From Kumtagia ephedrae (lineage in GTDB: Bacteria > Pseudomonadota > Alphaproteobacteria > Rhizobiales > Rhizobiaceae), in NCBI RefSeq assembly GCF_003012745.1, contig NZ_PXYK01000007.1:62001-126000 (forward strand): 64,000 nt of DNA. The letters are read 5' to 3'. The first letter of the stretch is position 1. Every line of letters starts with the position of its first letter. Below, piece after piece: positions 1 through 64,000 of the stretch. The notes beneath the pieces were generated by a model. The model saw only the letters and a program-made list of their open reading frames with translations, was not told where the DNA came from and made no database searches. Position numbers and translations under genes: made by a program.

Positions 1-1
1 C

Positions 2-532
2 GCGCTCGACGCCAATGTGCGCCGGGATCTGCGCCGCTGGCTACGCGAGATCCATGACGAGCTCGGCATCACCACGCTGTTCGTCACCCATGACCAGGAG
101 GAAGCGCTCGACCTCGCCGACCGCGTCGTCATCCTGAACGAAGGAAAGATCGTCCAGCAGGGCACGCCCGAAGAGGTCTGCCGCGCGCCGGCCACCGCCT
201 TCGTGATGAAGTTCCTCGGCGACACCAACCGCCTGCGCGCCACCGTCAAGGATGGCATCGCCTCGCTCGACGGCCTGACGCTCGACGCCGCCGGCTGTCC
301 CGACGGCCCGGCCGACATCTATCTGCGTCCCGGCGACCTCGAATGGACCAGCGAGGGCGACGGCGTCGCAGCCACGGTTTCGCGCGTCATCGACAGGCCG
401 GACGGCCGCCGCCTGTCTGTCCGTACCGGAAGTGGTGAAACGGCTGAGCTCGACGTGCCGCCGGAAACCGTCGTCGCGGCGGGCGACCGCGGCGTTCTGC
501 GGGTGGTGCGCATGCGGGTTTTCGCGGCTTGA
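2..532 (+). CDS. cysA: Sulfate/thiosulfate ABC transporter ATP-binding subunit, C-terminal part
   Basis: The gene starts before the window; about 176 C-terminal residues are visible. The frame opens in the D-loop (ALDA) that follows Walker B. The switch histidine follows in FVTHDQEEALDLADR, then LNEGKIVQQGTPEEV and FLGDTNR, and a C-terminal tail matching the regulatory/TOBE part of CysA-type importers. The cytoplasmic subunit hydrolyses ATP to drive sulfate or thiosulfate uptake. The identity rests on these motifs and on the sulfur genes that follow. Walker A and B lie outside the window, so a related oxyanion or spermidine-type ATPase cannot be fully excluded. Confidence 0.8.
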   Translation, partial: ALDANVRRDLRRWLREIHDELGITTLFVTHDQEEALDLADRVVILNEGKIVQQGTPEEVCRAPATAFVMKFLGDTNRLRATVKDGIASLDGLTLDAAGCPDGPADIYLRPGDLEWTSEGDGVAATVSRVIDRPDGRRLSVRTGSGETAELDVPPETVVAAGDRGVLRVVRMRVFAA

Positions 533-565
533 AGGCCAAGGAGCCTGCTGGCGTGCTTCCCTAAT

Positions 566-582
566 CCTATTTTTTCTATAGA
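566..582. promoter_or_regulatory. Candidate Rrf2 operator, site 1
   Basis: CCTATTTTTTCTATAGA lies between cysA and the Rrf2 gene. It fits the (T/C)CTA-N9-TAGA pattern also found at 4193 and 4966, with one mismatch in the first half-site. A weaker copy (TTTC-N9-TAGA, 715-731) is closer to the Rrf2 start. Autoregulation by the Rrf2 protein is an inference. The rest of 533-817 shows no gene I can support. Confidence 0.45.
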
Positions 583-817
583 CTTTGCCTGCACCCTTGG
601 ACCGTCCCGCCACGAGGCCGAACGACGCCAATGAAGCCGTTTTTGCTCGAAAACGTCGAGAGTCGACATGGATATTTCCGGATTCGTCGTAGAAATGACG
701 AAAAATCAACGCATTTTCACTTGTTTATAGACTCACTCAAAATTACTCGGGGCGGATGCGAGCCCTTCCCGCATACGCATCGGGCTTTCTCAGGCAACAC
801 AAAGAAACCGCAGAAAA

Positions 818-1267
818 ATGCTCACCAAGAAAGGCAAGTACGGGCTGAAGGCTCTCATCCACCTGTCGCAGATACCCGAGGGCCGGCTGGCATTCGTCAA
901 CGACATCGCCAAGACGAACAACATCCCGAAGAAGTTCCTCGACGCCATCCTCAGCGAGCTGCGCAACGCCGGCTTCGTGCAGAGCCGCAAGGGCAAGGAC
1001 GGCGGCTACCGGCTGTCCCGGCCGGCCGCCGAGATCCGGATTGGCCACGTCATCCGCGTGCTCGACGGTCCGCTGGCGCCCATCCCCTGCGCCAGTCACA
1101 CGCAGTACCAGCGCTGCGAGGATTGCGACGAGGCGACCTGCCAGGTCCGGCACATGATGCTGGAGGTGCGCCACGCGATCGCCTCGGTGCTGGACAACCG
1201 CAGCCTCGAGCAGATGCGCGACGCTGCCAACGACGACGTCGCGGCGTTGCTGAAGTATCAGGCCTGA
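818..1267 (+). CDS. Rrf2 family transcriptional regulator, probably for sulfur metabolism
   Basis: A 149-aa protein with the Rrf2 winged helix (residues 1-75), including the wing KGKDGGYRLSRPA. The C-terminal part has four cysteines (C91, C100, C103, C108), the last three close together in RCEDCDEATC, which could hold an Fe-S cluster or sense thiols. The family includes IscR, NsrR, RirA and CymR. The neighbours (cysA before, transsulfuration and flavin monooxygenase genes after) suggest a CymR-like role in sulfur or cysteine control; this is inferred. It differs from the RirA at 18811 in its cysteine pattern. The start follows CACAAAGAAACCGCAGAAAA, which has no strong ribosome site. Confidence 0.85.
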   Translation: MLTKKGKYGLKALIHLSQIPEGRLAFVNDIAKTNNIPKKFLDAILSELRNAGFVQSRKGKDGGYRLSRPAAEIRIGHVIRVLDGPLAPIPCASHTQYQRCEDCDEATCQVRHMMLEVRHAIASVLDNRSLEQMRDAANDDVAALLKYQA

Positions 1268-1304
1268 GGCCGCCGCTCGCCGGCCGGGCGATCGCACTTC
1301 AGTC

Positions 1305-1447
1305 CACCCCCACCCCTAATCCCTCCCCGCAAGGGGGAGGGGAATCGTGCCGCGCCTCTGCCAGACGCCAATCGGCGGCGATTTCGCCCGGCATAGCGGC
1401 CGCAAAGTTCCCCTCCCCCTTGTGGGGAGGGGTTAGGGGTGGGGGTG
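1305..1447. repeat. Large intergenic inverted repeat, C/G-rich type
   Basis: Two arms of about 38 nt (1305-1342 and 1410-1447) are near-perfect inverse copies, differing at about two positions in the 30 nt I compared. Each arm itself contains a small stem (CCTCCCCGCAAGGGGGAGG). The loop is about 67 nt. It lies between the Rrf2 gene and the FAD protein. The structure is like the mosaic palindromes (RIME type) described in rhizobia. It could form a strong mRNA hairpin separating the two genes. Confidence 0.85.
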
Positions 1448-1511
1448 CGAGGCCCCCGAACTCCTCGCCGCTTGCGACACGCGACTGCCCTCCCCCTTAC
1501 GGGGCGCGCGC

Positions 1512-2864
1512 GTGAGCGGTCGGCAGCGCTCCTCGATCGCCATCGTCGGCGGCGGAGCCAGCGGCGTGCTGCTCGCCGCGCATCTGCTCAGGTCGCCGCA
1601 GCCCGACCTGCGCGTCACCCTGATCGAGAAGGCGCCGACCTTCGGACGCGGGCGGGCCTATTCGACCACGTTACCCGACCATGTCCTCAACGTCAGCGCC
1701 CTCGGCATGAGCGCCTATGCCGACGACCCCGAGCATTTTTGGCGCTGGGTGCGCGAAAACGGCATCGTCACCGACGGCAATCCCGCCGTCTACCTGCCGC
1801 GCGCCATCTATGGGCGGTATCTGGAGGAACTGCTGGCCGACATTGTCCAACGCGAGGGCGACCGGCTGCGGGTGGTGCGGGAAACCTGCGCAGGGCTCAT
1901 GCCGACGGCCTCCGGTGTCGACGTGCAGCTGGCGAACGGCACCAGCATCGCCTGCCACGCCGCGGTGCTGGCCGTCGGCCACGACGAGGAACCGTCCCCC
2001 GAGCATCCGCTCTCTGTCCGCATCGATTCGCCGGCGGATACGCCGCTCGCCCCGCAGGCGCGTGTGCTCATCCTCGGCACCGGTCTCAGCATGGTCGACG
2101 CATGGCTGACGCTGCAGCATCGCGGCCATCGCGGCGAGGTCGTCGCGGTCTCGCGCCGCGGGCTGCTGCCCTCGCCGCACCGCAAGGGCAAGCCGATCCG
2201 CCTCGACATCGCCGACGTGCCTCTCGGCACCGAGCTGTCCTATTTCGTCGGCTGGCTGCGCGACCTCATCCGCGCGACCCAAAGGGCCGGCGGCGACTGG
2301 CGCGACGTTCTCGACGGCCTACGCCCGTTCAACCAGAGCGTCTGGCAGAGTTGGCCGGCTTCGGCGAAGCGCCGCTTCATCGAGCACACGAAGGCCTGGT
2401 GGGACATCCATCGCCACCGCATGGCGCCGGCAATCCATATGCGCATCGACGCGGCGGTGAGGGGCGGGCGCATCCGCCTCGTGGCGGCGCGCATCGAGAG
2501 CATGACGAAACACGATGGCCGTATCGCGGTGGCGCTGCAGCATCGCCATTCGCGGGCGCCCGAGACCATCGAAGCCGACCGCGTCTACGACTGCACCGGG
2601 ATCGTCAAGGATCTGTCCGCCGGCTCGATCGCGGTGGTGCGTGCGCTGATCGACCGCGGCCTGGCACGCCCCGACGCGCTAAAACTCGGCCTCGACGTGA
2701 CCGATGGCTGCGCCGTCATCGCCGACAACGGCTCGGCGTCGGACAAGCTGTTCGCCGTCGGCCCGCTGACCCGCGGTACCTTCTTCGAGATCGAGGCGAT
2801 CCCTGACATCCGCACGCAATGCGCCGGGCTTGCGAGGACATTGCTCGGGCACGCCGGGACCTGA
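1512..2864 (+). CDS. FAD/NAD(P)-binding oxidoreductase-like protein
   Basis: A 450-aa protein with an N-terminal dinucleotide fold (IAIVGGGASGVLLAAHLL, about residues 9-26) followed by LIEKAPTFGRGRAYS. A second glycine-rich strand, VLILGTGLSMVDAW, sits near residue 180. The layout matches the FAD-NAD(P)-binding family (PF13454), whose substrates are mostly unknown. The C-terminus has the FAVGPLTRGTFFEIEAIPDI segment typical of this group. The proposed start is GTG with a poor ribosome site, just after a large palindrome, so expression may be uncoupled from the Rrf2 gene. A redox role in sulfur assimilation is suggested only by position. Confidence 0.75.
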   Translation: MSGRQRSSIAIVGGGASGVLLAAHLLRSPQPDLRVTLIEKAPTFGRGRAYSTTLPDHVLNVSALGMSAYADDPEHFWRWVRENGIVTDGNPAVYLPRAIYGRYLEELLADIVQREGDRLRVVRETCAGLMPTASGVDVQLANGTSIACHAAVLAVGHDEEPSPEHPLSVRIDSPADTPLAPQARVLILGTGLSMVDAWLTLQHRGHRGEVVAVSRRGLLPSPHRKGKPIRLDIADVPLGTELSYFVGWLRDLIRATQRAGGDWRDVLDGLRPFNQSVWQSWPASAKRRFIEHTKAWWDIHRHRMAPAIHMRIDAAVRGGRIRLVAARIESMTKHDGRIAVALQHRHSRAPETIEADRVYDCTGIVKDLSAGSIAVVRALIDRGLARPDALKLGLDVTDGCAVIADNGSASDKLFAVGPLTRGTFFEIEAIPDIRTQCAGLARTLLGHAGT

Positions 2865-2900
2865 CGGCGGCAGACGACGCCGATCGCCGCGTTATGACAA

Positions 2901-2923
2901 GGGCCGGCGTCTGGCGCCGGCTC
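2901..2923. terminator. Candidate hairpin between convergent genes
   Basis: GCCGGCG-TCTGG-CGCCGGC (2903-2921) forms a 7-bp all-GC stem between the convergent ends of the FAD protein (2864) and the flavin monooxygenase (2946). There is no T-run, so it may help Rho-dependent or bidirectional termination rather than act as a classic intrinsic terminator. Confidence 0.4.
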
Positions 2924-2945
2924 TCCATCGGTGAAGCGTATCCGT

Positions 2946-3914
2946 TCAGTGATGCCGCAACAGGTCCGGCGCCGACAGCCCGGCCGACAGGACGGGGCGG
3001 AAGGGACGGCCTGGCCATGCCACCTCGGGCGAAAGCCGCCGCTCGGCGGCATCCCGGATGGCGGGCGCGATCCGGTCGCCGAAGGCGGCGATCGTCTCCA
3101 CCGTGTTCAGATCATGGATCATCAGCTCCGAGACGCCGAGCGATGCGTAAGGCAGAAGCGCTTGCGCAAGCCGCTCGGGCGAGCCGGCCCGGATGGCGGC
3201 GTCCATTGCATCGTCGGCTGTCCCGCCGTGCTGCCAATGCCGCAGGCTGAGCGGCAGGGCGAAGCCGACCTTGCCCGACCGCCCCCGCTCGGCCGCGGCG
3301 GCCAGCACGCGTCCGATCACATGGCGCAGCTGATCGGGCGCCCCGTAGGGCAGCTCGAAGACGTCGGCATGGCGACCGGCGACGCGGAAGGCGGTGCCCG
3401 ACAGGCCGTTCATGCGCACCGGTATGTCGGCGCCGCGCGGCCCCTTGCGCGGCACGAAGCCGGCGCGCAAGCTGTAGGCTGGACCTTCGTGATCGAAGGG
3501 CGACGTATTCGCCCACAGGCGCTTCAGCAGCACCAGATATTCGTCGGTCCGGGCCAGTGCCTCGACATGCGTGGTGGCATCGATATCGCCACCAGCCGTC
3601 ATCCGCAGCGCCAGCCTGCCGCCGCTGATGGCATCCAACGCCGCCAGCTGGCGCGCCGCAACGGCCGGCTCTATATCGCCGGCCCAGTGTGTCAGGGCGA
3701 TGTCGATCCCGCCGGAGGCCCGGACCGCTTCGGCGGCGATGTCCATGTTGGTCAGCAGCCCGCCGGCGTCGTCGACGACCAGCCGCGAGAATCCGGCACG
3801 CTCGATCGCGGCGATCCGCCGCTCGGCGTCATGGGCATCGAAGAAGAAGGACGTCGCGACACCTCCGCTGGCGGCGCGAGACGGACCGGCGACATGGGAA
3901 AATGCGAGTTGCAT
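2946..3914 (-). CDS. LLM-class flavin-dependent oxidoreductase
   Basis: A 322-aa bacterial luciferase-like monooxygenase, a TIM-barrel FMNH2-using enzyme. Recognisable segments are AHDAERRIAAIERAGFSRLVVDD, ISGGRLALRMTAGGD in the middle, TDEYLVLLKRLW, the SGTAFRVAGRHADVFEL region, and a C-terminal RAGSPERLAQALLPYASLGV. This pattern fits the SsuD/SfnG side of the family, which releases sulfite from alkanesulfonates or sulfones. The sulfur neighbourhood supports organosulfur scavenging, but the substrate is not shown. It lies downstream of the 50-aa ORF at 4018-4170 and probably shares its promoter. No flavin reductase is adjacent; one is encoded at 53668. Confidence 0.8.
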   Translation of the reverse strand: MQLAFSHVAGPSRAASGGVATSFFFDAHDAERRIAAIERAGFSRLVVDDAGGLLTNMDIAAEAVRASGGIDIALTHWAGDIEPAVAARQLAALDAISGGRLALRMTAGGDIDATTHVEALARTDEYLVLLKRLWANTSPFDHEGPAYSLRAGFVPRKGPRGADIPVRMNGLSGTAFRVAGRHADVFELPYGAPDQLRHVIGRVLAAAAERGRSGKVGFALPLSLRHWQHGGTADDAMDAAIRAGSPERLAQALLPYASLGVSELMIHDLNTVETIAAFGDRIAPAIRDAAERRLSPEVAWPGRPFRPVLSAGLSAPDLLRHH

Positions 3915-4017
3915 GGGACACTCCTTCGCCTTCCGCGCGCCAGCCGGCGCGAACGGTCAGTCAGAAACGCGAGCGGATTGTTCCGGGTATCCGGTTGGAA
4001 GCGGCCGGACGGCCGCT

Positions 4018-4170
4018 TCAGGCAACGAAGCCGAGCACCAGGGCCGCGGCGAAGGCCACCGCTGCGAGGAACACGGCGTGCGCCGCTACCGAAGCCAACG
4101 AGGAGCCGGCCGAGGCATTCTGGGAGCGCGACGCGGAGCGGGTTTCGGACAGGTTTTGAGTGTGAGCCAC
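4018..4170 (-). CDS. Small predicted single-pass membrane protein, 50 aa
   Basis: A GTG-started ORF preceded by a strong ribosome site (GAGGAGG, 4176-4182, about 5 nt before the start). The first 26 residues are polar and serine-rich. The last 24 (VAAHAVFLAAVAFAAALVLG and a few more) form one convincing transmembrane helix. Candidate operator 4193-4209 lies immediately upstream and the flavin monooxygenase gene immediately downstream, so this is probably the first gene of that transcript. I do not recognise the family. The ribosome site, helix and position argue that it is a real gene; no function is proposed. Confidence 0.6.
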   Translation of the reverse strand: MAHTQNLSETRSASRSQNASAGSSLASVAAHAVFLAAVAFAAALVLGFVA

Positions 4171-4192
4171 GGCAACCTCCTCTTTCCCTTAG

Positions 4193-4209
4193 TCTATAAA
4201 ATAAGTAGA
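4193..4209. promoter_or_regulatory. Candidate Rrf2 operator, site 2
   Basis: TCTATAAAATAAGTAGA matches TCTA-N9-TAGA exactly. It lies 23 nt upstream of the 50-aa ORF start (4170), where the promoter for that ORF and the flavin monooxygenase would be expected. Read on the minus strand it ends TTTATAGAC, like site 1. Control by the Rrf2 protein at 818 is inferred. Confidence 0.5.
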
Positions 4210-4282
4210 TTTTGTCGATTCCGAATTTTGCAGAGAAAGAGGAACATCATCCCTCTTCAGCCGAAGAAATTGGAACCGCATT

Positions 4283-4612
4283 TCAATTTCCGTCTCCGCG
4301 CAGCCGTTCCACGCAAACAGCCCGCATCAGGAAGGCGGCCTGCGCATAGGTGGCCGCGTCGTCGTCAAGCTCGGCTGCGCGCTCGCCGAGAACGATCTTG
4401 ACCGAATCCAGTGTGCGGACCGGCAGGATATCGGTACAGGTGCGCATGCGGCCGAAGACGGAGCTGATCGGCACCGCCTTGCCGTCGAGATCGACGGCCG
4501 GCTCGCCGACATCGAAATTCCAGTCCTCATAGGCATCCAGAGCCTCCTGGAAGGCGAGGTGAAGAAAGATCGGCGCATGGCCTTCGTACAGCGGGGGAAG
4601 AACTCGGGTCAT
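4283..4612 (-). CDS. Unknown protein, 109 aa, in the sulfur region
   Basis: A soluble, acidic protein with no signal peptide or membrane segment. It begins MTRVLPPLYEGHAPIFLHLA and contains two cysteines (in RTCTD and RAVCVERL). A ribosome site (AGAGGAG) lies 8 nt upstream of the ATG. I do not recognise the family. It follows the 52-aa ORF on the same strand (104-nt gap) and precedes operator site 2, so it probably belongs to the transcript starting near 4925. A separate promoter then serves the 50-aa ORF and flavin monooxygenase. Confidence 0.6.
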   Translation of the reverse strand: MTRVLPPLYEGHAPIFLHLAFQEALDAYEDWNFDVGEPAVDLDGKAVPISSVFGRMRTCTDILPVRTLDSVKIVLGERAAELDDDAATYAQAAFLMRAVCVERLRGDGN

Positions 4613-4716
4613 GGCATGGCTCCTCTGGCCGATTTCGCTTTCTGGCGCAATCGCGGCCGAACAGGCCGCTCAAGGCTCGACTGTCGAAAGGGTTGCGGGT
4701 GGGGCTTTTGAGCGGC

Positions 4717-4875
4717 TCACCAATGGCCGTTCATGCACCAGCCCCAATAGAACGACTCATCACGCGTCAGACGATCCTTGTCGTCAGGCGCGGTGCGGCC
4801 GTCTGCTTGGGTCTGGCGGGCCGGCGAAAGAAAGGCCCGCAGGCGGTCGATCAGCGACCGGACTTTCTGTGTCAT
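4717..4875 (-). CDS. Small unknown protein, 52 aa
   Basis: An ATG ORF with a strong ribosome site (GGGGAGGAG, about 5 nt upstream) and a near-consensus promoter 50 nt further up. The N-terminus (KVRSLIDRLRAFLSP) could form a short amphipathic helix. The middle is polar and charged, and the C-terminus is aromatic (SFYWGWCMNGHW) with one cysteine. No family is recognised. The fit between promoter, ribosome site and ORF makes it one of the better supported small genes here. A role in sulfur limitation is suggested only by the operator-like palindromes in its promoter region. Confidence 0.6.
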   Translation of the reverse strand: MTQKVRSLIDRLRAFLSPARQTQADGRTAPDDKDRLTRDESFYWGWCMNGHW

Positions 4876-4931
4876 CGTCAACTCCTCCCCATGCGATTGC
4901 GGACGGTTGGCAGAACGGCACGTCTGTCACG

Positions 4932-4960
4932 GATTATGACTCCTGATTTCAGGATGTCAA
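4932..4960 (-). promoter_or_regulatory. Near-consensus sigma-70 promoter with palindromic spacer
   Basis: On the minus strand TTGACA (4955-4960) and ATAATC (4932-4937) are separated by exactly 17 nt. The last 14 nt of the spacer are TCCTGAAATCAGGA (4941-4954), an inverted repeat with 6-bp perfect arms. A start near 4925 would give a leader of about 50 nt to the 52-aa ORF. A repressor bound in the spacer would block RNA polymerase; which protein binds is unknown. Confidence 0.65.
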
Positions 4961-4965
4961 CAATG

Positions 4966-4982
4966 TCTACTAGAATTATAGA
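4966..4982. promoter_or_regulatory. Candidate Rrf2 operator, site 3
   Basis: TCTACTAGAATTATAGA matches TCTA-N9-TAGA exactly. It ends 5 nt upstream of the -35 box of the promoter at 4932-4960. It sits between that leftward promoter and the rightward transsulfuration operon, so it could serve either side. Confidence 0.5.
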
Positions 4983-5305
4983 TTAATGAATCGAAGCAAT
5001 GACTTAACGTCTGGTACCGCTGTGGATGGCATCGCCCGAGCCGCGGCGGGCTTGCTGCTCGCCTCGAAAATCCATTGGAAGCCGGTAGAATCTTCCTGAA
5101 AATGGGTCGTTTTCCCGCGGGCACTGAAACATAAATCCCGAATTCGCTCGAATAATAGTGAATGCTGCCTTCTTCGGAACAAGCCGCTTGTGAGATGAGG
5201 GCGGCCGGCAACGCGATGCCGGTCATGCGCGTTTGCTGATAAGCTCCGACAGGTGAATCGCCCCGGCGCAGTGCCGGGCGTTCGGCCGGCAACAGGGAGG
5301 CAGGA
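4983..5305. other. Upstream region of the transsulfuration operon
   Basis: About 320 nt without a gene I can support. It holds an AT-rich patch (AATAATAGTG near 5151) and must contain the promoter and leader of the cystathionine beta-synthase gene, but I see no clear -35/-10 pair. A 37-codon ORF at 4986-5099 has no ribosome site and is not called. The only clear regulatory element nearby is the palindrome at 4966-4982. Confidence 0.5.
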
Positions 5306-6730
5306 ATGAGCGTCCATGCGGTATCGGCATCAGACGGTAACAAGGGGCGGCTCAGGCCGCCTTACAGCTCCGTCCTCGACCTGATCGGCGAGACGCCCGT
5401 CGTCGAACTCACACGTTTCGATACCGGCAAGTGCCGGTTGTTCGTCAAGCTGGAGAGCCAGAACCCCGGCGGCTCGATCAAGGACCGCATCGCGCTATCG
5501 ATGATCGCCGACGCCGAGCGCTATGGAAGGCTGGCGCCGGGCGGCACCATCGTCGAGGCCACCGCCGGCAACACCGGGCTCGGTCTCGCCCAGGTCGGCA
5601 TCCCCAAGGGTTATCGCATCGTGCTGGTCGTTCCCGACAAGATGTCGCGCGAGAAGATCCAGCATCTTAGGGCGCTAGGTGCCGAAGTGCGGCTGACCCG
5701 CTCCGACGTCGGCAAGGGCCATCCCGAATATTATCAGGACATGGCGGAAAAGATCGCCGCCGACACGCCCGGCGCCTTCTACGTCAACCAGTTCGCCAAT
5801 CCGGCCAATCCGCTGGCGCATGAGACGACCACCGGGCCTGAGATCTGGAGCCAGCTCGGCGAGAAGGTCGATGCCGTGGTGGTCGGCGTCGGCTCCGGCG
5901 GCACGCTGACGGGGCTCGGACGCTTCTTCGCGAAAGTTTCGCCCAAGACCGAGATGGTGCTGGCCGACCCGGTGGGATCGGTGCTCGCGCCCTACGTCAA
6001 GACCGGCGAGCTCGGCCAAGCCGGTAGCTGGACGGTGGAAGGCATCGGCGAGGACTTTATTCCGCCCAACTGCGACCTTTCCCTCGTCAGGAAGGCCTAT
6101 TCGATCACCGACAAGCACAGCATGCTGGCGGTGCGCGACCTGTTGTCCAGGGAGGGCATCCTCGCCGGCTCCTCGTCCGGCACGCTGCTCGCCGCCGCCC
6201 TGCGCTACTGCCGCGAGCAGACCGCGCCGAAGCGCGTCGTCACCTTCGTGTGCGACAGCGGCAACAAATATCTGTCGAAGGTGTTCGACGATTTCTGGCT
6301 GGCCGAACAGGGCCTTGCAGAGCGCGAGCAGCATGGCGACCTGCGCGACATCGTCGCCCGCTCGCATCGCGAGGGCGGTACAGTCTTCGTCGGGCCGCAG
6401 GACACGCTGCTCACCGCCTATGGCCGCATGCGCCGCGGCGACGTCTCGCAGCTGCCGGTGCTCGACGACGGAAAGCTGGTCGGCATCGTCGACGAGAGCG
6501 ACATTCTTGCCGTGCTGGAAGGCCCCTACGAAGGCCGCTGGGACCGCTTCAGCGCGCCCGTCAGTTCGGCGATGACCGCCGACCTGCACACGCTGCAGGC
6601 AAGCCAGACGCTCGACGCGCTGCTGCCGGTGTTCGAGCGCAACGAGGTGGCGATCGTCTTCGACGGCGACGAATTCTTCGGCCTCATCACGCGGGTCGAT
6701 CTCATCAACCATCTGAGGCGCAATCGATGA
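5306..6730 (+). CDS. Cystathionine beta-synthase with C-terminal CBS pair
   Basis: A 474-aa cytoplasmic PLP enzyme condensing homocysteine with serine to cystathionine, the first step of reverse transsulfuration. The PLP lysine is K59 in NPGGSIKDRIALS. The substrate loop EATAGNTGLGLA and phosphate-binding GVGSGGTLTG are present. The catalytic domain ends near residue 335. A CBS-domain pair follows (VGPQDTLLTAYGRMRRGDVS, then DLHTLQASQTLDALLPVF), a module that often binds adenosyl ligands. The start has ribosome site GGGAGG at 5285-5290. The stop overlaps the next start by ATGA, so the two enzymes are translationally coupled. A plain cysteine synthase is unlikely given the CBS pair and partner. 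Confidence 0.9.
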   Translation: MSVHAVSASDGNKGRLRPPYSSVLDLIGETPVVELTRFDTGKCRLFVKLESQNPGGSIKDRIALSMIADAERYGRLAPGGTIVEATAGNTGLGLAQVGIPKGYRIVLVVPDKMSREKIQHLRALGAEVRLTRSDVGKGHPEYYQDMAEKIAADTPGAFYVNQFANPANPLAHETTTGPEIWSQLGEKVDAVVVGVGSGGTLTGLGRFFAKVSPKTEMVLADPVGSVLAPYVKTGELGQAGSWTVEGIGEDFIPPNCDLSLVRKAYSITDKHSMLAVRDLLSREGILAGSSSGTLLAAALRYCREQTAPKRVVTFVCDSGNKYLSKVFDDFWLAEQGLAEREQHGDLRDIVARSHREGGTVFVGPQDTLLTAYGRMRRGDVSQLPVLDDGKLVGIVDESDILAVLEGPYEGRWDRFSAPVSSAMTADLHTLQASQTLDALLPVFERNEVAIVFDGDEFFGLITRVDLINHLRRNR

Positions 6731-7896
6731 CCCTTGAGCGCAGGAACCGGCTGGCCTTCTCGACCCGCACCATCCATGGCGGCCAGAGCCACGATCCGAC
6801 CACCGGCGCGGTGATGGTGCCGATCTACGCCACCTCCACCTACGGCCAGCAGAGCCCGGGCGTGCACAAGGGTTTCGAATACGCCCGCAGCCAGAACCCG
6901 ACACGCTTCGCCTTCGAGCGCGCCGTGGCCGATCTCGAAAGCGGCACCGCCGCCTTCGCCTTCGCATCGGGCCTTGCGGCGATCGGCACGGTGCTGGAGC
7001 TGTTCGATTCGGGCGCCCACATCGTCGCCACCGACGACATCTATGGCGGCACCTTCCGGCTGTTGGAGCGGGTGAGAAAGCGCTCGGCCGGATTGCAGAC
7101 GAGCTTCGTCGACTTCACCAACCTCGCCGCAGTCGAGGCGGCGATCCGGCCGGAGACGAAGCTGCTGTGGGTGGAGACCCCGACCAACCCGTTGCTCAGG
7201 GTCGTCGACCTCGAAGCCGTGGCGACGCTCGCCCGCCGCAAGGGGCTGCTGTCGGTCGCCGACAACACCTTCTGCAGCCCCTACCTGCAACGGCCGCTGG
7301 AGCTCGGCATCGACATCGTCGTGCATTCGACGACGAAATACCTCAACGGCCATTCGGACATGGTCGGCGGCGTGGCGGTGGTGGGTGACAACCGCGACCT
7401 CGCCGATCGGCTGAAATTTTTGCAGAACGCGGTCGGCGCCATTTCCGGGCCGTTCGACAGCTTCCTGGCACTGCGCGGCCTCAAGACGCTGGCGCTACGT
7501 ATGGAGCGGCACTCCGCCAACGGCGAAAAGATCGCGCGCTGGCTGGAAGGCCGCGGCGACGTGCGCCGCGTCCTCTATCCCGGCCTCGCCAGCCACCCGC
7601 AGCATGAAATCGCCAGGCGACAGATGCACGCCTTCGGCGGCATGATCTCGGTCGAGCTCGACCGCGACCTCGCCGGCACCAAGCGCTTCCTCGAGCACAC
7701 GCATCTGTTCACGCTGGCCGAAAGCCTCGGCGGTGTGGAAAGCCTGATCGAGCACCCTGCCCTGATGACGCACGGCTCGATCCCGCCCGAGCAGCGCGCG
7801 GCCATCGGCATCTCCGATTCGCTGGTGCGGCTGTCGGCCGGCATCGAGGACGGCGACGACCTTATCGCCGACCTGGAGCAGGCGCTGAAGGCGTAG
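6727..7896 (+). CDS. Cystathionine gamma-lyase/synthase-type PLP enzyme
   Basis: A 389-aa member of the Cys/Met metabolism PLP family. It begins FSTRTIHGGQSHDPTTGAV and contains SGLAAIGTVLEL, VETPTNPLLRVVDL, the cofactor aspartate in VADNTF, and PLP lysine K204 in HSTTKYLNGHSD. The C-terminal ESLGGVESLIEHPALMTH segment is typical. Overlap with the beta-synthase gene (ATGA) argues for a gamma-lyase acting next in reverse transsulfuration to give cysteine, 2-oxobutyrate and ammonia. Sequence alone does not separate gamma-lyase from gamma-synthase, so the direction is inferred from context. Confidence 0.9.
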   Translation: MTLERRNRLAFSTRTIHGGQSHDPTTGAVMVPIYATSTYGQQSPGVHKGFEYARSQNPTRFAFERAVADLESGTAAFAFASGLAAIGTVLELFDSGAHIVATDDIYGGTFRLLERVRKRSAGLQTSFVDFTNLAAVEAAIRPETKLLWVETPTNPLLRVVDLEAVATLARRKGLLSVADNTFCSPYLQRPLELGIDIVVHSTTKYLNGHSDMVGGVAVVGDNRDLADRLKFLQNAVGAISGPFDSFLALRGLKTLALRMERHSANGEKIARWLEGRGDVRRVLYPGLASHPQHEIARRQMHAFGGMISVELDRDLAGTKRFLEHTHLFTLAESLGGVESLIEHPALMTHGSIPPEQRAAIGISDSLVRLSAGIEDGDDLIADLEQALKA

Positions 7897-7932
7897 CGAT
7901 CAGAAGCGAGTTCGTCGCGTTCGCGGTGGCCG

Positions 7933-8370
7933 CTAGAGAAGCCCGAGCTCGGCCAGTTCCTGCCGCAGCTTCGGCGGCATCTCCATCAGGCCGGACCCGC
8001 CCCTGCCGAGATCGGCCGGCGCGTCCGCCTGCTTCAGGTAGCGCCAGCCCTGGAAGGCGCGGCGCGGCTGCCATTGCGTGCGCTCCACCTTCGGATCGAG
8101 GACCAGATGACAACGGCCGATGCCGTCGGCATCCACGAACGGGCGGATGTCGAGCAGGCGCTGGCGGCATTGCACCTGCGCCTTGATCACCCAGTAGAGC
8201 GAGCCGCCGTCGACGAGTTCCGCCGTGCGGCTCGGCACCATCCGGGTCGTGTGCCACTGTTCCACAGGCTCGCCGGCGCGGCGCCTTTCATCGAGCCGGA
8301 AGGCGATCCATTCCTCCAGGTCCTCGACGCTGTCGCAGCCGACGCAGAGCTTTATGAGGTTGAGAGCCAT
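7933..8370 (-). CDS. DUF1489 family protein
   Basis: A 145-aa protein starting MALNLIKLCVGCDSVEDLEEW, characteristic of the alphaproteobacterial DUF1489 family. Further recognisable segments are HTTRMVPSRTAELVDGGSLYWVIK, RQRLLDIRPF and WQPRRAFQGWRYL. The function is unknown. I chose the internal ATG at 8370 because family members start with this MALN(L/I)IK sequence; a longer ORF starts at 8406. It is convergent with the transsulfuration operon and separated from coxM by about 180 nt with nothing recognised. Confidence 0.85.
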   Translation of the reverse strand: MALNLIKLCVGCDSVEDLEEWIAFRLDERRRAGEPVEQWHTTRMVPSRTAELVDGGSLYWVIKAQVQCRQRLLDIRPFVDADGIGRCHLVLDPKVERTQWQPRRAFQGWRYLKQADAPADLGRGGSGLMEMPPKLRQELAELGLL

Positions 8371-8550
8371 GGAACGAAGGTTTAGCGTCCGCGCCGGCGG
8401 GGTCAACGGCCGCGATGGTTCTCCACAGGCTCGTCGCCTCCCGAAAGGCAGGCAAACGAATACAAGACCAGAGGCGCTGGTGGCACAATCCCTGCCCTCC
8501 CCGCGAAGAGGAGATTAAGCCGGCCGCGCCTGCCAGCGAAATGCTCTTCC

Positions 8551-9348
8551 CTACCCGGTCGCCGCCATCACCGCGCGCTTGGCCATGACCACAACGAGAT
8601 TGGCTCGGTACTCCGCCGAGGCGTGCAGGTCGCTCATCAGGCCGTCGCTCGGCACCGACACGCCTTCAAGCGCGGCAGCCTCGAAGTTCCTGGCCAGCGC
8701 CGCCTCGATTGGCCTGGAGCGGAACACCCCGTCGTCGCCGGCCCCGGTCACGGCGGCACGCACGCCCTCCTTGCCGCTGGCGACGAACACCCCGGTCATG
8801 GCGTAGCGCGAGGCAGGATTCGGGAATTTCGCGTAGCCGGCCTTGGCCGGAACCGTGAAGCGGACCGCCTTGACGATCTCGCCGTCCTTCAGCGCCGTCT
8901 CGAACAGGCCCTTGAAGAATTTTTCGGCGGCAAGCTCGCGCTTGGTGGTGACGATCGTGGCGTCGAGCGCCAGCAGCGCCGCCGGGTAGTCGGCGGCGGG
9001 GTCGTTGTTGGCGATCGAGCCGCCGATGGTGCCGCGATGGCGCACATGCGGGTCACCGATATGCGATGCAAGGTGGCAAATCGCCGGGCATGCCGCCTTG
9101 AGTTTTGCATTGTTGGCGACCTCGGCATGGGTCGTCGCCGCGCCGATGGTGACGCTCTTGCCCGACACGGTGATCCCCTTGAGCTCAGCGATGTGCGTCA
9201 GGTCGATCACGTCGGGTGGCGCGGCGAGCCGCGTCTTCATGGCCGGGATCAGCGTCATGCCGCCCGACAGGAACTTTGCCTCGTCCTTCTTGGCGAGCTT
9301 GGCCGCGTCGGAAAGCGAGGCGGCGCGGTGGTAGGTGACGGAATACAT
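8551..9348 (-). CDS. Molybdenum hydroxylase FAD-binding (medium) subunit, CoxM-like
   Basis: A 265-aa subunit carrying FAD between the Fe-S small subunit and the electron acceptor in xanthine dehydrogenase/CO dehydrogenase-type enzymes. It shows the FAD motifs AKFLSGGMTLIPAMKTRL (about residues 24-41) and HVRHRGTIGGSIANNDPAAD (about 101-120), and ends with the CO dehydrogenase flavoprotein C-terminal domain. It is the last gene of the S-L-M set on the minus strand. A degenerate heptamer repeat separates it from coxL, and its ribosome site lies inside a small hairpin (9355-9369). Confidence 0.88.
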   Translation of the reverse strand: MYSVTYHRAASLSDAAKLAKKDEAKFLSGGMTLIPAMKTRLAAPPDVIDLTHIAELKGITVSGKSVTIGAATTHAEVANNAKLKAACPAICHLASHIGDPHVRHRGTIGGSIANNDPAADYPAALLALDATIVTTKRELAAEKFFKGLFETALKDGEIVKAVRFTVPAKAGYAKFPNPASRYAMTGVFVASGKEGVRAAVTGAGDDGVFRSRPIEAALARNFEAAALEGVSVPSDGLMSDLHASAEYRANLVVVMAKRAVMAATG

Positions 9349-9354
9349 CGTGTT

Positions 9355-9369
9355 TCTCCCTTCGGGAGA
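9355..9369 (-). promoter_or_regulatory. Hairpin covering the coxM ribosome-binding site
   Basis: The minus-strand sequence TCTCCC-GAA-GGGAGA can fold into a 6-bp stem. Its 3' arm, GGGAGA, is the ribosome-binding site, ending 6 nt before the coxM ATG at 9348. The stem would hide the site, so coxM translation may depend on opening of this hairpin. The pairing is visible; regulation is inferred. Confidence 0.45.
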
Positions 9370-9370
9370 G

Positions 9371-9464
9371 AGCGAATAGGGAATAGGGAGTAGCGAATAG
9401 GGAGTTGAACCTATAACGCCAGCGCCTTCTTTCCCTATTCGCTACTCCCTATTCGCTATTCGCT
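9371..9464. repeat. Degenerate heptamer inverted repeat, copy 1 (coxM-coxL gap)
   Basis: Heptamers of the form GSGARTA (GCGAATA, GGGAATA, GGGAGTA) run head to tail at 9371-9400. Their reverse complement follows at about 9432-9463 (CCCTATTCGCTACTCCCTA and onward). It fills nearly the whole gap between coxL and coxM. Related copies are at 11849 and 15209. Confidence 0.85.
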
Positions 9465-9471
9465 TCTTCTC

Positions 9472-11823
<2,352 letters not shown>

Positions 11824-11848
11824 TGGATGGTTTCCTCCCGAATTTCGC

Positions 11849-11935
11849 GAGCGAATAGGGAATAGCGAGTAGCGAGTAGCGGAAAAGCAGATGCGATAGA
11901 GGGAAAAAACCCTATTCGCTACTCCCTATTCGCTC
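11849..11935. repeat. Degenerate heptamer inverted repeat, copy 2 (coxL-coxS gap)
   Basis: Left arm heptamers GCGAATA, GGGAATA, GCGAGTA, GCGAGTA (from 11851) are mirrored by CCCTATTCGCTACTCCCTAT at 11910 onward. The loop contains AAGCAGAT, also found in the loop of copy 3. It occupies the coxS-coxL gap almost completely. Confidence 0.85.
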
Positions 11936-11941
11936 TGTTCC

Positions 11942-12436
<495 letters not shown>

Positions 12437-12710
12437 TCTGCCTGCCTCCCTCGGTAGGTATTTTTCAGGGCACTCCGGGCACCCCCTGTTCGTCGATCGC
12501 GGTGGCTCCCCGGCGCGCAGCCGGCAGCCGATATGGCGAGAATGCAGCCGGCCCCCGAAAGCGTATATTGTACTAAAGGCCAGCCGCTTCGCCGCCCAGC
12601 ATTGCAAAAGAGCGTCGCGCGGACAAGAATGCATCACGTCATCGTGCGTGGGCACGGCAGTTGCGGTCGGCGGCGGAAGGCCGGAGGAATTGGCGCCAGT
12701 CACATCGAAG

Positions 12711-13865
12711 ATGACCTATGGCTGCGGCCTGACGGTGCTCAGCACCGAGCGGCGCGATGCCGATGTCTTCGCGGCAAGCGTGGCCCGGGAGGCCGCGGCG
12801 ATCGACGCCGGCTTCGCCCTGTTCTTCTTCTCGCAGGAGCTCGTCGCGGCCCGCGATCTTTCCGCGGCGATCGCCCGGCACGCGCCGGGACTGCGGCATG
12901 CCGGCTGCTCGACCGCCGGCGAGATCACGCCGTTCGGGCTGGAGGAAGGGCAGATGCTGGCCATTCTCTTCCCGGCGCGCCGCTTCACCATCGTCAGCGC
13001 CATGATCCGCAACCTGTCGGGCTGCGGCATGGACAGGATCGCCGCCGACGTCGGCACGCTCAGGCGCACGCTCGCCGCCCATGCCGGCGATTCCTCCTCG
13101 GCGGGCGCCTTCGCGCTCTGCCTGATCGACGGGCTGTCCTTCGCCGAGGAATCGGTGACCTCGGCGATCCACTGGGGCCTCGACGACATCCCGCTGATCG
13201 GCGGATCGGCCGGCGACGACCTGCATTTCGAGACGACGACGCTGCTGAGCGACGGCGCCGTCGACACGGATTGCGCGGTGGTGATCCTGGTCCGGACCGA
13301 CGTGCCGTTCCAGGTGTTCAAGACCGAAAACTTCGTTCCAACCGACGAGAAGCTGGTGGTCACCGCCTCCGACCCCGACCGCCGGATCGTCCACGAGTTC
13401 AACGCCGCGGTGGCGGCGGAGGAGTTCGCGCTGGCCGTCGGTATCCTGCCCGACGCGCTCACCCCCTTCAGCTTCGCCTCGCATCCGGTGGTGGTGCGGG
13501 TCGGCGGCGAGTACTACTGCCGCTCCATCCAGAAGCTCAATCCCGACGGCTCGCTGTCCTTCTTCTGCGCCATCGACGACGGCGTGGTGCTGTCGATCGC
13601 GCAGCCGACCGGCATGGTCGAATCAACGCGCGCCGCCCTTCAGGAAGTCGCCGAGAAGGTCGGCGGCATCGACGTGATACTCGGCTTCGATTGTGTGCTG
13701 CGCCGGCTCGACGCACGCAACCGCCAGGTGCTGCGCGACATCTCCGACCTCTACCGGACCAACAACGTCGTCGGCTTCGGTACCTACGGCGAGCAGTACC
13801 GCACCATGCATCTCAACCAGACGCTGACCGGCATCGCCTTCGGCCGGCAGCAAGCGGCGGAGTGA
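12711..13865 (+). CDS. FIST-domain sensory protein
   Basis: A protein of about 384 aa with FIST_N (from [15 protein letters not shown], about residues 20-210) and FIST_C (about 225-370). Typical segments are [51 protein letters not shown] and [15 protein letters not shown] proteins are cytoplasmic ligand sensors. Some, called NosP, bind haem and nitric oxide and control a hybrid kinase encoded beside them. Here the kinase gene starts 3 nt after the stop. The start is uncertain: TTG at 12690 and GTG at 12648 are in frame, and ribosome site GGAGG (12683-12687) is badly spaced for all of them. Confidence 0.85.
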
Positions 13866-13867
13866 CG

Positions 13868-15205
13868 ATGCCGGTCCGCGACATCACCGACGTCGAGCGG
13901 CTGAGGAAGATCAACGCCGCGCTGATCTCGCGCGTCGAACGCTCGATGGACCAGCAGGGCAACGCCTTCACGCTGTTCCAGACGGCGATCAACCTGGAGA
14001 ACCGGGTTCGCAGCCGCACCGAGGAGCTGCGCTCGACGCTCAGGCGGCTGGAGCAGTCGAACATCGACCTCTATTCCGCCAAGGAGGCGGCCGAGCAGGC
14101 CAACCTGTCGAAGACGCGCTTTCTTGCCGCCGCCAGTCACGACGTGCTGCAGCCGCTCAACGCCGCGCATCTCTCCGTCTCGGCGCTGGCCGAAGTGCAG
14201 ACCAGCGAGGAAGGGCGCCGGCTGGTCGGCCAGGTCGAGCGCTCGCTCGCCACCATCGGCAACCTGCTGCAGACACTTCTCGACATCTCGCGGCTGGACG
14301 CCGGCGTGGTGCGGCCCGACGTCACCGAGGTCGCGCTGGAGCCGCTGTTTGCCTCGCTCAAGTCGGATTTCCAGCCGCTCGCCGAACAGAAGGGGCTGAG
14401 CTTCCGCTTCCGCGCCGGCAATGCGGTCGTCCGCTCCGACCGCACCATGCTCAGGCGCATCCTGCAGAACATCGTCTCCAACGCCATGCGCTACACACGC
14501 TCAGGCGGCGTGCTGGTCGGGGCGCGCCGCCGCGGCGCGACGATCCGCATCGAAGTCGTCGACACCGGCTGCGGCATCGCCGAAGACCAGCAGGAGGCGG
14601 TGTTCGAGGAGTTCCACCGCGGCGCCGGCGCGGTCGAAAGCGACGCCGCCGGCGCCGGGCTCGGGCTCGGGCTGTCGATCGTGCGCCGCATGGCCGACAC
14701 GCTCGGGCATCGCATCGCCGTCTCCTCGGTGGTCGGACGCGGCACCGTCTTCCGGCTCGACGTGCCGGCCGTCTCGCCGCGGCGTCTTGGCCTGCACTCG
14801 GCCACCTCGCCGGCGCGGCCGCGCGGCTACGGCCTGTTCGGCACGAAGGTGCTGCTGATCGAGGACGACGACGCCGTTTCCGCCGCGATGGTCGCGCTGC
14901 TGGCGCATTGGCAATGCGCGGTGCGGGCCGCCGCATCCTCGGGCGAGGCGATCCGCGCGCTCGGCGACACCGACTGGCTGCCGGACGTGATCATCGCCGA
15001 CCAGCATCTGGCGGATGGCGATCTCGGCACCGAGACCGTCGCCGCCGTGCGTGCCTATCTCGGCCGTCCGGTGCCAGCACTCATCGTAACCGGCGACCCC
15101 TCCCCCATGCTGGCAAAGACAACGCGCGCCGCGGCGATCGAACTGATGCGCAAGCCCGTCAAGCCGGCGGAGCTCAGGGCGCTGCTGGCGCATTTGCTGG
15201 CGTGA
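13868..15205 (+). CDS. Hybrid sensor histidine kinase with C-terminal receiver
   Basis: A 445-aa soluble kinase with no membrane segment. The order is an N-terminal coiled coil (about residues 25-75), the H-box AASHDVLQPLNAAHLS, the N-box QNIVSNAMRYT, the G boxes DTGCGIA and GLGLGLSIVRRMAD, then a receiver (from VLLIEDDDAVSAAMVALL, phospho-acceptor Asp in IIADQHLADG, Lys in LMRKPVKPAEL). With no sensor domain of its own, it probably takes its signal from the FIST protein encoded 3 nt upstream, as in NosP/NahK pairs. A LuxR-type regulator is encoded convergently beyond a heptamer repeat and is the likely partner. Confidence 0.9.
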   Translation: MPVRDITDVERLRKINAALISRVERSMDQQGNAFTLFQTAINLENRVRSRTEELRSTLRRLEQSNIDLYSAKEAAEQANLSKTRFLAAASHDVLQPLNAAHLSVSALAEVQTSEEGRRLVGQVERSLATIGNLLQTLLDISRLDAGVVRPDVTEVALEPLFASLKSDFQPLAEQKGLSFRFRAGNAVVRSDRTMLRRILQNIVSNAMRYTRSGGVLVGARRRGATIRIEVVDTGCGIAEDQQEAVFEEFHRGAGAVESDAAGAGLGLGLSIVRRMADTLGHRIAVSSVVGRGTVFRLDVPAVSPRRLGLHSATSPARPRGYGLFGTKVLLIEDDDAVSAAMVALLAHWQCAVRAAASSGEAIRALGDTDWLPDVIIADQHLADGDLGTETVAAVRAYLGRPVPALIVTGDPSPMLAKTTRAAAIELMRKPVKPAELRALLAHLLA

Positions 15206-15208
15206 GAT

Positions 15209-15310
15209 GAGCGAATAGCGAATAGCGAATAGCGAATAGCGAATAGCGAATAGCGATAGAAGCAGATACCGGGGTACTCCCTATTCGCTACTCCCTATTC
15301 GCTATTCGCT
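15209..15310. repeat. Heptamer inverted repeat, copy 3 (kinase-regulator gap)
   Basis: This is the most regular copy. The unit GCGAATA is repeated about seven times from 15211, followed by a loop with AAGCAGAT, then reverse-complement heptamers TATTCGC/TACTCCC up to 15310. It lies between the convergent kinase and regulator genes and could act as a bidirectional hairpin. Confidence 0.9.
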
Positions 15311-15323
15311 CTCTTCTGTCCGC

Positions 15324-16004
15324 TCAGAATCCCTGCTCCCTAAACAGATCCGCGTTGTCCAGCTTCGACACCTCGATCACCGCCTGGGTGCGGCTGTAGA
15401 CGTTGAGCTTGCGCAGGATCTCCGAGACGTGCGCCTTCACCGTAGTCTCGCCGACCTGCAGCTCATAGGCGATCTGCTTGTTGAGCAGCCCCTGTCGCAG
15501 CATCTGCAGGACGCGCAGTTGCTGCGGGGTCAGCGTCGCCAGCCGGCGCACCATGTCGGCGCGGTCGGCGGTGTCCGGTTCGGCCTGTCGAGCGCTGTAG
15601 TTCTCCGGGACATAAACGGCGCCCTCCATGACCGAGCGGATGGCGGCCGCCAGATCGTCCTTGCGCGCCGATTTCGGGATGAAGCCGGCCGCACCGTAGG
15701 ACAATGCCTCCGAGATGATCCTGGGTTCCTCATGCGCCGACACCACGACGATCGGCAGGCGCGGGTGGCGGGTGCGCATCTGCAACAGTCCCTCGAAACC
15801 ATGCACGTCCGGCATGCTGAGATCGAGCAGCGCGAGGTCGAAAGGCAACGGACCGGACAGCTTGTCCAGCGCCTCGGCGATCGACTTGGCCTCCACCGTG
15901 TCCACGTCGGGGTAAGCCATGCGCACGGCGCTGTGCAGCGCCTCGCGGAACAGCGGGTGATCGTCGATGATCAGGAAGCGGGTCGCTTCGCTGCTCTGGC
16001 TCAT
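15324..16004 (-). CDS. LuxR/NarL-type response regulator
   Basis: A 226-aa two-domain regulator. The receiver (residues 8-125) has the acidic pair in FLIIDDHPLFREAL, phospho-acceptor Asp in LALLDLSMPDVHG, a switch Ser in VVSAHEEPR and Lys in GFIPKSARK. The LuxR helix-turn-helix (about 155-215) reads LTPQQLRVLQMLRQGLLNKQ and then TTVKAHVSEILRKLNV. The start at 16004 has ribosome site GGGAGGGAG. Convergence with the FIST/hybrid-kinase pair suggests one phosphorelay; the nearby cox-like operon is a plausible but untested target. Confidence 0.88.
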   Translation of the reverse strand: MSQSSEATRFLIIDDHPLFREALHSAVRMAYPDVDTVEAKSIAEALDKLSGPLPFDLALLDLSMPDVHGFEGLLQMRTRHPRLPIVVVSAHEEPRIISEALSYGAAGFIPKSARKDDLAAAIRSVMEGAVYVPENYSARQAEPDTADRADMVRRLATLTPQQLRVLQMLRQGLLNKQIAYELQVGETTVKAHVSEILRKLNVYSRTQAVIEVSKLDNADLFREQGF

Positions 16005-16207
16005 GGCGCAACTCCCTCCCGGCCCTCCTCGCGGACCGGGCCTCCTCCTCGGCCGGCAGCTCCCGACACCGCCGGCCGGACACACCCTGTCAGAAGTTCT
16101 GGCACGACTTCAAGCATGGAAGTGGATCGGTCATGCGCTATGATGGGCTGGCGGAGAGCGAACCTTGGAACAGCACCGGTGAAGGAGCGCCGGATGGAGG
16201 AGGCACC

Positions 16208-16888
16208 ATGTCGACGAGCATGCCGATCGAGGAAATCCTGCGCGAGCTCGCAACGCTCGAAGACCCGAAGATGCGCGAGGCCAACGAACGCCGCGGCGAC
16301 GATCACGGCGTGAACCTCACCCACCTTCGCACGCTCGCCAAGCGACTGAAGACGCAGCATGAGCTCGCGCTTCAGCTCTGGGCAACGGGCGGCACCGCAG
16401 CGCGCCTTCTCGCGACGCTCATATGCAGGCCGAAGGCTTTTTCCGCGGCCGAGCTCGATGCGATGGTCCGTGACATCCGCTCTCCAAAACTCCTCGACTG
16501 GTTCATCGTCAACGTGGTGAAGCCGGGCCGCCACGCAGAAGAGCTCCGCCCGGTCTGGAAGGACGAGGACGATCTCGTCGGCCGCGCCGGCTGGAGCCTG
16601 ACGACGGACCGGGTCGTCAAGAACGCAGACGGTCTCGACCTCGATGCATTGCTCGACCAGATCGAGAGGGAGCTGAAGCAGGCTCCGGACCGCAAGCAGT
16701 GGACGATGAACCATTGCCTCGCAGAGATCGGCATCCATCATCCGGAATTTCGCAGGCGGGCGATAGCGATCGGCGAGCGGCTGGCCGTGCACATCGACTA
16801 CCCCGCGTCACCCGGCTGCACGCCACCCTACGCGCCGGCCTGGATCGCCGAGATGGTTCGCCGGCGCGAGCAAGCGCCGGGTGCATGA
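16208..16888 (+). CDS. DNA alkylation repair-like (AlkD/HEAT-repeat) protein
   Basis: A 226-aa all-helical protein. The HEAT-like pattern includes NLTHLRTLAKRLKTQHELAL, LWATGGTAARLLATLI, LLDWFIVNVV and AEIGIHHPEFRRRAIAIGERL. This resembles the AlkD/YhaZ-like DNA alkylation repair family, but I cannot place the active-site aspartate or base-contacting residues with confidence, so glycosylase activity is not certain. The ATG at 16208 has ribosome site GGAGGAGG. It is convergent with the MaoC gene, only 13 nt apart. Confidence 0.7.
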   Translation: MSTSMPIEEILRELATLEDPKMREANERRGDDHGVNLTHLRTLAKRLKTQHELALQLWATGGTAARLLATLICRPKAFSAAELDAMVRDIRSPKLLDWFIVNVVKPGRHAEELRPVWKDEDDLVGRAGWSLTTDRVVKNADGLDLDALLDQIERELKQAPDRKQWTMNHCLAEIGIHHPEFRRRAIAIGERLAVHIDYPASPGCTPPYAPAWIAEMVRRREQAPGA

Positions 16889-16901
16889 CCACCGCGCGAG
16901 G

Positions 16902-17387
16902 CTATGCCCCGCGCCTGCGCCGCTCGTAGAGCATCACCAGCGTGTGGGCCACCAGCGCCGGCCTGTCCTCCCCTTCGATCTCCATCGTGTTGGACGCCTT
17001 CATCAGATATTGGCCGGGACCTCTATCTTCCATCGACAGGAGCGTCGTGCGCAGCCGCACGCGGGCGCCGGAGCGCACCGGTGCGGTGAAGCGGACGTGG
17101 TCGATGCCGTAGTTGAAGGCGCCCTGCGTGTTCTCCGGCAGGATGCGCATCTCCTGGATGAAGGAGCCGATCAGCGAAAGCGACAGGTAGCCATGGGCGA
17201 TCGTGGTGCGCAGCGGGCTCCTGCGCCGCGCCAGCTCGACATCGACATGGATCCACTGCCGGTCGCCGGTGCATTCGGCGAACTGGTCGATCCGCGCCTG
17301 GTCGACCGTCACCCAGTCCGACACGGCGAGTTCCTGCCCAATCAATCCGCGCAGTTCGTCGAATGTCGGCGCTACCTCCCGCGGCAT
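16902..17387 (-). CDS. MaoC family dehydratase (hot-dog fold)
   Basis: A 161-aa protein of the (R)-specific enoyl-CoA hydratase type. The hydratase motif is present as ARIDQFAECTGDRQWIHVDV followed by TIAHGYLSLSLI, supplying the catalytic Asp and His. The C-terminal strand region ends LVAHTLVMLYERRRRG. It may feed (R)-3-hydroxyacyl-CoA to polyhydroxyalkanoate synthesis, which would agree with the phasin gene about 110 nt downstream on the same strand. Confidence 0.85.
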   Translation of the reverse strand: MPREVAPTFDELRGLIGQELAVSDWVTVDQARIDQFAECTGDRQWIHVDVELARRRSPLRTTIAHGYLSLSLIGSFIQEMRILPENTQGAFNYGIDHVRFTAPVRSGARVRLRTTLLSMEDRGPGQYLMKASNTMEIEGEDRPALVAHTLVMLYERRRRGA

Positions 17388-17496
17388 CGCGTCCCCCTTG
17401 CTCGATACGATATGAAACTACTTAGCCGGCGGTGCCGGAAGCGCAAGACGGGAGGCCGGCGCCACCGGGCGATTGCCGGCGCGGCAGCCGGCGCCG

Positions 17497-17928
17497 CTAC
17501 TTGCGCCTGTCGTAGCCTTCGCGGATCTCCTCCATCGAAGCGCGGATGCGGGCGCGCAAAATCTCCAGCGATTCGGCGCCCGATTTCTGCGCGATCTGCG
17601 CCACCTCGCTGGCATTCCTCACTGCGGCCTCGAAGGAGCGGCGGGCGAACTCGGCATGCTTCGACATGGCCTCGCCGGCACCGGGCATGGTGTTGTAGCT
17701 GCGGGCGAGGTCGGCGATCTCCTCCAACTGCCTGTGCAGCGCCTCGCGCTGCCTGGCGAGGATGGTGGAAGCGCCCGTGGCCGATGCCGAAGCCGACTTC
17801 TGCAACGCCTCCAGGTTCTTGCGGTGGTGCTCGAGGACCGCCTCGATGTCCATCTTCGGCACCTTCATGTCGCGGCCGAAGCTGTTGAACAGGTCCAGGA
17901 AGGATTCGCTGTCGGGTTTGTTGACCAT
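17497..17928 (-). CDS. Phasin family protein
   Basis: A 143-aa helical protein that would coat polyhydroxyalkanoate granules. The core is an amphipathic helix with the phasin pattern VLEHHRKNLEALQKSASAS, then LARQREALHRQLEEIADLAR, and KHAEFARRSFEAAVRNASEV. It is rich in Ala, Glu and Arg and has no membrane segment. The ATG at 17928 has an excellent ribosome site (AAGGAGG, 5 nt away). No PHA synthase gene is in the window. Confidence 0.8.
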   Translation of the reverse strand: MVNKPDSESFLDLFNSFGRDMKVPKMDIEAVLEHHRKNLEALQKSASASATGASTILARQREALHRQLEEIADLARSYNTMPGAGEAMSKHAEFARRSFEAAVRNASEVAQIAQKSGAESLEILRARIRASMEEIREGYDRRK

Positions 17929-18014
17929 GACTTCCTCCTTGCTTGCACAAGGAGGATAGGCGCCGGGCACGGCGCGTCAAATCACAGGATCGGTCGCCGC
18001 GAACAGCAGTGCCG

Positions 18015-18602
18015 CTACCTGCCGATCGCACGCGTCGAAGCGACCGGTGCGCCACGGCCGAAGCCGAGCATGCGCAGCGGCCACCACGGCTGGCCGCGCG
18101 TCTCCGGAACCGGCGGCAGCGGATCGAGCGCGATGACGCCGACCGCCTCGCCGGCCTGGAAACTCAGCCGCGCCTGGAACTTGCGCGCCAGCCGGCGCAT
18201 CCGGTCGTTGCCCGGATGCGTGGTCACCCGCAGATGCCGGTAGCCCATGGCGCGGGCGTGCGCCAGCAGCCGTTCGAACAGCAGCGCGCCGATGCCGCGG
18301 CCCTGCAGCTGCGGCTCGACGCTGAAGGCGATCTCGGCCGTCGGCTCGTCGTGGCCGGCGCATTCGTGGATCTCTGCGGCGCCGCGGATCTCGTCGCCTT
18401 CCAGATAACCGATCACCGTCGTGCCGCGCGCAAAGCTGCGCTCGGCATAGGCGGCGACGAAGGCATCGCCGATGCCGCCGTTGAAGCGGTCGTGCCGGCT
18501 CGACGAATCGAGCCGCAGCAGATGATCGCGGAATCGCGGCAGGTCGGACGGTCGAAGCTGCCGGATCACGCCCGGAATCGGGCGCTTGCTGACTGGTGTC
18601 AT
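18015..18602 (-). CDS. GNAT family N-acetyltransferase
   Basis: A 195-aa acetyl-CoA-dependent acetyltransferase. The fold signature includes IRQLRPSDLPRFRDHLLRLD, VIGYLEGDEIRGAAEIHE, the acetyl-CoA loop in FSVEPQLQGRGIGALLFERL (Q/RxxGxG/A as QGRGIG), and LRVTTHPGNDRMRRLARKF. The substrate is unknown. A five-codon mini-ORF with a strong ribosome site ends over the start codon (see 18599-18616), so translation may be coupled. It diverges from rirA. Confidence 0.82.
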   Translation of the reverse strand: MTPVSKRPIPGVIRQLRPSDLPRFRDHLLRLDSSSRHDRFNGGIGDAFVAAYAERSFARGTTVIGYLEGDEIRGAAEIHECAGHDEPTAEIAFSVEPQLQGRGIGALLFERLLAHARAMGYRHLRVTTHPGNDRMRRLARKFQARLSFQAGEAVGVIALDPLPPVPETRGQPWWPLRMLGFGRGAPVASTRAIGR

Positions 18603-18616
18603 GTCGTAGCCCTCAT
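18599..18616 (-). other. Five-codon leader mini-ORF before the acetyltransferase
   Basis: GGGGAGG (18622-18628) lies about 5 nt before an ATG that opens ATG AGG GCT ACG ACA TGA (MRATT, stop). Its stop overlaps the acetyltransferase start as ATGA. The acetyltransferase ATG itself has no nearby ribosome site, so ribosomes may load on the mini-ORF and reinitiate. The sequence is direct; the mechanism is inferred. Confidence 0.4.
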
Positions 18617-18709
18617 GGGTTCCTCCCCGTGAGTTGACGACTCCCGCGCGGATATTGTGCGCCGCAGCATCGATTGCAAGGCGCCTGCCTGCGACATGTT
18701 CGCAAAACA

Positions 18710-18724
18710 TGACAGGAAAATTCA
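18710..18724. promoter_or_regulatory. Candidate RirA box upstream of rirA
   Basis: TGACAGGAAAATTCA fits the TGA-N9-TCA core of rhizobial iron-responsive operators recognised by RirA. It is about 90 nt upstream of the rirA start, suggesting autoregulation. The fit is to the core only. Confidence 0.5.
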
Positions 18725-18741
18725 GGAAATAGATTCTCGTG

Positions 18742-18758
18742 TCTGGAATTATTCCAAA
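18742..18758. promoter_or_regulatory. Candidate Irr (ICE-like) box plus adjacent palindrome in rirA promoter
   Basis: TCTGGAATTATTCCAAA contains the perfect 13-bp palindrome TGGAATTATTCCA (18744-18756) and resembles the Irr/ICE consensus TTTAGAATnATTCTAAA at 13 of 16 defined positions. A second perfect palindrome, TATGGTCCATA, follows at 18760-18770. Irr control of rirA is a known theme in rhizobia; here it is inferred from the motif. Confidence 0.5.
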
Positions 18759-18810
18759 CTATGGTCCATATTCCGGCTTACCAAAAGACTCTGTCCGCGG
18801 AGGAACCACC

Positions 18811-19275
18811 ATGCGGCTGACCCGACAGACCAACTACGCCATGCGCATTTTGATGTATTGCGCGGCCAATGACGGACGGCTGAGCCGGATTCCCGAGATC
18901 GCCGAGGCGTATTCGGTATCCGAGCTGTTCCTGTTCAAGATCCTGCAGCCGCTGGTCGAGAACGGCCTCGTGCAGACCGTACGCGGCCGCAACGGCGGCG
19001 TCCGCCTCGGCCGGCCGGCCGACAAGATCAACCTGTTCGACGTCGTGCGCGTCACCGAAGAGAGCTTCGCCATGGCGGAGTGTTTCGAGAACGACGCGGC
19101 CGAATGCCCCCTGGTCGACAGCTGCTCGCTGAACGCGGCGCTGCGCGAGGCGCTCAACGCCTTCTTCGCCGTGCTGGAGCGCTACACGATCGAGGATCTG
19201 GTGGCGTCCCGCAAGGACGTCCGCACCTTGCTCGGCATAGAGGCCCTCGCCTCCGCGCGCGCGCCGGCGGCCTGA
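18811..19275 (+). CDS. rirA: Iron-responsive Rrf2 regulator RirA
   Basis: A 154-aa global iron regulator of rhizobia that holds an Fe-S cluster and represses iron uptake when iron is sufficient. The N-terminus MRLTRQTNYAMRILMYCAAN and the helix-turn-helix SVSELFLFKILQPLVENGLV with wing VRGRNGGVRLGRPA match RirA. The three cluster cysteines fall at 91, 99 and 105, as in characterised RirA. The ATG at 18811 has ribosome site GGAGG. Haem uptake genes follow convergently, and candidate RirA and Irr boxes lie upstream. Confidence 0.93.
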   Translation: MRLTRQTNYAMRILMYCAANDGRLSRIPEIAEAYSVSELFLFKILQPLVENGLVQTVRGRNGGVRLGRPADKINLFDVVRVTEESFAMAECFENDAAECPLVDSCSLNAALREALNAFFAVLERYTIEDLVASRKDVRTLLGIEALASARAPAA

Positions 19276-19286
19276 CAGGCATTCCG

Positions 19287-19332
19287 CTTACAGCACGTCG
19301 CGTGAGGAAGGACTCACGCAACGTGCTGTAAG
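19287..19332. terminator. Long hairpin between rirA and hmuV
   Basis: CTTACAGCACGT (19287-19298) pairs with ACGTGCTGTAAG (19321-19332), with an inner GCGTGAG/CTCACGC stem around GAAGGA. This long near-perfect hairpin sits between convergent rirA and hmuV and probably ends both transcripts, though there is no T-run. Confidence 0.6.
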
Positions 19333-19388
19333 GCCTTGATGTTGCGCATATTCTTCCGAAATCGCTACCCGCTTTCGGGAGACATTTC

Positions 19389-20186
19389 CTACAGACGCGC
19401 CGCCACCGACTGCGGCAGCACGAAGGGCACGCCGCCCGCCGGCAGCACCCCCACCTTGAGCTCGCAGTCGAACACCTTTGCGATCAGCCTGTCCTCAAGC
19501 ACGTCGCGCGGCGTGCCGGCGGCGGCTATGCGGCCATGGCTCATGACGGCGACCCTGTCGGCATACATGGCCGTCAGGTTGAGGTCGTGCAGGATCGCCA
19601 CCACGCCGCCGCCGCGGCGCGCATAATCGCGGGCAATGTCCATGATGACGAGCTGGTGCTTGATGTCGAGGCTGGATACCGGCTCGTCGAGGAAGAGATA
19701 ACGCGGCCGCCCTTCCAGCACCGGTGCCCACACCTGACAGAGCACGCGCGCCAGCTGGACGCGCTGCTGCTCGCCGCCGGAAAGCTCCTGGTAGAAGCGC
19801 CCGCCAAAACCGTCGAGATCGACCTTCGCCAGGGCGCGTTCCGGCAGCCGCTCCGCCTCGCCGGCGAGCGCGCCGGAGCGCCCGCCCATCAGCCCGAGCT
19901 TCACCACCTCGCGCACCGTGAACGGAAAGGAAAGCTGCGTCGCCTGCGGCAGCACGGCACGCATGCCGGCCGCCTCGGGCGGCCGCATCGCCGCGACCTC
20001 GCGGCCGTTGAGCGTGATGCGGCCGCGATAAGGCAGGTCGCCGGTGAGCGCCCGCAAGAAGGTCGTCTTGCCCGACCCGTTCGGCCCGACGATCGCCGTG
20101 ATCTCGCCCGCCGAGGCCGTGAACACAACGTCCTCGACAATCCGTCGATCGCCGATCGAGACGCCGACAGTGCTCGCTTCAATCAT
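19389..20186 (-). CDS. hmuV: Haem ABC transporter ATP-binding protein
   Basis: A 265-aa ATPase of the haem importer HmuTUV. Walker A is GPNGSGKTT, the signature LSGGEQQRVQLARV, Walker B YLFLDEPVSSLD and the switch histidine in ILHDLNLT. It is slightly long for the family because of a C-terminal tail. The ATG at 20186 matches family starts (MIEA); a GTG at 20195, 1 nt after the hmuU stop, is an alternative. It is the last gene of hemP-hmuS-T-U-V. Confidence 0.92.
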   Translation of the reverse strand: MIEASTVGVSIGDRRIVEDVVFTASAGEITAIVGPNGSGKTTFLRALTGDLPYRGRITLNGREVAAMRPPEAAGMRAVLPQATQLSFPFTVREVVKLGLMGGRSGALAGEAERLPERALAKVDLDGFGGRFYQELSGGEQQRVQLARVLCQVWAPVLEGRPRYLFLDEPVSSLDIKHQLVIMDIARDYARRGGGVVAILHDLNLTAMYADRVAVMSHGRIAAAGTPRDVLEDRLIAKVFDCELKVGVLPAGGVPFVLPQSVAARL

Positions 20187-20196
20187 CGCCGGCACC

Positions 20197-21300
20197 CTAC
20201 AGGTCGAGGATGCCGCGCCGCCGCAGCAGTATCCACAGGAAGAACGGGCCGCCGGCGGCGGCGGTTAGGATGCCGATCGGCAGTTCGGCCGGCGCTACGA
20301 TGGTGCGGCTGACGGCGTCGGCGATCAAAAGCAGGCTGGCGCCGAGCAGGGCCGCGCAGGGCAAGAGGTAGCGGTTGTCCGGCCCGATCAGCAATCTCAG
20401 CAGATGCGGCACGACGATGCCGACGAAGGCGATGCCGCCGCTGACGGCCACCGCCGCGCCCGTGCCGGCCGAGACCAGCAGGATCGCCACATGCTTCAGC
20501 CGCTGCACCGGCACGCCGAGATGCGCGGCGGTCGCCTCGCCCAGCGCCATGGCGTTCAGCCCACGCGCCAGGAATGGCGATACCGCGAGCACGGCGACCA
20601 CGATCGGGCCGACGGCAAACACCTTGCTCCAGGTTGCGCCGGCCAGCGAGCCGAGCGACCAGAAGGTGAAGTCGCGCAGCTGCCGGTCGTCGGCGACGAA
20701 GATCAGCAGGCCGGTCAGTGCCACCGCCATGGCGCCGATGGCGATGCCGGCAAGCAGCATGGTGGCGATCGAGGTCTGACCGCGCCGGGTGGCGACGCGG
20801 TAGAGGGTGAGCGTCACCGCCAGCCCGCCGGCAAAGGCGGCGAGCGGCAGCGCATAGATGCCGAGGACGGCGGTGAGCGGCGCCAGCAGGGTGCCGCCGA
20901 GCACGATGACCGAGACGGCGCCAAGGCCGGCGCCGGCCGAGACGCCGACGATCGCCGGATCGGCGAGCGGATTGCGGAACAGGCCCTGCATGACAGCGCC
21001 GGAGACGGCGAGCGCCGCGCCGACCAGCATGCCCATGACCACACGCGGCATGCGGATGTCGTAGATGATGATGCGGTCGCGCTCGGAGAGCACCGCCTCC
21101 CCTGCCCCGGCCGGCAGCAGCCAGCCCTTCAGCACCGCGAACGCGGATGCATCCGAGGCGCCGGACGAGACGCCGAAGGCAGCCGTCAGCGCAAGCACCA
21201 CGCACAGGGCGCCGATGACGAGCCTGGCCCGGCCCGACCTGTCGCCCGCGATCTGTCCGGAATGCATCGTTGCCGGCGCCACCACCGATTGAATGGACAT
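20197..21300 (-). CDS. hmuU: Haem ABC transporter permease (FecCD type)
   Basis: A 367-aa inner-membrane permease with about nine to ten hydrophobic helices, starting with LVIGALCVVLALTAAFGV. It has the FecCD signature RMPRVVMGMLVGAALAVSGA, followed by GLFRNPLADPAIVGVSAGAG, and the coupling region GIVVPHLLRLLIGPDNRYLL that docks with the ATPase. The start follows the hmuT stop by 8 nt; an internal ATG (MHSGQIAGD) is a possible alternative. Confidence 0.93.
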   Translation of the reverse strand: MSIQSVVAPATMHSGQIAGDRSGRARLVIGALCVVLALTAAFGVSSGASDASAFAVLKGWLLPAGAGEAVLSERDRIIIYDIRMPRVVMGMLVGAALAVSGAVMQGLFRNPLADPAIVGVSAGAGLGAVSVIVLGGTLLAPLTAVLGIYALPLAAFAGGLAVTLTLYRVATRRGQTSIATMLLAGIAIGAMAVALTGLLIFVADDRQLRDFTFWSLGSLAGATWSKVFAVGPIVVAVLAVSPFLARGLNAMALGEATAAHLGVPVQRLKHVAILLVSAGTGAAVAVSGGIAFVGIVVPHLLRLLIGPDNRYLLPCAALLGASLLLIADAVSRTIVAPAELPIGILTAAAGGPFFLWILLRRRGILDL

Positions 21301-21308
21301 CGGCAGGC

Positions 21309-22214
21309 CTACTGCTTGATCGTGTCGCCGTAAAGCTCGCCGGCAAGGGCACGGACGGCGTCGGCGGTGCGGGGGCCAAAGCCGAGCAGGAAGGCGCCGC
21401 CCATACGGACCAGGCGCTTCTGCTCTCCGGCCGGCGTCGAGAGGATGGCCGGCAGCGCCAGGAGTTGCGCCTCGACGGCCTCGTGGTCGCCCTCGCCGCG
21501 GTCCATCATCAGGATGAGGTCGGGCTTGGCGGTGATGATCGCCTCGTCTGCCAGCGGCCGGTAGCCGGCGAAACCCTGGATGGCGTTGACGCCGCCGGCA
21601 AGCTCGATGATGCCGTCGGCAGCCGTGTCGCTGCCCGAGCCGAGGATCTTGCCGTCCTGCAGTCCGAGCACGAACAGCACCCGCTTGCGCTCGCCGATGC
21701 CGGCGGTCAGCGCTTCGGCCGCCTTCATGTCGGCATCGACCTTTTCGGCGAGCTTTTCCGCCTTCTCGTCGGCGCCGATCGCCTTGCCGACGATCCTGAT
21801 CTTGTCGAGGATGCCTTCATGTTCGAAGTCGTCGGGTACCTCGATATAGGGGATGCTGGTTTTCTTGAGCACGTCGACGGCTTCCCGCGGGCCGCTGCCC
21901 TTGAGTGCCAGGATGCCCGTCGGCTTCACCGACAGCACGCCTTCCGGCGACAGCGCGCGCATGTAGCCGACATCCGGCAGGCTGAAGGCTTCGCGCGGAT
22001 AGACGCTGGTCGAATCGCGGGCGACGAGCCGTTTTTCCTCGCCCAGCGCATAAACGATTTCGGTGATCGAGCCGCCGACGGCAACGATCCGCGACGGGTC
22101 CGGGAAGACCTCGACGCCTTCGACGGCATGCGACGGCCCGGTGGCCGAAAACAGAAAAAGCGCGGTTGCAAAAACCGCGCGCAGCGACGAACCGCCGAAA
22201 CCAGCTATTTTCAT
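21309..22214 (-). CDS. hmuT: Haem ABC transporter periplasmic binding protein
   Basis: A 301-aa exported haem-binding protein. The N-terminal signal peptide has core LRAVFATALFLFSATGPSHA, with cleavage probably near residue 31. The binding fold begins SRIVAVGGSITEIVYALG, with the VARDSTSVYPREA and LPDVGYMRALSPEGVLSVKP segments seen in HmuT-type proteins; the tyrosine in VGYMR is a plausible haem ligand. It starts 10 nt after hmuS ends, with a weak ribosome site. Confidence 0.92.
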   Translation of the reverse strand: MKIAGFGGSSLRAVFATALFLFSATGPSHAVEGVEVFPDPSRIVAVGGSITEIVYALGEEKRLVARDSTSVYPREAFSLPDVGYMRALSPEGVLSVKPTGILALKGSGPREAVDVLKKTSIPYIEVPDDFEHEGILDKIRIVGKAIGADEKAEKLAEKVDADMKAAEALTAGIGERKRVLFVLGLQDGKILGSGSDTAADGIIELAGGVNAIQGFAGYRPLADEAIITAKPDLILMMDRGEGDHEAVEAQLLALPAILSTPAGEQKRLVRMGGAFLLGFGPRTADAVRALAGELYGDTIKQ

Positions 22215-22224
22215 TTCCGAACTT

Positions 22225-23292
22225 TCACGCGGCGGTCGAACAGGGGATGCGCGGCAGGCGCTCGGCGAGGGACCGCCAGTCCCCGCGCTCGCCCTCGCCT
22301 TCATGGCGCTTGCCGAAGAACTGTATCACCAGTTGGCCGGCGGCGTCATAGGCCTCGACCGAGGTCACGTGACCGTCCTTGGTCGGCTTGCGCACCGCCC
22401 AGGTCTCGTGGATATGGTCGAGACGCAGATGCAGGTGGAACGTCTCGTCGAAGACGTTGATCCACGGGCCCATCGGCGCCACCGAGCGGATCGGCCCGGA
22501 ATGGATCTGGATGCAGCCGCGGCTGCCGACGAAGCACATGATCGGCTGGCCGCTCTCGGCCGCCCCGTTCATCAACCCCGACACCGCCGTGGAATCGAGC
22601 TGCCATGCGAACTCCGGCCCGGCCAAATGCATGGCGCGCCGGCGGCTGATCTTCAGCGTGCGCAGCATGCCGAAGAACTGGTGCGTGTCGGTGAGTTTTG
22701 TCCAGCGCTCGCGCAGCATCTCCGGCGACACCGATTCGTCGTCGGTCTCGACCGCCCGCAGGTCGGCCCGCACCGCGACGACCGGCGACTGGTCCGCCGC
22801 CTCGAGCGAAGCCACCAGCTTCTGATAGGCATAGAGGTTCGAGCCGGCCCGCAGATGCACCTTGTGCACCGCTTCGCCGGTCGCATCGAAGAACTGCAGG
22901 CTGCGGCGGATATCCTCGCCGTCGCGCTTCTCCACGGCGAAGCCGTGCGCCCACACTTTCGGGAAGATGCGCAGGTCGATGTCGGCACCCAGCACCATGG
23001 CGCTGTGCTCGCCGGTCACCACCTTGTCGTAGACGCCGATCTTCTCATGCACGGCGCTGTCGTTGCGGGTCAGCGCCATCACCTCGCCGACGGCTTCGAG
23101 CCCGGCAAGCAGGTCGTTGACGCGCGGCTCGATGCGCAGCGCGCTTTCGCCGCAATGCGCCGCGACCAGCTCGGCCTCGGAAATGCCGAGCTTGGCCGCG
23201 AGATCGCGCTCGCGCATCTTGGGATTGTCGGCGCGCTCGCGCCGGATCTGCTCCGGCGCGGGCTTCACTTGCTCTGCACTCACGGGCTGCAT
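22225..23292 (-). CDS. hmuS: Haem-handling/degrading factor HmuS
   Basis: A 355-aa cytoplasmic protein of two tandem HemS/ChuX-like domains. Recognisable parts are KMRERDLAAKLGISEAELVA at the start, VMALTRNDSAVHEKIGVYD, and the second-domain SGQPIMCFVGSRGCIQIHSG and WINVFDETFHLHLRLDHIHE. It binds haem delivered by HmuTUV. The ATG at 23292 overlaps the hemP stop (TGATG), so the two are coupled. Confidence 0.93.
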   Translation of the reverse strand: MQPVSAEQVKPAPEQIRRERADNPKMRERDLAAKLGISEAELVAAHCGESALRIEPRVNDLLAGLEAVGEVMALTRNDSAVHEKIGVYDKVVTGEHSAMVLGADIDLRIFPKVWAHGFAVEKRDGEDIRRSLQFFDATGEAVHKVHLRAGSNLYAYQKLVASLEAADQSPVVAVRADLRAVETDDESVSPEMLRERWTKLTDTHQFFGMLRTLKISRRRAMHLAGPEFAWQLDSTAVSGLMNGAAESGQPIMCFVGSRGCIQIHSGPIRSVAPMGPWINVFDETFHLHLRLDHIHETWAVRKPTKDGHVTSVEAYDAAGQLVIQFFGKRHEGEGERGDWRSLAERLPRIPCSTAA

Positions 23293-23504
23293 CACTTGTT
23301 GAGGATCAGCTTGCCCTGGCGGGTGATCTTCAGCCGGTAGAGCGATCCGGCGTGGTCGATGCCGATCTCGTGCTCGCCCTGGAACAGCGACTGGCTGGTC
23401 AGGGTGCGCACGGCAGCGGGGCGTTTGAACTCGGGCCGATGCAGCGCCTCGCCGGCGTAAGGACGCGCGCGATGGAAGAAGCCATTCGGATTGTGCGTGT
23501 TCAT
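23292..23504 (-). CDS. hemP: Haemin uptake protein HemP
   Basis: A 70-aa protein with the HemP core RTLTSQSLFQGEHEIGIDHAG and YRLKITRQGKLILNK at the C-terminus. HemP is linked to haem uptake gene expression in several proteobacteria. It is the first gene of the leftward hmu operon. The promoter region is shared with the divergent haem receptor and has a candidate RirA box. Confidence 0.9.
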   Translation of the reverse strand: MNTHNPNGFFHRARPYAGEALHRPEFKRPAAVRTLTSQSLFQGEHEIGIDHAGSLYRLKITRQGKLILNK

Positions 23505-23574
23505 CTCAATCGACCCTCTCGGTCTCGCCGCGGTACCGCCCCGGCCCGGTAGCCCGAAGGCCGCCCTGTTATCT

Positions 23575-23589
23575 TGACTTAAAATATCA
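23575..23589. promoter_or_regulatory. Candidate RirA box between hemP and the haem receptor
   Basis: TGACTTAAAATATCA fits TGA-N9-TCA and is AT-rich inside, like the best RirA sites. It overlaps TTGACT (23574-23579), a candidate rightward -35. It sits in the roughly 200-nt gap between hemP and the receptor gene, so it could repress both directions when iron is plentiful. Confidence 0.6.
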
Positions 23590-23703
23590 GGTTTTATAGG
23601 GAGTGCAATACCGGATAATTCGAGTCAAGATTATATCGGATCAGAAAATGATGCCAGCCAGCCACGAGCCAGCCCGCATTCCCATTTGGCATGGAGCAGG
23701 GAC

Positions 23704-25935
23704 ATGGGGCACGGGCGGTCTGAAGAGACCAGGGGATCGAGGTCGGGCAAGGCCTGCGGATCGGCGCTTTCAGGAAGAATCGGATTTTTGGCGAGCGTCG
23801 CCGCGCTGGCGCCGATCGGCGCGCCGGCCTACGCGCAGGATCAGGCCGCGACGGAACAACTGCCCGCTGAGCAGGCGGCGCGGGAAGGAAACGAGCAGCG
23901 CACGGACCAGGGTGCGACCGTGCTGGACCAGATCACGGTGGTCAGCCGCACCGGCGAATCGGCGATCGACACGCTTGGCTCGGTCAGCCATGTCGACCAG
24001 GAGCAGCTCGAGCGGCGCATGGCGGTGACGCCCGGCGACGCCCTGTTCGGCATCCCCGGCGTGGCGGCGCAGACCGACGCCAAGCGCGCGGCGACCAGCA
24101 TCAACATTCGCGGCCTGCAGGATTTCGGCCGCGTTGCCGTCATCGTCGACGGCGCGCGCCAGAATTTTCAGCGCACCGGCCACGGCACACAGTCGGTCTT
24201 CTTCATCGACCCCGAACTGATCAAGCAGGTGGACGTGATTCGCGGCCCCGTCTCCAACACATATGGCTCAGGCGCGATCGGCGGTGTGGTCTTTTACGAG
24301 ACCAAGGACGCCGAAGACTTCCTGCGGCCCGGCGAGACGTGGGGCGCCTCGACCACCGGTCGCTTCGACAGCAACGGCGAGGGCTGGACCACCAGCGGCA
24401 CCGCCGCCTACCGCATCAGCGATTCGGCCGACATCCTCGGCAACATCGTCTGGCGCGACTTCGGCGACTACAAGGACGGCGACGGCGACACGGTCGACGG
24501 CACCGGCTTCGATGTGCTGAGCGGCATGCTGAAGAGCACGCTGAAGCCGACCGACAACAGCGAGTTGAAGCTCGGCTGGATCGGCGCCAACGACAGCTGG
24601 TCGGAGGGAGGCGAGAATTACGACGTCGACACCCGCCAGAACACCTTCACCGGCCGCTACAACATTACCGACGACGACAAGAGCTGGCTCGACCTGCACA
24701 TCAACGCCTCGGCCAACATCGCCTCGCTCGACCAGACCTACAACCGCGACGTGACACGATACAGCTCGGTGACCGGCCTGCCGATCGTCGTCCCGGCCGG
24801 CTCGAAAACCGGCTACGATCTCGACACCTACAGCATCGACGTCTGGAACACCTCGCGCTTCGACACTGGCGCGGTGTCGCACGAGCTGACTTATGGCGGC
24901 GACTGGGTCACCGACGATGTCGTCACCTCCAGCCCGGAGGGCGGCAGCGACATCTACACCCCGTCCGGCAAGCGGCGCGTGTCCGGCGCCTATATCCAGG
25001 AGAAGTTCACCTGGGAGTGGCTGGAGGTCATCGGCGGGCTCCGCTACGACAGCTACAAGCTGGACAGCGACGAAGGCGAAGTCTCAGGCGACCGGCTATC
25101 GCCGCGCATCACCGTCGGCGTTTCGCCGTTCCAGAACATCGGCCTGGAGGGACTGCAGGTCTACGGCACCTATGCCGAGGGCTATCGCTCGCCGTCGCTC
25201 TCCGAGACGCTGATCAGCGGCCTTCATCCGAACGGCGTGGTGTTCCCCTTCCTGCCCAATCCGGACCTGAAGCCGGAGACCGGCAAGACCTGGGAAGCCG
25301 GCATCAACTACGCGCAGGACAGCGTGATCCAGGCCGGCGACAGCCTGCGCATCAAGGCGGCCTACTTCAACAATGACATCGACGACTATATCGGAGGCAC
25401 GGAACTTAGCGCGGGTGACCCGGGCTGTCCGTTCATTCCCGGTCTTCCCCCGGTCTGGGTTCCGGGTGGCTACTACGTTCCGACATGCTTCCAGTACCAG
25501 AACTACGCCAACGCCAAGATCAAGGGTTTCGAGTTCGAGGCCGTCTACGACGCCGGCTGGGGGTTTGCCGGCTTGAGCGCCTCGATCATCGACGGGCACA
25601 CCGTCTCCTATGCCGGCGTGCGCGAGGATCTCGCCACCATCCCGTCGTCGCAGGTGACGGCGCAGCTCGGCTTCCGCTTCCTCGAGGACAAGCTGACGGT
25701 GGGCGGCGAGGTGCAGTACAACGCCGCACCGAAGGGAAACCCGGTCGCCGACGACTTTACGCTGGTCAACGCCTTCGCCAGCTACCAGGCGAGCGAAGAC
25801 TTCCGGCTCGATTTCCGCGCCGACAACATCTTCGACGTCAAATATGTGAACCCGCTCAACGGCACGACCACGGCCACGCTTTACGAGCCGGGCGTGTCGC
25901 TGAAGCTGGCGGCGACCATGCGCTTTGGAGGCTGA
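23704..25935 (+). CDS. TonB-dependent haem receptor
   Basis: A 743-aa outer-membrane receptor. The signal peptide core is GRIGFLASVAALAPIGAPAYA. The TonB box region is TVLDQITVVSRTGE, followed by the plug (DALFGIPGVAAQTDAKRA, INIRGLQDFGRVAVIVDGAR) and a 22-strand-type barrel ending in FGG. EGYRSPSLSE and LPNPDLKPETG correspond to the FRAP and NPNL boxes of haem receptors, with a histidine between them (GLHPNG). The ATG at 23704 has ribosome site GGAGCAGGGA; an upstream in-frame TTG is less likely. It diverges from hemP. Confidence 0.92.
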   Translation: MGHGRSEETRGSRSGKACGSALSGRIGFLASVAALAPIGAPAYAQDQAATEQLPAEQAAREGNEQRTDQGATVLDQITVVSRTGESAIDTLGSVSHVDQEQLERRMAVTPGDALFGIPGVAAQTDAKRAATSINIRGLQDFGRVAVIVDGARQNFQRTGHGTQSVFFIDPELIKQVDVIRGPVSNTYGSGAIGGVVFYETKDAEDFLRPGETWGASTTGRFDSNGEGWTTSGTAAYRISDSADILGNIVWRDFGDYKDGDGDTVDGTGFDVLSGMLKSTLKPTDNSELKLGWIGANDSWSEGGENYDVDTRQNTFTGRYNITDDDKSWLDLHINASANIASLDQTYNRDVTRYSSVTGLPIVVPAGSKTGYDLDTYSIDVWNTSRFDTGAVSHELTYGGDWVTDDVVTSSPEGGSDIYTPSGKRRVSGAYIQEKFTWEWLEVIGGLRYDSYKLDSDEGEVSGDRLSPRITVGVSPFQNIGLEGLQVYGTYAEGYRSPSLSETLISGLHPNGVVFPFLPNPDLKPETGKTWEAGINYAQDSVIQAGDSLRIKAAYFNNDIDDYIGGTELSAGDPGCPFIPGLPPVWVPGGYYVPTCFQYQNYANAKIKGFEFEAVYDAGWGFAGLSASIIDGHTVSYAGVREDLATIPSSQVTAQLGFRFLEDKLTVGGEVQYNAAPKGNPVADDFTLVNAFASYQASEDFRLDFRADNIFDVKYVNPLNGTTTATLYEPGVSLKLAATMRFGG

Positions 25936-25936
25936 C

Positions 25937-26398
25937 TTGCGAAAACCCGATCTTTTGCGCCTGGCGCGCCTTCTCCCGGCCGTAGCGCTCGCTGCTGGGG
26001 CGGGCGCGGCCAATGCCCAGGAGGCCGCGCCGAAGCCGGCGGAGGCCGCGGCCAAAACCCTGTCGCTCGAGCTCAATGCCGCGCAGCCGTCGCAAAAAGG
26101 CTGCCGGCTGACCTTCGTCGTCGCCAACGGGCTCGGCGCGGACCTGTCGAAGGCCGCCTTCGAGATCGCGCTGTTCAACGATGTCGGCGTGGTCGACACG
26201 CTGACCGTGCTCGACTTCAAGGACCTGCCGTCCGGCAAGACCAAGGTGACGCGCTTCGACCTGCCGCTCGACTGCGCCAAGATCACCCGCGTGCTGGTCA
26301 ACCGCGCCGTCGACTGCGCAGGCGGCGGCGTCGACCCGGCCGCCTGCATGCGGCAGCTGCAGCCGAGCGGCAAATCGCAGATTGCCTTCGGCCTGTGA
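25937..26398 (+). CDS. Predicted exported protein of the haem locus
   Basis: A 153-aa protein with signal peptide core LLRLARLLPAVALAAGAGAA ending in NAQ. The mature part is beta-rich with four cysteines (KGCRLTF, LDCAK, VDCAGG, AACMRQ) that could form two disulfides. Start codon TTG at 25937 is supported by ribosome site GGAGG 5 nt upstream, overlapping the end of the receptor gene. It is probably co-transcribed with the receptor and may assist at the cell surface; the function is unknown. Confidence 0.7.
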   Translation: MRKPDLLRLARLLPAVALAAGAGAANAQEAAPKPAEAAAKTLSLELNAAQPSQKGCRLTFVVANGLGADLSKAAFEIALFNDVGVVDTLTVLDFKDLPSGKTKVTRFDLPLDCAKITRVLVNRAVDCAGGGVDPAACMRQLQPSGKSQIAFGL

Positions 26399-26457
26399 GC
26401 CGCGCTTCAACCGGCCGTGCGACGGTTCCGCGTCTCGCGGCCTCCCAACCCTGCCCG

Positions 26458-26490
26458 GAGGGCGGGCTTCGGCCTGCCCTCCCCTCTTTT
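26458..26490 (+). terminator. Intrinsic terminator with TTCG loop
   Basis: GAGGGCGGGC-TTCG-GCCTGCCCTC (26458-26481) gives a 10-bp stem (one G-U pair) with a stable UUCG loop, followed by CCCTCTTTT. It closes the receptor/exported-protein transcript, or attenuates readthrough into the 26523 and 26809 genes. Confidence 0.75.
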
Positions 26491-26522
26491 CAGCCCGGCG
26501 CGGCCCGGCAGGAGCAACGATC

Positions 26523-26786
26523 TTGAACCTTCTACCCCTCCACAAGCTGATCGCCGGACGCGGCGACGGCCTGCACCCGCACCTCGTCTACCTGCTCGAG
26601 GCCCGCGCGAAATCCGCGGCCGATCCGGCGATCAAGGAGCTTGCGCTTCATCGCGCCGACCCGCATATCCAGGCCGGGTCGCATCCGAACCGGAGTGCGG
26701 GCGCGCAGTTGCCTGAGGGCGTCGTGCGTTTTGCGCCGCGGTCAGCGGAAGCCAGGAGACACGGCCGCTCGAAATCGGCCCGATGA
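26523..26786 (+). CDS. Unknown protein, 87 aa
   Basis: A TTG-started ORF (MNLLPLHKLIAGRGDGLHPH) with a purine-rich GGCAGGAG upstream. It is His- and Arg-rich and soluble; the C-terminal third is basic and low in complexity. The N-terminal half, with several histidines, looks more gene-like than the tail. It lies between a terminator and the haem monooxygenase gene (22-nt gap to the latter) and may be co-transcribed with it. No family is recognised and the call is tentative. Confidence 0.45.
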   Translation: MNLLPLHKLIAGRGDGLHPHLVYLLEARAKSAADPAIKELALHRADPHIQAGSHPNRSAGAQLPEGVVRFAPRSAEARRHGRSKSAR

Positions 26787-26808
26787 GGAATCACGGAAAG
26801 GAAATGCC

Positions 26809-27123
26809 ATGTTCATCGCAATGAACCGCTTCAAGGTGCAGAAGGGCTCGGAGGAAGCCTTCGAGAACGTCTGGAAGGGCCGCGATTCCAAGCTCTCCGA
26901 AATGAAGGGGTTCAAGCAGTTCCACCTGCTGCGCGGCCCGGTGAACGAGGAGGAAGGTTATACGCTGTTCGCCTCGCACACGGTGTGGGCGAGCCAGGAC
27001 GATTTCGTCGCCTGGACCAAGTCGGAGAATTTCCGCGCCGCCCACCGCAACGCCGGCGACAACAAGCCGCTCTATCTCGGCCATCCGCAGTTCGAGGGTT
27101 TTTCGGTGGTCGAGGGGGCCTGA
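26809..27123 (+). CDS. IsdG/HmuQ-like antibiotic biosynthesis monooxygenase (haem-degrading)
   Basis: A 104-aa ABM-fold protein beginning MFIAMNRFKVQKGSEEAFEN. The family helix region is FQFHLLRGP-like (here FKQFHLLRGP), then YTLFASHTVWASQDDFVAWT and FRAAHRNAG, with the histidine of the last a plausible haem ligand. Homologues called HmuQ/HmuD or IsdG open haem to release iron. The haem locus supports this over a quinol monooxygenase role. It has a weak ribosome site (GGAAAGGAAA). Confidence 0.82.
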   Translation: MFIAMNRFKVQKGSEEAFENVWKGRDSKLSEMKGFKQFHLLRGPVNEEEGYTLFASHTVWASQDDFVAWTKSENFRAAHRNAGDNKPLYLGHPQFEGFSVVEGA

Positions 27124-27196
27124 CGCTCAGGCGCGCCTCCTCGCTGCTTGGGAGGAGAAGTCCGGAAGGCAACGCAGCTTTTCCGACGCTGCGGCG

Positions 27197-27565
27197 TTAT
27201 CGCCGCAGCGGCAGCAGTCGTATACGCACCCGCACCGGGTCAATCGACAACAGCGCGCCGGCCTCCAGTTCCGTCGCCATCTGATGTAGAGCCCTGATCA
27301 CCGGCTCGCCGATTGCATCGGGGCTGACATCGTCGGAACGAACCTGAATGACGCTCGGCTTCCCGCCATTGGTCGCGGCAAGGATCGAGCTGAAGTCGAG
27401 ATCGTGCGTCAGCACGATGTAGCCCTCAACCTTCGCATGTTTCATGATCTCTTTGTCGGAAGCATTGGCCGCGCCGATGGTCGACCAATGTGCCGCCTCG
27501 AAGCCGGCGACAACAAGCCTGCCGATCCATGCCGGGGACAGGTTCATGTCAATGAGAATTCTCAT
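27197..27565 (-). CDS. DUF5615 PIN-like toxin
   Basis: A 122-aa PIN-like nuclease-fold protein of the DUF5615 family. The acidic residues expected of the fold appear in MRILIDMNLSP, in ASDKEIMKHAKVEGYIVLTH, and in THDLDFSSI. The family is paired with DUF433 proteins in toxin-antitoxin modules, and here the start overlaps the DUF433 stop by ATGA. The activity is presumed to be RNA cleavage. Confidence 0.85.
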   Translation of the reverse strand: MRILIDMNLSPAWIGRLVVAGFEAAHWSTIGAANASDKEIMKHAKVEGYIVLTHDLDFSSILAATNGGKPSVIQVRSDDVSPDAIGEPVIRALHQMATELEAGALLSIDPVRVRIRLLPLRR

Positions 27566-27792
27566 TCACCGGCCAGCACGACTTCCCTCTCGTCGGCGCG
27601 CCAGGCCGCATAGCGGAGCGCCTGCATGACGTCTTCGCGCTCAAGATAGGGAAAATCGGCAAGGACGTCGTCAACGCTGTGACCGGCGCCGATCTGCGCG
27701 ACAATCATCCCAACCGTTACCCGCATGCCACGAATGCAGGGGCGACCGCCCATCTTTCCGGGCTCCAGGGTGATGCGGTCAAAAGACTCCAT
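27562..27792 (-). CDS. DUF433 antitoxin
   Basis: A 76-aa protein with the DUF433 pattern RITLEPGKMGGRPCIRGMRV, then VGMIVAQIGAG and VLADFPYLEREDVMQALRYA, a helix-turn-helix-like fold. It is translated just before and coupled to the DUF5615 toxin gene and probably both neutralises it and represses the operon. The start at 27792 gives MESFDRITLEPG, the usual family beginning. Confidence 0.85.
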   Translation of the reverse strand: MESFDRITLEPGKMGGRPCIRGMRVTVGMIVAQIGAGHSVDDVLADFPYLEREDVMQALRYAAWRADEREVVLAGE

Positions 27793-27880
27793 CCAACGCT
27801 CCTCGGGACCTTCCGGCTCCGAACATACATGCAGCCGTTCGACAATCTCTATCACGGATGAGCCGACATCCGAAGCGCCC

Positions 27881-30800
27881 TCACCCCGCGCCGGCCAGCA
27901 GGCTGGCGTTGCCGCCCGCCGCCGTCGTATCGACGCAGACCGAGCGTTCATGCGCATAGGCGGCCGGGTTCAGCACCTCGCTGATCAAAGGCACGATCGG
28001 ACCGGGATGGTCGGCCAGCACGCGACGCACGACCCGCATCGCCTCCGGCGTGCCTGAAAACGCCACTGCGTCCACACCGAGCGAACGGGCCTCGACCGGA
28101 TCCGGCCGTCCGTCGACCACCGCCAGCGGCAGGCCCTTTCCGGTCAGCGGCTGCAACGCCGCCGGCGCGCCCGGCGCCACGGCCAGCACCGCATTGCCGG
28201 CGGCGAGCGCCTGGATCGTCTGGGCGAGCAGCGTGTCGCCGTCCGGGCCGAGGCAGAGCACCTTTCCGCGCGGATGCAGCGTCAGCGTGTTGGCCTCGCC
28301 GGTCGGTCCCGGCAGGTCGACCGGGCCGAAATCCGTCGCGGCGGCCGCGGCGATCGCCTCCGCACCCCTGCCGCGCAGCAGCTTGCGCAGCACCGGCACC
28401 CGGTCGGTGCGCATCGACCAGTCGGCCGGATCGGAGAGCGCGTCGGCCAGTTCGGTCGCCGTCACCTTGCGGCCGTCGCCGAGTTCGGTGCCTGCTCCCG
28501 CCGATTTGCGGAAACGACGGAGATAATGCGGCCCGCCGGCCTTCGGCCCTGTACCCGAAAGCCCCTCGCCGCCGAAAGGCTGCAAGCCGACCACCGCGCC
28601 GATCTGGTTGCGGTTGACGTAGATATTGCCGGCATGCACGCCATCGACGATGTGCTGGACGCGCACCTCGATGCGCGTGTGCAGGCCGAAGGTCAGGCCG
28701 TAACCCTTGCGGTTGATGGTTAAGATGACGTCGTCGATGTCGTCGGCCCCAAAACTGGCGACATGCAGCACCGGCCCAAAGATCTCCTTGCGCATCTCCT
28801 CGATGCCGGACACACGGAAGATGTGCGGCGCGACGAAACGCCCTTCCGCCGGCGCGTCGAGTTTTGCGACCAGCCGGCCCTGCCGCTCCATGTCAGCACA
28901 ATAGCCGAGGATCGCCTCGCGCGCCTCGTCGTCGATGACGGGCCCGACATCGGTGGCGATTTTCCAGGGGTCGCCGACGGTGAGCGCCTTGAGCGCGCCC
29001 TCCAGCATCTCCAAAACCTTCTTCTCGACGTCCTTCTGCACGTAGAGGATGCGCAGCGCCGAGCAGCGCTGGCCGGCGCTCTGGAAGGCGGAGGCGAGGA
29101 TGTCGCGCACCGCCTGCTCCGGCAGCGCGGTGGAATCGACGATCATGGCATTGAGCCCGCCGGTCTCGGCGATCAGCATGGCGTCGGGCGCCGCCGTCTC
29201 GGCGAGCTGTTTCTCGATCAGCTTCGCCACCTCGGTGGAGCCGGTGAAGCAGACGCCGGCGATGCGCGGATCGGCGGTCAGCGGCGCACCGACGGACGGC
29301 CCGTCGCCGGGCAGGAGATGCAGCACGTCGGCCGGTACGCCGGCCCGGTGCAGCAGTTCGACCGCGCGCGCCGCGATCAGCGGCGTCTGCTCGGCCGGTT
29401 TTGCGACCACCGCATTGCCGGTCGCCAGGGCCGCGGCAATCTGCCCGGAAAAGATCGCCAGCGGAAAATTCCAGGGCGAGATGCAGGCGATCACTCCCCT
29501 CGCCTCGGTGCCGGGCTCTACCTTCGCCGCCTCGCCGGCGTAGTAGCGCAGAAAATCGACCGCCTCGCGAAGCTCGGCCACGCCGTCGGCCAGCGTCTTG
29601 CCGGCCTCGCGCGTGCACAGCGCGAAGAACTCGGCGGCGTTCTCCTCGTAGAGATCGGCGGCGCGGCGAAGCATCTCCGCGCGTTCGCGGACCGGCCGCT
29701 TCGCCCAGGCGGGCTGTGCCTCCACGGCGATACGCACCGCCGCCGCGACCTGTTTCGCGCCGGCCTCGACAACCGTGCCGACCGTCTCGGCCGGCCTTGC
29801 CGGGTTCAGCACCGGCCGCTTGGTGCCGTAGCCGGCGGCGCGCGGCGCCGGACCGGCCGACCAGCGCTCGGCTCCGGCGAAGGCGCTTCTGGCGTCCTCG
29901 ATACGGGCCAGAGTGTCCGGATCGGATATGTCGAAACCCCGCGAATTGCGCCGCCCGCCACCGAAGATGTCAGCCGGTTTTGCGATCGCCGGATTGGCGG
30001 CCGGGCCTTGGCTCTCCACCACGGCGAACGGATCGCGCGCGATCTCCTCCGGCGGCACATCCTCGTCGGTCACCTGGTGCACGAAGGAGGAGTTGGCGCC
30101 GTTTTCCAAGAGCCGGCGCACCAGATAGGCGAGCAGGTCGGAATGCGCGCCGACCGGCGCATAGATGCGGCAGCGCGTGCCTTCCGCCTTGCGCACGGTC
30201 TCGTGCAGCGCCTCGCCCATGCCGTGCAGCCGCTGGAACTCGAATCTTTCACGGTCCGGCGCCATGCGCAGGATGGCCGCGACGGTGTGCGCGTTGTGCG
30301 TGGCGAACTGCGGGTAGATGCGGTCGGTCATGCCCAGCAGCTTTTTGGCGCAGGCGATGTAGGAAACGTCGGTGTTCACCTTCCGCGTGAACACCGGATA
30401 GCCGGAGAGCCCCAGAACCTGCGCCCGCTTGATCTCGGTGTCCCAGTAGGCCCCCTTGACCAGCCGCACCATGATGGTGCGGTCGAGCCTTTGCGCAAGC
30501 GCGTACAGCCAGTCGATGACGAAAGCCGCGCGCGGCCCGTAGGCCTGCACCACGACGCCGAACCCGTCCCACTCCGCCAGCCGCGGATCGGCGAGCACCC
30601 GCTCGATCACGTCGAGCGAGAGGTCGAGCCGATCGGCTTCCTCGGCGTCGATGTTGAGCCCCATCCTCGCATGGGCCGCGGCCAGCGCCAGCGACAGCAG
30701 CCGTTCGCTCATGACGGGCAGCATGGTCTCGCGCTGCGCCTGCTCGTAGCGCGGATGGATGGCCGAGAGTTTTACCGAGATGCCGGGATTGTAGCGGATC

Positions 30801-31492
30801 TCCGGGGCATTGGTGCCGCTGTTGAGCGACGAGATCGCATCGGCATAGGCCTTAAGGTAGCGCAGCGCGTCGGCTTCCGTCCGCGCGGCCTCGCCCAGCA
30901 TGTCGTAGGAATAGAGATAACCCTTCTCCATCGTGTCGCCGCCGCGCCGCACCGCTTCGTCGATGGTGCGGCCGAGCACGAACTGCTCGCCCATCTCGCG
31001 CATGGCGGCCGACACGGCGCGGCGGATGACGGGCTCGCCCAGCCTGCGCACCATCGAGCGCAGCGTGCCGGCGATGCCGTCGTCCTCGCTTTCGTCGAGC
31101 ACCCGGCCGGTCAGCATCAGCGCCCAGGTCGAGGCGTTGACGAAGATCGAGCTCGATTTCCCCGAATGCGCCGACCAGTCGTGCGGTGCGATCTTGTCCT
31201 GGATGAGGTCGTCCATGGTCTGCGTGTCGGGCACCCGCAGCAGCGCCTCCGCCAGGCACATCAGCGCCACACCCTCCTTGGTGGAGAGACCGTAGGCCGA
31301 CAGAAAAACCTCCATCAGCCGGGGATCGGAGGAGGCGCGCACGGCGCACACCAACTCGGCGGCGCGCGTGGAAATCGCCTTGCGCTGCTCGGGCGTCAGA
31401 CCGGCGAGTTCCACCAGCCGAGCCAGCGCCTCGTCCTCGTCGGGAAGGTAGTTTTCGCGGATATGGCTGCGGAGCACGTCGAGCGCGGTCAT
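27881..31492 (-). CDS. putA: Bifunctional proline dehydrogenase / glutamate semialdehyde dehydrogenase
   Basis: A 1203-aa enzyme oxidising proline to glutamate. The proline dehydrogenase barrel covers about residues 60-480 (GYLYSYDMLGEAARTEADAL, NPGISVKLSAIHPRYE, MVRLVKGAYWDTEIKRAQ). The aldehyde dehydrogenase covers about 530-1020 (SPWNFPLAIFSGQIAAALA, catalytic Cys in SAGQRCSALRIL). A C-terminal ALDH-like extension follows. It lacks the N-terminal ribbon-helix-helix of self-regulating PutA proteins; the divergent Lrp-type PutR gene fits that. Long open frames on the opposite strand are codon-bias artefacts. Confidence 0.96.
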   Translation of the reverse strand: MTALDVLRSHIRENYLPDEDEALARLVELAGLTPEQRKAISTRAAELVCAVRASSDPRLMEVFLSAYGLSTKEGVALMCLAEALLRVPDTQTMDDLIQDKIAPHDWSAHSGKSSSIFVNASTWALMLTGRVLDESEDDGIAGTLRSMVRRLGEPVIRRAVSAAMREMGEQFVLGRTIDEAVRRGGDTMEKGYLYSYDMLGEAARTEADALRYLKAYADAISSLNSGTNAPEIRYNPGISVKLSAIHPRYEQAQRETMLPVMSERLLSLALAAAHARMGLNIDAEEADRLDLSLDVIERVLADPRLAEWDGFGVVVQAYGPRAAFVIDWLYALAQRLDRTIMVRLVKGAYWDTEIKRAQVLGLSGYPVFTRKVNTDVSYIACAKKLLGMTDRIYPQFATHNAHTVAAILRMAPDRERFEFQRLHGMGEALHETVRKAEGTRCRIYAPVGAHSDLLAYLVRRLLENGANSSFVHQVTDEDVPPEEIARDPFAVVESQGPAANPAIAKPADIFGGGRRNSRGFDISDPDTLARIEDARSAFAGAERWSAGPAPRAAGYGTKRPVLNPARPAETVGTVVEAGAKQVAAAVRIAVEAQPAWAKRPVRERAEMLRRAADLYEENAAEFFALCTREAGKTLADGVAELREAVDFLRYYAGEAAKVEPGTEARGVIACISPWNFPLAIFSGQIAAALATGNAVVAKPAEQTPLIAARAVELLHRAGVPADVLHLLPGDGPSVGAPLTADPRIAGVCFTGSTEVAKLIEKQLAETAAPDAMLIAETGGLNAMIVDSTALPEQAVRDILASAFQSAGQRCSALRILYVQKDVEKKVLEMLEGALKALTVGDPWKIATDVGPVIDDEAREAILGYCADMERQGRLVAKLDAPAEGRFVAPHIFRVSGIEEMRKEIFGPVLHVASFGADDIDDVILTINRKGYGLTFGLHTRIEVRVQHIVDGVHAGNIYVNRNQIGAVVGLQPFGGEGLSGTGPKAGGPHYLRRFRKSAGAGTELGDGRKVTATELADALSDPADWSMRTDRVPVLRKLLRGRGAEAIAAAAATDFGPVDLPGPTGEANTLTLHPRGKVLCLGPDGDTLLAQTIQALAAGNAVLAVAPGAPAALQPLTGKGLPLAVVDGRPDPVEARSLGVDAVAFSGTPEAMRVVRRVLADHPGPIVPLISEVLNPAAYAHERSVCVDTTAAGGNASLLAGAG

Positions 31493-31602
31493 GACGATCC
31501 TGTTGGCGCGGGGCGGAGTGGAAAGGATGACGCTCGATTATCATGCACCGCTTTTCGGCGGGAACCAAACTTGTGGTGCCAGCAATCCGATCGAACTATA
31601 GA

Positions 31603-32091
31603 ATGGCTGATCAAGAACCGAATCAGATCATAATCTCTATGCGGGAAGACCAACTGGACCGCATCGACCGCAACATCCTTGCCGCGCTTTCGCGCGAAGG
31701 TCGGCTGTCGGCGAGCGAACTGGCGGCCAAGGTCGGCCTGTCGAAGACGCCGGTGCAGGCGCGGGTGCGTCGGCTGGAGAAGGACGGCTTCATCCGCGGC
31801 TACATGGCCGTCATCGACCGCGAGCGCATGGGCGAAGGCCATGTCGCCTTCGTGCAGGTAAAACTGTCGGACACGCGCTCGCTGGCGCTTAATGAGTTCA
31901 ACCGCGCAGTGCAGGCCGTACCCGAGATCGAACAGTGCCACATGATGGCGGCGAGCTTTGACTACCTCTTGAAAGTGCGCACCCGCGACATCGCCGCCTA
32001 CCGCCGCGTGCTCGGCGAACGCATCTCGGCGCTGCCGCATGTCGCGCAGACGTCGACCTTCGTGGCGATGGAGACGGTGAAGGACCGGTAG
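31603..32091 (+). CDS. putR: Lrp/AsnC regulator of proline utilisation
   Basis: A 162-aa regulator with an N-terminal helix-turn-helix (LDRIDRNILAALSREGRLSA, LAAKVGLSKTPVQARVRRLE) and a C-terminal RAM ligand domain (VPEIEQCHMMAASFDYLLKV). Its position divergent from putA matches rhizobial PutR, an activator responding to proline. Start choice is uncertain: ATG at 31639 would remove 12 residues, and neither has a clear ribosome site. The 110-nt gap to putA must hold both promoters. Confidence 0.88.
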   Translation: MADQEPNQIIISMREDQLDRIDRNILAALSREGRLSASELAAKVGLSKTPVQARVRRLEKDGFIRGYMAVIDRERMGEGHVAFVQVKLSDTRSLALNEFNRAVQAVPEIEQCHMMAASFDYLLKVRTRDIAAYRRVLGERISALPHVAQTSTFVAMETVKDR

Positions 32092-32176
32092 GATGGCAGA
32101 TCACTAAGCACCTGACGTGCCCACGAAGATGGGTTCGAGACGCGAATGGCGCCGCCGCCGTCACATATGATCCGAT

Positions 32177-32683
32177 TTAGTCCAGCACCTTGCGGATATC
32201 GGCAATCGGTCGAAACAACTTCAGTGGGCGATCAGGAAACGGAAGGAAGCCTTCCCGCGCATAGAACGATCGAGCCGCGTCATTCTTGGCATCCACTATG
32301 ACCGCAAAAGAGGCGATTTCGCTGCGGACTACCCGCATCAATGCGTCCGCGAGCAGGAAACGGCCAAAGCCGCGGCCTTGTTGATGCCGGTCGACGGCAA
32401 GTCGGCCGAGCAGAGTCGCAGGCACGAGCGGATAGCGGGCCAAACGACTCACCGTCTGTGCGGGAAGCTCGCTCAGCACAATTGCGGTCGAGGATAGAGT
32501 GTAGTAGCCGCCGATCGAACCATCATCCAGGATGAGCACGAAAGTCGCGGCCATGTTCTTGCGGGCATCCTGCCCAGCCTGAGTTCGAAAATATCGATCC
32601 AGCTGCTCGACGCCACTTGTGAACGCGCCGCGGTCGTGATGGGGGCCAAGAGCTTCGACGCGGAGGCCAGCCGTCAGCTTCAC
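32177..32683 (-). CDS. GNAT toxin, TacT/AtaT-like
   Basis: A 168-aa acetyltransferase. The toxin-type start LRVEALGPHHDRGAFTSGVE and DRYFRTQAGQDARKNMAATF, then YTLSSTAIVLSELP, the acetyl-CoA loop DRHQQGRGFGRFLLADAL, and C-terminal FYAREGFLPFPDRPLKLF match GNAT toxins of DUF1778 modules, which acetylate charged tRNA. Its start is 3 nt after the antitoxin stop on the same strand. Confidence 0.88.
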   Translation of the reverse strand: MKLTAGLRVEALGPHHDRGAFTSGVEQLDRYFRTQAGQDARKNMAATFVLILDDGSIGGYYTLSSTAIVLSELPAQTVSRLARYPLVPATLLGRLAVDRHQQGRGFGRFLLADALMRVVRSEIASFAVIVDAKNDAARSFYAREGFLPFPDRPLKLFRPIADIRKVLD

Positions 32684-32686
32684 TAC

Positions 32687-32989
32687 CTACCCGCCGGTTG
32701 TTTCGCGGTAGCGGCGCATCGTCTCACGCAGCCGGTCATTCGCGGGAGCGGGGTTCAACATGGCTTCAACGAAGGCCTCGCTGTCGCGAACCGACAGTTC
32801 CAGTTGCCGATGCTCCTCGATTGCGCGGCGGGCTGCGTCCTGAACGCTCGCCAGGACGAAGTCGGTCACTGTCCGCCCCTGCAGCGAGGCCGCCCGCTCA
32901 ATCAAACCCTTCTGCTCGGCCGTGACACGGGCCTCCAACCGCTCTGCCTTAGCGCGGGTCCGGGGTGATTTGGTGGCCATGTTCTTCAT
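32687..32989 (-). CDS. DUF1778 ribbon-helix-helix antitoxin
   Basis: A 100-aa antitoxin. The RHH DNA-binding part is RLEARVTAEQKGLIERAASL followed by QGRTVTDFVLASVQDAARRA. The C-terminal tail (VEAMLNPAPANDRLRETMRR) would wrap the GNAT toxin. The ATG at 32989 has ribosome site GGAGGAGAG; ATG at 32980 is an alternative. A near-palindrome at 33018-33031 is a candidate operator for autoregulation. Confidence 0.88.
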   Translation of the reverse strand: MKNMATKSPRTRAKAERLEARVTAEQKGLIERAASLQGRTVTDFVLASVQDAARRAIEEHRQLELSVRDSEAFVEAMLNPAPANDRLRETMRRYRETTGG

Positions 32990-33017
32990 CGTCAGCTCTC
33001 CTCCAAAATGTACGGCC

Positions 33018-33031
33018 AATGACCGGCCATT
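33018..33031. promoter_or_regulatory. Candidate operator of the GNAT toxin-antitoxin operon
   Basis: AATGACCGGCCATT is symmetric apart from one base pair, lies 28 nt upstream of the antitoxin start, and is flanked by GGCC. RHH antitoxins commonly bind such short palindromes in their own promoter. The assignment is inferred. Confidence 0.4.
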
Positions 33032-33087
33032 TCAAGTGAAACCCGTAATGTTCCTTCCGCCCTCGTCGTCCCCCTTTATCTCCACCC

Positions 33088-33114
33088 TGAATGCAGTACC
33101 TTGCGCTGCATTCA
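33088..33114 (-). terminator. Inverted repeat over the stop codon of the dihaem peroxidase
   Basis: TGAATGCAG (33088-33096) and CTGCATTCA (33106-33114) are perfect 9-bp arms around a 9-nt loop. The peroxidase stop codon is the first three bases of the transcribed hairpin. It probably terminates or protects the transcript end; no T-run follows. Confidence 0.5.
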
Positions 33115-34323
33115 ATCCGCACCCCCTGGCGACAGCGTCCCCAAAAACGCCACCAGCGCCGCCCTTTCCCTCTCAGACAATTGCAGCTGCTTTGCCTCCG
33201 AATGCCCTTCCGCCGGCTGCGGGGCGCGGGCATAGTGGTCCACCACCTCCTCAAGCGTCTTGATCTGCCCTGCATGCATGTAGGGCGCCCGCCCGGCCGC
33301 GCCGCGCAGCGACGGCGTCTTGTAGGCGCGCCTCAGTTCTGGCCCGTCGCGCACCATGTGGCGCAGCTCGCCGCAAGCCGCCTCGTCGCCGTCGCGAAAA
33401 CGGCCGAGGCAGTTGAACGGATCGGCCAGCACTTCGGCTGTCGCCGTCTCACGGCCGAGATCGGGCGGCTTGCCCACAGCCGGCGGCACGCCGGTGTTGT
33501 GGAAAAAATCGTCCGTGAAGCGCGGGCCGTTGTGGCAGGTCGAGCAGTTCGCCTTGCCAATGAAGAGTTTCAGGCCGAGCACCTCCTCGTCGCTGAACAC
33601 CGCATCCCCTTCCGGCTCGTACCCTGCGGCGAGCGCGTCGGCGAATCGGTCGAAGCGTGTCGGCTGATGCACAATCGTGCGCTCGAAGGCGGCGAGCGCC
33701 TTGCCGATATTGGCGAAGATCGTATCGATGCCGGCGCGCTTCGCTTCCGGCACCGCGGCCCAGGCCGCGCGCTCGGTCTCGGTTCCGAACGGCCCGGCCG
33801 AAGCAGGAAGATCGGCAAGGTCCGGCAGCGGTCCGAAAATGCGCTCGTAGCGGTCCTTGAATTCACGCGCGATCAGATGCGCATAGGCGGTGCGCGTCCC
33901 GGCATGCTCGTTCATATCCTCCAACGGCACCAGCGCCTGCGCCCACAGGCTGTCACGGCGGCCGTCCCAGAAGAACCACGGGCTGTAGGCGACCCCGGCG
34001 AGCGGCATGGTGCGCCGCTTGGTCTCGCCGACGGCGATCCCGAACGGCCGGTCGTCCTGGAACTGCCGGTCGATCATGTGGCAGGTCGAGCAGGCGACGC
34101 TGCCGTCGCGCGACAGCCTCTGCTCGAAGAACAGCGTCGCGCCGAAGGCAGCGGGCGCCGCCTGGTCGGCGAAGCGGTTGGTCGGATCGGGCGGCAGCGG
34201 TTGTTGCGCCGACAGCGACAACGAGGCGATCGCCGCCTTCTCGGCATCGGAAAAGCCATCGCCGCAGCCGGCCGCTAAGGCGGAGAACCCGACCGCGAAC
34301 AGCAATGCCAGTGCCCGGCGCAT
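33112..34323 (-). CDS. Dihaem cytochrome c peroxidase family protein
   Basis: A 403-aa exported protein with a lipoprotein-type signal (ALALLFAVGFSALAAGC, Cys near residue 20). Two c-type haem sites are present, CSTCHMIDRQF near residue 77 and CSTCHNGPRFTDD near residue 262, as in the CcpA/MauG superfamily. YSPWFFWDGRRDSLWAQAL and LRGAAGRAPYMHAGQIKTLE are family segments. It may reduce peroxide or oxidise a partner in the periplasm. The YtkA-like gene ends 7 nt upstream, so the two form an operon. The 9-bp hairpin at its stop probably ends the transcript. Confidence 0.9.
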   Translation of the reverse strand: MRRALALLFAVGFSALAAGCGDGFSDAEKAAIASLSLSAQQPLPPDPTNRFADQAAPAAFGATLFFEQRLSRDGSVACSTCHMIDRQFQDDRPFGIAVGETKRRTMPLAGVAYSPWFFWDGRRDSLWAQALVPLEDMNEHAGTRTAYAHLIAREFKDRYERIFGPLPDLADLPASAGPFGTETERAAWAAVPEAKRAGIDTIFANIGKALAAFERTIVHQPTRFDRFADALAAGYEPEGDAVFSDEEVLGLKLFIGKANCSTCHNGPRFTDDFFHNTGVPPAVGKPPDLGRETATAEVLADPFNCLGRFRDGDEAACGELRHMVRDGPELRRAYKTPSLRGAAGRAPYMHAGQIKTLEEVVDHYARAPQPAEGHSEAKQLQLSERERAALVAFLGTLSPGGAD

Positions 34324-34330
34324 GGCGCAC

Positions 34331-34771
34331 CTAAAGCAGGATGTTGAAGGTCACCCGGTCGGTGCCGTCGTCGGCCGCGATGTCGAACCGCAGCACCCAC
34401 CGGCCCGGCATGGAGAATTTTAGGCCATCGATCCGATAGCGGCCGTCCCCTTCTGCTGCCGATACGGTCGGCCGGGTCGGCAGGCCGTGATCGTGTTCGG
34501 GCATGCCGCCATCGACAGCGACCCGGGCATTTTCAACCGGACGGCCATCGGGATATCTGAGTTCCAGCGTCCAACTCGCCAGCGGGCCGACCGTCGGCTC
34601 GCCGCCTTCCGGCGCGATCGTGGCGACGAACAGGCGTTTTTCCGTCGCCTTGGAGCGCGCCAGGTCCGGCGTCGCCGCGGTCGGCGCCGTGAGATAGACG
34701 ATGCCCATCGCCGCGGCTGCCAGTGCCACGAAGCCGAGAACGGCAAGGATTTTTGCAATCGGCCTGCGCAC
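34331..34771 (-). CDS. YtkA/FixH-like single-pass membrane protein
   Basis: A 146-aa protein with one N-terminal transmembrane segment (AKILAVLGFVALAAAAMGIV) and a periplasmic beta-sandwich. The domain has the sequence GMPEHDHGLPTRPTV, with Met and His residues that could bind copper, then YRIDGLKFSMPGRWVLRFDI, as in YtkA-like domains. GTG at 34771 has ribosome site GGAG at a good distance; ATG at 34834 is possible but has none. It is translated just ahead of the dihaem peroxidase and may deliver metal or stabilise it. Confidence 0.75.
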   Translation of the reverse strand: MRRPIAKILAVLGFVALAAAAMGIVYLTAPTAATPDLARSKATEKRLFVATIAPEGGEPTVGPLASWTLELRYPDGRPVENARVAVDGGMPEHDHGLPTRPTVSAAEGDGRYRIDGLKFSMPGRWVLRFDIAADDGTDRVTFNILL

Positions 34772-34901
34772 GATCTTCTCCACCACCAATCGCGGCAATC
34801 TACGCTCGCGACCGGCGATCGGAAAGCCGCCCATCGCCGCTTGTGAACGGCTGGCGGCAATGGCAAAAGGCGGCCAAGCTCGACGACGGGAGGAGGCAAA
34901 C

Positions 34902-35822
34902 ATGCGCGGCATCGCGACGATCGGCGAATGCATGCTGGAACTGTCCGGCCAGAGCGGCGAGACGTGGCGGCTCGGCTATGCCGGCGACACCTTCAACACC
35001 TTGTGGACGCTGCGGGCGCTGGCCGGCACCGAGCGCGACGCCGACTATGTCTCGGCCTACGGCGACGATCCCTTCTCCGAGCGGCAAATCGCCTTCTTCC
35101 GGGAAAACGGCATCGGCATCGCCGAAAGCCCGGTGATCGCCGGCGCGCGGCCCGGCCTTTATGCCATCACGCTCACCGGGGCAGAGCGCTCCTTCACCTA
35201 CTGGCGCGCCGACGCCGCCGCCCGGCAGCTGGCGCGCGATCCGGCGACATTGGCAAAAAGCCTCGAAAACCGGGAGCTTGTGTATTTTTCCGGAATTACC
35301 CTGGCAATTCTGGAGCCCTCAGACCGTGCAGTTCTGCTGGAGGCCGTGGCGGAGGCGCGCCGGCATGGCACCCACATCGCCTTCGACCCCAACTACCGAC
35401 CCCGCCTGTGGCCGGACGCGGCGGCCGCGCGGGCCGCCATCGACCAGGCGCTGGCGACCGTCGACATCGCCTTGCCCACCTTCCCCGACGAGCAGGCGCT
35501 TTACGGCGACCAGACGCCCGAGGACACCGCCATGCGTATCGAGCGGTCCGGCGTCGGCGAAATCGTGGTGAAGAACGGCGAGGAGACGGCGCTGATCGCC
35601 CATTATGGCGGCCGCCAAGGCTCGCCTGCCGTCAATGTCGCGACGCCGGTCGACACTACCGGCGCCGGCGACAGTTTTAATGGCGCCTACCTTGCCGCAC
35701 GGCTTGCCGGCGATACGCCTGCCGAGGCCGCCGTCCGCGCCCACCGGGTCGCCGCCGCCGTCATCCAGGTGCGCGGCGCGCTGGCGCCGGTCGACGTGTT
35801 GAAGATGGCGTTCCGGGCGTAG
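34902..35822 (+). CDS. kdgK: 2-Dehydro-3-deoxygluconokinase (PfkB family)
   Basis: A 306-aa sugar kinase that phosphorylates KDG in the Entner-Doudoroff route. The start GIATIGECMLELSG and LGYAGDTFNTLWTL match KdgK, with AFDPNYRPRLWPD in the middle and the ATP/catalytic motif DTTGAGDSFNGAYLAARLAG near the C-terminus. The ATG at 34902 has ribosome site GGGAGGAGG. It stands alone and diverges from the YtkA-like gene. Confidence 0.88.
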   Translation: MRGIATIGECMLELSGQSGETWRLGYAGDTFNTLWTLRALAGTERDADYVSAYGDDPFSERQIAFFRENGIGIAESPVIAGARPGLYAITLTGAERSFTYWRADAAARQLARDPATLAKSLENRELVYFSGITLAILEPSDRAVLLEAVAEARRHGTHIAFDPNYRPRLWPDAAAARAAIDQALATVDIALPTFPDEQALYGDQTPEDTAMRIERSGVGEIVVKNGEETALIAHYGGRQGSPAVNVATPVDTTGAGDSFNGAYLAARLAGDTPAEAAVRAHRVAAAVIQVRGALAPVDVLKMAFRA

Positions 35823-35838
35823 AGACGCCGGCGACCGC

Positions 35839-36858
35839 TCACCCCCGCCGGAACCGGAACTCCGTGATCTGCCGGTAGATTTCGTCGGGCCGCAGCAGCG
35901 CCTGCGGGAAATACGGCCGATTAGGCGAATCGGGCCAGGTCTGCGCCTCCAGGCAGAAGCCGGAGAACGGCCCGTAGTCCCGCCCGCCAAGCCCGGCCGG
36001 CTGATTGCCAACGTATTGGCCGCCATAGAACTGGATGCCCGGCTCGGTGGTCCAGACCTCCATCTCGACGCCCGACCGGGCGCCGCGCGCCCAGGCCGCG
36101 CGCCGCAGGGCGCCGCGGGCGGCGGCCAGGCAAAAATTATTGTCGTAGCGGACGGATGCTTCCACCTCGGCGGGCCTGATCTTACGCGGCCGGCGGAAAT
36201 CATACACGGTGCCCGCCACCGGCAGCACCTCGCCGGTCGGGATCAGCTCCGCATCGACCGGCAGGTAGGCATCCGCCGCGATCGTCAGCTCGTGCGACAG
36301 CGTGTCGGTCGCGCCGCCGTCGTCGAGATTGAAATAGGCATGCTGGGCGAGGTTGCAGAGCGTCGGCTGGTCGGTGGTGGCCGTCAGCTCGACGGAGAAA
36401 ATGCCGGGTTCCCGCAGCCTGTAGACGCACTGCACGTCGAGGGAGCCGGGAAAGCCCATTATGCCGTCCGGATCGGTAAGCGAAAGACTGACGAAATCGG
36501 CGCCGAAACCGGCCACGGCCCAGTTGCGGCGGCCGTAGCCGCCCGAGCCGCCGTGCAGGCCGTGCGCTTGCGGACGCTCCGGCTCGATGCGGTATTCGTC
36601 CCCTGCAACGGTGAAGCGCCCGTCGCGGATGCGGTTGGCGTGGCGGCCCACCACCGCGCCGAAATAATTGGGATGTTCGAGATAGTCGTCGAAGCGCTCG
36701 AAGCCGAGCGTCAGCGGGGCCTCGTGGCCCTCCAGCCTGAGATCCTGGATCACAGCGCCCCACGACAGGATGTTTGCCGTGAGGCCGCCGGCCGAGATCG
36801 TCACCCGCCGGACCGGCTCGCCGTCCGGCGCATGACCGAAGATCGTGTCCGCCCCCAT
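35839..36858 (-). CDS. Aldose 1-epimerase (galactose mutarotase)
   Basis: A 339-aa mutarotase interconverting sugar anomers. Family segments are GAVVGRHANRIRDGRF, AHGLHGGSGGYGRRNW (catalytic His), NLAQHAYFNLD (second His) and GFCLEAQTWPDSPNRPYFP (catalytic Glu). I chose ATG 36858 because MGADTIFGHAPDGEPVRRV lines up with family starts. ATG 36903 would add 15 low-complexity residues and overlap gabD by 29 nt. It is probably in one transcript with the upstream dehydrogenase gene. Confidence 0.87.
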   Translation of the reverse strand: MGADTIFGHAPDGEPVRRVTISAGGLTANILSWGAVIQDLRLEGHEAPLTLGFERFDDYLEHPNYFGAVVGRHANRIRDGRFTVAGDEYRIEPERPQAHGLHGGSGGYGRRNWAVAGFGADFVSLSLTDPDGIMGFPGSLDVQCVYRLREPGIFSVELTATTDQPTLCNLAQHAYFNLDDGGATDTLSHELTIAADAYLPVDAELIPTGEVLPVAGTVYDFRRPRKIRPAEVEASVRYDNNFCLAAARGALRRAAWARGARSGVEMEVWTTEPGIQFYGGQYVGNQPAGLGGRDYGPFSGFCLEAQTWPDSPNRPYFPQALLRPDEIYRQITEFRFRRG

Positions 36859-36874
36859 CTCCAGCGCCGCCGGC

Positions 36875-38332
36875 TCAGAGGCCGAGGCCGCCGATGCAGA
36901 CATATTTTGTGTCGAGATAGTCCTCGATGCCCTGGTGGCCGCCCTCGCGGCCGATGCCTGACTCCTTCACGCCGCCGAACGGCGCCTCGACCGTGGTGAT
37001 CAGGCCTTCATTGACGCCGACCATGCCGTATTTCAGCCCTTCCATCACCCGGAAGGCGCGACCGAGATCGCCGGTATAGAAGTAGCAGGCGAGGCCGAAC
37101 TCGGTGTCGTTGGCGAGCTTTACCGCCTCCTCCTCCGTCTCGAAGCGGAAGACGGGCGCCAGCGGGCCGAAGATCTCCTCCTTCATGAACATCATGTCGG
37201 GGGTAGCCTCGGAGATCACGGTCGGCTCGAAGAAGGAGCCTCCGAGCGCGTGGCGCTTGCCGCCGGTCACCACCTTGCCGCCCTTGGCCTTCGCGTCGGC
37301 GACGAATTCCTCGACCTTCTCGACCGCCTTCTCGTCGATCAGCGGACCCTGCTGGGTGCCATCCTCGAGGCCGACGCCGACCTTGAGCTTGCGGCTCGCC
37401 TCGGAAAACTTCTCGACGAACGCGTCGTAGACGCCCGCCTGCACGAAGAAGCGGTTGGTGCATACGCAGGTCTGGCCGGAATTGCGGTACTTCGCAAGCA
37501 TCGCGCCTTCCACGGCGCGGTCGATGTCGGCGTCGTCGAACACCAGGAACGGCGCATTGCCGCCGAGTTCCATCGACACCTTCTTCACGGTCGCGGCGGC
37601 CTTGGCCATCAGCATCTTGCCGACGCCGGTCGAGCCGGTGAAGGTGATCTTCTTGACCAGCGGGTTGGCGCAGATCTCGTCGCCGATTTCGGATGCCGAG
37701 CCGGTAACGATGTTGACCGTGCCCTTCGGAAAACCGGCCTCCTCGCACAGCGCCCCCCAGGCGAGGCCCGAATAGGGCGTCTGCGAAGCCGGCTTCACCA
37801 CCGTGGTGCAGCCGGCGGCGAGCGCCGGCGCCAGTTTTCGCGACAGCATGGAGGACGGGAAGTTCCACGGCGTGATGGCAGCGACGACGCCGGTCGGCTC
37901 CTTGGTGACGAGGATGCGCCGGTCCGCCCAGGGCGACGGCACGACGTCGCCATAGGCGCGGCGGCCTTCCTCGGCGAACCACAGCACATAGGCGGCGGAG
38001 ATGGCGATCTCGCCCTTGGCCTCGGTCAGCGACTTGCCCTGCTCCATGGTCAGCAGCTCGGCCAGCGGCTGCTGGTTGTCCATGATGGCGTCGTGCAGCT
38101 TGCGCAGCAGCTTGTGGCGCTCCAGCACGCTCGTCTTCTTCCACGACAGGAACGCGGCCTCGGCCGCCTCGATGGCGCGGCGCGTCTCGGCCTTGCCGGA
38201 GTTCGGCACGGTGCCGATGACCAGGCCGGTCGCCGGATTGGTGACGTCGACCGTCTTGCCGGAATCGGCCTGCACCCACTCGCCGCCGATGAAGTTGGCC
38301 TGGCGCATGAAATGGCTGGTCTTCTGGAGCAT
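36875..38332 (-). CDS. gabD: Succinate-semialdehyde dehydrogenase (NAD(P)-type)
   Basis: A 485-aa aldehyde dehydrogenase. It shows ITPWNFPSSMLSRKLAPALA, the cofactor segment FTGSTGVGKMLM, catalytic Glu in MELGGNAPFLVFD, catalytic Cys in NSGQTCVCTNRFFVQ, and the GabD-type tail KESGIGREGGHQGIEDYLDT. It converts succinate semialdehyde to succinate in GABA breakdown, although related semialdehydes (for example from sugar acids) are possible given the mutarotase and KdgK neighbours. It ends at the galM start. Confidence 0.9.
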   Translation of the reverse strand: MLQKTSHFMRQANFIGGEWVQADSGKTVDVTNPATGLVIGTVPNSGKAETRRAIEAAEAAFLSWKKTSVLERHKLLRKLHDAIMDNQQPLAELLTMEQGKSLTEAKGEIAISAAYVLWFAEEGRRAYGDVVPSPWADRRILVTKEPTGVVAAITPWNFPSSMLSRKLAPALAAGCTTVVKPASQTPYSGLAWGALCEEAGFPKGTVNIVTGSASEIGDEICANPLVKKITFTGSTGVGKMLMAKAAATVKKVSMELGGNAPFLVFDDADIDRAVEGAMLAKYRNSGQTCVCTNRFFVQAGVYDAFVEKFSEASRKLKVGVGLEDGTQQGPLIDEKAVEKVEEFVADAKAKGGKVVTGGKRHALGGSFFEPTVISEATPDMMFMKEEIFGPLAPVFRFETEEEAVKLANDTEFGLACYFYTGDLGRAFRVMEGLKYGMVGVNEGLITTVEAPFGGVKESGIGREGGHQGIEDYLDTKYVCIGGLGL

Positions 38333-38515
38333 GATGGTCTCCCTGCGGTCCCGTCCGGGCGGGACCCTTTGCGTGACGTGATGAGGGCGCCGCGATCGGG
38401 CGCATGCGGCCACGCCGACCGGCGGCCGCTCCGGCAGTGGTCTTACCGCATAGGCAACGCCCGGATCAATCGCCGCACGCGCAGATCGCGATTGGTCCAG
38501 TTCAGCCGACCTGGC

Positions 38516-39466
38516 CTAACCGAACACCGCCTGCGCCGCCGTCAGCCACAGCGCGGTGGTGACCGCCGCAAGCGCCGTAGCGATCGTCATCTGGTTGGAG
38601 GCGAGCGCCTGGCCGGTGCCGAACTGGGTCGCGATGAGATAGGAATTCACTCCAGACGGCAGCGCCGCCGCCGCGACTGCCACTTTCGCGGTGAGCGGCG
38701 GCAGGCCGAACAGCCAGGCGAGCGCCAGCGCCGCCGCCGGCATCAGCCCGAGCTTCAGCGCCGACAGCGCCAGCGCCGGGCGCACATTGCCCGACACGCC
38801 GAAGCGTTTCAGTCCTAGCCCCATGGCGAACAGCGCCAGCGGCGCGGCGATCTCGGCCAGCGCATCGACGAAGCGCATGGCGAGCGCCGGCAGCTCCAGC
38901 CCGGTGAACCGCCACGCCAGGCCGCAGACGATGCCGACGATCAGCGGGTTGGTGAAAACCTTGCGCAGGAAATCCCGGACGATGCGCAGCGGGTGCATCG
39001 GCTCGCCGCCGTCCCGCGAGAACAGCTCGAACAGGATGATGGAGGCCATCAGCATGGTCGGCAGGTGGATCGAGATCAGCAGCGACAGCTCCTCGAAACC
39101 GCGCTGTCCGAACACGCCGAGCATGAAGGGGATGCCGAGCAGCACCAGGTTGGAGAAAGCCGACGACACGCCGCCGACCACACCGGCCCTGGAATCGCGG
39201 CCGAAGACGCGGGTGGTGACGAGGTGCCCGGCCGTCCAGGCGACGATGACCGCCGCGAAGTATACGCCCCACAGCCCCCACGGCGCTGAACCGTGGAAAT
39301 CGGCCCCGATCATGGTGCGGAACAAAAGCAGCGGCAGCGCCACGCCGACGGCGAATTCGGAAAGCGCCTCGCCCGTCTGCACCTTCAGATAGCCTGTGGC
39401 GCCGGCGATATAGCCGAGCGCCACCAGCCCGAAGATGAACAGCACGGTTTCGAGAAGAGGAGACAT
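38516..39466 (-). CDS. AEC family transporter
   Basis: A 316-aa inner-membrane permease with about ten hydrophobic segments in two similar halves: LLETVLFIFGLVALGYIAGA and ALSEFAVGVALPLLLFRTMI at the start, then NPLIVGIVCGLAWRF and VNSYLIATQFGTGQALASNQ at the end. The auxin efflux carrier-type family exports or imports small organic acids. The ATG at 39466 has ribosome site GAGGAG. The substrate is unknown. Confidence 0.85.
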   Translation of the reverse strand: MSPLLETVLFIFGLVALGYIAGATGYLKVQTGEALSEFAVGVALPLLLFRTMIGADFHGSAPWGLWGVYFAAVIVAWTAGHLVTTRVFGRDSRAGVVGGVSSAFSNLVLLGIPFMLGVFGQRGFEELSLLISIHLPTMLMASIILFELFSRDGGEPMHPLRIVRDFLRKVFTNPLIVGIVCGLAWRFTGLELPALAMRFVDALAEIAAPLALFAMGLGLKRFGVSGNVRPALALSALKLGLMPAAALALAWLFGLPPLTAKVAVAAAALPSGVNSYLIATQFGTGQALASNQMTIATALAAVTTALWLTAAQAVFG

Positions 39467-39666
39467 CAGCGCGTGATAGGCGAGCGCCGGAGGCGGCGCA
39501 ACGTCCGTGCGCGTCCACACGTGCATGCCGGCAACGCCCCTGGACCCGCCTGATACCGGCCTGTCAATCGTCGAACACCTTCTGTTGAGCTTTCGCCCCG
39601 CGCGCCGGCTTGTCTTTTCGCCGTCGATACCATCCCTATATCCGGGCGACCGCACAGGGAGGCCGG

Positions 39667-40224
39667 ATGCTTCGTTTCGTTTTCGCATTGATCGCGCTCA
39701 TCGCCACGGCAGTCGCCGCGCCGGCGACGGAAGCCGGCTGGGCGCTGCTGCGCGACGGCGGCCATGTCGTTCTGCTGCGCAACGCCATGGTGAGCGGCGG
39801 AGCCGCGGAGCCGGCCAATTTCGACATCGAGAAATGCAGCACGCAGCGCAATCTTTCCGAACGCGGCAAGCAGCAGGCGCGCAAGATCGGGGCGCTGTTC
39901 GCCGCCCGCGCCGCGCCGGTCGAGCGGATGCTGTCCAGCCGCTACTGCCGCTGCCTCGAGACGGCGCGTGTCGCCTTCCGCGAAGATCCGGAGCCTTTCG
40001 AAGCCCTCGACCCGCTCGCTGCCGACGAAGCGGTCAAGGCCGAGCAGATCAAGGCGATCCTGACCGAGATCACGAATTTCTCCGGCTCGGACAATTTTCT
40101 CATGATCACCCATGCCGAGAACATCCGCGAGTTGACCGGCGTTTCGGCGCGCGAGGGCGAGGCGGTGATCGTGCGGCCGGAGGGCGAGCGCCTGCACGTG
40201 CTCGGCCGCATCGTGTTCAACTGA
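39667..40224 (+). CDS. Histidine phosphatase-fold protein lacking the nucleophile histidine
   Basis: A 185-aa exported protein (signal LRFVFALIALIATAVAAPA) of the histidine phosphatase superfamily. The normal R-H-G/A motif reads LLRNAM, so N39 replaces the histidine that is phosphorylated. The rest is family-like: NLSERGKQQARKIG, SSRYCRCLETA and the second histidine H149 in MITHAENI. It is therefore probably catalytically dead or altered, and may bind phosphorylated ligands. It diverges from the AEC transporter gene. Confidence 0.8.
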   Translation: MLRFVFALIALIATAVAAPATEAGWALLRDGGHVVLLRNAMVSGGAAEPANFDIEKCSTQRNLSERGKQQARKIGALFAARAAPVERMLSSRYCRCLETARVAFREDPEPFEALDPLAADEAVKAEQIKAILTEITNFSGSDNFLMITHAENIRELTGVSAREGEAVIVRPEGERLHVLGRIVFN

Positions 40225-40359
40225 CCAGTGGTTGTTTTCCGACCGTCGGCGCCGACCTCCACCGCAGCGGGGAAATCGCTCTTTCGCCGCCTTGCGGTTT
40301 GCAGCCGGGGCGAAGTCCTGTAGGAGTGGCCCGTTTTTTCTGCTGAAGGAGGTGCCCGC

Positions 40360-41607
40360 GTGAGTCGTCAATCGGAGCTGGCCCTGAAAACCGCCATCGT
40401 GGCGCCCCCCTCCGCCTTCGAGGGAGATGCCTTCAAGGTCGTCCCGCATGCGGGCTCGAAGCAGCTCGCGATCTTCATGAGCGCTTCCGGCGCCAAGCCG
40501 GGTTCCTTCAATTTCGTCGACGCCGCGGACGAACTCCCCGCCAACCGGCTATTCCTGAACAATGGCGGCCGCAACGAATGGTACCAGGGCGGCGTCCCGG
40601 GCCTGGGCGACGATGTCGATCAAACGCTGCATACGCTTTCGCTCTGGGCCCGCTATCTCGGGGCCGAGGAAATCGTGGTCGTCGGGCAAGGCATGGGCGC
40701 ACACGGCGCCATCCTCTACGGAACGCAACTCGGCGCGCGCGTCCTCGCCTTTTCTCCGGAAACCACGCTGAAGCTGCCGGCAAGCCGCAGCGAAAGGCTG
40801 ATGGCGCCGGATGCCCCCATCCGGCACCAGAACCTGCACGGCTTCGTCCGCGCCGCCGAACAGCCGGTCACGGTGATTGCGGGGGAGCGCGATCCTGTCG
40901 AGCTCTACTGCATGAGCCTGGCGACGGCGCTGCCGAATTTTCAGGGACGAACCCTCCGCCGGGTCGGCCATGACATTCCGGCCTATCTGCATGGCAGACG
41001 CCTTCTGGTGCCGCTGCTGCAGGCCTTTCTCGCCGGTGAACCGCTGCCGCCGCTGCAACAGGACGGCAACGCACTGCGGCACGAGGGTTTTGCCACCTAC
41101 TTCTATGCGCTGCATGTCGCCCACGACCGGAAGGAATGGAACGCCGCTATCCGCATCGGCCGGGAAGTCACCAAGCAGAACCTGTGGTCGGACCATGCCC
41201 ACTATCTGCTGGGATTGGCGCTCATGCAGGAAGGGGACCATGCGGAGGCGTTGCGCGCCTTCGCGCTCGCCGACGCGATCCTGCCCGACCAGCCCAACTA
41301 CCGCTTCAACCTGGCGACGTGTTTCAAGAAGCTCGGCGACTACGATCAGGCGATCGCCATTCACCGCAAGTCAATGCAGGCGTTCCCGCGCTTCGCCAAG
41401 CCCAGCTACGACCTCAGCCTGATCTACATGCAGTTCGGGCTCTATGCGAAGGCGCAGACCTTCGCGGCGAAGGCGGCGAAGATTGAGCCCGCCAACAAGG
41501 GCTATGCCGCGCATGTCAAGAAGATCAAGGCCAGGGTACAGAAGGGCTCGCAGCCGGGCGACATGTCGGAAGAAGCGGTGCGGATGCGCGCGGTCTACGG
41601 AGCCTGA
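40360..41607 (+). CDS. Alpha/beta-hydrolase-like domain fused to TPR repeats
   Basis: A 415-aa protein. Residues 20-230 look like an alpha/beta-hydrolase fold (LAIFMSASGAKPGSFNF, LWARYLGAEEIVVVGQGMGAHGAILYG, QPVTVIAGERDPVELY, HDIPAYLHGRR). The nucleophile elbow is GQGMG, with Gly where serine is expected, so hydrolysis is unlikely. Residues 240-400 carry TPR-type repeats (HAHYLLGLALMQEGDHAEAL, NYRFNLATCFKKLGDYDQAI). GTG start with excellent ribosome site AAGGAGG. No signal peptide. It may be a scaffold or a polysaccharide- or glycosylation-associated protein; the function is unknown. Confidence 0.65.
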   Translation: MSRQSELALKTAIVAPPSAFEGDAFKVVPHAGSKQLAIFMSASGAKPGSFNFVDAADELPANRLFLNNGGRNEWYQGGVPGLGDDVDQTLHTLSLWARYLGAEEIVVVGQGMGAHGAILYGTQLGARVLAFSPETTLKLPASRSERLMAPDAPIRHQNLHGFVRAAEQPVTVIAGERDPVELYCMSLATALPNFQGRTLRRVGHDIPAYLHGRRLLVPLLQAFLAGEPLPPLQQDGNALRHEGFATYFYALHVAHDRKEWNAAIRIGREVTKQNLWSDHAHYLLGLALMQEGDHAEALRAFALADAILPDQPNYRFNLATCFKKLGDYDQAIAIHRKSMQAFPRFAKPSYDLSLIYMQFGLYAKAQTFAAKAAKIEPANKGYAAHVKKIKARVQKGSQPGDMSEEAVRMRAVYGA

Positions 41608-41837
41608 ACGGCGGGGCTCGAAATGCCGCCGCCGGGATGGTCCTGCCCGGGCCTCCGGCTTGCTAGGCAGGTAACAGTATCCTTTTAATCGATTGAGCCG
41701 CCCGGATGCCGCGTTGCGCTCCGAATCGGCGCTGCAAATGTCGCGAAAAGTTGGAAATTCGCTGTTTTCCCGGTCGTTTTTCCACTATTCGGTCGGCATC
41801 CAGATTATTTTTTGCAGATCGTGAGGAGACAGTTTGC

Positions 41838-42902
41838 ATGGCCCGCATCACCCTTCGGCAGTTGCTTGATCACGCCGCCGAGCATGGCTACGGCGTCCCC
41901 GCCTTCAACATCAACAATATGGAGCAGGCGCTGGCGATCATGGAAGCGGCGGACGCCGCCAACGCTCCGGTGATCCTGCAGGCCTCGCGCGGCGCCCGCG
42001 CCTACGCCAACGACATCATGTTGCGCCACATGATGGACGCCGTCACCGAGATCTATCCGCAGATCCCGGTGTGCGTGCATCTCGACCACGGCAACGAGCC
42101 CGGCACCTGCATGACGGCGATCCAGTCGGGCTTCACCTCTGTGATGATGGACGGCTCGCTCAAGGCCGACGGCAAGACGCCCGGCGACTGGGACTACAAT
42201 GTCGGTGTGACCAAGACGGTCACCGACATGGCGCATCTCGGCGGCATCTCGGTCGAGGGCGAACTGGGCGTGCTCGGCTCGCTGGAGACCGGCATGGGCG
42301 ACAAGGAGGACGGCCACGGCGCCGAGGGCAAGCTGTCCCACGACCAGCTGCTCACCGATCCCGACGAGGCGGTGAAATTCGTCGCCGAGACCAGGGTCGA
42401 CGCGCTGGCCATCGCCATGGGCACCAGCCACGGCGCCTACAAGTTCTCGCGCAAGCCGGACGGCAAGGTTCTCGCCATGCACGTCATCGAGGAGATCCAC
42501 CGCAAGCTGCCGAACACGCATCTGGTCATGCACGGCTCCTCCTCCGTGCCGGAGGACCTGCAGGAGATCATCAACAAATACGGCGGCAAGATGAAGCCGA
42601 CCTGGGGCGTGCCGGTGGAGGAGATCCAGCGCGGCATCAAGAACGGCGTGCGCAAGATCAACATCGACACCGACAACCGCATGGCGCTGACCGGCCAGAT
42701 CCGCAAGATTCTCTCCGAGGACCCGAGCGAGTTCGACCCGCGCAAATATCTGAAGCCTGCAATGGCGGCGATGACAAAACTGTGCAAGCAGCGCTTCGAG
42801 GAGTTCGGCACCGCCGGTCACGCCGACAAGATCAAGCCACTGCCGGTTTCCGAAATGGCCAAGCGCTACAAGAACGGCAGCCTCGACCCGAAGTTCGGCT
42901 GA
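41838..42902 (+). CDS. Class II fructose-bisphosphate aldolase
   Basis: A 354-aa zinc aldolase of the Calvin/glycolysis type. Metal ligands and active-site segments are [62 protein letters not shown] and [17 protein letters not shown]. Its length and sequence fit the fba/cbbA form with a long C-terminus. The ATG at 41838 has ribosome site GAGGAGACA. It stands alone, without Calvin-cycle neighbours, so a glycolytic or gluconeogenic role is likely. Confidence 0.93.
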
Positions 42903-42910
42903 GCGCGAGC

Positions 42911-43072
42911 TTTCTCCCCTTTGAGGGAGGAGATGGCCGCGAAGCGGCCAGAAGGGGTACAAGCGGCCGTGCGCCCGCGCCCGTTCTGACGGCGTAAGAC
43001 GAGGTGCCGAGCACTGCTGCACGTACCCCACCTGGCGGCTTCGCCGCCACCCTCCCCTCGAAGGGGAGGAAA
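42911..43072. repeat. Mosaic intergenic palindrome between the aldolase and cutC
   Basis: An imperfect inverted repeat: left arm 42911-42960 (TTTCTCCCCTTTGAGGGAGG, then GGCCGCGAAGCGGCC) and right arm 43023-43072 (GTACCCC at its start and CTCCCCTCGAAGGGGAGG near its end). Each arm is itself a hairpin. It differs in sequence from the repeats at 1305 and 46821 but has the same two-arm architecture, typical of RIME-like elements. The right arm ends 11 nt before cutC. Confidence 0.75.
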
Positions 43073-43083
43073 CGGAGACGCCA

Positions 43084-43830
43084 ATGCCCCTCATCGAAGT
43101 CTGCGTCGAAGGCATTGACGGGCTGGTGGCCGCCCAGGAAGGCGGCGCCGACCGCGTCGAGCTGTGCGCGGCGCTGATCGAGGGCGGCATAACGCCGAGC
43201 ATCGGTACCGTACGGCAGGCGCTCGCCGTCGCCAAAATCCCGTTCCATGTGATCGTGCGGCCGCGCGGCGGCGATTTCCTCTACAGCGAGCGCGAGTTCG
43301 GCTCGATGCTCGATGACGTGGCGGCGCTGCGTGATTTCGGCGTCGCGGGCATCGTCGTCGGCTGCCTGAGGGCCGACGGCACGATCGACGAGCCGCGGAT
43401 GGCGGCGCTGGCCGAGGCGGCCGGGCCGCTCGCCGTCACCTGCCACCGCGCCTTCGACATGACGCGCGATCCGGCGGAAGCGCTGGAGGCGCTGGCGCGC
43501 TGCGGCGTCGGCCGCGTGCTCACCAGCGGCCAGCGCGACACGGCGGTCGAGGGTGCCGACCTGCTCGCCCGCCTGGTGAGGCAGGCGTCCGGCCGCATCA
43601 TTGTCATGGCCTGCGGCGGGCTCGACGCCGTCAACATCGCCAGTGTTCTGGCTGCCACCGGCGTCGAAGAGATGCATTTCGCCACGCTGAAGAACGTGCC
43701 GAGCGGCATGGCCTACCGCAATCCGAATGTCGGCATGGGCGGCACCGACCTCGACCGCGAGTACCGCAACACGGTGACGGATGCCGAAGCGGTGGCGGCA
43801 ACGATCGCGGCCGCGCAGTCGACTGCCTAA
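43084..43830 (+). CDS. cutC: CutC family protein
   Basis: A 248-aa TIM-barrel protein starting MPLIEVCVEGIDGLVAAQEG, with RVELCAALIEGGITPSIGTV, HVIVRPRGGDFLYSE, ITCHRAFDMTRD-like (here VTCHRAFDMTRD) and VLTSGQRDTA. CutC was linked to copper homeostasis, but its biochemical role is unsettled. The gene follows a mosaic palindrome; the ribosome site GGAGG/GGAGA is close by. Confidence 0.88.
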   Translation: MPLIEVCVEGIDGLVAAQEGGADRVELCAALIEGGITPSIGTVRQALAVAKIPFHVIVRPRGGDFLYSEREFGSMLDDVAALRDFGVAGIVVGCLRADGTIDEPRMAALAEAAGPLAVTCHRAFDMTRDPAEALEALARCGVGRVLTSGQRDTAVEGADLLARLVRQASGRIIVMACGGLDAVNIASVLAATGVEEMHFATLKNVPSGMAYRNPNVGMGGTDLDREYRNTVTDAEAVAATIAAAQSTA

Positions 43831-43894
43831 ACCCGCACCGGCCTTTCCGGGAGCCGCTGGAAGGTTGCGCCACGACGCCGGCCGACCGCATCGT

Positions 43895-44635
43895 TCAGAC
43901 GTTCGCCCCGCCGTCGATCGTGAATTCGGCGCCGGTGACGTTGCGTCCTTCCGGCCCGGCCAGCCAGGCGACGAGTCCTGCGACGTCGTCCGGATCGCTG
44001 AAGCGCCGGAGCGGGATCGATCGCAGTTGCGCCGCCGCCCCCGGGCCTGAAGCCGGGTTCATGTCCGTGTCGGTCGGGCCGGGGTGGACGACATTGACGG
44101 TGATGCCCCGCGCGCCCAGGTCGCGCGCCATGCCCTTGGTCATTCCGATGAGGGCGGCCTTGCTCAGCGAATAGAGGCTGAGTCCTTCTTCCGGCGCGCG
44201 CGTGGCGAAGGTGCTGCCGATCGAGATGATCCTGGCGCCATCGCCCATGTGACGCGCCGCCGCGCTGGAGGCCAGGAAGGGGGCGCGAAGATTGATGGCG
44301 ACGGTCTTCTCGAAATCCTCCCGGGTAAGTCGGTCGATCGCGCCGACCTCGTAGACGCCGGCGTTGTTGACCAGGACGTCGAGCCTGCCGAGCCGCTCGA
44401 CGGTCAGACTGACGGCGGTTTCGACCGCGCCGGGATCGGCGCTGTCGGCATGAATCGCCAGGGCGCGGCGCCCCCGCTCTTCGACCGCCCGGACCATCGC
44501 TTCTGCCCTGTCGCCCGAGCGGGCGTAGGTGAAGGCGACATCGGCGCCTTCCAAGGCCAGGCGTCCGGCGATCGCGGCACCAATTCCGCGACTTCCTCCC
44601 GTGACCAGCGCAACCTTGCCAACCAGCTTGCTCAT
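43895..44635 (-). CDS. SDR family oxidoreductase
   Basis: A 246-aa classical short-chain dehydrogenase. The NAD(P) motif is ALVTGGSRGIGAAIAGRLAL, then NNAGVYEVGAID; the catalytic Ser, Tyr and Lys are in SIGSTFATRAPEEG and YSLSKAALIG. It is divergent from a TetR gene with operator-like palindromes in the 103-nt gap, so it is probably repressed by that protein. The substrate is unknown; family members often act on 3-oxoacyl or quinone-type carbonyls. Confidence 0.9.
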   Translation of the reverse strand: MSKLVGKVALVTGGSRGIGAAIAGRLALEGADVAFTYARSGDRAEAMVRAVEERGRRALAIHADSADPGAVETAVSLTVERLGRLDVLVNNAGVYEVGAIDRLTREDFEKTVAINLRAPFLASSAAARHMGDGARIISIGSTFATRAPEEGLSLYSLSKAALIGMTKGMARDLGARGITVNVVHPGPTDTDMNPASGPGAAAQLRSIPLRRFSDPDDVAGLVAWLAGPEGRNVTGAEFTIDGGANV

Positions 44636-44654
44636 GTCTCGACTCCTTTTAATT

Positions 44655-44722
44655 TAGTGATTACTACATATTTCATGCGCCGCTTGCCCAGACACGTCAA
44701 GCAGTTTATTTATCGACTGATA
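44655..44722. promoter_or_regulatory. Two candidate TetR operators between SDR and regulator genes
   Basis: TAGTGATTACTA (44655-44666) is symmetric at 10 of 12 positions and close to the SDR start. TATCGACTGATA (44711-44722) has perfect TATC/GATA arms and ends 16 nt before the TetR start. The two sites fit one operator per divergent promoter. Confidence 0.45.
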
Positions 44723-44738
44723 CAAAAAGGATGAAGGC

Positions 44739-45365
44739 ATGTCCGGACGCGGCAGGCCACGGCAGTTCAATCGTCAGGAAGCGCTGCGGTGCGCGATGGA
44801 GCTGTTCTGGGCAAAGGGTTATGGCGGCACGTCGCTGGCGGACCTGACGGCTGCGATGGGCATCAATCCGCCCAGCCTCTATGCCGCCTTCGGCTCCAAG
44901 GAAGAGCTGTTCAGCGAGGCGGTGGAGCTCTACGAGCGCAGCGAAGGCCCGGAGATATGGGAAGCGCTGACGACCGAGCCGACCGCGCGCGCCGCCTTCG
45001 AGGCCTATCTGAGGCGGACGGCCCATTCCTTCACCCGCTCGGACAAGCCGGCCGGCTGCCTGATCGTGCTGGGCGCGCTCAACGGCAGCGACGCCAGCCC
45101 CGAAGCCTGCGCCGTGCTGCGCCGGCATCGCGCCGGAAATCTCGCGGGATTGCGCGAAAGGCTGGAGCGCGGCGTCGCCGAGGGCGAGCTGCCTGCCGGC
45201 CTCGACTGCCAGGCGATCGCCAGCTTCTACGCCACCGTCCAGCAGGGCATGTCGATCCAGGCCCGCGATGGCGCCGCCGTCGGGACGCTGCTCGCCGTCG
45301 CCGAAGGCGCGATGGCCGCCTGGGACAGGCTGACCGCCGTACCGCGGGAAGCGTCGCCAGCCTGA
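44739..45365 (+). CDS. TetR/AcrR family regulator
   Basis: A 208-aa repressor. The N-terminal helix-turn-helix is RQEALRCAMELFWAKGYGGT, then SLADLTAAMGINPPSLYAAF; the tail is the all-helical ligand domain (AFEAYLRRTAHSFTR, GCLIVLGALNGSDASPEACA). The ATG at 44739 has AAGGATGAAGG upstream; ATG at 44731 is out of frame. It diverges from the SDR gene, its likely target. Confidence 0.88.
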   Translation: MSGRGRPRQFNRQEALRCAMELFWAKGYGGTSLADLTAAMGINPPSLYAAFGSKEELFSEAVELYERSEGPEIWEALTTEPTARAAFEAYLRRTAHSFTRSDKPAGCLIVLGALNGSDASPEACAVLRRHRAGNLAGLRERLERGVAEGELPAGLDCQAIASFYATVQQGMSIQARDGAAVGTLLAVAEGAMAAWDRLTAVPREASPA

Positions 45366-45474
45366 CTTCCGCCCGCGCCAGCCCCCGTTACCCGCGCCGT
45401 CGAAGGAACGGCAGGTTGTCGATATCCTCCCGCCAAGTCGGACTTGTGAAAAGCGGTGGCGTAAAACTGGCCTT

Positions 45475-45497
45475 GGCGCACCGGCTGCGCCTATAGT
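45475..45497 (+). promoter_or_regulatory. Inverted repeat touching a -10 box upstream of soxB
   Basis: GGCGCA-CCGGC-TGCGCC (45475-45491) has perfect 6-bp arms and is followed at once by TATAGT (45492-45497), a good -10 sequence 36 nt before soxB. No convincing -35 is present, as expected for an activated or repressed promoter. It is a candidate operator for the sarcosine oxidase operon; the regulator is unknown. Confidence 0.5.
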
Positions 45498-45532
45498 CTG
45501 CCGCGACTCCCTGACCTGGACGATGCCCTGCG

Positions 45533-46792
45533 ATGGCGGAATATTCTGCTCTCTCGATCCTGAAGAACGCGCTTTCGGGCAACCGCCACTGGAAGCCGGC
45601 CTGGCGCAAGCCGGACCCGAAGCCGTCCTATGACGTCATCGTCATCGGTGGTGGCGGCCACGGGCTGTCGACCGCCTACTATCTCGCCAAGGAGCACGGC
45701 ATCACCAACGTCGCCGTGCTGGAGAAGGGCTATCTCGGCTCCGGCAATGTCGGACGCAACACCACGGCCGTGCGCTCCAACTACCTGCTGCCGGAAAACA
45801 TCCGCTTCTACGAGCAGTCGATGAAGCTGTGGGAGAATCTTTCCCACGACCTCAACTACAACGTCATGTTCTCGCAGCGCGGCGTGCTCAACCTGGCTCA
45901 CACGCCGGCACAGCTCGACGATTATGCCCGCCGCGGCAACGCCATGCGCCATCTCGATGCCGACGCAGAGCTCATGACGCCGGAGCAGATCGCCCGCCTC
46001 GTGCCCGGCATCGACATGTCGCGCTCCGCCCGCTTCCCGATCGTCGGCGGGCTGATGCAGCGGCGCGCCGGCACGGCCCGCCACGACGCCGTCGCCTGGG
46101 GCTATGCGCGCGGCGCCGACCGCCGCGGCGTCGACATTCTTGAGAACTGCGCGGTCACCGGCTTCCTCAGGGAAGGCGACCGCGTGGTCGGCGTCGCCAC
46201 GACGCGCGGCGAGATCAGGGCGAAGAAGGTGGCGGTGGCGGTCGCCGGCTCCACCGGCCACGTGCTCCGCATGGCCGGCATCGAGCGCCTGCCGATCGAG
46301 AGCCACGTGCTGCAGGCCTTCGTCTCGGAATCGCTGAAACCCTTCCTCGATACCGTGGTCACCTTCGGCATGGGCCATTTCTACATGGGCCAGTCCGACA
46401 AGGGCGGGCTCGTCTATGGCGGCGACCTCGACGGCTACAACTCCTACGCCCAGCGCGGCGGTCTGCCGATCGTCGAGGAGGTGATGAGCGAGATGCTGGC
46501 GCTGTTCCCGTCGCTGGCGCCGGTGCGCGTGCTGCGCTCCTGGGGCGGCGTGTGCGACATGTCGATGGACGGCTCGCCGATCATCACCACCGGCCCGCTG
46601 CCCGGCATGTATCTCAACTGCGGCTGGTGCTATGGCGGCTTCAAGGCGACGCCGATCTCCGGCTGGTGTTTCGCCTGGACCATCGCCAAGAACGCCCCGC
46701 ACGAGCTCAACGCCTCCTTCACCCTCGACCGGTTCCACCGCGGCCTCGTCATCGACGACAAGGGCCAGGGCGCGACGCCAAGGCTGCATTGA
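45533..46792 (+). CDS. soxB: Sarcosine oxidase beta subunit
   Basis: A 419-aa flavoprotein subunit that oxidises sarcosine to glycine, formaldehyde equivalent and H2O2 in the tetrameric enzyme. FAD motif VIVIGGGGHGLSTAYYLAKE (residues 35-54), then NTTAVRSNYLLPENIRFYEQ. The histidine carrying covalent FMN is in RRAGTARHDAVAWGYARG. The C-terminal GGFKATPISGWCFAWTIA is typical. The ATG has no strong ribosome site. A perfect 46-bp inverted repeat separates it from soxD. Confidence 0.95.
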   Translation: MAEYSALSILKNALSGNRHWKPAWRKPDPKPSYDVIVIGGGGHGLSTAYYLAKEHGITNVAVLEKGYLGSGNVGRNTTAVRSNYLLPENIRFYEQSMKLWENLSHDLNYNVMFSQRGVLNLAHTPAQLDDYARRGNAMRHLDADAELMTPEQIARLVPGIDMSRSARFPIVGGLMQRRAGTARHDAVAWGYARGADRRGVDILENCAVTGFLREGDRVVGVATTRGEIRAKKVAVAVAGSTGHVLRMAGIERLPIESHVLQAFVSESLKPFLDTVVTFGMGHFYMGQSDKGGLVYGGDLDGYNSYAQRGGLPIVEEVMSEMLALFPSLAPVRVLRSWGGVCDMSMDGSPIITTGPLPGMYLNCGWCYGGFKATPISGWCFAWTIAKNAPHELNASFTLDRFHRGLVIDDKGQGATPRLH

Positions 46793-46820
46793 AACCCACT
46801 TTGATGTTCGCATTCCTTCA

Positions 46821-46978
46821 CACCCCCCTCTGTCCTGCCGGACATCTCCCCCACAAGGGGGGAGATTGGCTGTCATCTCCCCTCTCGCCAATCGCCAACG
46901 TCGCAGGATGGGCGGCAATGTCGAAGCTGCCGATCTCCCCCCTTGTGGGGGAGATGTCCGGCAGGACAGAGGGGGGTG
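46821..46978. repeat. Perfect 46-bp inverted repeat inside the sox operon
   Basis: Arms 46821-46866 and 46933-46978 are exact reverse complements over 46 nt, around a 66-nt loop. Each begins or ends with the run CACCCCCCTCTGTCCTGCCG or its complement, and each arm contains its own small stem (CTCCCCCACAAGGGGGGAG). It lies in the 229-nt gap between soxB and soxD and would form a very stable mRNA hairpin. Perfect identity suggests recent insertion or strong constraint. Confidence 0.95.
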
Positions 46979-47021
46979 CCTCGCGCCAACCGTTCACACA
47001 CTACGCCTGGACCACTTCCCC

Positions 47022-47318
47022 ATGCTGATCCCCTGCCCCTATTGCGGCCCGCGCGACGTGTCCGAGTTCACCTACCAAGGCGACGCCGGCCGCGTGCGTC
47101 CGGATCCCGCCTCGACCGACCAGGCGGCATGGAACGCCTATGTCTACGACCGGACCAACCCGGCCGGCGACCATCATGAGTATTGGCAGCACTCCGGCGG
47201 CTGCCGCTCGCACCTCAAGGTGACCCGCAACACGCTCAGCCACCGCATCCTCGACGTCGCCTTCGCCCGGCCCTCAACCGCGCATGCCTCGTCCCGCAGA
47301 CAGGGGCCTCGCCCATGA
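47022..47318 (+). CDS. soxD: Sarcosine oxidase delta subunit
   Basis: A 98-aa zinc-binding subunit. The metal ligands appear as MLIPCPYCGPRDVSEF (two Cys) and EYWQHSGGCRSHL (His and Cys). It binds the alpha subunit in the tetramer. It overlaps soxA by ATGA. The distance from soxB (229 nt, filled by a palindrome) is unusual, since these genes are normally tightly packed. Confidence 0.93.
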   Translation: MLIPCPYCGPRDVSEFTYQGDAGRVRPDPASTDQAAWNAYVYDRTNPAGDHHEYWQHSGGCRSHLKVTRNTLSHRILDVAFARPSTAHASSRRQGPRP

Positions 47319-50305
47319 GCCCGCGCCGCGGCAATGGCGGGCGCATAGACCGCACCCGCACGATCCGCTTCACCTTCGACGGCAGGCCGATGACCGGACA
47401 TGCCGGCGACACGCTCGCCTCGGCGCTGCTAGCCGGCGGCGTGTCGCTTTTCGGCCGCTCCTTCAAGTACCACCGCCCGCGCGGCCTCTTGTCGGCCGGC
47501 GTCGAGGAGCCAAACGCGCTGGTCACGGTGCTGCGCGGCGAGGTGCGCGAGCCCAACATCCCGGCCACCACCACCGAAATCCACGACGGCTTTACCGCCG
47601 TCAGCCAGAACCGCTTTCCCTCACTGGATTTCGACGTCGGTGCCGTCAACGGGCTCGCCGGCCCGCTGATCTCGGCCGGCTTCTACTACAAGACCTTCAT
47701 GGGACCGGTGCTCGGCCCGCTGAAGGGCACGCGCTTCTGGATGATATGCGAGCGCTTCATCCGCCGCGCCGCCGGCCTCGGCCGCGCCGGGCTGGCACCT
47801 GATACGGCGCGTTATGAGCGCATGAACGCCTTCTGCGACGTGCTGGTCGTCGGCTCGGGTCCGGCCGGGCTGATGGCCGCCAGCACCGCGGCCGACAGCG
47901 GTGCGCGCGTCATCCTGGCCGAGCTCGAGCCGCGCCTCGGCGGCTCGGCCAACTGGTCGGCCGAGACCATCGACGGCACGCCGGCGTCCGAATGGTCTGC
48001 GGAAGCCGTCCGCGACCTTGCCGGGCGCGACAACGTCCGGCTGCTGCCGCGCACTACCGTTTGGGGCTACTACGACGACAACACCATCGCGGCGCTGGAG
48101 CGCGTCGCAGACCACAAGCCGGCGCCGGCCAAGGGCGAGCCGCGCCATCGCCACTGGACCATTCGCTCCCAAAAGGTCGTGCTCGCCACCGGCGCCTTCG
48201 AACGCCCGCTAGTGTTTCCCGGCAACGACCGGCCGGGGGTGATGCTCGCCTCCGCCGCCGAACGCTATGCGCGGGAATTCGGCGTCGTCACCGGCGACAA
48301 GGCCGTTCTGTTCGTCAACAACGACGGCGCCTATGCGGCAGCCGCCGGACTGCGCGAGGCAGGCGGCACGATCGCCGCCATCGTCGACATGCGCGCGGAA
48401 ATCTCCGCCGAGGCGCGCGCCATCGCCGCCGCGGCCGGCTGCGAGCATCTCACAGGCCATGCCGTCGTCGGCACCGAGGGCGGCAAGGCGCTTTCCGGCG
48501 TCAAGGTGCAGCGCTTCGACGCCGCCACGCGCCGGCTTTCCGGCGAGCCGCGCCATCTCGATGCCGACTGCCTGCTGGTCTCCGGCGGCTGGTCGCCCGC
48601 CATCCACCTCGCCAGCCAGGCCGGCACCGCGCCGCGCTGGGACGACGGCCTGCAGGCCTTCCTGCCGCCGGCGCCGACACAGGCCTGGCTCGGCGCCGGC
48701 GCCTTCAACGGCCGCTTCTCCACGGCGCAGGCGCTGGCGGAAGGCATTTCCGCCGGGCTGACCGCCGCCGCCGGCAAGGGCCGTCCGGCCGTCGCACCTG
48801 CGGTCGGCAACGCAGCCCCCTTCTCCGAGCCGGCGCCGGTCTTCGAGGTCCCGGCCAAGGGAAAAGCCTTCGTCGACTTCCAGCACGACGTGACGGCCGA
48901 GGACGTCCGGCTGGCCCATCGCGAAGGGTTCGTCTCGGTCGAGCACCTGAAGCGCTACACCACGCTCGGCATGGCGACCGACCAGGGCAAGACCTCCAAC
49001 GTGCCCGGGCTCGCCATCATGGCCGAGACGCTCGGCAAGCCGATCCCCGAGGTCGGCACCACGCGCTTCCGCCCGCCCTTCGCGCCCGTGTCGATCGGCG
49101 CGCTGGCGGCCGAGCGTTTCGGCGACATCAAGCCGGAGCGGCTGACGCCGATGCACGACTGGCATGCCGACAACGGCGCCACGCTCTATGCCGCCGGCCT
49201 GTGGCTGCGTCCGCAGATCTACGGCCTGTCGGGCGAGACCGTCGATCAGGCCTATGTGCGCGAGGCGCGCATCGTGCGCGAGGCCGCCGGCATCGTCGAC
49301 GTGTCGACGCTCGGCAAGATCGCCGTGCAGGGGCCGGACGCGGCCGAATTCCTCGACCGGGTCTATACCAACATGTTCTCCACCCTGCCGGTGAACAAGG
49401 CGCGCTACGGCCTGATGCTGCGCGAGGACGGTTTCGTCATGGACGACGGCACGACCTGGCGGCTCGGCGAGCACGATTTCCTGATGACCACGACCACGGC
49501 CAATGCCGGCAAGGTCATGCAGCATCTCGAGTATTTCCTCGATGTGGTGTGGCCGGACCTCAGGGTGCACGTCACCTCCGTCACCGACCAGTGGGCGGGT
49601 GCTGCGATCGGCGGGCCGAAGGCGCGGGAAATTCTCGCCGCCTGCGTCACCGGCACGGCGGTCGACAATGCCGCCATGCCCTTCATGGGCATCGTCAAAG
49701 GCGACATCGCCGGCGCGCCGGTGACGATCTGCCGCCTCTCCTTCTCCGGCGAAATGGCCTTCGAAGTCTATTGCGGCGCCGGCCACGGCACGCATGTCTG
49801 GGAAGCGCTGATCGAGGCCGGCAAGCCATACGGCCTCGTCCCCTACGGGCTGGAGGCGCTGGGCACACTGCGCATCGAGAAGGGCCATGTCACCGGCGCC
49901 GAGATCGACGGCCGCACCACCGCGCACGACCTGCATCTCGACTGGATGCTGTCGAAGAAGAAGCCGTTCATCGGCTCCGCCATGCTGGGGCGCGAGGGTC
50001 TTGTCTCGGACGAACGCCTGAGCCTTGTCGGCCTGATCGCCCGCGACAACCGGCCGCTCAACGGCGGCGCGCATGTCGTCGACTACCCCGACGAGGAGCG
50101 TCCGCGCTATTCGCTCGGCCACCTTACCGCCGCCTGCTACTCGCCGGCACTGGGCAAGCACATCGCGCTGGCGCTGATCCGCGGCGGCAAGGCGCGCCAT
50201 GGCACCCGCGCCTACATCTCCGATCCGCTGCGAAAACGCTTCGGCGAGGTCGAGATCGTCAGCCATCACTTCTTCGATCCGGAAGGGACCCGCCTGCATG
50301 GTTGA
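47315..50305 (+). CDS. soxA: Sarcosine oxidase alpha subunit
   Basis: A 996-aa subunit. Order: an N-terminal ferredoxin-like region without cluster cysteines (DRTRTIRFTFDGRPMTGHAG, SFKYHRPRGLL), a nucleotide fold (DVLVVGSGPAGLMAASTAAD near residue 172), and from about 600 a folate-binding aminomethyltransferase domain (WHADNGATLYAAGLWLRPQI, GKIAVQGPDAAEFLDRVYTN, GLEALGTLRIEKGHVTGAEI). The last domain accepts the methylene group onto tetrahydrofolate. It overlaps soxD (4 nt) and soxG (8 nt), showing coupled translation. Confidence 0.95.
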   Translation: MSPRRGNGGRIDRTRTIRFTFDGRPMTGHAGDTLASALLAGGVSLFGRSFKYHRPRGLLSAGVEEPNALVTVLRGEVREPNIPATTTEIHDGFTAVSQNRFPSLDFDVGAVNGLAGPLISAGFYYKTFMGPVLGPLKGTRFWMICERFIRRAAGLGRAGLAPDTARYERMNAFCDVLVVGSGPAGLMAASTAADSGARVILAELEPRLGGSANWSAETIDGTPASEWSAEAVRDLAGRDNVRLLPRTTVWGYYDDNTIAALERVADHKPAPAKGEPRHRHWTIRSQKVVLATGAFERPLVFPGNDRPGVMLASAAERYAREFGVVTGDKAVLFVNNDGAYAAAAGLREAGGTIAAIVDMRAEISAEARAIAAAAGCEHLTGHAVVGTEGGKALSGVKVQRFDAATRRLSGEPRHLDADCLLVSGGWSPAIHLASQAGTAPRWDDGLQAFLPPAPTQAWLGAGAFNGRFSTAQALAEGISAGLTAAAGKGRPAVAPAVGNAAPFSEPAPVFEVPAKGKAFVDFQHDVTAEDVRLAHREGFVSVEHLKRYTTLGMATDQGKTSNVPGLAIMAETLGKPIPEVGTTRFRPPFAPVSIGALAAERFGDIKPERLTPMHDWHADNGATLYAAGLWLRPQIYGLSGETVDQAYVREARIVREAAGIVDVSTLGKIAVQGPDAAEFLDRVYTNMFSTLPVNKARYGLMLREDGFVMDDGTTWRLGEHDFLMTTTTANAGKVMQHLEYFLDVVWPDLRVHVTSVTDQWAGAAIGGPKAREILAACVTGTAVDNAAMPFMGIVKGDIAGAPVTICRLSFSGEMAFEVYCGAGHGTHVWEALIEAGKPYGLVPYGLEALGTLRIEKGHVTGAEIDGRTTAHDLHLDWMLSKKKPFIGSAMLGREGLVSDERLSLVGLIARDNRPLNGGAHVVDYPDEERPRYSLGHLTAACYSPALGKHIALALIRGGKARHGTRAYISDPLRKRFGEVEIVSHHFFDPEGTRLHG

Positions 50306-50885
50306 GATGCTGTCGCCTCTGCAGCCGGTGTGGCGCCCGGGCTCGCATGGCAACTTCGCCGACGGCGTCGGCGTGGTGCTGTCGGAGACGCAGCCCGGCT
50401 CCATCGTGCAGGCCGCGGCCTGGCCCGGCTCGGAACGGGCCGTCATCGCAGCGATCAAGACGGCAACCGGCCTGTCGCTGCCCGACGGCGCCGGCGGCGG
50501 TGTCGCCACGGAGGCCAAGGCGGCTTTCGGCTTCGCGCCCGGCCGCTTCCTGATCGTGGCCGACGACGAGGGGCTGGCTGACACGCTGGTTCAGGCGATC
50601 CCAATAAGTGACGGAACCGTCACCGATCTTTCGCATGGTCGTACGGCGATCCGTATCGCCGGGGTGAAGGCGGAGTGGGTGCTGCAGAAATTCTTCGCCG
50701 TCGACTTCTCGCTGCCGGCGCTGCCCGTCGGCTCGGGCATCTCGACCAATCATCACGACATTTTCGCGCAGATCCAGCGCACCGGCCCCGACCGTTTCGA
50801 TCTCTACGTCTTCCGCTCCTTCGCCCGCAGCTTCTGGAAGATGCTCTGCCACGGCTGCGACGAGGTCGGCTACGAGGTGCGATGA
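50298..50885 (+). CDS. soxG: Sarcosine oxidase gamma subunit
   Basis: A 195-aa subunit completing the tetramer. Family segments are SETQPGSIVQAAAWPGSE, GRFLIVADDEGLADTLVQAI, VTDLSHGRTAIRIAGVKAEW and FAQIQRTGPDRFDLYVFRSF. The start overlaps the soxA stop by 8 nt. No glyA or purU follows; the 176 nt to the next gene hold no supported gene. Confidence 0.93.
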   Translation: MVEMLSPLQPVWRPGSHGNFADGVGVVLSETQPGSIVQAAAWPGSERAVIAAIKTATGLSLPDGAGGGVATEAKAAFGFAPGRFLIVADDEGLADTLVQAIPISDGTVTDLSHGRTAIRIAGVKAEWVLQKFFAVDFSLPALPVGSGISTNHHDIFAQIQRTGPDRFDLYVFRSFARSFWKMLCHGCDEVGYEVR

Positions 50886-51061
50886 GGGTCAGGCTGGCGA
50901 CGATGCGCGCGGCCCGCGAGGCCGATGCCTGCCGCGGCGTACCCGTCGGCGCCCACAACGACATCTGGTCGGCAGGGCTGACGACGATTGCGGCCGAATG
51001 GCGATTCGGCGCCGGCCGGCGAAATCGAATAACCAGGCTGGCCTCGCCGGTGCGCGGAAAG

Positions 51062-52180
51062 CTACGCGGCCGCGATCGCCATCGCATGGGCGCGGGCGTT
51101 CTCGCGCAGTACGTCGACATGGATCGACTTCAGCAGGCTTGCGAGTTCTCCCGCCGGATTCGGGCCGAGTTCCCTCAACATCAGCCATGACACCTCCTGC
51201 GGGCCGGCGACGCGCTTGCCCCTCGCGACCTCGCGCCAGACCTTCAGTGCGCGGACGATCACGGTATGGGTGACGGCGGCCAGCCCCGCCCGGTGCAGCA
51301 GCGCCGAGACGGCACCGTCGCCGCCGGCGGCGAGCAGCGACTTCACGCGGTGCCCGGCCTCTCCGCTCAGGGCAATCAGGGCGGATCCGAAAAAATCCAT
51401 CTTGCCGTGCGCGACCACGCGGATGAGGAAGGCGGCGGTGAGGTCGCCGCGCAGACGCAGGTGCTCGATCAGCGCGCCGTGTTCGTCGGCATGCGTGCCT
51501 TCGATGAGCATGAGCGATGCCCTGACACAGGCGTCGCGCGCCACCTTCTCGGCGCGTGCATGGCCGATCAGCGCGCGGACCAGCGGCGCCCGGCTCAGCG
51601 CGTCGCCGAGCTTGACCAGCAGCATGTGACGGCAGTCCGAGGGCAGCCGCGGATCGGCGACCATGGCTTCGCGCAGTCGCCCGACATGGCCGTGCCTTTC
51701 GGCGATGCGGCGGAAGCTGATCGAGGCGATGTCGGCGCCGGGATTGGCGAGAAGGGCCGAGCAGGCTTCGGCTTCGCCCACCTCGGCCAGCGCGGCCGAA
51801 ACCGACATCGAGATGGCCGACCTGCGGGCGATCAGTTCCTGCGTGGCCACGCTTCCCGTGGCGACCCGGTCGATCAGATCGGCATCGGTGATCAGCGGCG
51901 AGCGCCCGATGATCAGGCTGGCCACCTCCGGCTGGTCGGAGGCCAGCGCGCTGATCACCTGCAAGGGGGCGTGCCGGCTCATCGACAGGGCTTCAGCAAG
52001 CGCCAGCCGCACTTTCCACGAGGGGTCGTCGAGCAGGAAGGTGAGCGCCGCTTCCGCCGCGCAGCGTTCCTCGAAGGCGAAGCGGTTCTCGATGAAGGCG
52101 CGCGCCAACGCACTCGCCGCCGCGGCCCGCTCGGCGACGCGCGCCGTGTTGACCCACCTCAGGAATTGCGACACCACCAT
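51062..52180 (-). CDS. DUF2336 domain protein
   Basis: A 372-aa helical protein with HEAT-like repeats, of the alphaproteobacterial DUF2336 family. Segments include AAEAALTFLLDDPSWKVRLA, LAEALSMSRHAPLQVISALA, DQPEVASLIIGRSPLITDAD and AEVGEAEACSALLANPGADI. There is no signal or membrane segment. The function is unknown; other family members have been linked to signalling. It is convergent with the sox operon and diverges from the MaoC gene. Confidence 0.82.
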   Translation of the reverse strand: MVVSQFLRWVNTARVAERAAAASALARAFIENRFAFEERCAAEAALTFLLDDPSWKVRLALAEALSMSRHAPLQVISALASDQPEVASLIIGRSPLITDADLIDRVATGSVATQELIARRSAISMSVSAALAEVGEAEACSALLANPGADIASISFRRIAERHGHVGRLREAMVADPRLPSDCRHMLLVKLGDALSRAPLVRALIGHARAEKVARDACVRASLMLIEGTHADEHGALIEHLRLRGDLTAAFLIRVVAHGKMDFFGSALIALSGEAGHRVKSLLAAGGDGAVSALLHRAGLAAVTHTVIVRALKVWREVARGKRVAGPQEVSWLMLRELGPNPAGELASLLKSIHVDVLRENARAHAMAIAAA

Positions 52181-52329
52181 GCGGACTGCCCACTACCCCC
52201 CGGAACGATGCCCGGTCCCGTCGGCGACCCTAGGAACAAAAGGTTTACGAAGCGTTCACCATGTTCCTTAACCGGCTTGCCAGCCGGGGCGGCGGGGGCT
52301 AGCAAGGTCGGGAAACAGGAGGAGATCGC

Positions 52330-52782
52330 GTGGCGGGCTTGTACCTGGAGGAGTGCCGGCCGGGGCTGGTCGTCCGGCACCAGCTCACCAAGACGGTGAC
52401 GGAGAACGACAACATGATGTTCTCCACCATGACGCTCAACCCGCAGCCGCTGCATATCGACTTCGACTTCGCTGCCAAGAGCGAATGGGGCCGGCCGCTG
52501 GTAAACTCGCTGTTCACGCTCGGCCTGATGATCGGCATCTCCGTGCACGACACGACGCTCGGCACGCTGGTCGGCAATCTCGGCATGCGCGAGACGGTGT
52601 TTCCGCATCCGGTCTTCCATGGCGACACGATCCGGGTGGAGACGGAGATCGTCTCGGCGCGCGAATCGAAGTCGAAGCCGGATCGCGGCATCGTCGAGAT
52701 GGAGCACCGCGCCTTCAACCAGGACGGCGTGCTTGTGGCGCGCTGCCTGCGCCAGGCGATGATGCTGAAGAGGCCCGCCTGA
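52330..52782 (+). CDS. MaoC family acyl-CoA hydratase
   Basis: A 150-aa hot-dog protein. The catalytic part is VTENDNMMFSTMTLNPQPLH followed by IDFDFAAKSEWGRPLVNSLF. GTG start with ribosome site CAGGAGGAG. Its stop overlaps the next start (TGATG). Pairing with a CoA-ester lyase is typical of mesaconyl-CoA/methylmalyl-CoA or citramalyl-CoA conversion, as in the ethylmalonyl-CoA or methylaspartate-type routes. The exact substrate is inferred. Confidence 0.83.
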   Translation: MAGLYLEECRPGLVVRHQLTKTVTENDNMMFSTMTLNPQPLHIDFDFAAKSEWGRPLVNSLFTLGLMIGISVHDTTLGTLVGNLGMRETVFPHPVFHGDTIRVETEIVSARESKSKPDRGIVEMEHRAFNQDGVLVARCLRQAMMLKRPA

Positions 52783-53645
52783 TGCGCTCGCTGCTGTTCG
52801 TCCCCGGCGATTCGGAGCGCAAGCTCGAGAAGGGATTCGCGTCCGCTGCCGACGTCATCATCGTCGATCTTGAGGATTCGGTCGCAGCGGGCAACAAGGC
52901 GGCCGCCCGCACGATCGCGGCCGATTTCATCCGCGCCCGGCGGACCGCGAGGGCCGCGATCTACATCCGGGTCAACGATTTCTCTTCCGGCCTCACGGAT
53001 GACGATTTGGCGGCGCTGGTGCCGGCGCGGCCGGACGGCATCATGCTGCCCAAGGCATCCGGCCTGCCTGATGTCGAGCGGTTGGCCGCGAGGCTCCGCG
53101 TCCAGGAGGCAGAGAACGGCCTTGCCGACGGCGCCACCCGCATTCTGCCAATCATCACCGAGACCGCCGCCGGCGTGTTCGGCGCGGCGAGCTACGGCCA
53201 AGGCCACCAGCGTCTTGCCGGCGTCACCTGGGGCGCGGAGGACCTTTCGGCCGCCATCGGCGCGCACGCGACCCGCGACGAGCGTGGCCGCTATACCGAC
53301 GTCTTTCGCCTCGCCCGCTCGGTCACGCTCCTTGCAGCCTCGGCGGCCGAGACCGCGGCGATCGACACCGTCTTCGTCAACTTTCGCGACACGGCCGGCC
53401 TGAAGGCCGAATGCCTCGATGCCGAGCGCGACGGTTTTGCCGGCAAGATGGCGATCCATCCCGACCAGGTGGCGATCATCAACGAGGCGTTCACCCCCTC
53501 ACCCGAGGTGGTAGCGGAGGCGCGTGCCGTGATCGAAGCCTTTGCCGCCGCCGGCAATCCGGGCGTGGTCGGCATCGGCGGCAAGATGTACGACCGCCCG
53601 CATCTCAAGCGGGCAGAGCGCCTGCTGGCCAGGCTGCGTCCGTAA
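52782..53645 (+). CDS. CoA-ester lyase (HpcH/HpaI, CitE-like)
   Basis: A 287-aa TIM-barrel lyase. The family start MRSLLFVPGDSERKLEKGFA, DVIIVDLEDSVAAGNKAAAR (metal/substrate), RVNDFSSG, PIITETAAGVFGAASYGQGH and VTWGAEDLSAAIGAHATRD are present. It probably splits or forms malyl-, methylmalyl- or citramalyl-CoA. It is coupled to the MaoC hydratase gene, whose product would be its substrate or product. Confidence 0.88.
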   Translation: MRSLLFVPGDSERKLEKGFASAADVIIVDLEDSVAAGNKAAARTIAADFIRARRTARAAIYIRVNDFSSGLTDDDLAALVPARPDGIMLPKASGLPDVERLAARLRVQEAENGLADGATRILPIITETAAGVFGAASYGQGHQRLAGVTWGAEDLSAAIGAHATRDERGRYTDVFRLARSVTLLAASAAETAAIDTVFVNFRDTAGLKAECLDAERDGFAGKMAIHPDQVAIINEAFTPSPEVVAEARAVIEAFAAAGNPGVVGIGGKMYDRPHLKRAERLLARLRP

Positions 53646-53667
53646 CCGCGATGCAGCCTGGCCAGTC

Positions 53668-54273
53668 TCAATCCCGATCCCATTTCGGCGGGCGCATGGC
53701 AAAGGTTGCATCGACGCGGGCATAGTCGAAATAGCCGAGACGGGCGACGTTGCCGGCCTTGGCCGTGTCGAACAGCCCGTCCTTGAGATAGGCCTCGTCG
53801 ATATGGACGCCGACGACCTCGCCGATCGCGATCGTGGCGGGCGACGACCCGTCGAGCGCCTTCGGGTGGATGATTTCGGTCACCTTGCATTCAAGTGCTG
53901 CCGGAGCCTCGGCGACGCGCGGCGGCGCCACCAGCCGCGAGGGTGCGGCCGCCAGCCCCGCATAGTCGAATTCGTTGACGCCGCGTGGCGCCTCCACGGA
54001 GGTCCTGACCATCCGCTCGGCAAGCTCGCGGCCGACCAGGTTGACGACGAATTCGCCGGTCTCCTCGGCGAAGGTCACGCTGTCCTTGCCGTTGTCGGAG
54101 GAGAACCAGACGAGGGGCGGCTTCGACGAAAGCGCATTGAAGAACGAATAAGGCGCGAGATTGACCTGCCCTGCCCTGCTCATCGTCGATATCCAGCCGA
54201 TCGGCCGCGGCGCCACGATCGCCTTGAACGGATCATGCCGCAATCCGTGGCCTTTCGCCGGCTCGAAGAACAT
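53668..54273 (-). CDS. Flavin reductase family protein
   Basis: A 201-aa FMN-binding split-barrel protein. Segments KAIVAPRPIGWISTMSRAGQ, VNLAPYSFFNALSSKPPLVW and TGEFVVNLVGRELAERM define the flavin reductase-like family. It could supply reduced flavin or act on its own substrate. It follows a nitroreductase gene by 3 nt on the same strand; the pair is probably one transcript. No flavin-dependent monooxygenase is adjacent, though one is at 2946. Confidence 0.87.
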   Translation of the reverse strand: MFFEPAKGHGLRHDPFKAIVAPRPIGWISTMSRAGQVNLAPYSFFNALSSKPPLVWFSSDNGKDSVTFAEETGEFVVNLVGRELAERMVRTSVEAPRGVNEFDYAGLAAAPSRLVAPPRVAEAPAALECKVTEIIHPKALDGSSPATIAIGEVVGVHIDEAYLKDGLFDTAKAGNVARLGYFDYARVDATFAMRPPKWDRD

Positions 54274-54276
54274 CGT

Positions 54277-54861
54277 CTATTCCTTCCACGGCCCGGAGTA
54301 GTCGGAATAGAGCGCCGGGACATCCGGGCGCGGCCGCTCCGGCGGCTGGCCTTCATAATTGCCGATGTGGACGAAGCCGACGACGCGCTCGTGCGGCGCC
54401 AGACCGAGCAGCCGGCGCCCCTCCTCCACGTCAGAGTACCAGTTGGTGATCCAGTTCGCCCCATAGCCGAGCCCGTTCGCAGCAATCAAAAGGCTCATGG
54501 CGGCGGCTCCGCCTGACAGGAACATCTCCCATCTCGGGATCTTCAGGTTCGGTTTCGGGCTCGAAATCACACCGATCACCAGCGGCGCGCGGGAAAACCG
54601 CTCGCGCTCCTTCTGCTTGCGGCCTTCCGGCTGCGGCCCCTCGACCGCGTCGACCAGGTCCGCCAGCTTCTCGCCGATCTCCTCGCGTGCCTTGCCGCGA
54701 TAGAGGATGAAGCGCCAGGGCTCCAGCCGCCCGTGATCCGGCACGCGGCTTGCGATCTTCAGCATCAGGGCGATCTCGTCGTCCGTCGGACCGGGCCCCT
54801 TGAGATCCTGGATCGGCGCGGAGCCGCGGGCAAGCATGAAGTCGATGATGGGCGACGCCAT
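54277..54861 (-). CDS. Nitroreductase family protein (YdjA-like)
   Basis: A 194-aa FMN enzyme. MASPIIDFMLARGSAPIQDL, KIASRVPDHGRLEPWRFIL (flavin phosphate contacts) and GGAAAMSLLIAANGLGYGAN fit the small YdjA-type nitroreductases. The ATG at 54861 lies in an AT-rich patch after AACCACAATAAA, with no clear ribosome site. The physiological substrate is unknown. Confidence 0.88.
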   Translation of the reverse strand: MASPIIDFMLARGSAPIQDLKGPGPTDDEIALMLKIASRVPDHGRLEPWRFILYRGKAREEIGEKLADLVDAVEGPQPEGRKQKERERFSRAPLVIGVISSPKPNLKIPRWEMFLSGGAAAMSLLIAANGLGYGANWITNWYSDVEEGRRLLGLAPHERVVGFVHIGNYEGQPPERPRPDVPALYSDYSGPWKE

Positions 54862-54971
54862 TTTATTGTGGTTCCTCGAGTTTTCGCTGAAGCACGCTGG
54901 GCGGCGGCTTGGGCCGCGCCCTAGCGCGCGCGGTCTTGAAATTGCCACCGCCTTGCGCTTCAAGGCAAGAC

Positions 54972-55919
54972 ATGATCGCGCGAAAATTCCTGCTGGTGGC
55001 CGTCGGCCTTGTCGCACTCCCGGCTGCCGCATCCGCGCAGGACCGCGGCGATCGCCTGCACATCGACATGCCCGGTCTGTCCACCTACGCCCCGGCCCAA
55101 GCCACCTCGCCCTTGGCGACCGCCGGGCTCGGCCGCATCACGCTGGCGGCGCAACTGGTGGGCGATGGCGCCGAGATCACGCGCGGCCTGGTCTGGCGGG
55201 TGTTCGATACCGAGGCAGGCCCGGACGGTAAGCTGAAGCTCGTCGCCTCGGCCAAGGGCGGCACGCAGTCCTTCGACCTGATGCCGGGGCAATATCTCGT
55301 GCACGCCTCCTACGGGCGCGCCGGCGCGACCAAGCGCGTGTCGGTCGGCAGCGATGCCAAGCGCGAGGCCTTCGTGCTGGATGCCGGCGGGCTGAAGCTC
55401 AATGCGGAGAATTCCGGCGGCCTGCGCATTCCCGGCAACAAATTGAGCTTCTCGGTCTACCAGGGCGACGACAAGCCGGGGGCCGAGCGCGCGCTGATCC
55501 TGCCCGACATCAGCCCGGACACGGTGATCCGGCTCAACGCCGGCACCTATCACGTCGTGTCGACCTACGGGAACGTCAACGCCGTCGTGCGCTCCGACAT
55601 CAAGGTCGAGGCGGGCAAGCTGACCGAGGCTACCGTGGAGCACAGGGCGGCCGAGCTGACGATGAAGCTGGTGCGCGAGGCCGGCGGCGAGGCCATCGCC
55701 GACACGTCCTGGTCGGTTCTCACCAATTCGGGCGATCCGGTGCGCGAGAGCGTCGGCGCCTACGCCTCCATGGTGCTGGCCGAAGGCGACTACACCATCG
55801 TCGCCAAGAACCGCGACCACATCTACCAGCGCGACTTCACGGTCGAGGCCGGCCGCAACGAGGAGGTCGAGGTGATCGCCGACGAGAATGTTCCGCCGGC
55901 CGTGGAGGGCGCGGACTGA
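54972..55919 (+). CDS. Conserved exported protein, 315 aa
   Basis: An exported beta-rich protein. The signal peptide is MIARKFLLVAVGLVALPAAA ending ASAQ. The mature part appears to hold three similar segments of about 85 residues, each with a YLVHASYG/YHVVSTYG/YTIVAKN strand followed by valine-rich DxxVEAG (GQYLVHASYGRAGATKRVSV, GTYHVVSTYGNVNAVVRSDI, GDYTIVAKNRDHIYQRDFTV). This suggests Ig-like or carboxypeptidase-regulatory-like repeats. The function is unknown. It is convergent with cobO. Confidence 0.75.
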   Translation: MIARKFLLVAVGLVALPAAASAQDRGDRLHIDMPGLSTYAPAQATSPLATAGLGRITLAAQLVGDGAEITRGLVWRVFDTEAGPDGKLKLVASAKGGTQSFDLMPGQYLVHASYGRAGATKRVSVGSDAKREAFVLDAGGLKLNAENSGGLRIPGNKLSFSVYQGDDKPGAERALILPDISPDTVIRLNAGTYHVVSTYGNVNAVVRSDIKVEAGKLTEATVEHRAAELTMKLVREAGGEAIADTSWSVLTNSGDPVRESVGAYASMVLAEGDYTIVAKNRDHIYQRDFTVEAGRNEEVEVIADENVPPAVEGAD

Positions 55920-55938
55920 GCGCGTTCCCGCCAGCCGT

Positions 55939-56553
55939 CTAAAACTCGATTCCCTGCTGCGCCTTCACGCCGGCTGCGAAGTGGTGCTTGGTCGCGCCCA
56001 TCTCGGTGACCAGGTCCGCGGCCTCGACCAGCGCCGGCTTGGCGTTGCGGCCGGTCACCACCACATGCAGCCCGCCGCGCCGCGCCTTGAGCGCCGCGAC
56101 GACCGCGTCGAGATCGAGATAATCGTAGCGCAGCGCGATGTTGAGTTCGTCGAGCACGACGAGGCCGATCGTCGGATCGGCCATGAGTTCCCGTGCCTTC
56201 GCCCAGGCGGCTTCGGCCGCCGCCACATCGCGCCGAAGATCCTGCGTTTCCCAGGTGAAGCCTTCGCCCATCGAATGCCACACCACCTTGTCGCCGAAGG
56301 CCGCGAAAGCGGCCCGCTCGCCGGTGTGCCAGGCGCCCTTGACGAATTGCACGATGCCGACGCGGCGGCCGTAGCCCAGCATGCGCAACGCCAGACCGAA
56401 GGCGGCCGTGGTCTTGCCCTTGCCCGGCCCGGTGTTGATGATGAGCAGCCCCTTCTCGACCGTCTTGGTCGCGACCTCCGCGTCCTGAACGGCCTTGCGC
56501 TTGGTCATCTTGGCCTTGTGGCGCTCGGCCTGCGCGTCGTCGATCGCCTTCAT
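55939..56553 (-). CDS. cobO: Cob(I)yrinic acid a,c-diamide adenosyltransferase
   Basis: A 204-aa enzyme attaching the adenosyl group during B12 synthesis. P-loop TGPGKGKTTAAFGLALRMLG, then VGIVQFVKGAWHTGERAAF, and LVVLDELNIALRYDYLD; the C-terminus VTEMGATKHHFAAGVKAQQG is diagnostic. It is the last gene of the riboswitch-controlled cbtB-cbtA-cobP-cobO transcript, 1 nt after cobP. Confidence 0.95.
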   Translation of the reverse strand: MKAIDDAQAERHKAKMTKRKAVQDAEVATKTVEKGLLIINTGPGKGKTTAAFGLALRMLGYGRRVGIVQFVKGAWHTGERAAFAAFGDKVVWHSMGEGFTWETQDLRRDVAAAEAAWAKARELMADPTIGLVVLDELNIALRYDYLDLDAVVAALKARRGGLHVVVTGRNAKPALVEAADLVTEMGATKHHFAAGVKAQQGIEF

Positions 56554-56554
56554 C

Positions 56555-57088
56555 TCACTTCACCCGCATCGGCAGCCCGGCCGCCATGAACAGCACATCG
56601 TCGGCCACGGCTGCCACCTTCTGATTGAGCCGCCCGGCCGCATCGCGAAAGCGCCGGGCGAGCGCGTTGTCCGGCACGATGCCGAGGCCGACCTCGTTGG
56701 AGACGACGAACCAGGGGCCGCGCGGCCGCGCCAGCAGGTCCGCCAGGCGGCGGCTTTCGCCCTCGACGTCATGATCGGCGAGCATATGGTTCGACAGCCA
56801 CAGCGTCAGGCAGTCGACCAGCACGGGCCGCCCATCCGTAACCGCCTCGAGGGCTCCGGCCAGATCGAGCGGCGCGTCGACCGTTTCCCACCCGGCCTCG
56901 CGGCGGGCGCGGTGCAGCGCGATGCGCTCCGCCATCTCGTCGTCGAAGGCCTGCGCCGTGGCGATATAGGTCCACGGCGCCGGAAGCGCCGTGACCCGCG
57001 CCTCGGCGTGGCTGCTCTTGCCGGAGCGCGCCCCGCCGAGGACGAAGGTCAGCCGGCCGCGTTCAGGCAAGCTGGCCGCGCGCCTCAC
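56555..57088 (-). CDS. cobP: Adenosylcobinamide kinase/guanylyltransferase
   Basis: A 177-aa bifunctional enzyme of the lower-ligand assembly. P-loop FVLGGARSGKSSHAEARV, the GTP-contact YIATAQAFDDEMAERIALHR, VDCLTLWLSNHM and the C-terminal NEVGLGIVPDNALARRFRDA, then GRLNQKVAAVADDV. GTG start inside the end of cbtA (26-nt overlap), so the two are coupled. Confidence 0.94.
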   Translation of the reverse strand: MRRAASLPERGRLTFVLGGARSGKSSHAEARVTALPAPWTYIATAQAFDDEMAERIALHRARREAGWETVDAPLDLAGALEAVTDGRPVLVDCLTLWLSNHMLADHDVEGESRRLADLLARPRGPWFVVSNEVGLGIVPDNALARRFRDAAGRLNQKVAAVADDVLFMAAGLPMRVK

Positions 57089-57827
57089 TGGCCGAGCCGA
57101 AAAAGCGCGAGCGCACGGCGCCGACCAGGCCGCCGAGCAGCGCCCAGAAGATCAGGTTGGTCACCGTGGTGGCGACCACGAACTGGTGGTGCAGGTCGGC
57201 GGGAATGGGCGAATCGTGGCTTTCCGGCTGCGGCGCGCCGATGATGTGCGGGACGACGATCAGCGCCACGCCGAGGATCGACAGCGCGACCGTGCCGCGA
57301 AAGGCGATCAGGGCGAGGCCCGCCGCCGTCGCCAACACCGTGCCGATCCACCAGACCTGGCGCGCGGCGAGATCGGCCGCCGGCATGGCCGGCAGCTCCG
57401 GCGGCAGGCCAAGGCCGGGCGCCAATGTGAACACGGCGAAGCCGGCAAAGCCCCAGAGAATTCCCGAGCGCCAGCCCGAAATGCCGCCGGCGAACTCCGA
57501 CGCGGCCACCAGGATCAGCGCGAAACCGATGCCGCTCAGCACGTTTGCAAGGAAGTTGAAGAAGAAGCGCTCGAAACCGTCGGCCGGAGTCCACGCCTCC
57601 TCGCCATGGGAATGCGCCTCGGCGGCGGCCGGCACGGCTTCGGTGCCGGTAGCTTCAGCCGCAGCGGGCGCGCCGTGGTCGTGGCCTGTGGCCTCGCCGG
57701 CGCTCTCGAAGGTTTCCGCCTTCAGGATCAGCGGCACGGTGGAATAGGCCTGGAGCGCGGTCATGACGAGGCTTGCCAAAAGCCCTGCCGCCGCCGCGAC
57801 CAGCACGACGTTGCGAAGAAAGGTCAT
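57063..57827 (-). CDS. cbtA: CbtA cobalt transporter subunit
   Basis: A 254-aa membrane protein with about six helices (FLRNVVLVAAAAGLLASLVM, GIGFALILVAASEFAGG, GLALIAFRGTVALSILGVAL). The first loop is rich in His/Glu (GHDHGAPAAAEATG, HSHGEEAW), suited to metal binding. CbtA is found downstream of cobalamin riboswitches with CbtB and is a proposed cobalt importer. It follows cbtB by 12 nt. Confidence 0.92.
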   Translation of the reverse strand: MTFLRNVVLVAAAAGLLASLVMTALQAYSTVPLILKAETFESAGEATGHDHGAPAAAEATGTEAVPAAAEAHSHGEEAWTPADGFERFFFNFLANVLSGIGFALILVAASEFAGGISGWRSGILWGFAGFAVFTLAPGLGLPPELPAMPAADLAARQVWWIGTVLATAAGLALIAFRGTVALSILGVALIVVPHIIGAPQPESHDSPIPADLHHQFVVATTVTNLIFWALLGGLVGAVRSRFFGSASEARGQLA

Positions 57828-57839
57828 GTCACGCTCCCG

Positions 57840-58019
57840 TCAGTGGCAGGGAAAGGCCATCGAGTGACGGTAGTCATGCGCCGCGTTGTGCGCCGCCTCC
57901 ATATGCGAGAAGCCAACGAAGCCGACGATGAAGATGCCGAGAAAGCCGGCAAGCGCGAGTTGAATGGCGCGCGAGGAAGCCGAGACCGGAACGCCCAGCG
58001 AAGTCGAAACCGTATTCAT
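57840..58019 (-). CDS. cbtB: CbtB small cobalt transporter subunit
   Basis: A 59-aa one-helix membrane protein (AIQLALAGFLGIFIVGFVGF) with the histidine-containing C-terminus HMEAAHNAAHDYRHSMAFPC that defines CbtB. Ribosome site GGAAGG upstream of the ATG. It is the first gene after the cobalamin riboswitch; a small GCCCTC/GAGGGC hairpin (58034-58050) sits just before the ribosome site. Confidence 0.92.
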   Translation of the reverse strand: MNTVSTSLGVPVSASSRAIQLALAGFLGIFIVGFVGFSHMEAAHNAAHDYRHSMAFPCH

Positions 58020-58065
58020 TGCAAGTCCCTTCCGCCCTCCACCCGAGGGCCCTTGATGCACGAAT

Positions 58066-58236
58066 GTCGCCGGCAGGTCTCCTGGCTCGCGGGTTCTCGC
58101 CTTGCCCCGCCTTCCCGAGACAAAAGCCTCAGTGGCATTCGGGGTAGGCTCGCCGCTTACAGTTGCGGGGGCAGCCGCGGCCTTGGGCGAGACGCCCGCA
58201 CCGCATTCCCTTTTGGTTCCTCGCGGAACCGACGAC
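58066..58236 (-). ncRNA. Cobalamin riboswitch
   Basis: On the minus strand the order is GGTTCCGCGAGGAACC with AAAAGGGAA, then GCCCCCGCAACTGTAAGCGG, GCCACTG, CGGGAAGGC and the B12 box GAGCCAGGAGACCTGCC. All conserved blocks of the AdoCbl class are present. It is followed by the CbtB gene and would lower expression of cbtB-cbtA-cobP-cobO when cobalamin is plentiful. The hairpin at 58034-58050 is a candidate expression platform. Confidence 0.95.
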
Positions 58237-58314
58237 GGCCGCGACAATAGGCGCAAACCAGCGCCACTGCAAATCCGAATCCGACATCGCACAGCCGGCC
58301 TGGTCGAGGAATCG

Positions 58315-59001
58315 CTATCGGTCGGCCGCGAGTTCGGCTGCCACCAACTCCTGCAGCCGCCACAGGCGGCGGTCATGGATGCCGCGCGTTTCGAGGTTGC
58401 GCACGGTGTGGAACAGATAGTCGGCGCCGGAGCCGAGATGGCCGCAGGCTCGGGCCAGGATGCGCGCCACTTCCGCGTCGCTTCGCTTGCCGGCAAACGT
58501 CCGGCCCTTCGGGTTGACGGCGAAGCCGAGCGCGGCAAGCGGCCCGCCGGCGGTATCGAGCTTCAGCCAGGTCGGCAGGTAGGTGGAAGGCTTTGCGGTC
58601 ATCTCGCGGCGGATCAGCCTGGAGACCATCTCCGCCGGATCGCCATCCGGCAGCCTGAAGGCGACGCCTCCGCATTGGCCGCCGGGCATGAGACCCATCA
58701 TCAATCCCGGCTGCTCCAGCGTGCCGCGCCAGCGGGTCTGGTGAATGCAGAAGGCGCGGTGATAACCGCGCGCGGTGGCGACGCACTCCTCCACATGCTC
58801 GATCTCCGGCTTCCAGATCAGCGAGCCATAGGCGAACAGCCACAGCGGTCCGGCCGGCCGCTCCTCCATCGTGGCACCGAGGAGTTGCGCATAGTCGTCC
58901 TCGTCGAGATAGCCGAGGCCCGGCTCCTGACCGGAATCGGCGATATCTCGGTGGCAGCGCGCCACCATTTCCTCGGTCAACGCCATCAAGCGGGGCTTCA
59001 T
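58315..59001 (-). CDS. chaC: Gamma-glutamylcyclotransferase ChaC family
   Basis: A 228-aa cytoplasmic enzyme that breaks down glutathione to 5-oxoproline and Cys-Gly. The binding motif YGSL is in LWLFAYGSLIWKP. ARGYHRAFCIHQTRWRGTLE and GGQCGGVAFRLPDG are ChaC segments. The family catalytic Glu is expected near EMVSRLIRREM, but I did not confirm it. It is divergent from the Rieske oxygenase gene with about 135 nt between. It lies upstream of the riboswitch on the same strand; link to that operon is unlikely. Confidence 0.88.
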   Translation of the reverse strand: MKPRLMALTEEMVARCHRDIADSGQEPGLGYLDEDDYAQLLGATMEERPAGPLWLFAYGSLIWKPEIEHVEECVATARGYHRAFCIHQTRWRGTLEQPGLMMGLMPGGQCGGVAFRLPDGDPAEMVSRLIRREMTAKPSTYLPTWLKLDTAGGPLAALGFAVNPKGRTFAGKRSDAEVARILARACGHLGSGADYLFHTVRNLETRGIHDRRLWRLQELVAAELAADR

Positions 59002-59137
59002 GCGACCGTACTCCGCGATAGGACACCCTGGCGCCCTTCGCGGCACAATCGCCCGGCGCTGCCTGGAAAAGCAAGTCGCCCCGGCACGGTTGACAAAGCC
59101 CGATGCGAAGTGTCCGCTCATGCAAATGGAGTGCGCG

Positions 59138-60319
59138 ATGACCCCTGAATCGGTGAAGAGCGATCCTTACAACGGCCTGCCGTCGGCCGAGCCGACCCTG
59201 CCGTCCTCCGCCTACTGGGACCCCGCGGAATACCAGCGCGACCTCGAAGCGATCTGGTACCGCGACTGGATAATGGTCTGCCGCGAAGCTGACCTGTCGC
59301 AGCCGCTTGCCTACCGGGTCTTCACCATCGGCTCGCAGCAGGTGCTGGTGCTGCGCGACGAGCACGGCGAGTTGCGGGCCTTCCACAACACCTGCCGCCA
59401 CCGCGGCTCGCAGCTCTGCCGCGGAAGCGAAGGTCGGCTCAAGGCGCGGCTGCTCACCTGTCCCTACCACGCTTGGTCCTATTCGCTGCGCGGCGATCTG
59501 GTGCGCGTGCCGTCGAAGTCGCTACCCGAAGGCTTCGACAAGGCCGACTATCCGCTCTACCCGGTGGCGCTGTCGCTGTGGCGCGGCTTCGTCTTCGTCA
59601 ATCTCTCGCCCGAGCCCGCCGGCACGGCCGCCCACGCCCTCGACCGCGATTCGGCCGACCTCACCAACTGGCCGCTGGAAGGTCTGGTGACCGGCCATGT
59701 CTTCACCAAGGTGATGGCCTGCAACTGGAAGATATTCTGGGAGAACTTCAACGAATGCCTGCACTGCCCCGGCGTGCACAAGCACCTGTCGGCGCTGGTG
59801 CCGATCTACGGCCGCGGGCTGATGGCGCGCCATGACGATCCGCAATGGGCGCTGCATGCCGACAATGACGAGCCGCAATATGCCGGCGGCCTGCGCGCGG
59901 GCGCGCAGACCTGGTCGCATGACGGGCGGGCGCTGCGCCACACGTTCAACGGGCTGTCGGAGCGCGAGCGCACCGCCGGCCAGAGCTATGCCATGAACCT
60001 GCCGTCCATGTTCGTCGTCGGCCATGTCGACTATGTGCGCACGGTGCGGCTGGTGCCGCTCGGCCCGGAGTTGACCGAACTCACCGCCGAATGGCTGTTC
60101 CTGCCGGAAGCGCTCGAAGAGCCCGGTGCCGACCTCGACAACATCGTCGCCTTCGGCACCACCGTACTCGAGGAGGACGCGGCCGTCTGCGAGATCAACC
60201 AGCGCGGGCTGCACGCCCGGCCGCACCGGGCCGGCGTGCTGATGCCGGAGGAATACGATCTCCACCGCTTCCACGAATGGGTGCGCGCGGCACACCGGCG
60301 CGCCGCCGCCTCGCCCTGA
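59138..60319 (+). CDS. Rieske oxygenase alpha subunit, GbcA-like
   Basis: A 393-aa Rieske non-haem iron oxygenase. The cluster ligands are in NTCRHRGSQLC and CPYHAWSYSLRGDL. The mononuclear iron site is in ENFNECLHCPGVHKHLS (two His), and a downstream Asp is expected in the C-terminal domain. Its overall pattern is closest to glycine betaine monooxygenase GbcA and similar quaternary-amine oxygenases, which would fit the sarcosine oxidase operon. Aromatic substrates remain possible. The ATG at 59138 has GGAG 6 nt upstream. No reductase gene is adjacent. Confidence 0.8.
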   Translation: MTPESVKSDPYNGLPSAEPTLPSSAYWDPAEYQRDLEAIWYRDWIMVCREADLSQPLAYRVFTIGSQQVLVLRDEHGELRAFHNTCRHRGSQLCRGSEGRLKARLLTCPYHAWSYSLRGDLVRVPSKSLPEGFDKADYPLYPVALSLWRGFVFVNLSPEPAGTAAHALDRDSADLTNWPLEGLVTGHVFTKVMACNWKIFWENFNECLHCPGVHKHLSALVPIYGRGLMARHDDPQWALHADNDEPQYAGGLRAGAQTWSHDGRALRHTFNGLSERERTAGQSYAMNLPSMFVVGHVDYVRTVRLVPLGPELTELTAEWLFLPEALEEPGADLDNIVAFGTTVLEEDAAVCEINQRGLHARPHRAGVLMPEEYDLHRFHEWVRAAHRRAAASP

Positions 60320-60347
60320 CGCTCCGCCTCCGACCGGGAAAACCGGA

Positions 60348-61181
60348 TCAGCCCGCGGCCCAGTCGATCGGAAATTCATCGTGGTCGCAGAGCCGCCGGC
60401 CGGCCTGCGTGAGCGTAGTGATCGCCTCCATCTCCGGCTCGCTCAAGGCGAAATCGAAGACGGCGATGTTCTCGGCCAGCCGCTCCTTCCTGGTCGTGCG
60501 CGGGATGGCCACCACGCCGGCCTGCTGCACGTGCCAGCGCAGGATCACCTGACCCGGCGTCTTGCCGTGGTGCTCGGCGGCGGCGCGCACCGCCGGCTCC
60601 GAAAACAGGCCGCCGTCACGGAACAGCGGACAGTAGGAGACCAGCGCCATGTCAGCCGCGCGGCATGCGGCGACGAGCTTCGACTGGTCGAGATAGGGAT
60701 GGTACTCGACCTGGTCGCAGACCAGCGGCGCTTCCGACAGCGCCACCGCCTCGGCGAGAAGTCTCGGCGGAAAGTTCGAGACTCCGACGTGCCGGGTCAG
60801 GCCGCCACGGCGCGCCGCGTTGAGGGCGCCGATCGTCTCCTTCAGCGGGATGGTGGGGTTCGGCCAATGGATAAGCAGGAGGTCGACATGGTGGAGGCCG
60901 AGCCGCCGCAGGCTCGCTTCGGCCGCGCGCTCCAGCTTGCCGGCGGCAATGTCGGTGTACCAGACCTTGGTCGTGACGAAGACCGCGTCGCGGCCAATAT
61001 CGCTCGCAGCAAGCCCGCGCCCGACGTCGGCCTCGTTGTCATATCGCGCGGCGGTGTCGACGTGCCGGTAGCCGAGCGCCAGCGCCGACGCCACGAGATC
61101 CGCGCAGGCATCGCCGCGCAGGGTCCAGGTGCCGAGCCCGAGCGCGGGAATGGCGGCGCCATTGGCGTTGACGACATGCAT
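60348..61181 (-). CDS. Aldo/keto reductase
   Basis: A 277-aa NADPH-dependent reductase. The catalytic Asp/Tyr/Lys/His set appears in YRHVDTAARYDNEADVGRGL, FVTTKVWYTD and DLLLIHWPNP. The cofactor segment is near the C-terminus, VVAIPRTTRKERLAENIAVF. It acts in the cytoplasm on an unknown carbonyl (2,5-diketogluconate-reductase-like subgroup is plausible). It is convergent with the Rieske gene. Confidence 0.9.
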   Translation of the reverse strand: MHVVNANGAAIPALGLGTWTLRGDACADLVASALALGYRHVDTAARYDNEADVGRGLAASDIGRDAVFVTTKVWYTDIAAGKLERAAEASLRRLGLHHVDLLLIHWPNPTIPLKETIGALNAARRGGLTRHVGVSNFPPRLLAEAVALSEAPLVCDQVEYHPYLDQSKLVAACRAADMALVSYCPLFRDGGLFSEPAVRAAAEHHGKTPGQVILRWHVQQAGVVAIPRTTRKERLAENIAVFDFALSEPEMEAITTLTQAGRRLCDHDEFPIDWAAG

Positions 61182-61261
61182 GATAGCCTCCAGGTGCTTT
61201 CGTTGGCGCTGCCGGACGTGATAGCCGTGGCGCCGCAGCCGGCACCGGAACCCGCCCCCAA

Positions 61262-62260
61262 ATGCATCCTGACCCGAAAACCCAGCGAGAGCCAGCCGCG
61301 AAGCGGCGAATCGAGGCGCTCGACCTCGCCCGCGGCCTCGCCCTCCTCGCCATGGCGATCTACCATTTCGCCTGGGATCTCGAATTCTTCGGCTATGCGC
61401 CGCCGGGCATGACGGCCGTCGGCGGCTGGAAGCTGTTCGCCCGCTGCATCGCCTCCAGCTTCCTGTTCCTGGTCGGCGTCAGCCTGGTGGTGGCGCATGG
61501 CCGCGGGATACGCTGGCCGGGTTTCCTGCGCAGGCTGGCGATGATCATCGCCGCCGCGGCGGCGATCTCCGCCGTCACCTATGTCGCCGTGCCGGACGCC
61601 TTCATCTTCTTCGGCATCCTTCACCAGATCGCCCTGGCCAGCCTGCTCGGCCTCGCCTTCCTGCGTCTGCCGCCGCTCCTGACGCTTGCGGCAGCCGCCT
61701 TCGTCATCGCCCTGCCGCTCTTGTTCCGCTCTACAATCTTCGACCATCCGGCCTTGCTGTGGCTGGGGCTGTTCGAGAGCAGGCCGCGCTCCAACGACTA
61801 CGTCCCGCTGTTCCCCTGGTTCGGCGCGGTGCTCGCCGGTATCGCCCTGGCGGGAATGGCGGCCGCCGCCGGCCTGTTCGACCGGCTCGCAACAATCCGG
61901 TTCGGCCGCTGGTCGACCCCGCTGCAGTTCATCGGCCGCCACAGCCTCGCCTTCTACCTGATCCACCAGCCGGTGCTGATCGGCGCCGTCTGGCTGTTCT
62001 CCCAGATGCTTCCGCCTGCGATACAGCCTCCGGAGGTACGCTTCCGCGCCTCCTGCGAGGCGACATGCGCGCAAGAACGCGACGCGGCGTTCTGCACGCG
62101 CTATTGTGCGTGCATGCTCGGCGAACTGGAGACTACGGGCGACCTGCCCAGCATCTTCGCCGGACGACAGGATGAGGATCTGCGCGAACGCGTCTCGGGC
62201 ATGGCCGGACTGTGCACGGCGCGCGCCGAGGACAACGAGCTGGAGGATACCGCGCCGTGA
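61262..62260 (+). CDS. DUF1624/HGSNAT-like membrane protein
   Basis: A 332-aa membrane protein with about seven to eight helices. The start RRIEALDLARGLALLAMAIY followed by HFAWDLEFFGYAPPG is typical of DUF1624 (acyltransferase-like). FGILHQIALASLLGLAF and RHSLAFYLIHQPVLIGAVWL are also family segments. The C-terminal 75 residues are soluble and carry six cysteines in EATCAQERDAAFCTRYCACM and nearby, which is unusual and may form disulfides or bind metal. The stop overlaps the next start (GTGA). Confidence 0.82.
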   Translation: MHPDPKTQREPAAKRRIEALDLARGLALLAMAIYHFAWDLEFFGYAPPGMTAVGGWKLFARCIASSFLFLVGVSLVVAHGRGIRWPGFLRRLAMIIAAAAAISAVTYVAVPDAFIFFGILHQIALASLLGLAFLRLPPLLTLAAAAFVIALPLLFRSTIFDHPALLWLGLFESRPRSNDYVPLFPWFGAVLAGIALAGMAAAAGLFDRLATIRFGRWSTPLQFIGRHSLAFYLIHQPVLIGAVWLFSQMLPPAIQPPEVRFRASCEATCAQERDAAFCTRYCACMLGELETTGDLPSIFAGRQDEDLRERVSGMAGLCTARAEDNELEDTAP

Positions 62261-62721
62261 CGCCACCCAACCGCTTTCCCTGGCCGCCGGTGATCTATCT
62301 CGCGGCGATCGCCGTCAGCATCGTGCTCGGCATCGTCTATCCCCTGCCGTGGATCACCGGACCGCTGTCCGACCTGCTGTTCGCCGCCGGCTGGCTGGTG
62401 GTCGCCGCCGCGGTCGCCGTCGAGGTCGCGGCCTTCCGCGCCTTCTCGCGCGCCAGGACGACGGTCATGCCGACACGCGTGTCGGAACATCTGGTGACCA
62501 CCGGACCGTTCGCCTTCACCCGCAACCCGATCTATCTCGGCAACACCGCGCTCACCATCGGCATCGGGCTGATCGTCGGCAGTCTATGGTTCCTGCTCTT
62601 CGCTGTGCTCGCAGCGGTGACCACGCAGAAGCTGACGATCGAACCGGAGGAAAGACATCTGGAGGCGCGCTTCGGCAAGAAGTACCGCGACTATCGCGCC
62701 CGCGTCCGCCGCTGGCTGTAG
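62257..62721 (+). CDS. Isoprenylcysteine methyltransferase-like membrane protein
   Basis: A 154-aa protein with about four helices, of the ICMT/PEMT-like methyltransferase family. The SAM-contact region reads LVTTGPFAFTRNPIYLGNTA, then IEPEERHLEARFGKKYRDYR, both typical. GTG start with ribosome site GGAGG, overlapping the upstream gene. The acceptor is unknown. Confidence 0.88.
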   Translation: MTPPNRFPWPPVIYLAAIAVSIVLGIVYPLPWITGPLSDLLFAAGWLVVAAAVAVEVAAFRAFSRARTTVMPTRVSEHLVTTGPFAFTRNPIYLGNTALTIGIGLIVGSLWFLLFAVLAAVTTQKLTIEPEERHLEARFGKKYRDYRARVRRWL

Positions 62722-62742
62722 AGGCGGCGAGCTGCGCCGCCG

Positions 62743-64000
62743 TCAGGGAATCGCGAAAATCCTCACCTCGCGCTCGATGCCGCGCAGCGCCAGATCCTGT
62801 GAGACCGGCGTCAGCCTGTTGGCGGCGAGCACGCCGGCCGAATGCTCGTCCTCGACCACCGCGCTTGTGACGAAGATCGCCTGCGAGGTGGCGAGCCCCT
62901 GCACCCTGGACGCGATGTTGACGGTCTGGCCGAAATAGTCCTGCCGGTCGTTCATGGTGACGGCGATGCAGGGGCCCTCATGGACGCCGATCTTCAAGAG
63001 CAGATCCTCGCGGCCGCTGTTCTCGTTCAGCGAGCGCATCGCGTCCCGCATCCTGATCGCCGCCGCGACGGCCCGGTCCGGCGTCGGAAAGGTCGCCATC
63101 ACCGCGTCGCCGATCGTCTTGACCACCGCGCCGGCTTCCGAGGCGACGATCTCCTGCAGCACGCGGAAATGCGCCTGCACCATGTCGAAGGCGTTCAGGT
63201 CGCCGACACGCTCGTAAAGCTCGGTCGAGCCGCGCAGGTCGGTGAACAGGAATGTCAGGCTGGTGATCTTCAGCCGCTGGTCGACCGCCACCGTATCGGT
63301 GCGGTAGAGATCGCGAAACGTCTGGTTGGTCAGCAACTGCTTGGCGGTCAGGAACGGCCGCCGCCGCCCGAGCATGTCGTGCAAGGCATGGCCGGCGATG
63401 AAGACCGCCGGCAGGACGCGTATGTCGGTGCGGTTGTCGATCGCAATGCGAAGCGGTCCGGGCTGCATCTGCAAGGTCTGGTTCTGCGAATGCTCGCGGT
63501 CGTAGATCAGCGCTAGATTCTGCCGCTCGCGCGTCGGCTCGCCCTTCACGTCGATGAACTGCACGCTGTGCGTCACCGGTTCGAAGACGATGATGAACTC
63601 GGCTGGCAATTGCAGCGCCAGCACCATCTTCTCGCCCGCCGGAACCTCGACGGCTTCGATGACCATCTCGTCGATCGCTTCGGCGTAACCATCCTCCGGC
63701 AGGTCGACGCCGGAGCCCCAGTAAAGCTGCCTGAGATATTCGAGCATCGGCAGCGTTTCGGGATTGTGGGCGGCGATGCGGCGCACCCTCGGGCTCACGG
63801 TGAACGTCACCTCGACCATCTCGTCGAGCGTCGGTGAATACCCTTCGGCGCAGAGGGTGCAGACATATTCTTCCTTGGTGACGGTCTTCAGGGTGGCACC
63901 GCTCTCCAGCACGCCGCCGCAGCCGGGGCAGAGCACGTTCCACGCTATGTCGAACACGCCGAGCGACGCGCCATGCAGGAAGCCGGCGACGGTCCGCTCC
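62743..64000 (-). CDS. Class III adenylate/guanylate cyclase with zinc-ribbon-like region, 5' end missing
   Basis: The gene runs past the window edge: the frame is open to 64000, with GTG at 63957 only an internal codon. About 419 residues are seen. Order: a CPGC...CTLC zinc ribbon, a DUF5939-like middle domain, then the cyclase domain with first metal Asp in FLFTDLRGSTELYERVGD, second in TIGDAVMATFPTP, and QTVNIASRVQGLA (transition-state Asn/Arg). It should make cAMP or cGMP. It is a soluble signalling protein. Confidence 0.87.
   Translation of the reverse strand, partial: ERTVAGFLHGASLGVFDIAWNVLCPGCGGVLESGATLKTVTKEEYVCTLCAEGYSPTLDEMVEVTFTVSPRVRRIAAHNPETLPMLEYLRQLYWGSGVDLPEDGYAEAIDEMVIEAVEVPAGEKMVLALQLPAEFIIVFEPVTHSVQFIDVKGEPTRERQNLALIYDREHSQNQTLQMQPGPLRIAIDNRTDIRVLPAVFIAGHALHDMLGRRRPFLTAKQLLTNQTFRDLYRTDTVAVDQRLKITSLTFLFTDLRGSTELYERVGDLNAFDMVQAHFRVLQEIVASEAGAVVKTIGDAVMATFPTPDRAVAAAIRMRDAMRSLNENSGREDLLLKIGVHEGPCIAVTMNDRQDYFGQTVNIASRVQGLATSQAIFVTSAVVEDEHSAGVLAANRLTPVSQDLALRGIEREVRIFAIP

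Follow-up and report, generated by a model that had tools for sequence, protein, structure and literature searches.

Background

CymR, the cysteine metabolism repressor of Bacillus subtilis and Staphylococcus aureus, is the member of the Rrf2 family with the closest solved fold, and about the closest solved sequence, to the regulator described here; it controls genes of sulfur and cysteine metabolism, a role in which the present regulator, to judge from the operators that precede sulfur genes, would resemble it. IscR, NsrR and RsrR also have the Rrf2 fold in common with it, and their target genes differ from the sulfur set. In Escherichia coli, a target set comparable to the sulfur regulon described below belongs to CysB, a regulator of the LysR family. 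CymR itself carries no Fe-S cluster, according to the available part of one report (PMC9338935). RirA of the Rhizobiales, the order of the genome studied here, belongs to the Rrf2 family as well, and its operator, given as TGA-N9-TCA in the available part of PMC8822346, has the same N9 layout as the operator described below, although the half-sites differ and the targets are sulfur genes rather than iron genes. TauR, of the GntR family, is a taurine-specific regulator according to the accessible portion of PMC4254191. No match to the sulfur regulon was found in PMC11423573 or in the accessible portions of PMC4344238 and PMC4254191, and no published description of it was found elsewhere in a search whose scope excluded most subscription papers and RegPrecise, where it may be known.

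Genes and candidate operators of the window

The window, which is the whole 64-kb stretch of DNA analysed, opens within cysA, a gene that begins before it, after cysT and cysW (both of which also pass their family cut-offs), and continues through the genes listed in Table 1. Relatives of the 50-aa ORF were found at three other loci (L001, L069 and L002), and weakly at a fourth (L084).

Table 1. Genes and candidate operators in the sulfur region of the window
Feature	Position	Strand	Remarks
cysA 3' part, sulfate ABC transporter ATPase	17..532	+	TIGR00968, 361.5 vs 342.75 bits
Site 1, CCTATTTTTTCTATAGA	566-582		candidate operator upstream of rrf2
Rrf2-family regulator, 149 aa	818..1267	+	four invariant cysteines
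FAD/NAD(P)-binding protein	1512..2864	+	
Luciferase-like flavin monooxygenase	2946..3914	-	top NCBIfam model SfnG, far under cut-off
50-aa ORF	4018..4170	-	single hydrophobic stretch
Site 2, TCTATAAAATAAGTAGA	4193-4209		candidate operator ahead of the 50-aa ORF and the luciferase-like monooxygenase
BRA0787 family protein, 109 aa	4283..4612	-	
52-aa ORF	4717..4875	-	C-terminal end RDESFYWGWCMNGHW
Site 3, TCTACTAGAATTATAGA	4966-4982		candidate operator flanked by the 52-aa/109-aa ORFs (-) and CBS/CGL operon (+)
Cystathionine beta-synthase-like protein (PALP and CBS domains)	5306..6730	+	under equivalog cut-off
Cystathionine gamma-synthase/lyase family enzyme	6727..7896	+	

All three palindromes lie where the original prediction placed them and have the sequence that it gave, and TAGAC can be read on one strand of each, as it had also stated. 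A weaker copy that it had proposed at 715-731 was rejected, its left half having two mismatches and its score with the matrix described below being negative; this position is absent from the six of the window that score zero or above. Site 1 differs from the strict core by one mismatch and is located 34 bp past the end of cysA and 236 bp ahead of the rrf2 ATG. Site 2 overlaps a promoter-like pair on the reverse strand (TCGACA-16-TAGACT, 4218-4191), and site 3 lies immediately upstream of a strong promoter-like pair, also on the reverse strand (TTGACA-16-CATAAT, 4960-4933). Between the -35 and -10 elements of the latter pair there is another palindrome, TCCTGATTTCAGGA, which showed no conservation in the orthologous loci examined and was set aside.

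The bare core CTA-N9-TAG occurs three times in 64 kb (0.96 expected), each time at one of these sites, but three matches are also reached in 7 of 100 shuffled windows, so the window taken alone proves little; the core is weak evidence by itself, and conservation is decisive. A 25-bp matrix trained on 23 sites from other genera, with the window's whole genus left out, recovers exactly these three sites in the 64 kb (scores of 32.1 at site 2, 29.4 at site 3 and 22.7 at site 1), the next-best position of the window scoring 2.0 and the maximum over 100 simulated windows being 12.9. Elsewhere in the same genome, the matrix gives 19.1-32.5 to five further sulfur sites and at most 10.9 to nine other stretches. 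The exact 17-bp core also picks up TetR-family operators and coding stretches, and it is the flanking A/T triplets that separate the genome's eight sulfur sites (19.1-32.5) from the nine others. The extended operator consensus is WWWN-TCTAY-N7-RTAGA-NWWW.

Conservation around orthologous rrf2 loci

Conservation of the palindrome at orthologous loci had been proposed as a check of the original prediction, and it was examined in 80 loci with rrf2 orthologues of 81-93% identity, the best 80 of at least 533 confirmed candidates. TCTA-N9-TAGA occurs 76 times in these loci, against 0-7 times for each of twelve other spacings. A palindrome is present 4-7 kb upstream of rrf2 in 60 of the 68 loci that have at least 7.3 kb on that side (the other 12 of the 80 were too short and were excluded), the 68 being close relatives whose counts are not independent events; the reversed pattern, used as a control, is found in 2 of the 68. 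Of the 60 upstream sites, 57 are located 141-143 bp ahead of a signature of Sbp, the sulfate-binding protein. A site preceding rrf2 itself, which the original prediction had included, is present in the window, but among the 80 orthologous loci only 2 carry such a site in the 440 bp ahead of the gene; autoregulation through such a site is not a conserved feature.

Sites across the genome and target genes in other genomes

The strict core TCTAY-N7-RTAGA has 8 matches in the window's own genome and its reversed pattern has one, an excess that is lost when one mismatch is allowed (47 vs 100). This genome has five extended sites, every one of them at sulfur genes, and no control sites. Outside the window, sites precede tauA, sbp, a gene for an NtaA/DmoA-family monooxygenase, ssuD and a gene for an SfnG-like monooxygenase, all of which pass curated cut-offs except the SfnG-like gene; the sbp site ends about 30 bp ahead of the start codon. 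The genome thus has at least eight sites at sulfur genes, those of rrf2, ssuD and the SfnG-like gene carrying one mismatch, and this list is a lower bound, as the surroundings were read for 8 of the 39 one-mismatch sites, chosen by eye. The cysG gene of this genome has no site, even with two mismatches allowed.

Genes that follow the extended operator include those for transport of sulfate, for sirohaem synthase, for uptake of taurine and sulfonates, and for FMN reductase, alkanesulfonate monooxygenase and transsulfuration. Targets in other genomes were surveyed in eight genomes picked for carrying the rrf2 gene (G061-G068; the genome sets overlap, G061 being identical to G001 and G062 to G099 in sites and coordinates), which contain 56 exact motif sites and 33 sites of the reversed pattern. 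The proteins facing these sites, 105 for the motif and 57 for the control, were scanned regardless of function. The families facing motif sites include Bac_luciferase (8), sulfate SBP (8), NMT1, which is taurine/sulfonate-binding (8), CysG (7), TetR (6) and Rrf2 (3); at the control sites no family occurred twice, and none of the families listed for them (25 of 27) relates to sulfur. By manual reading of the neighbours, sulfur genes face 38 of the 56 motif sites, and the remaining 18 are mostly TetR operators and coding stretches. A site precedes cysG in seven of these eight genomes and in none of 11 class A genomes (defined below) of another set that includes the window's genome. For the nearest sbp homologue, a site with no more than one mismatch is present in 6 of the 13 class A genomes scanned, in 1 of the 7 that have class B alone and in 1 of the 4 that lack both classes. 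Six second sbp copies were scanned as well, one of them from the operon that immediately precedes the window's rrf2, and none has a site. Two rrf2 loci in this upstream scan, L085 and L087, were truncated, and their start was imprecisely placed.

Co-occurrence of the operator with the Rrf2 class

In 199 genomes sampled evenly over the family, the extended operator was counted against its reversed control and compared with the presence of the window's Rrf2 class (class A, cut at about 57% identity) and of a sister class of 41-48% identity (class B), absence being judged at E <= 1e-25. There are 78 genomes with class A, 17 with class B only and 104 with neither. At least one extended site is present in 54 of the class A genomes and 12 of those with neither class (p = 4e-16), as it is in 5 of the 17 with class B only. 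Site totals against the control are 157 vs 6 with class A, 19 vs 9 with neither class and 5 vs 0 with class B only, and an exact extended site is absent from 24 of the class A genomes. By genus (109 genera), sites are found in 32 of 45 with class A and 13 of 64 without (p = 1.5e-7). Eight genera include genomes both with and without the class; two of them fit the association, two go against it, one has sites in both kinds of genome and three have no site. The small and local extent that the original prediction gave to the regulon is wrong, given at least eight sites in the window's genome and the extended signal in class A members of these 32 genera. In a further 12 class A genomes, 9 of the 38 exact sites are no more than about 5 kb from rrf2, as are all three in G017; in the family sample, linkage was counted for 14 of the 51 class A sites listed (157 in all).

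The regulon could be real and its palindrome nonetheless be bound by a class B paralogue or by an unrelated factor, the window's rrf2 merely sitting among sulfur genes, a position from which its physical linkage to the sites could also stem. We think this unlikely, though it accounts for several observations: class B genes adjoin sbp in several genomes and stand beside an exact motif in two (G187 and G032), a dozen genomes have sites with neither class, and rrf2 itself mostly lacks a site. The class B-only genomes have five sites among them and none has two or more, whereas 41 of the 78 class A genomes do; the core is not enriched in class B-only genomes (p = 0.55), two class B loci have a different outer half-site (CACTA-N9-TAGGG), and a search of the window's genome for class B gave no match at E <= 1e-25. 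No close relative of CysB was found in 11 class A genomes (the matches listed have 26-31% identity), and there was no match at E <= 1e-20 in the window's genome.

The Rrf2 protein

The window's Rrf2 exceeds the cut-offs of superfamily models only (Pfam Rrf2, 123.2 vs 30 bits; TIGR00738, 116.4 vs 73.3) and falls below those of the equivalogs for CymR (NF047409, 88.5 vs 195), RirA (NF008886, 61.7 vs 193), IscR (TIGR02010, 67.8 vs 207.55) and NsrR (NF008240, 75 vs 182). The AlphaFold2 model (mean pLDDT 89.4) has CymR as its closest solved fold, with TMt up to 0.89, and by sequence CymR (2y75, E 4.4e-18) is level with 4cic (E 4e-18). The four cysteines noted in the original prediction, C91, C100, C103 and C108, are present and stay unchanged in all of the 27 relatives aligned, forming the motif C-x8-C-x2-C-x4-C, and this invariant set, together with the equivalog score, distinguishes the class from CymR. 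On sequence grounds, they may be called compatible with a bound Fe-S cluster.

These cysteines, the Rrf2 family membership and an N9 spacing equal to that of RirA might place the protein with RirA, IscR and NsrR among the iron or Fe-S regulators, with the sulfur genes controlled only by way of Fe-S supply. This is a good deal less probable again: the scores are far below all three cut-offs, the core is CTA-N9-TAG before sulfur genes and not the RirA operator before iron genes, and among the 25 most frequent site-adjacent families of 62 (Pfam) and of 457 (NCBIfam) none has a name that refers to the uptake of iron or the assembly of Fe-S clusters, and most are sulfur-source genes. The cysteine spacing of RirA also differs from that of the window's Rrf2.

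That the palindromes are chance AT-rich sequences of intergenic gaps, as the shuffled windows and the missing one-mismatch excess would allow, is very improbable in the face of the conservation, the spacing control, the gene enrichment and the co-occurrence.

Proposed regulon and its significance

The palindromes are likely to be operators of a genome-wide sulfur-acquisition regulon, read in all likelihood by the window's Rrf2 as a CymR-like dimer. Conservation, the target genes and the co-occurrence lend good support to the Rrf2-linked sulfur regulon of the original prediction, as distinct from its small and local extent. The window's Rrf2 as the regulator of these sites is probable, short of proven, confidence in the assignment being tempered by the sbp, cysG and autoregulation counts. 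We infer DNA binding, dimerization, repression and a signal for this protein, which is probably a CymR-like, metal- or thiol-sensing repressor of sulfur acquisition.

The regulon would extend over the family of the window's genome, including Mesorhizobium, Aminobacter and many other genera. With ample sulfur, Rrf2 would repress the uptake of sulfate, taurine and sulfonates as well as desulfonation. In Mesorhizobium it would likewise repress the sirohaem synthesis that sulfite reduction requires, and transsulfuration might be a further target in the window's genome; under sulfur shortage, this repression would be lifted. The four-cysteine motif would be the likely sensor, by way of an Fe-S cluster, another metal or its thiol state. 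The location of site 2 on a promoter-like pair and that of the sbp site shortly before the start codon fit a repressor. Site 3, being just upstream of a -35 element, raises the possibility of activation there, and dual control is possible.

A broader proposal is put forward tentatively, with more doubt than confidence: the general sulfur-starvation switch of this family, which is the job of CysB in enterics, may be an Rrf2 protein of CymR fold in which four cysteines form a metal or Fe-S site, and sulfate transport in neighbouring genera may be run by a sister class whose half-site is shifted. If this is true, the cell senses its sulfur supply by means of a sensor that is itself built with sulfur.

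For the control of sulfur in rhizobia and related bacteria, the analysis puts forward a gene, an operator and a list of targets. According to the accessible part of PMC10522845, Mesorhizobium loti mutated in cystathionine gamma-lyase produces smaller amounts of hydrogen sulfide and of other reactive sulfur species, which the title relates to the establishment of symbiosis. Sulfur metabolism thus bears on nodules, and the four-cysteine motif makes the sensing of sulfur supply directly testable.

Operators and Rrf2 classes in related genomes

The operator preceding cysG, a copy of the 17-bp palindrome TCTA-N9-TAGA, is also common to a divergent gene at five related loci (L139, L152, L166, L171 and L175). 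The families represented among these divergent genes are Host_attach/baeRF, which are not known to have a role in sulfur supply. At position 4625 of locus L258 (related genome G017), an exact site lies 5' of a putative AsnC/Lrp regulator gene, so labelled from its sequence by eye, close to rrf2, the gene of the Rrf2-family regulator.

The sister class of Rrf2 proteins (class B) has four cysteines as in the window's own class, and its gene adjoins sbp, encoding a sulfate-binding protein, in several genomes. Upstream of sbp at two class B loci (L212 and L222), CTA-N9-TAG is kept and the outer bases differ (CACTA...TAGGG), possibly reflecting a changed operator specificity.

Other repeats and small proteins

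The perfect palindrome (see table) occupies the whole spacer of the promoter-like pair at 4960-4933, and was absent when looked for at the orthologous position in L001. Inverted repeats are also present in the gap from rrf2 to the following gene.

Small proteins and other repeats of the window
Feature	Position	Strand	Remark
50-aa ORF	4018-4170	-	C-terminal half hydrophobic
109-aa protein	4283-4612	-	BRA0787 family
52-aa ORF	4717-4875	-	C-terminal end RDESFYWGWCMNGHW
Perfect palindrome	4941-4954		TCCTGATTTCAGGA
Inverted repeats	1300-1445		CCCTCCCC...GGGGAGGG

Relatives of the 50-aa ORF were found close to the Rrf2 gene in L001, L069, L002 and, weakly, L084, and relatives of the BRA0787 family protein close to an operator in L001, L005, L006 and L009. 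The 52-aa ORF has a full-length relative in L001 and a weaker one in L006; a 16-residue stretch resembling it occurs in L075, L150 and L168 (E 0.012), directly 5' of ssuA in the latter two. Because of these relatives and similar stretches, two of them next to ssuA, the 52-aa ORF may be a member of a small sulfur-linked protein family.
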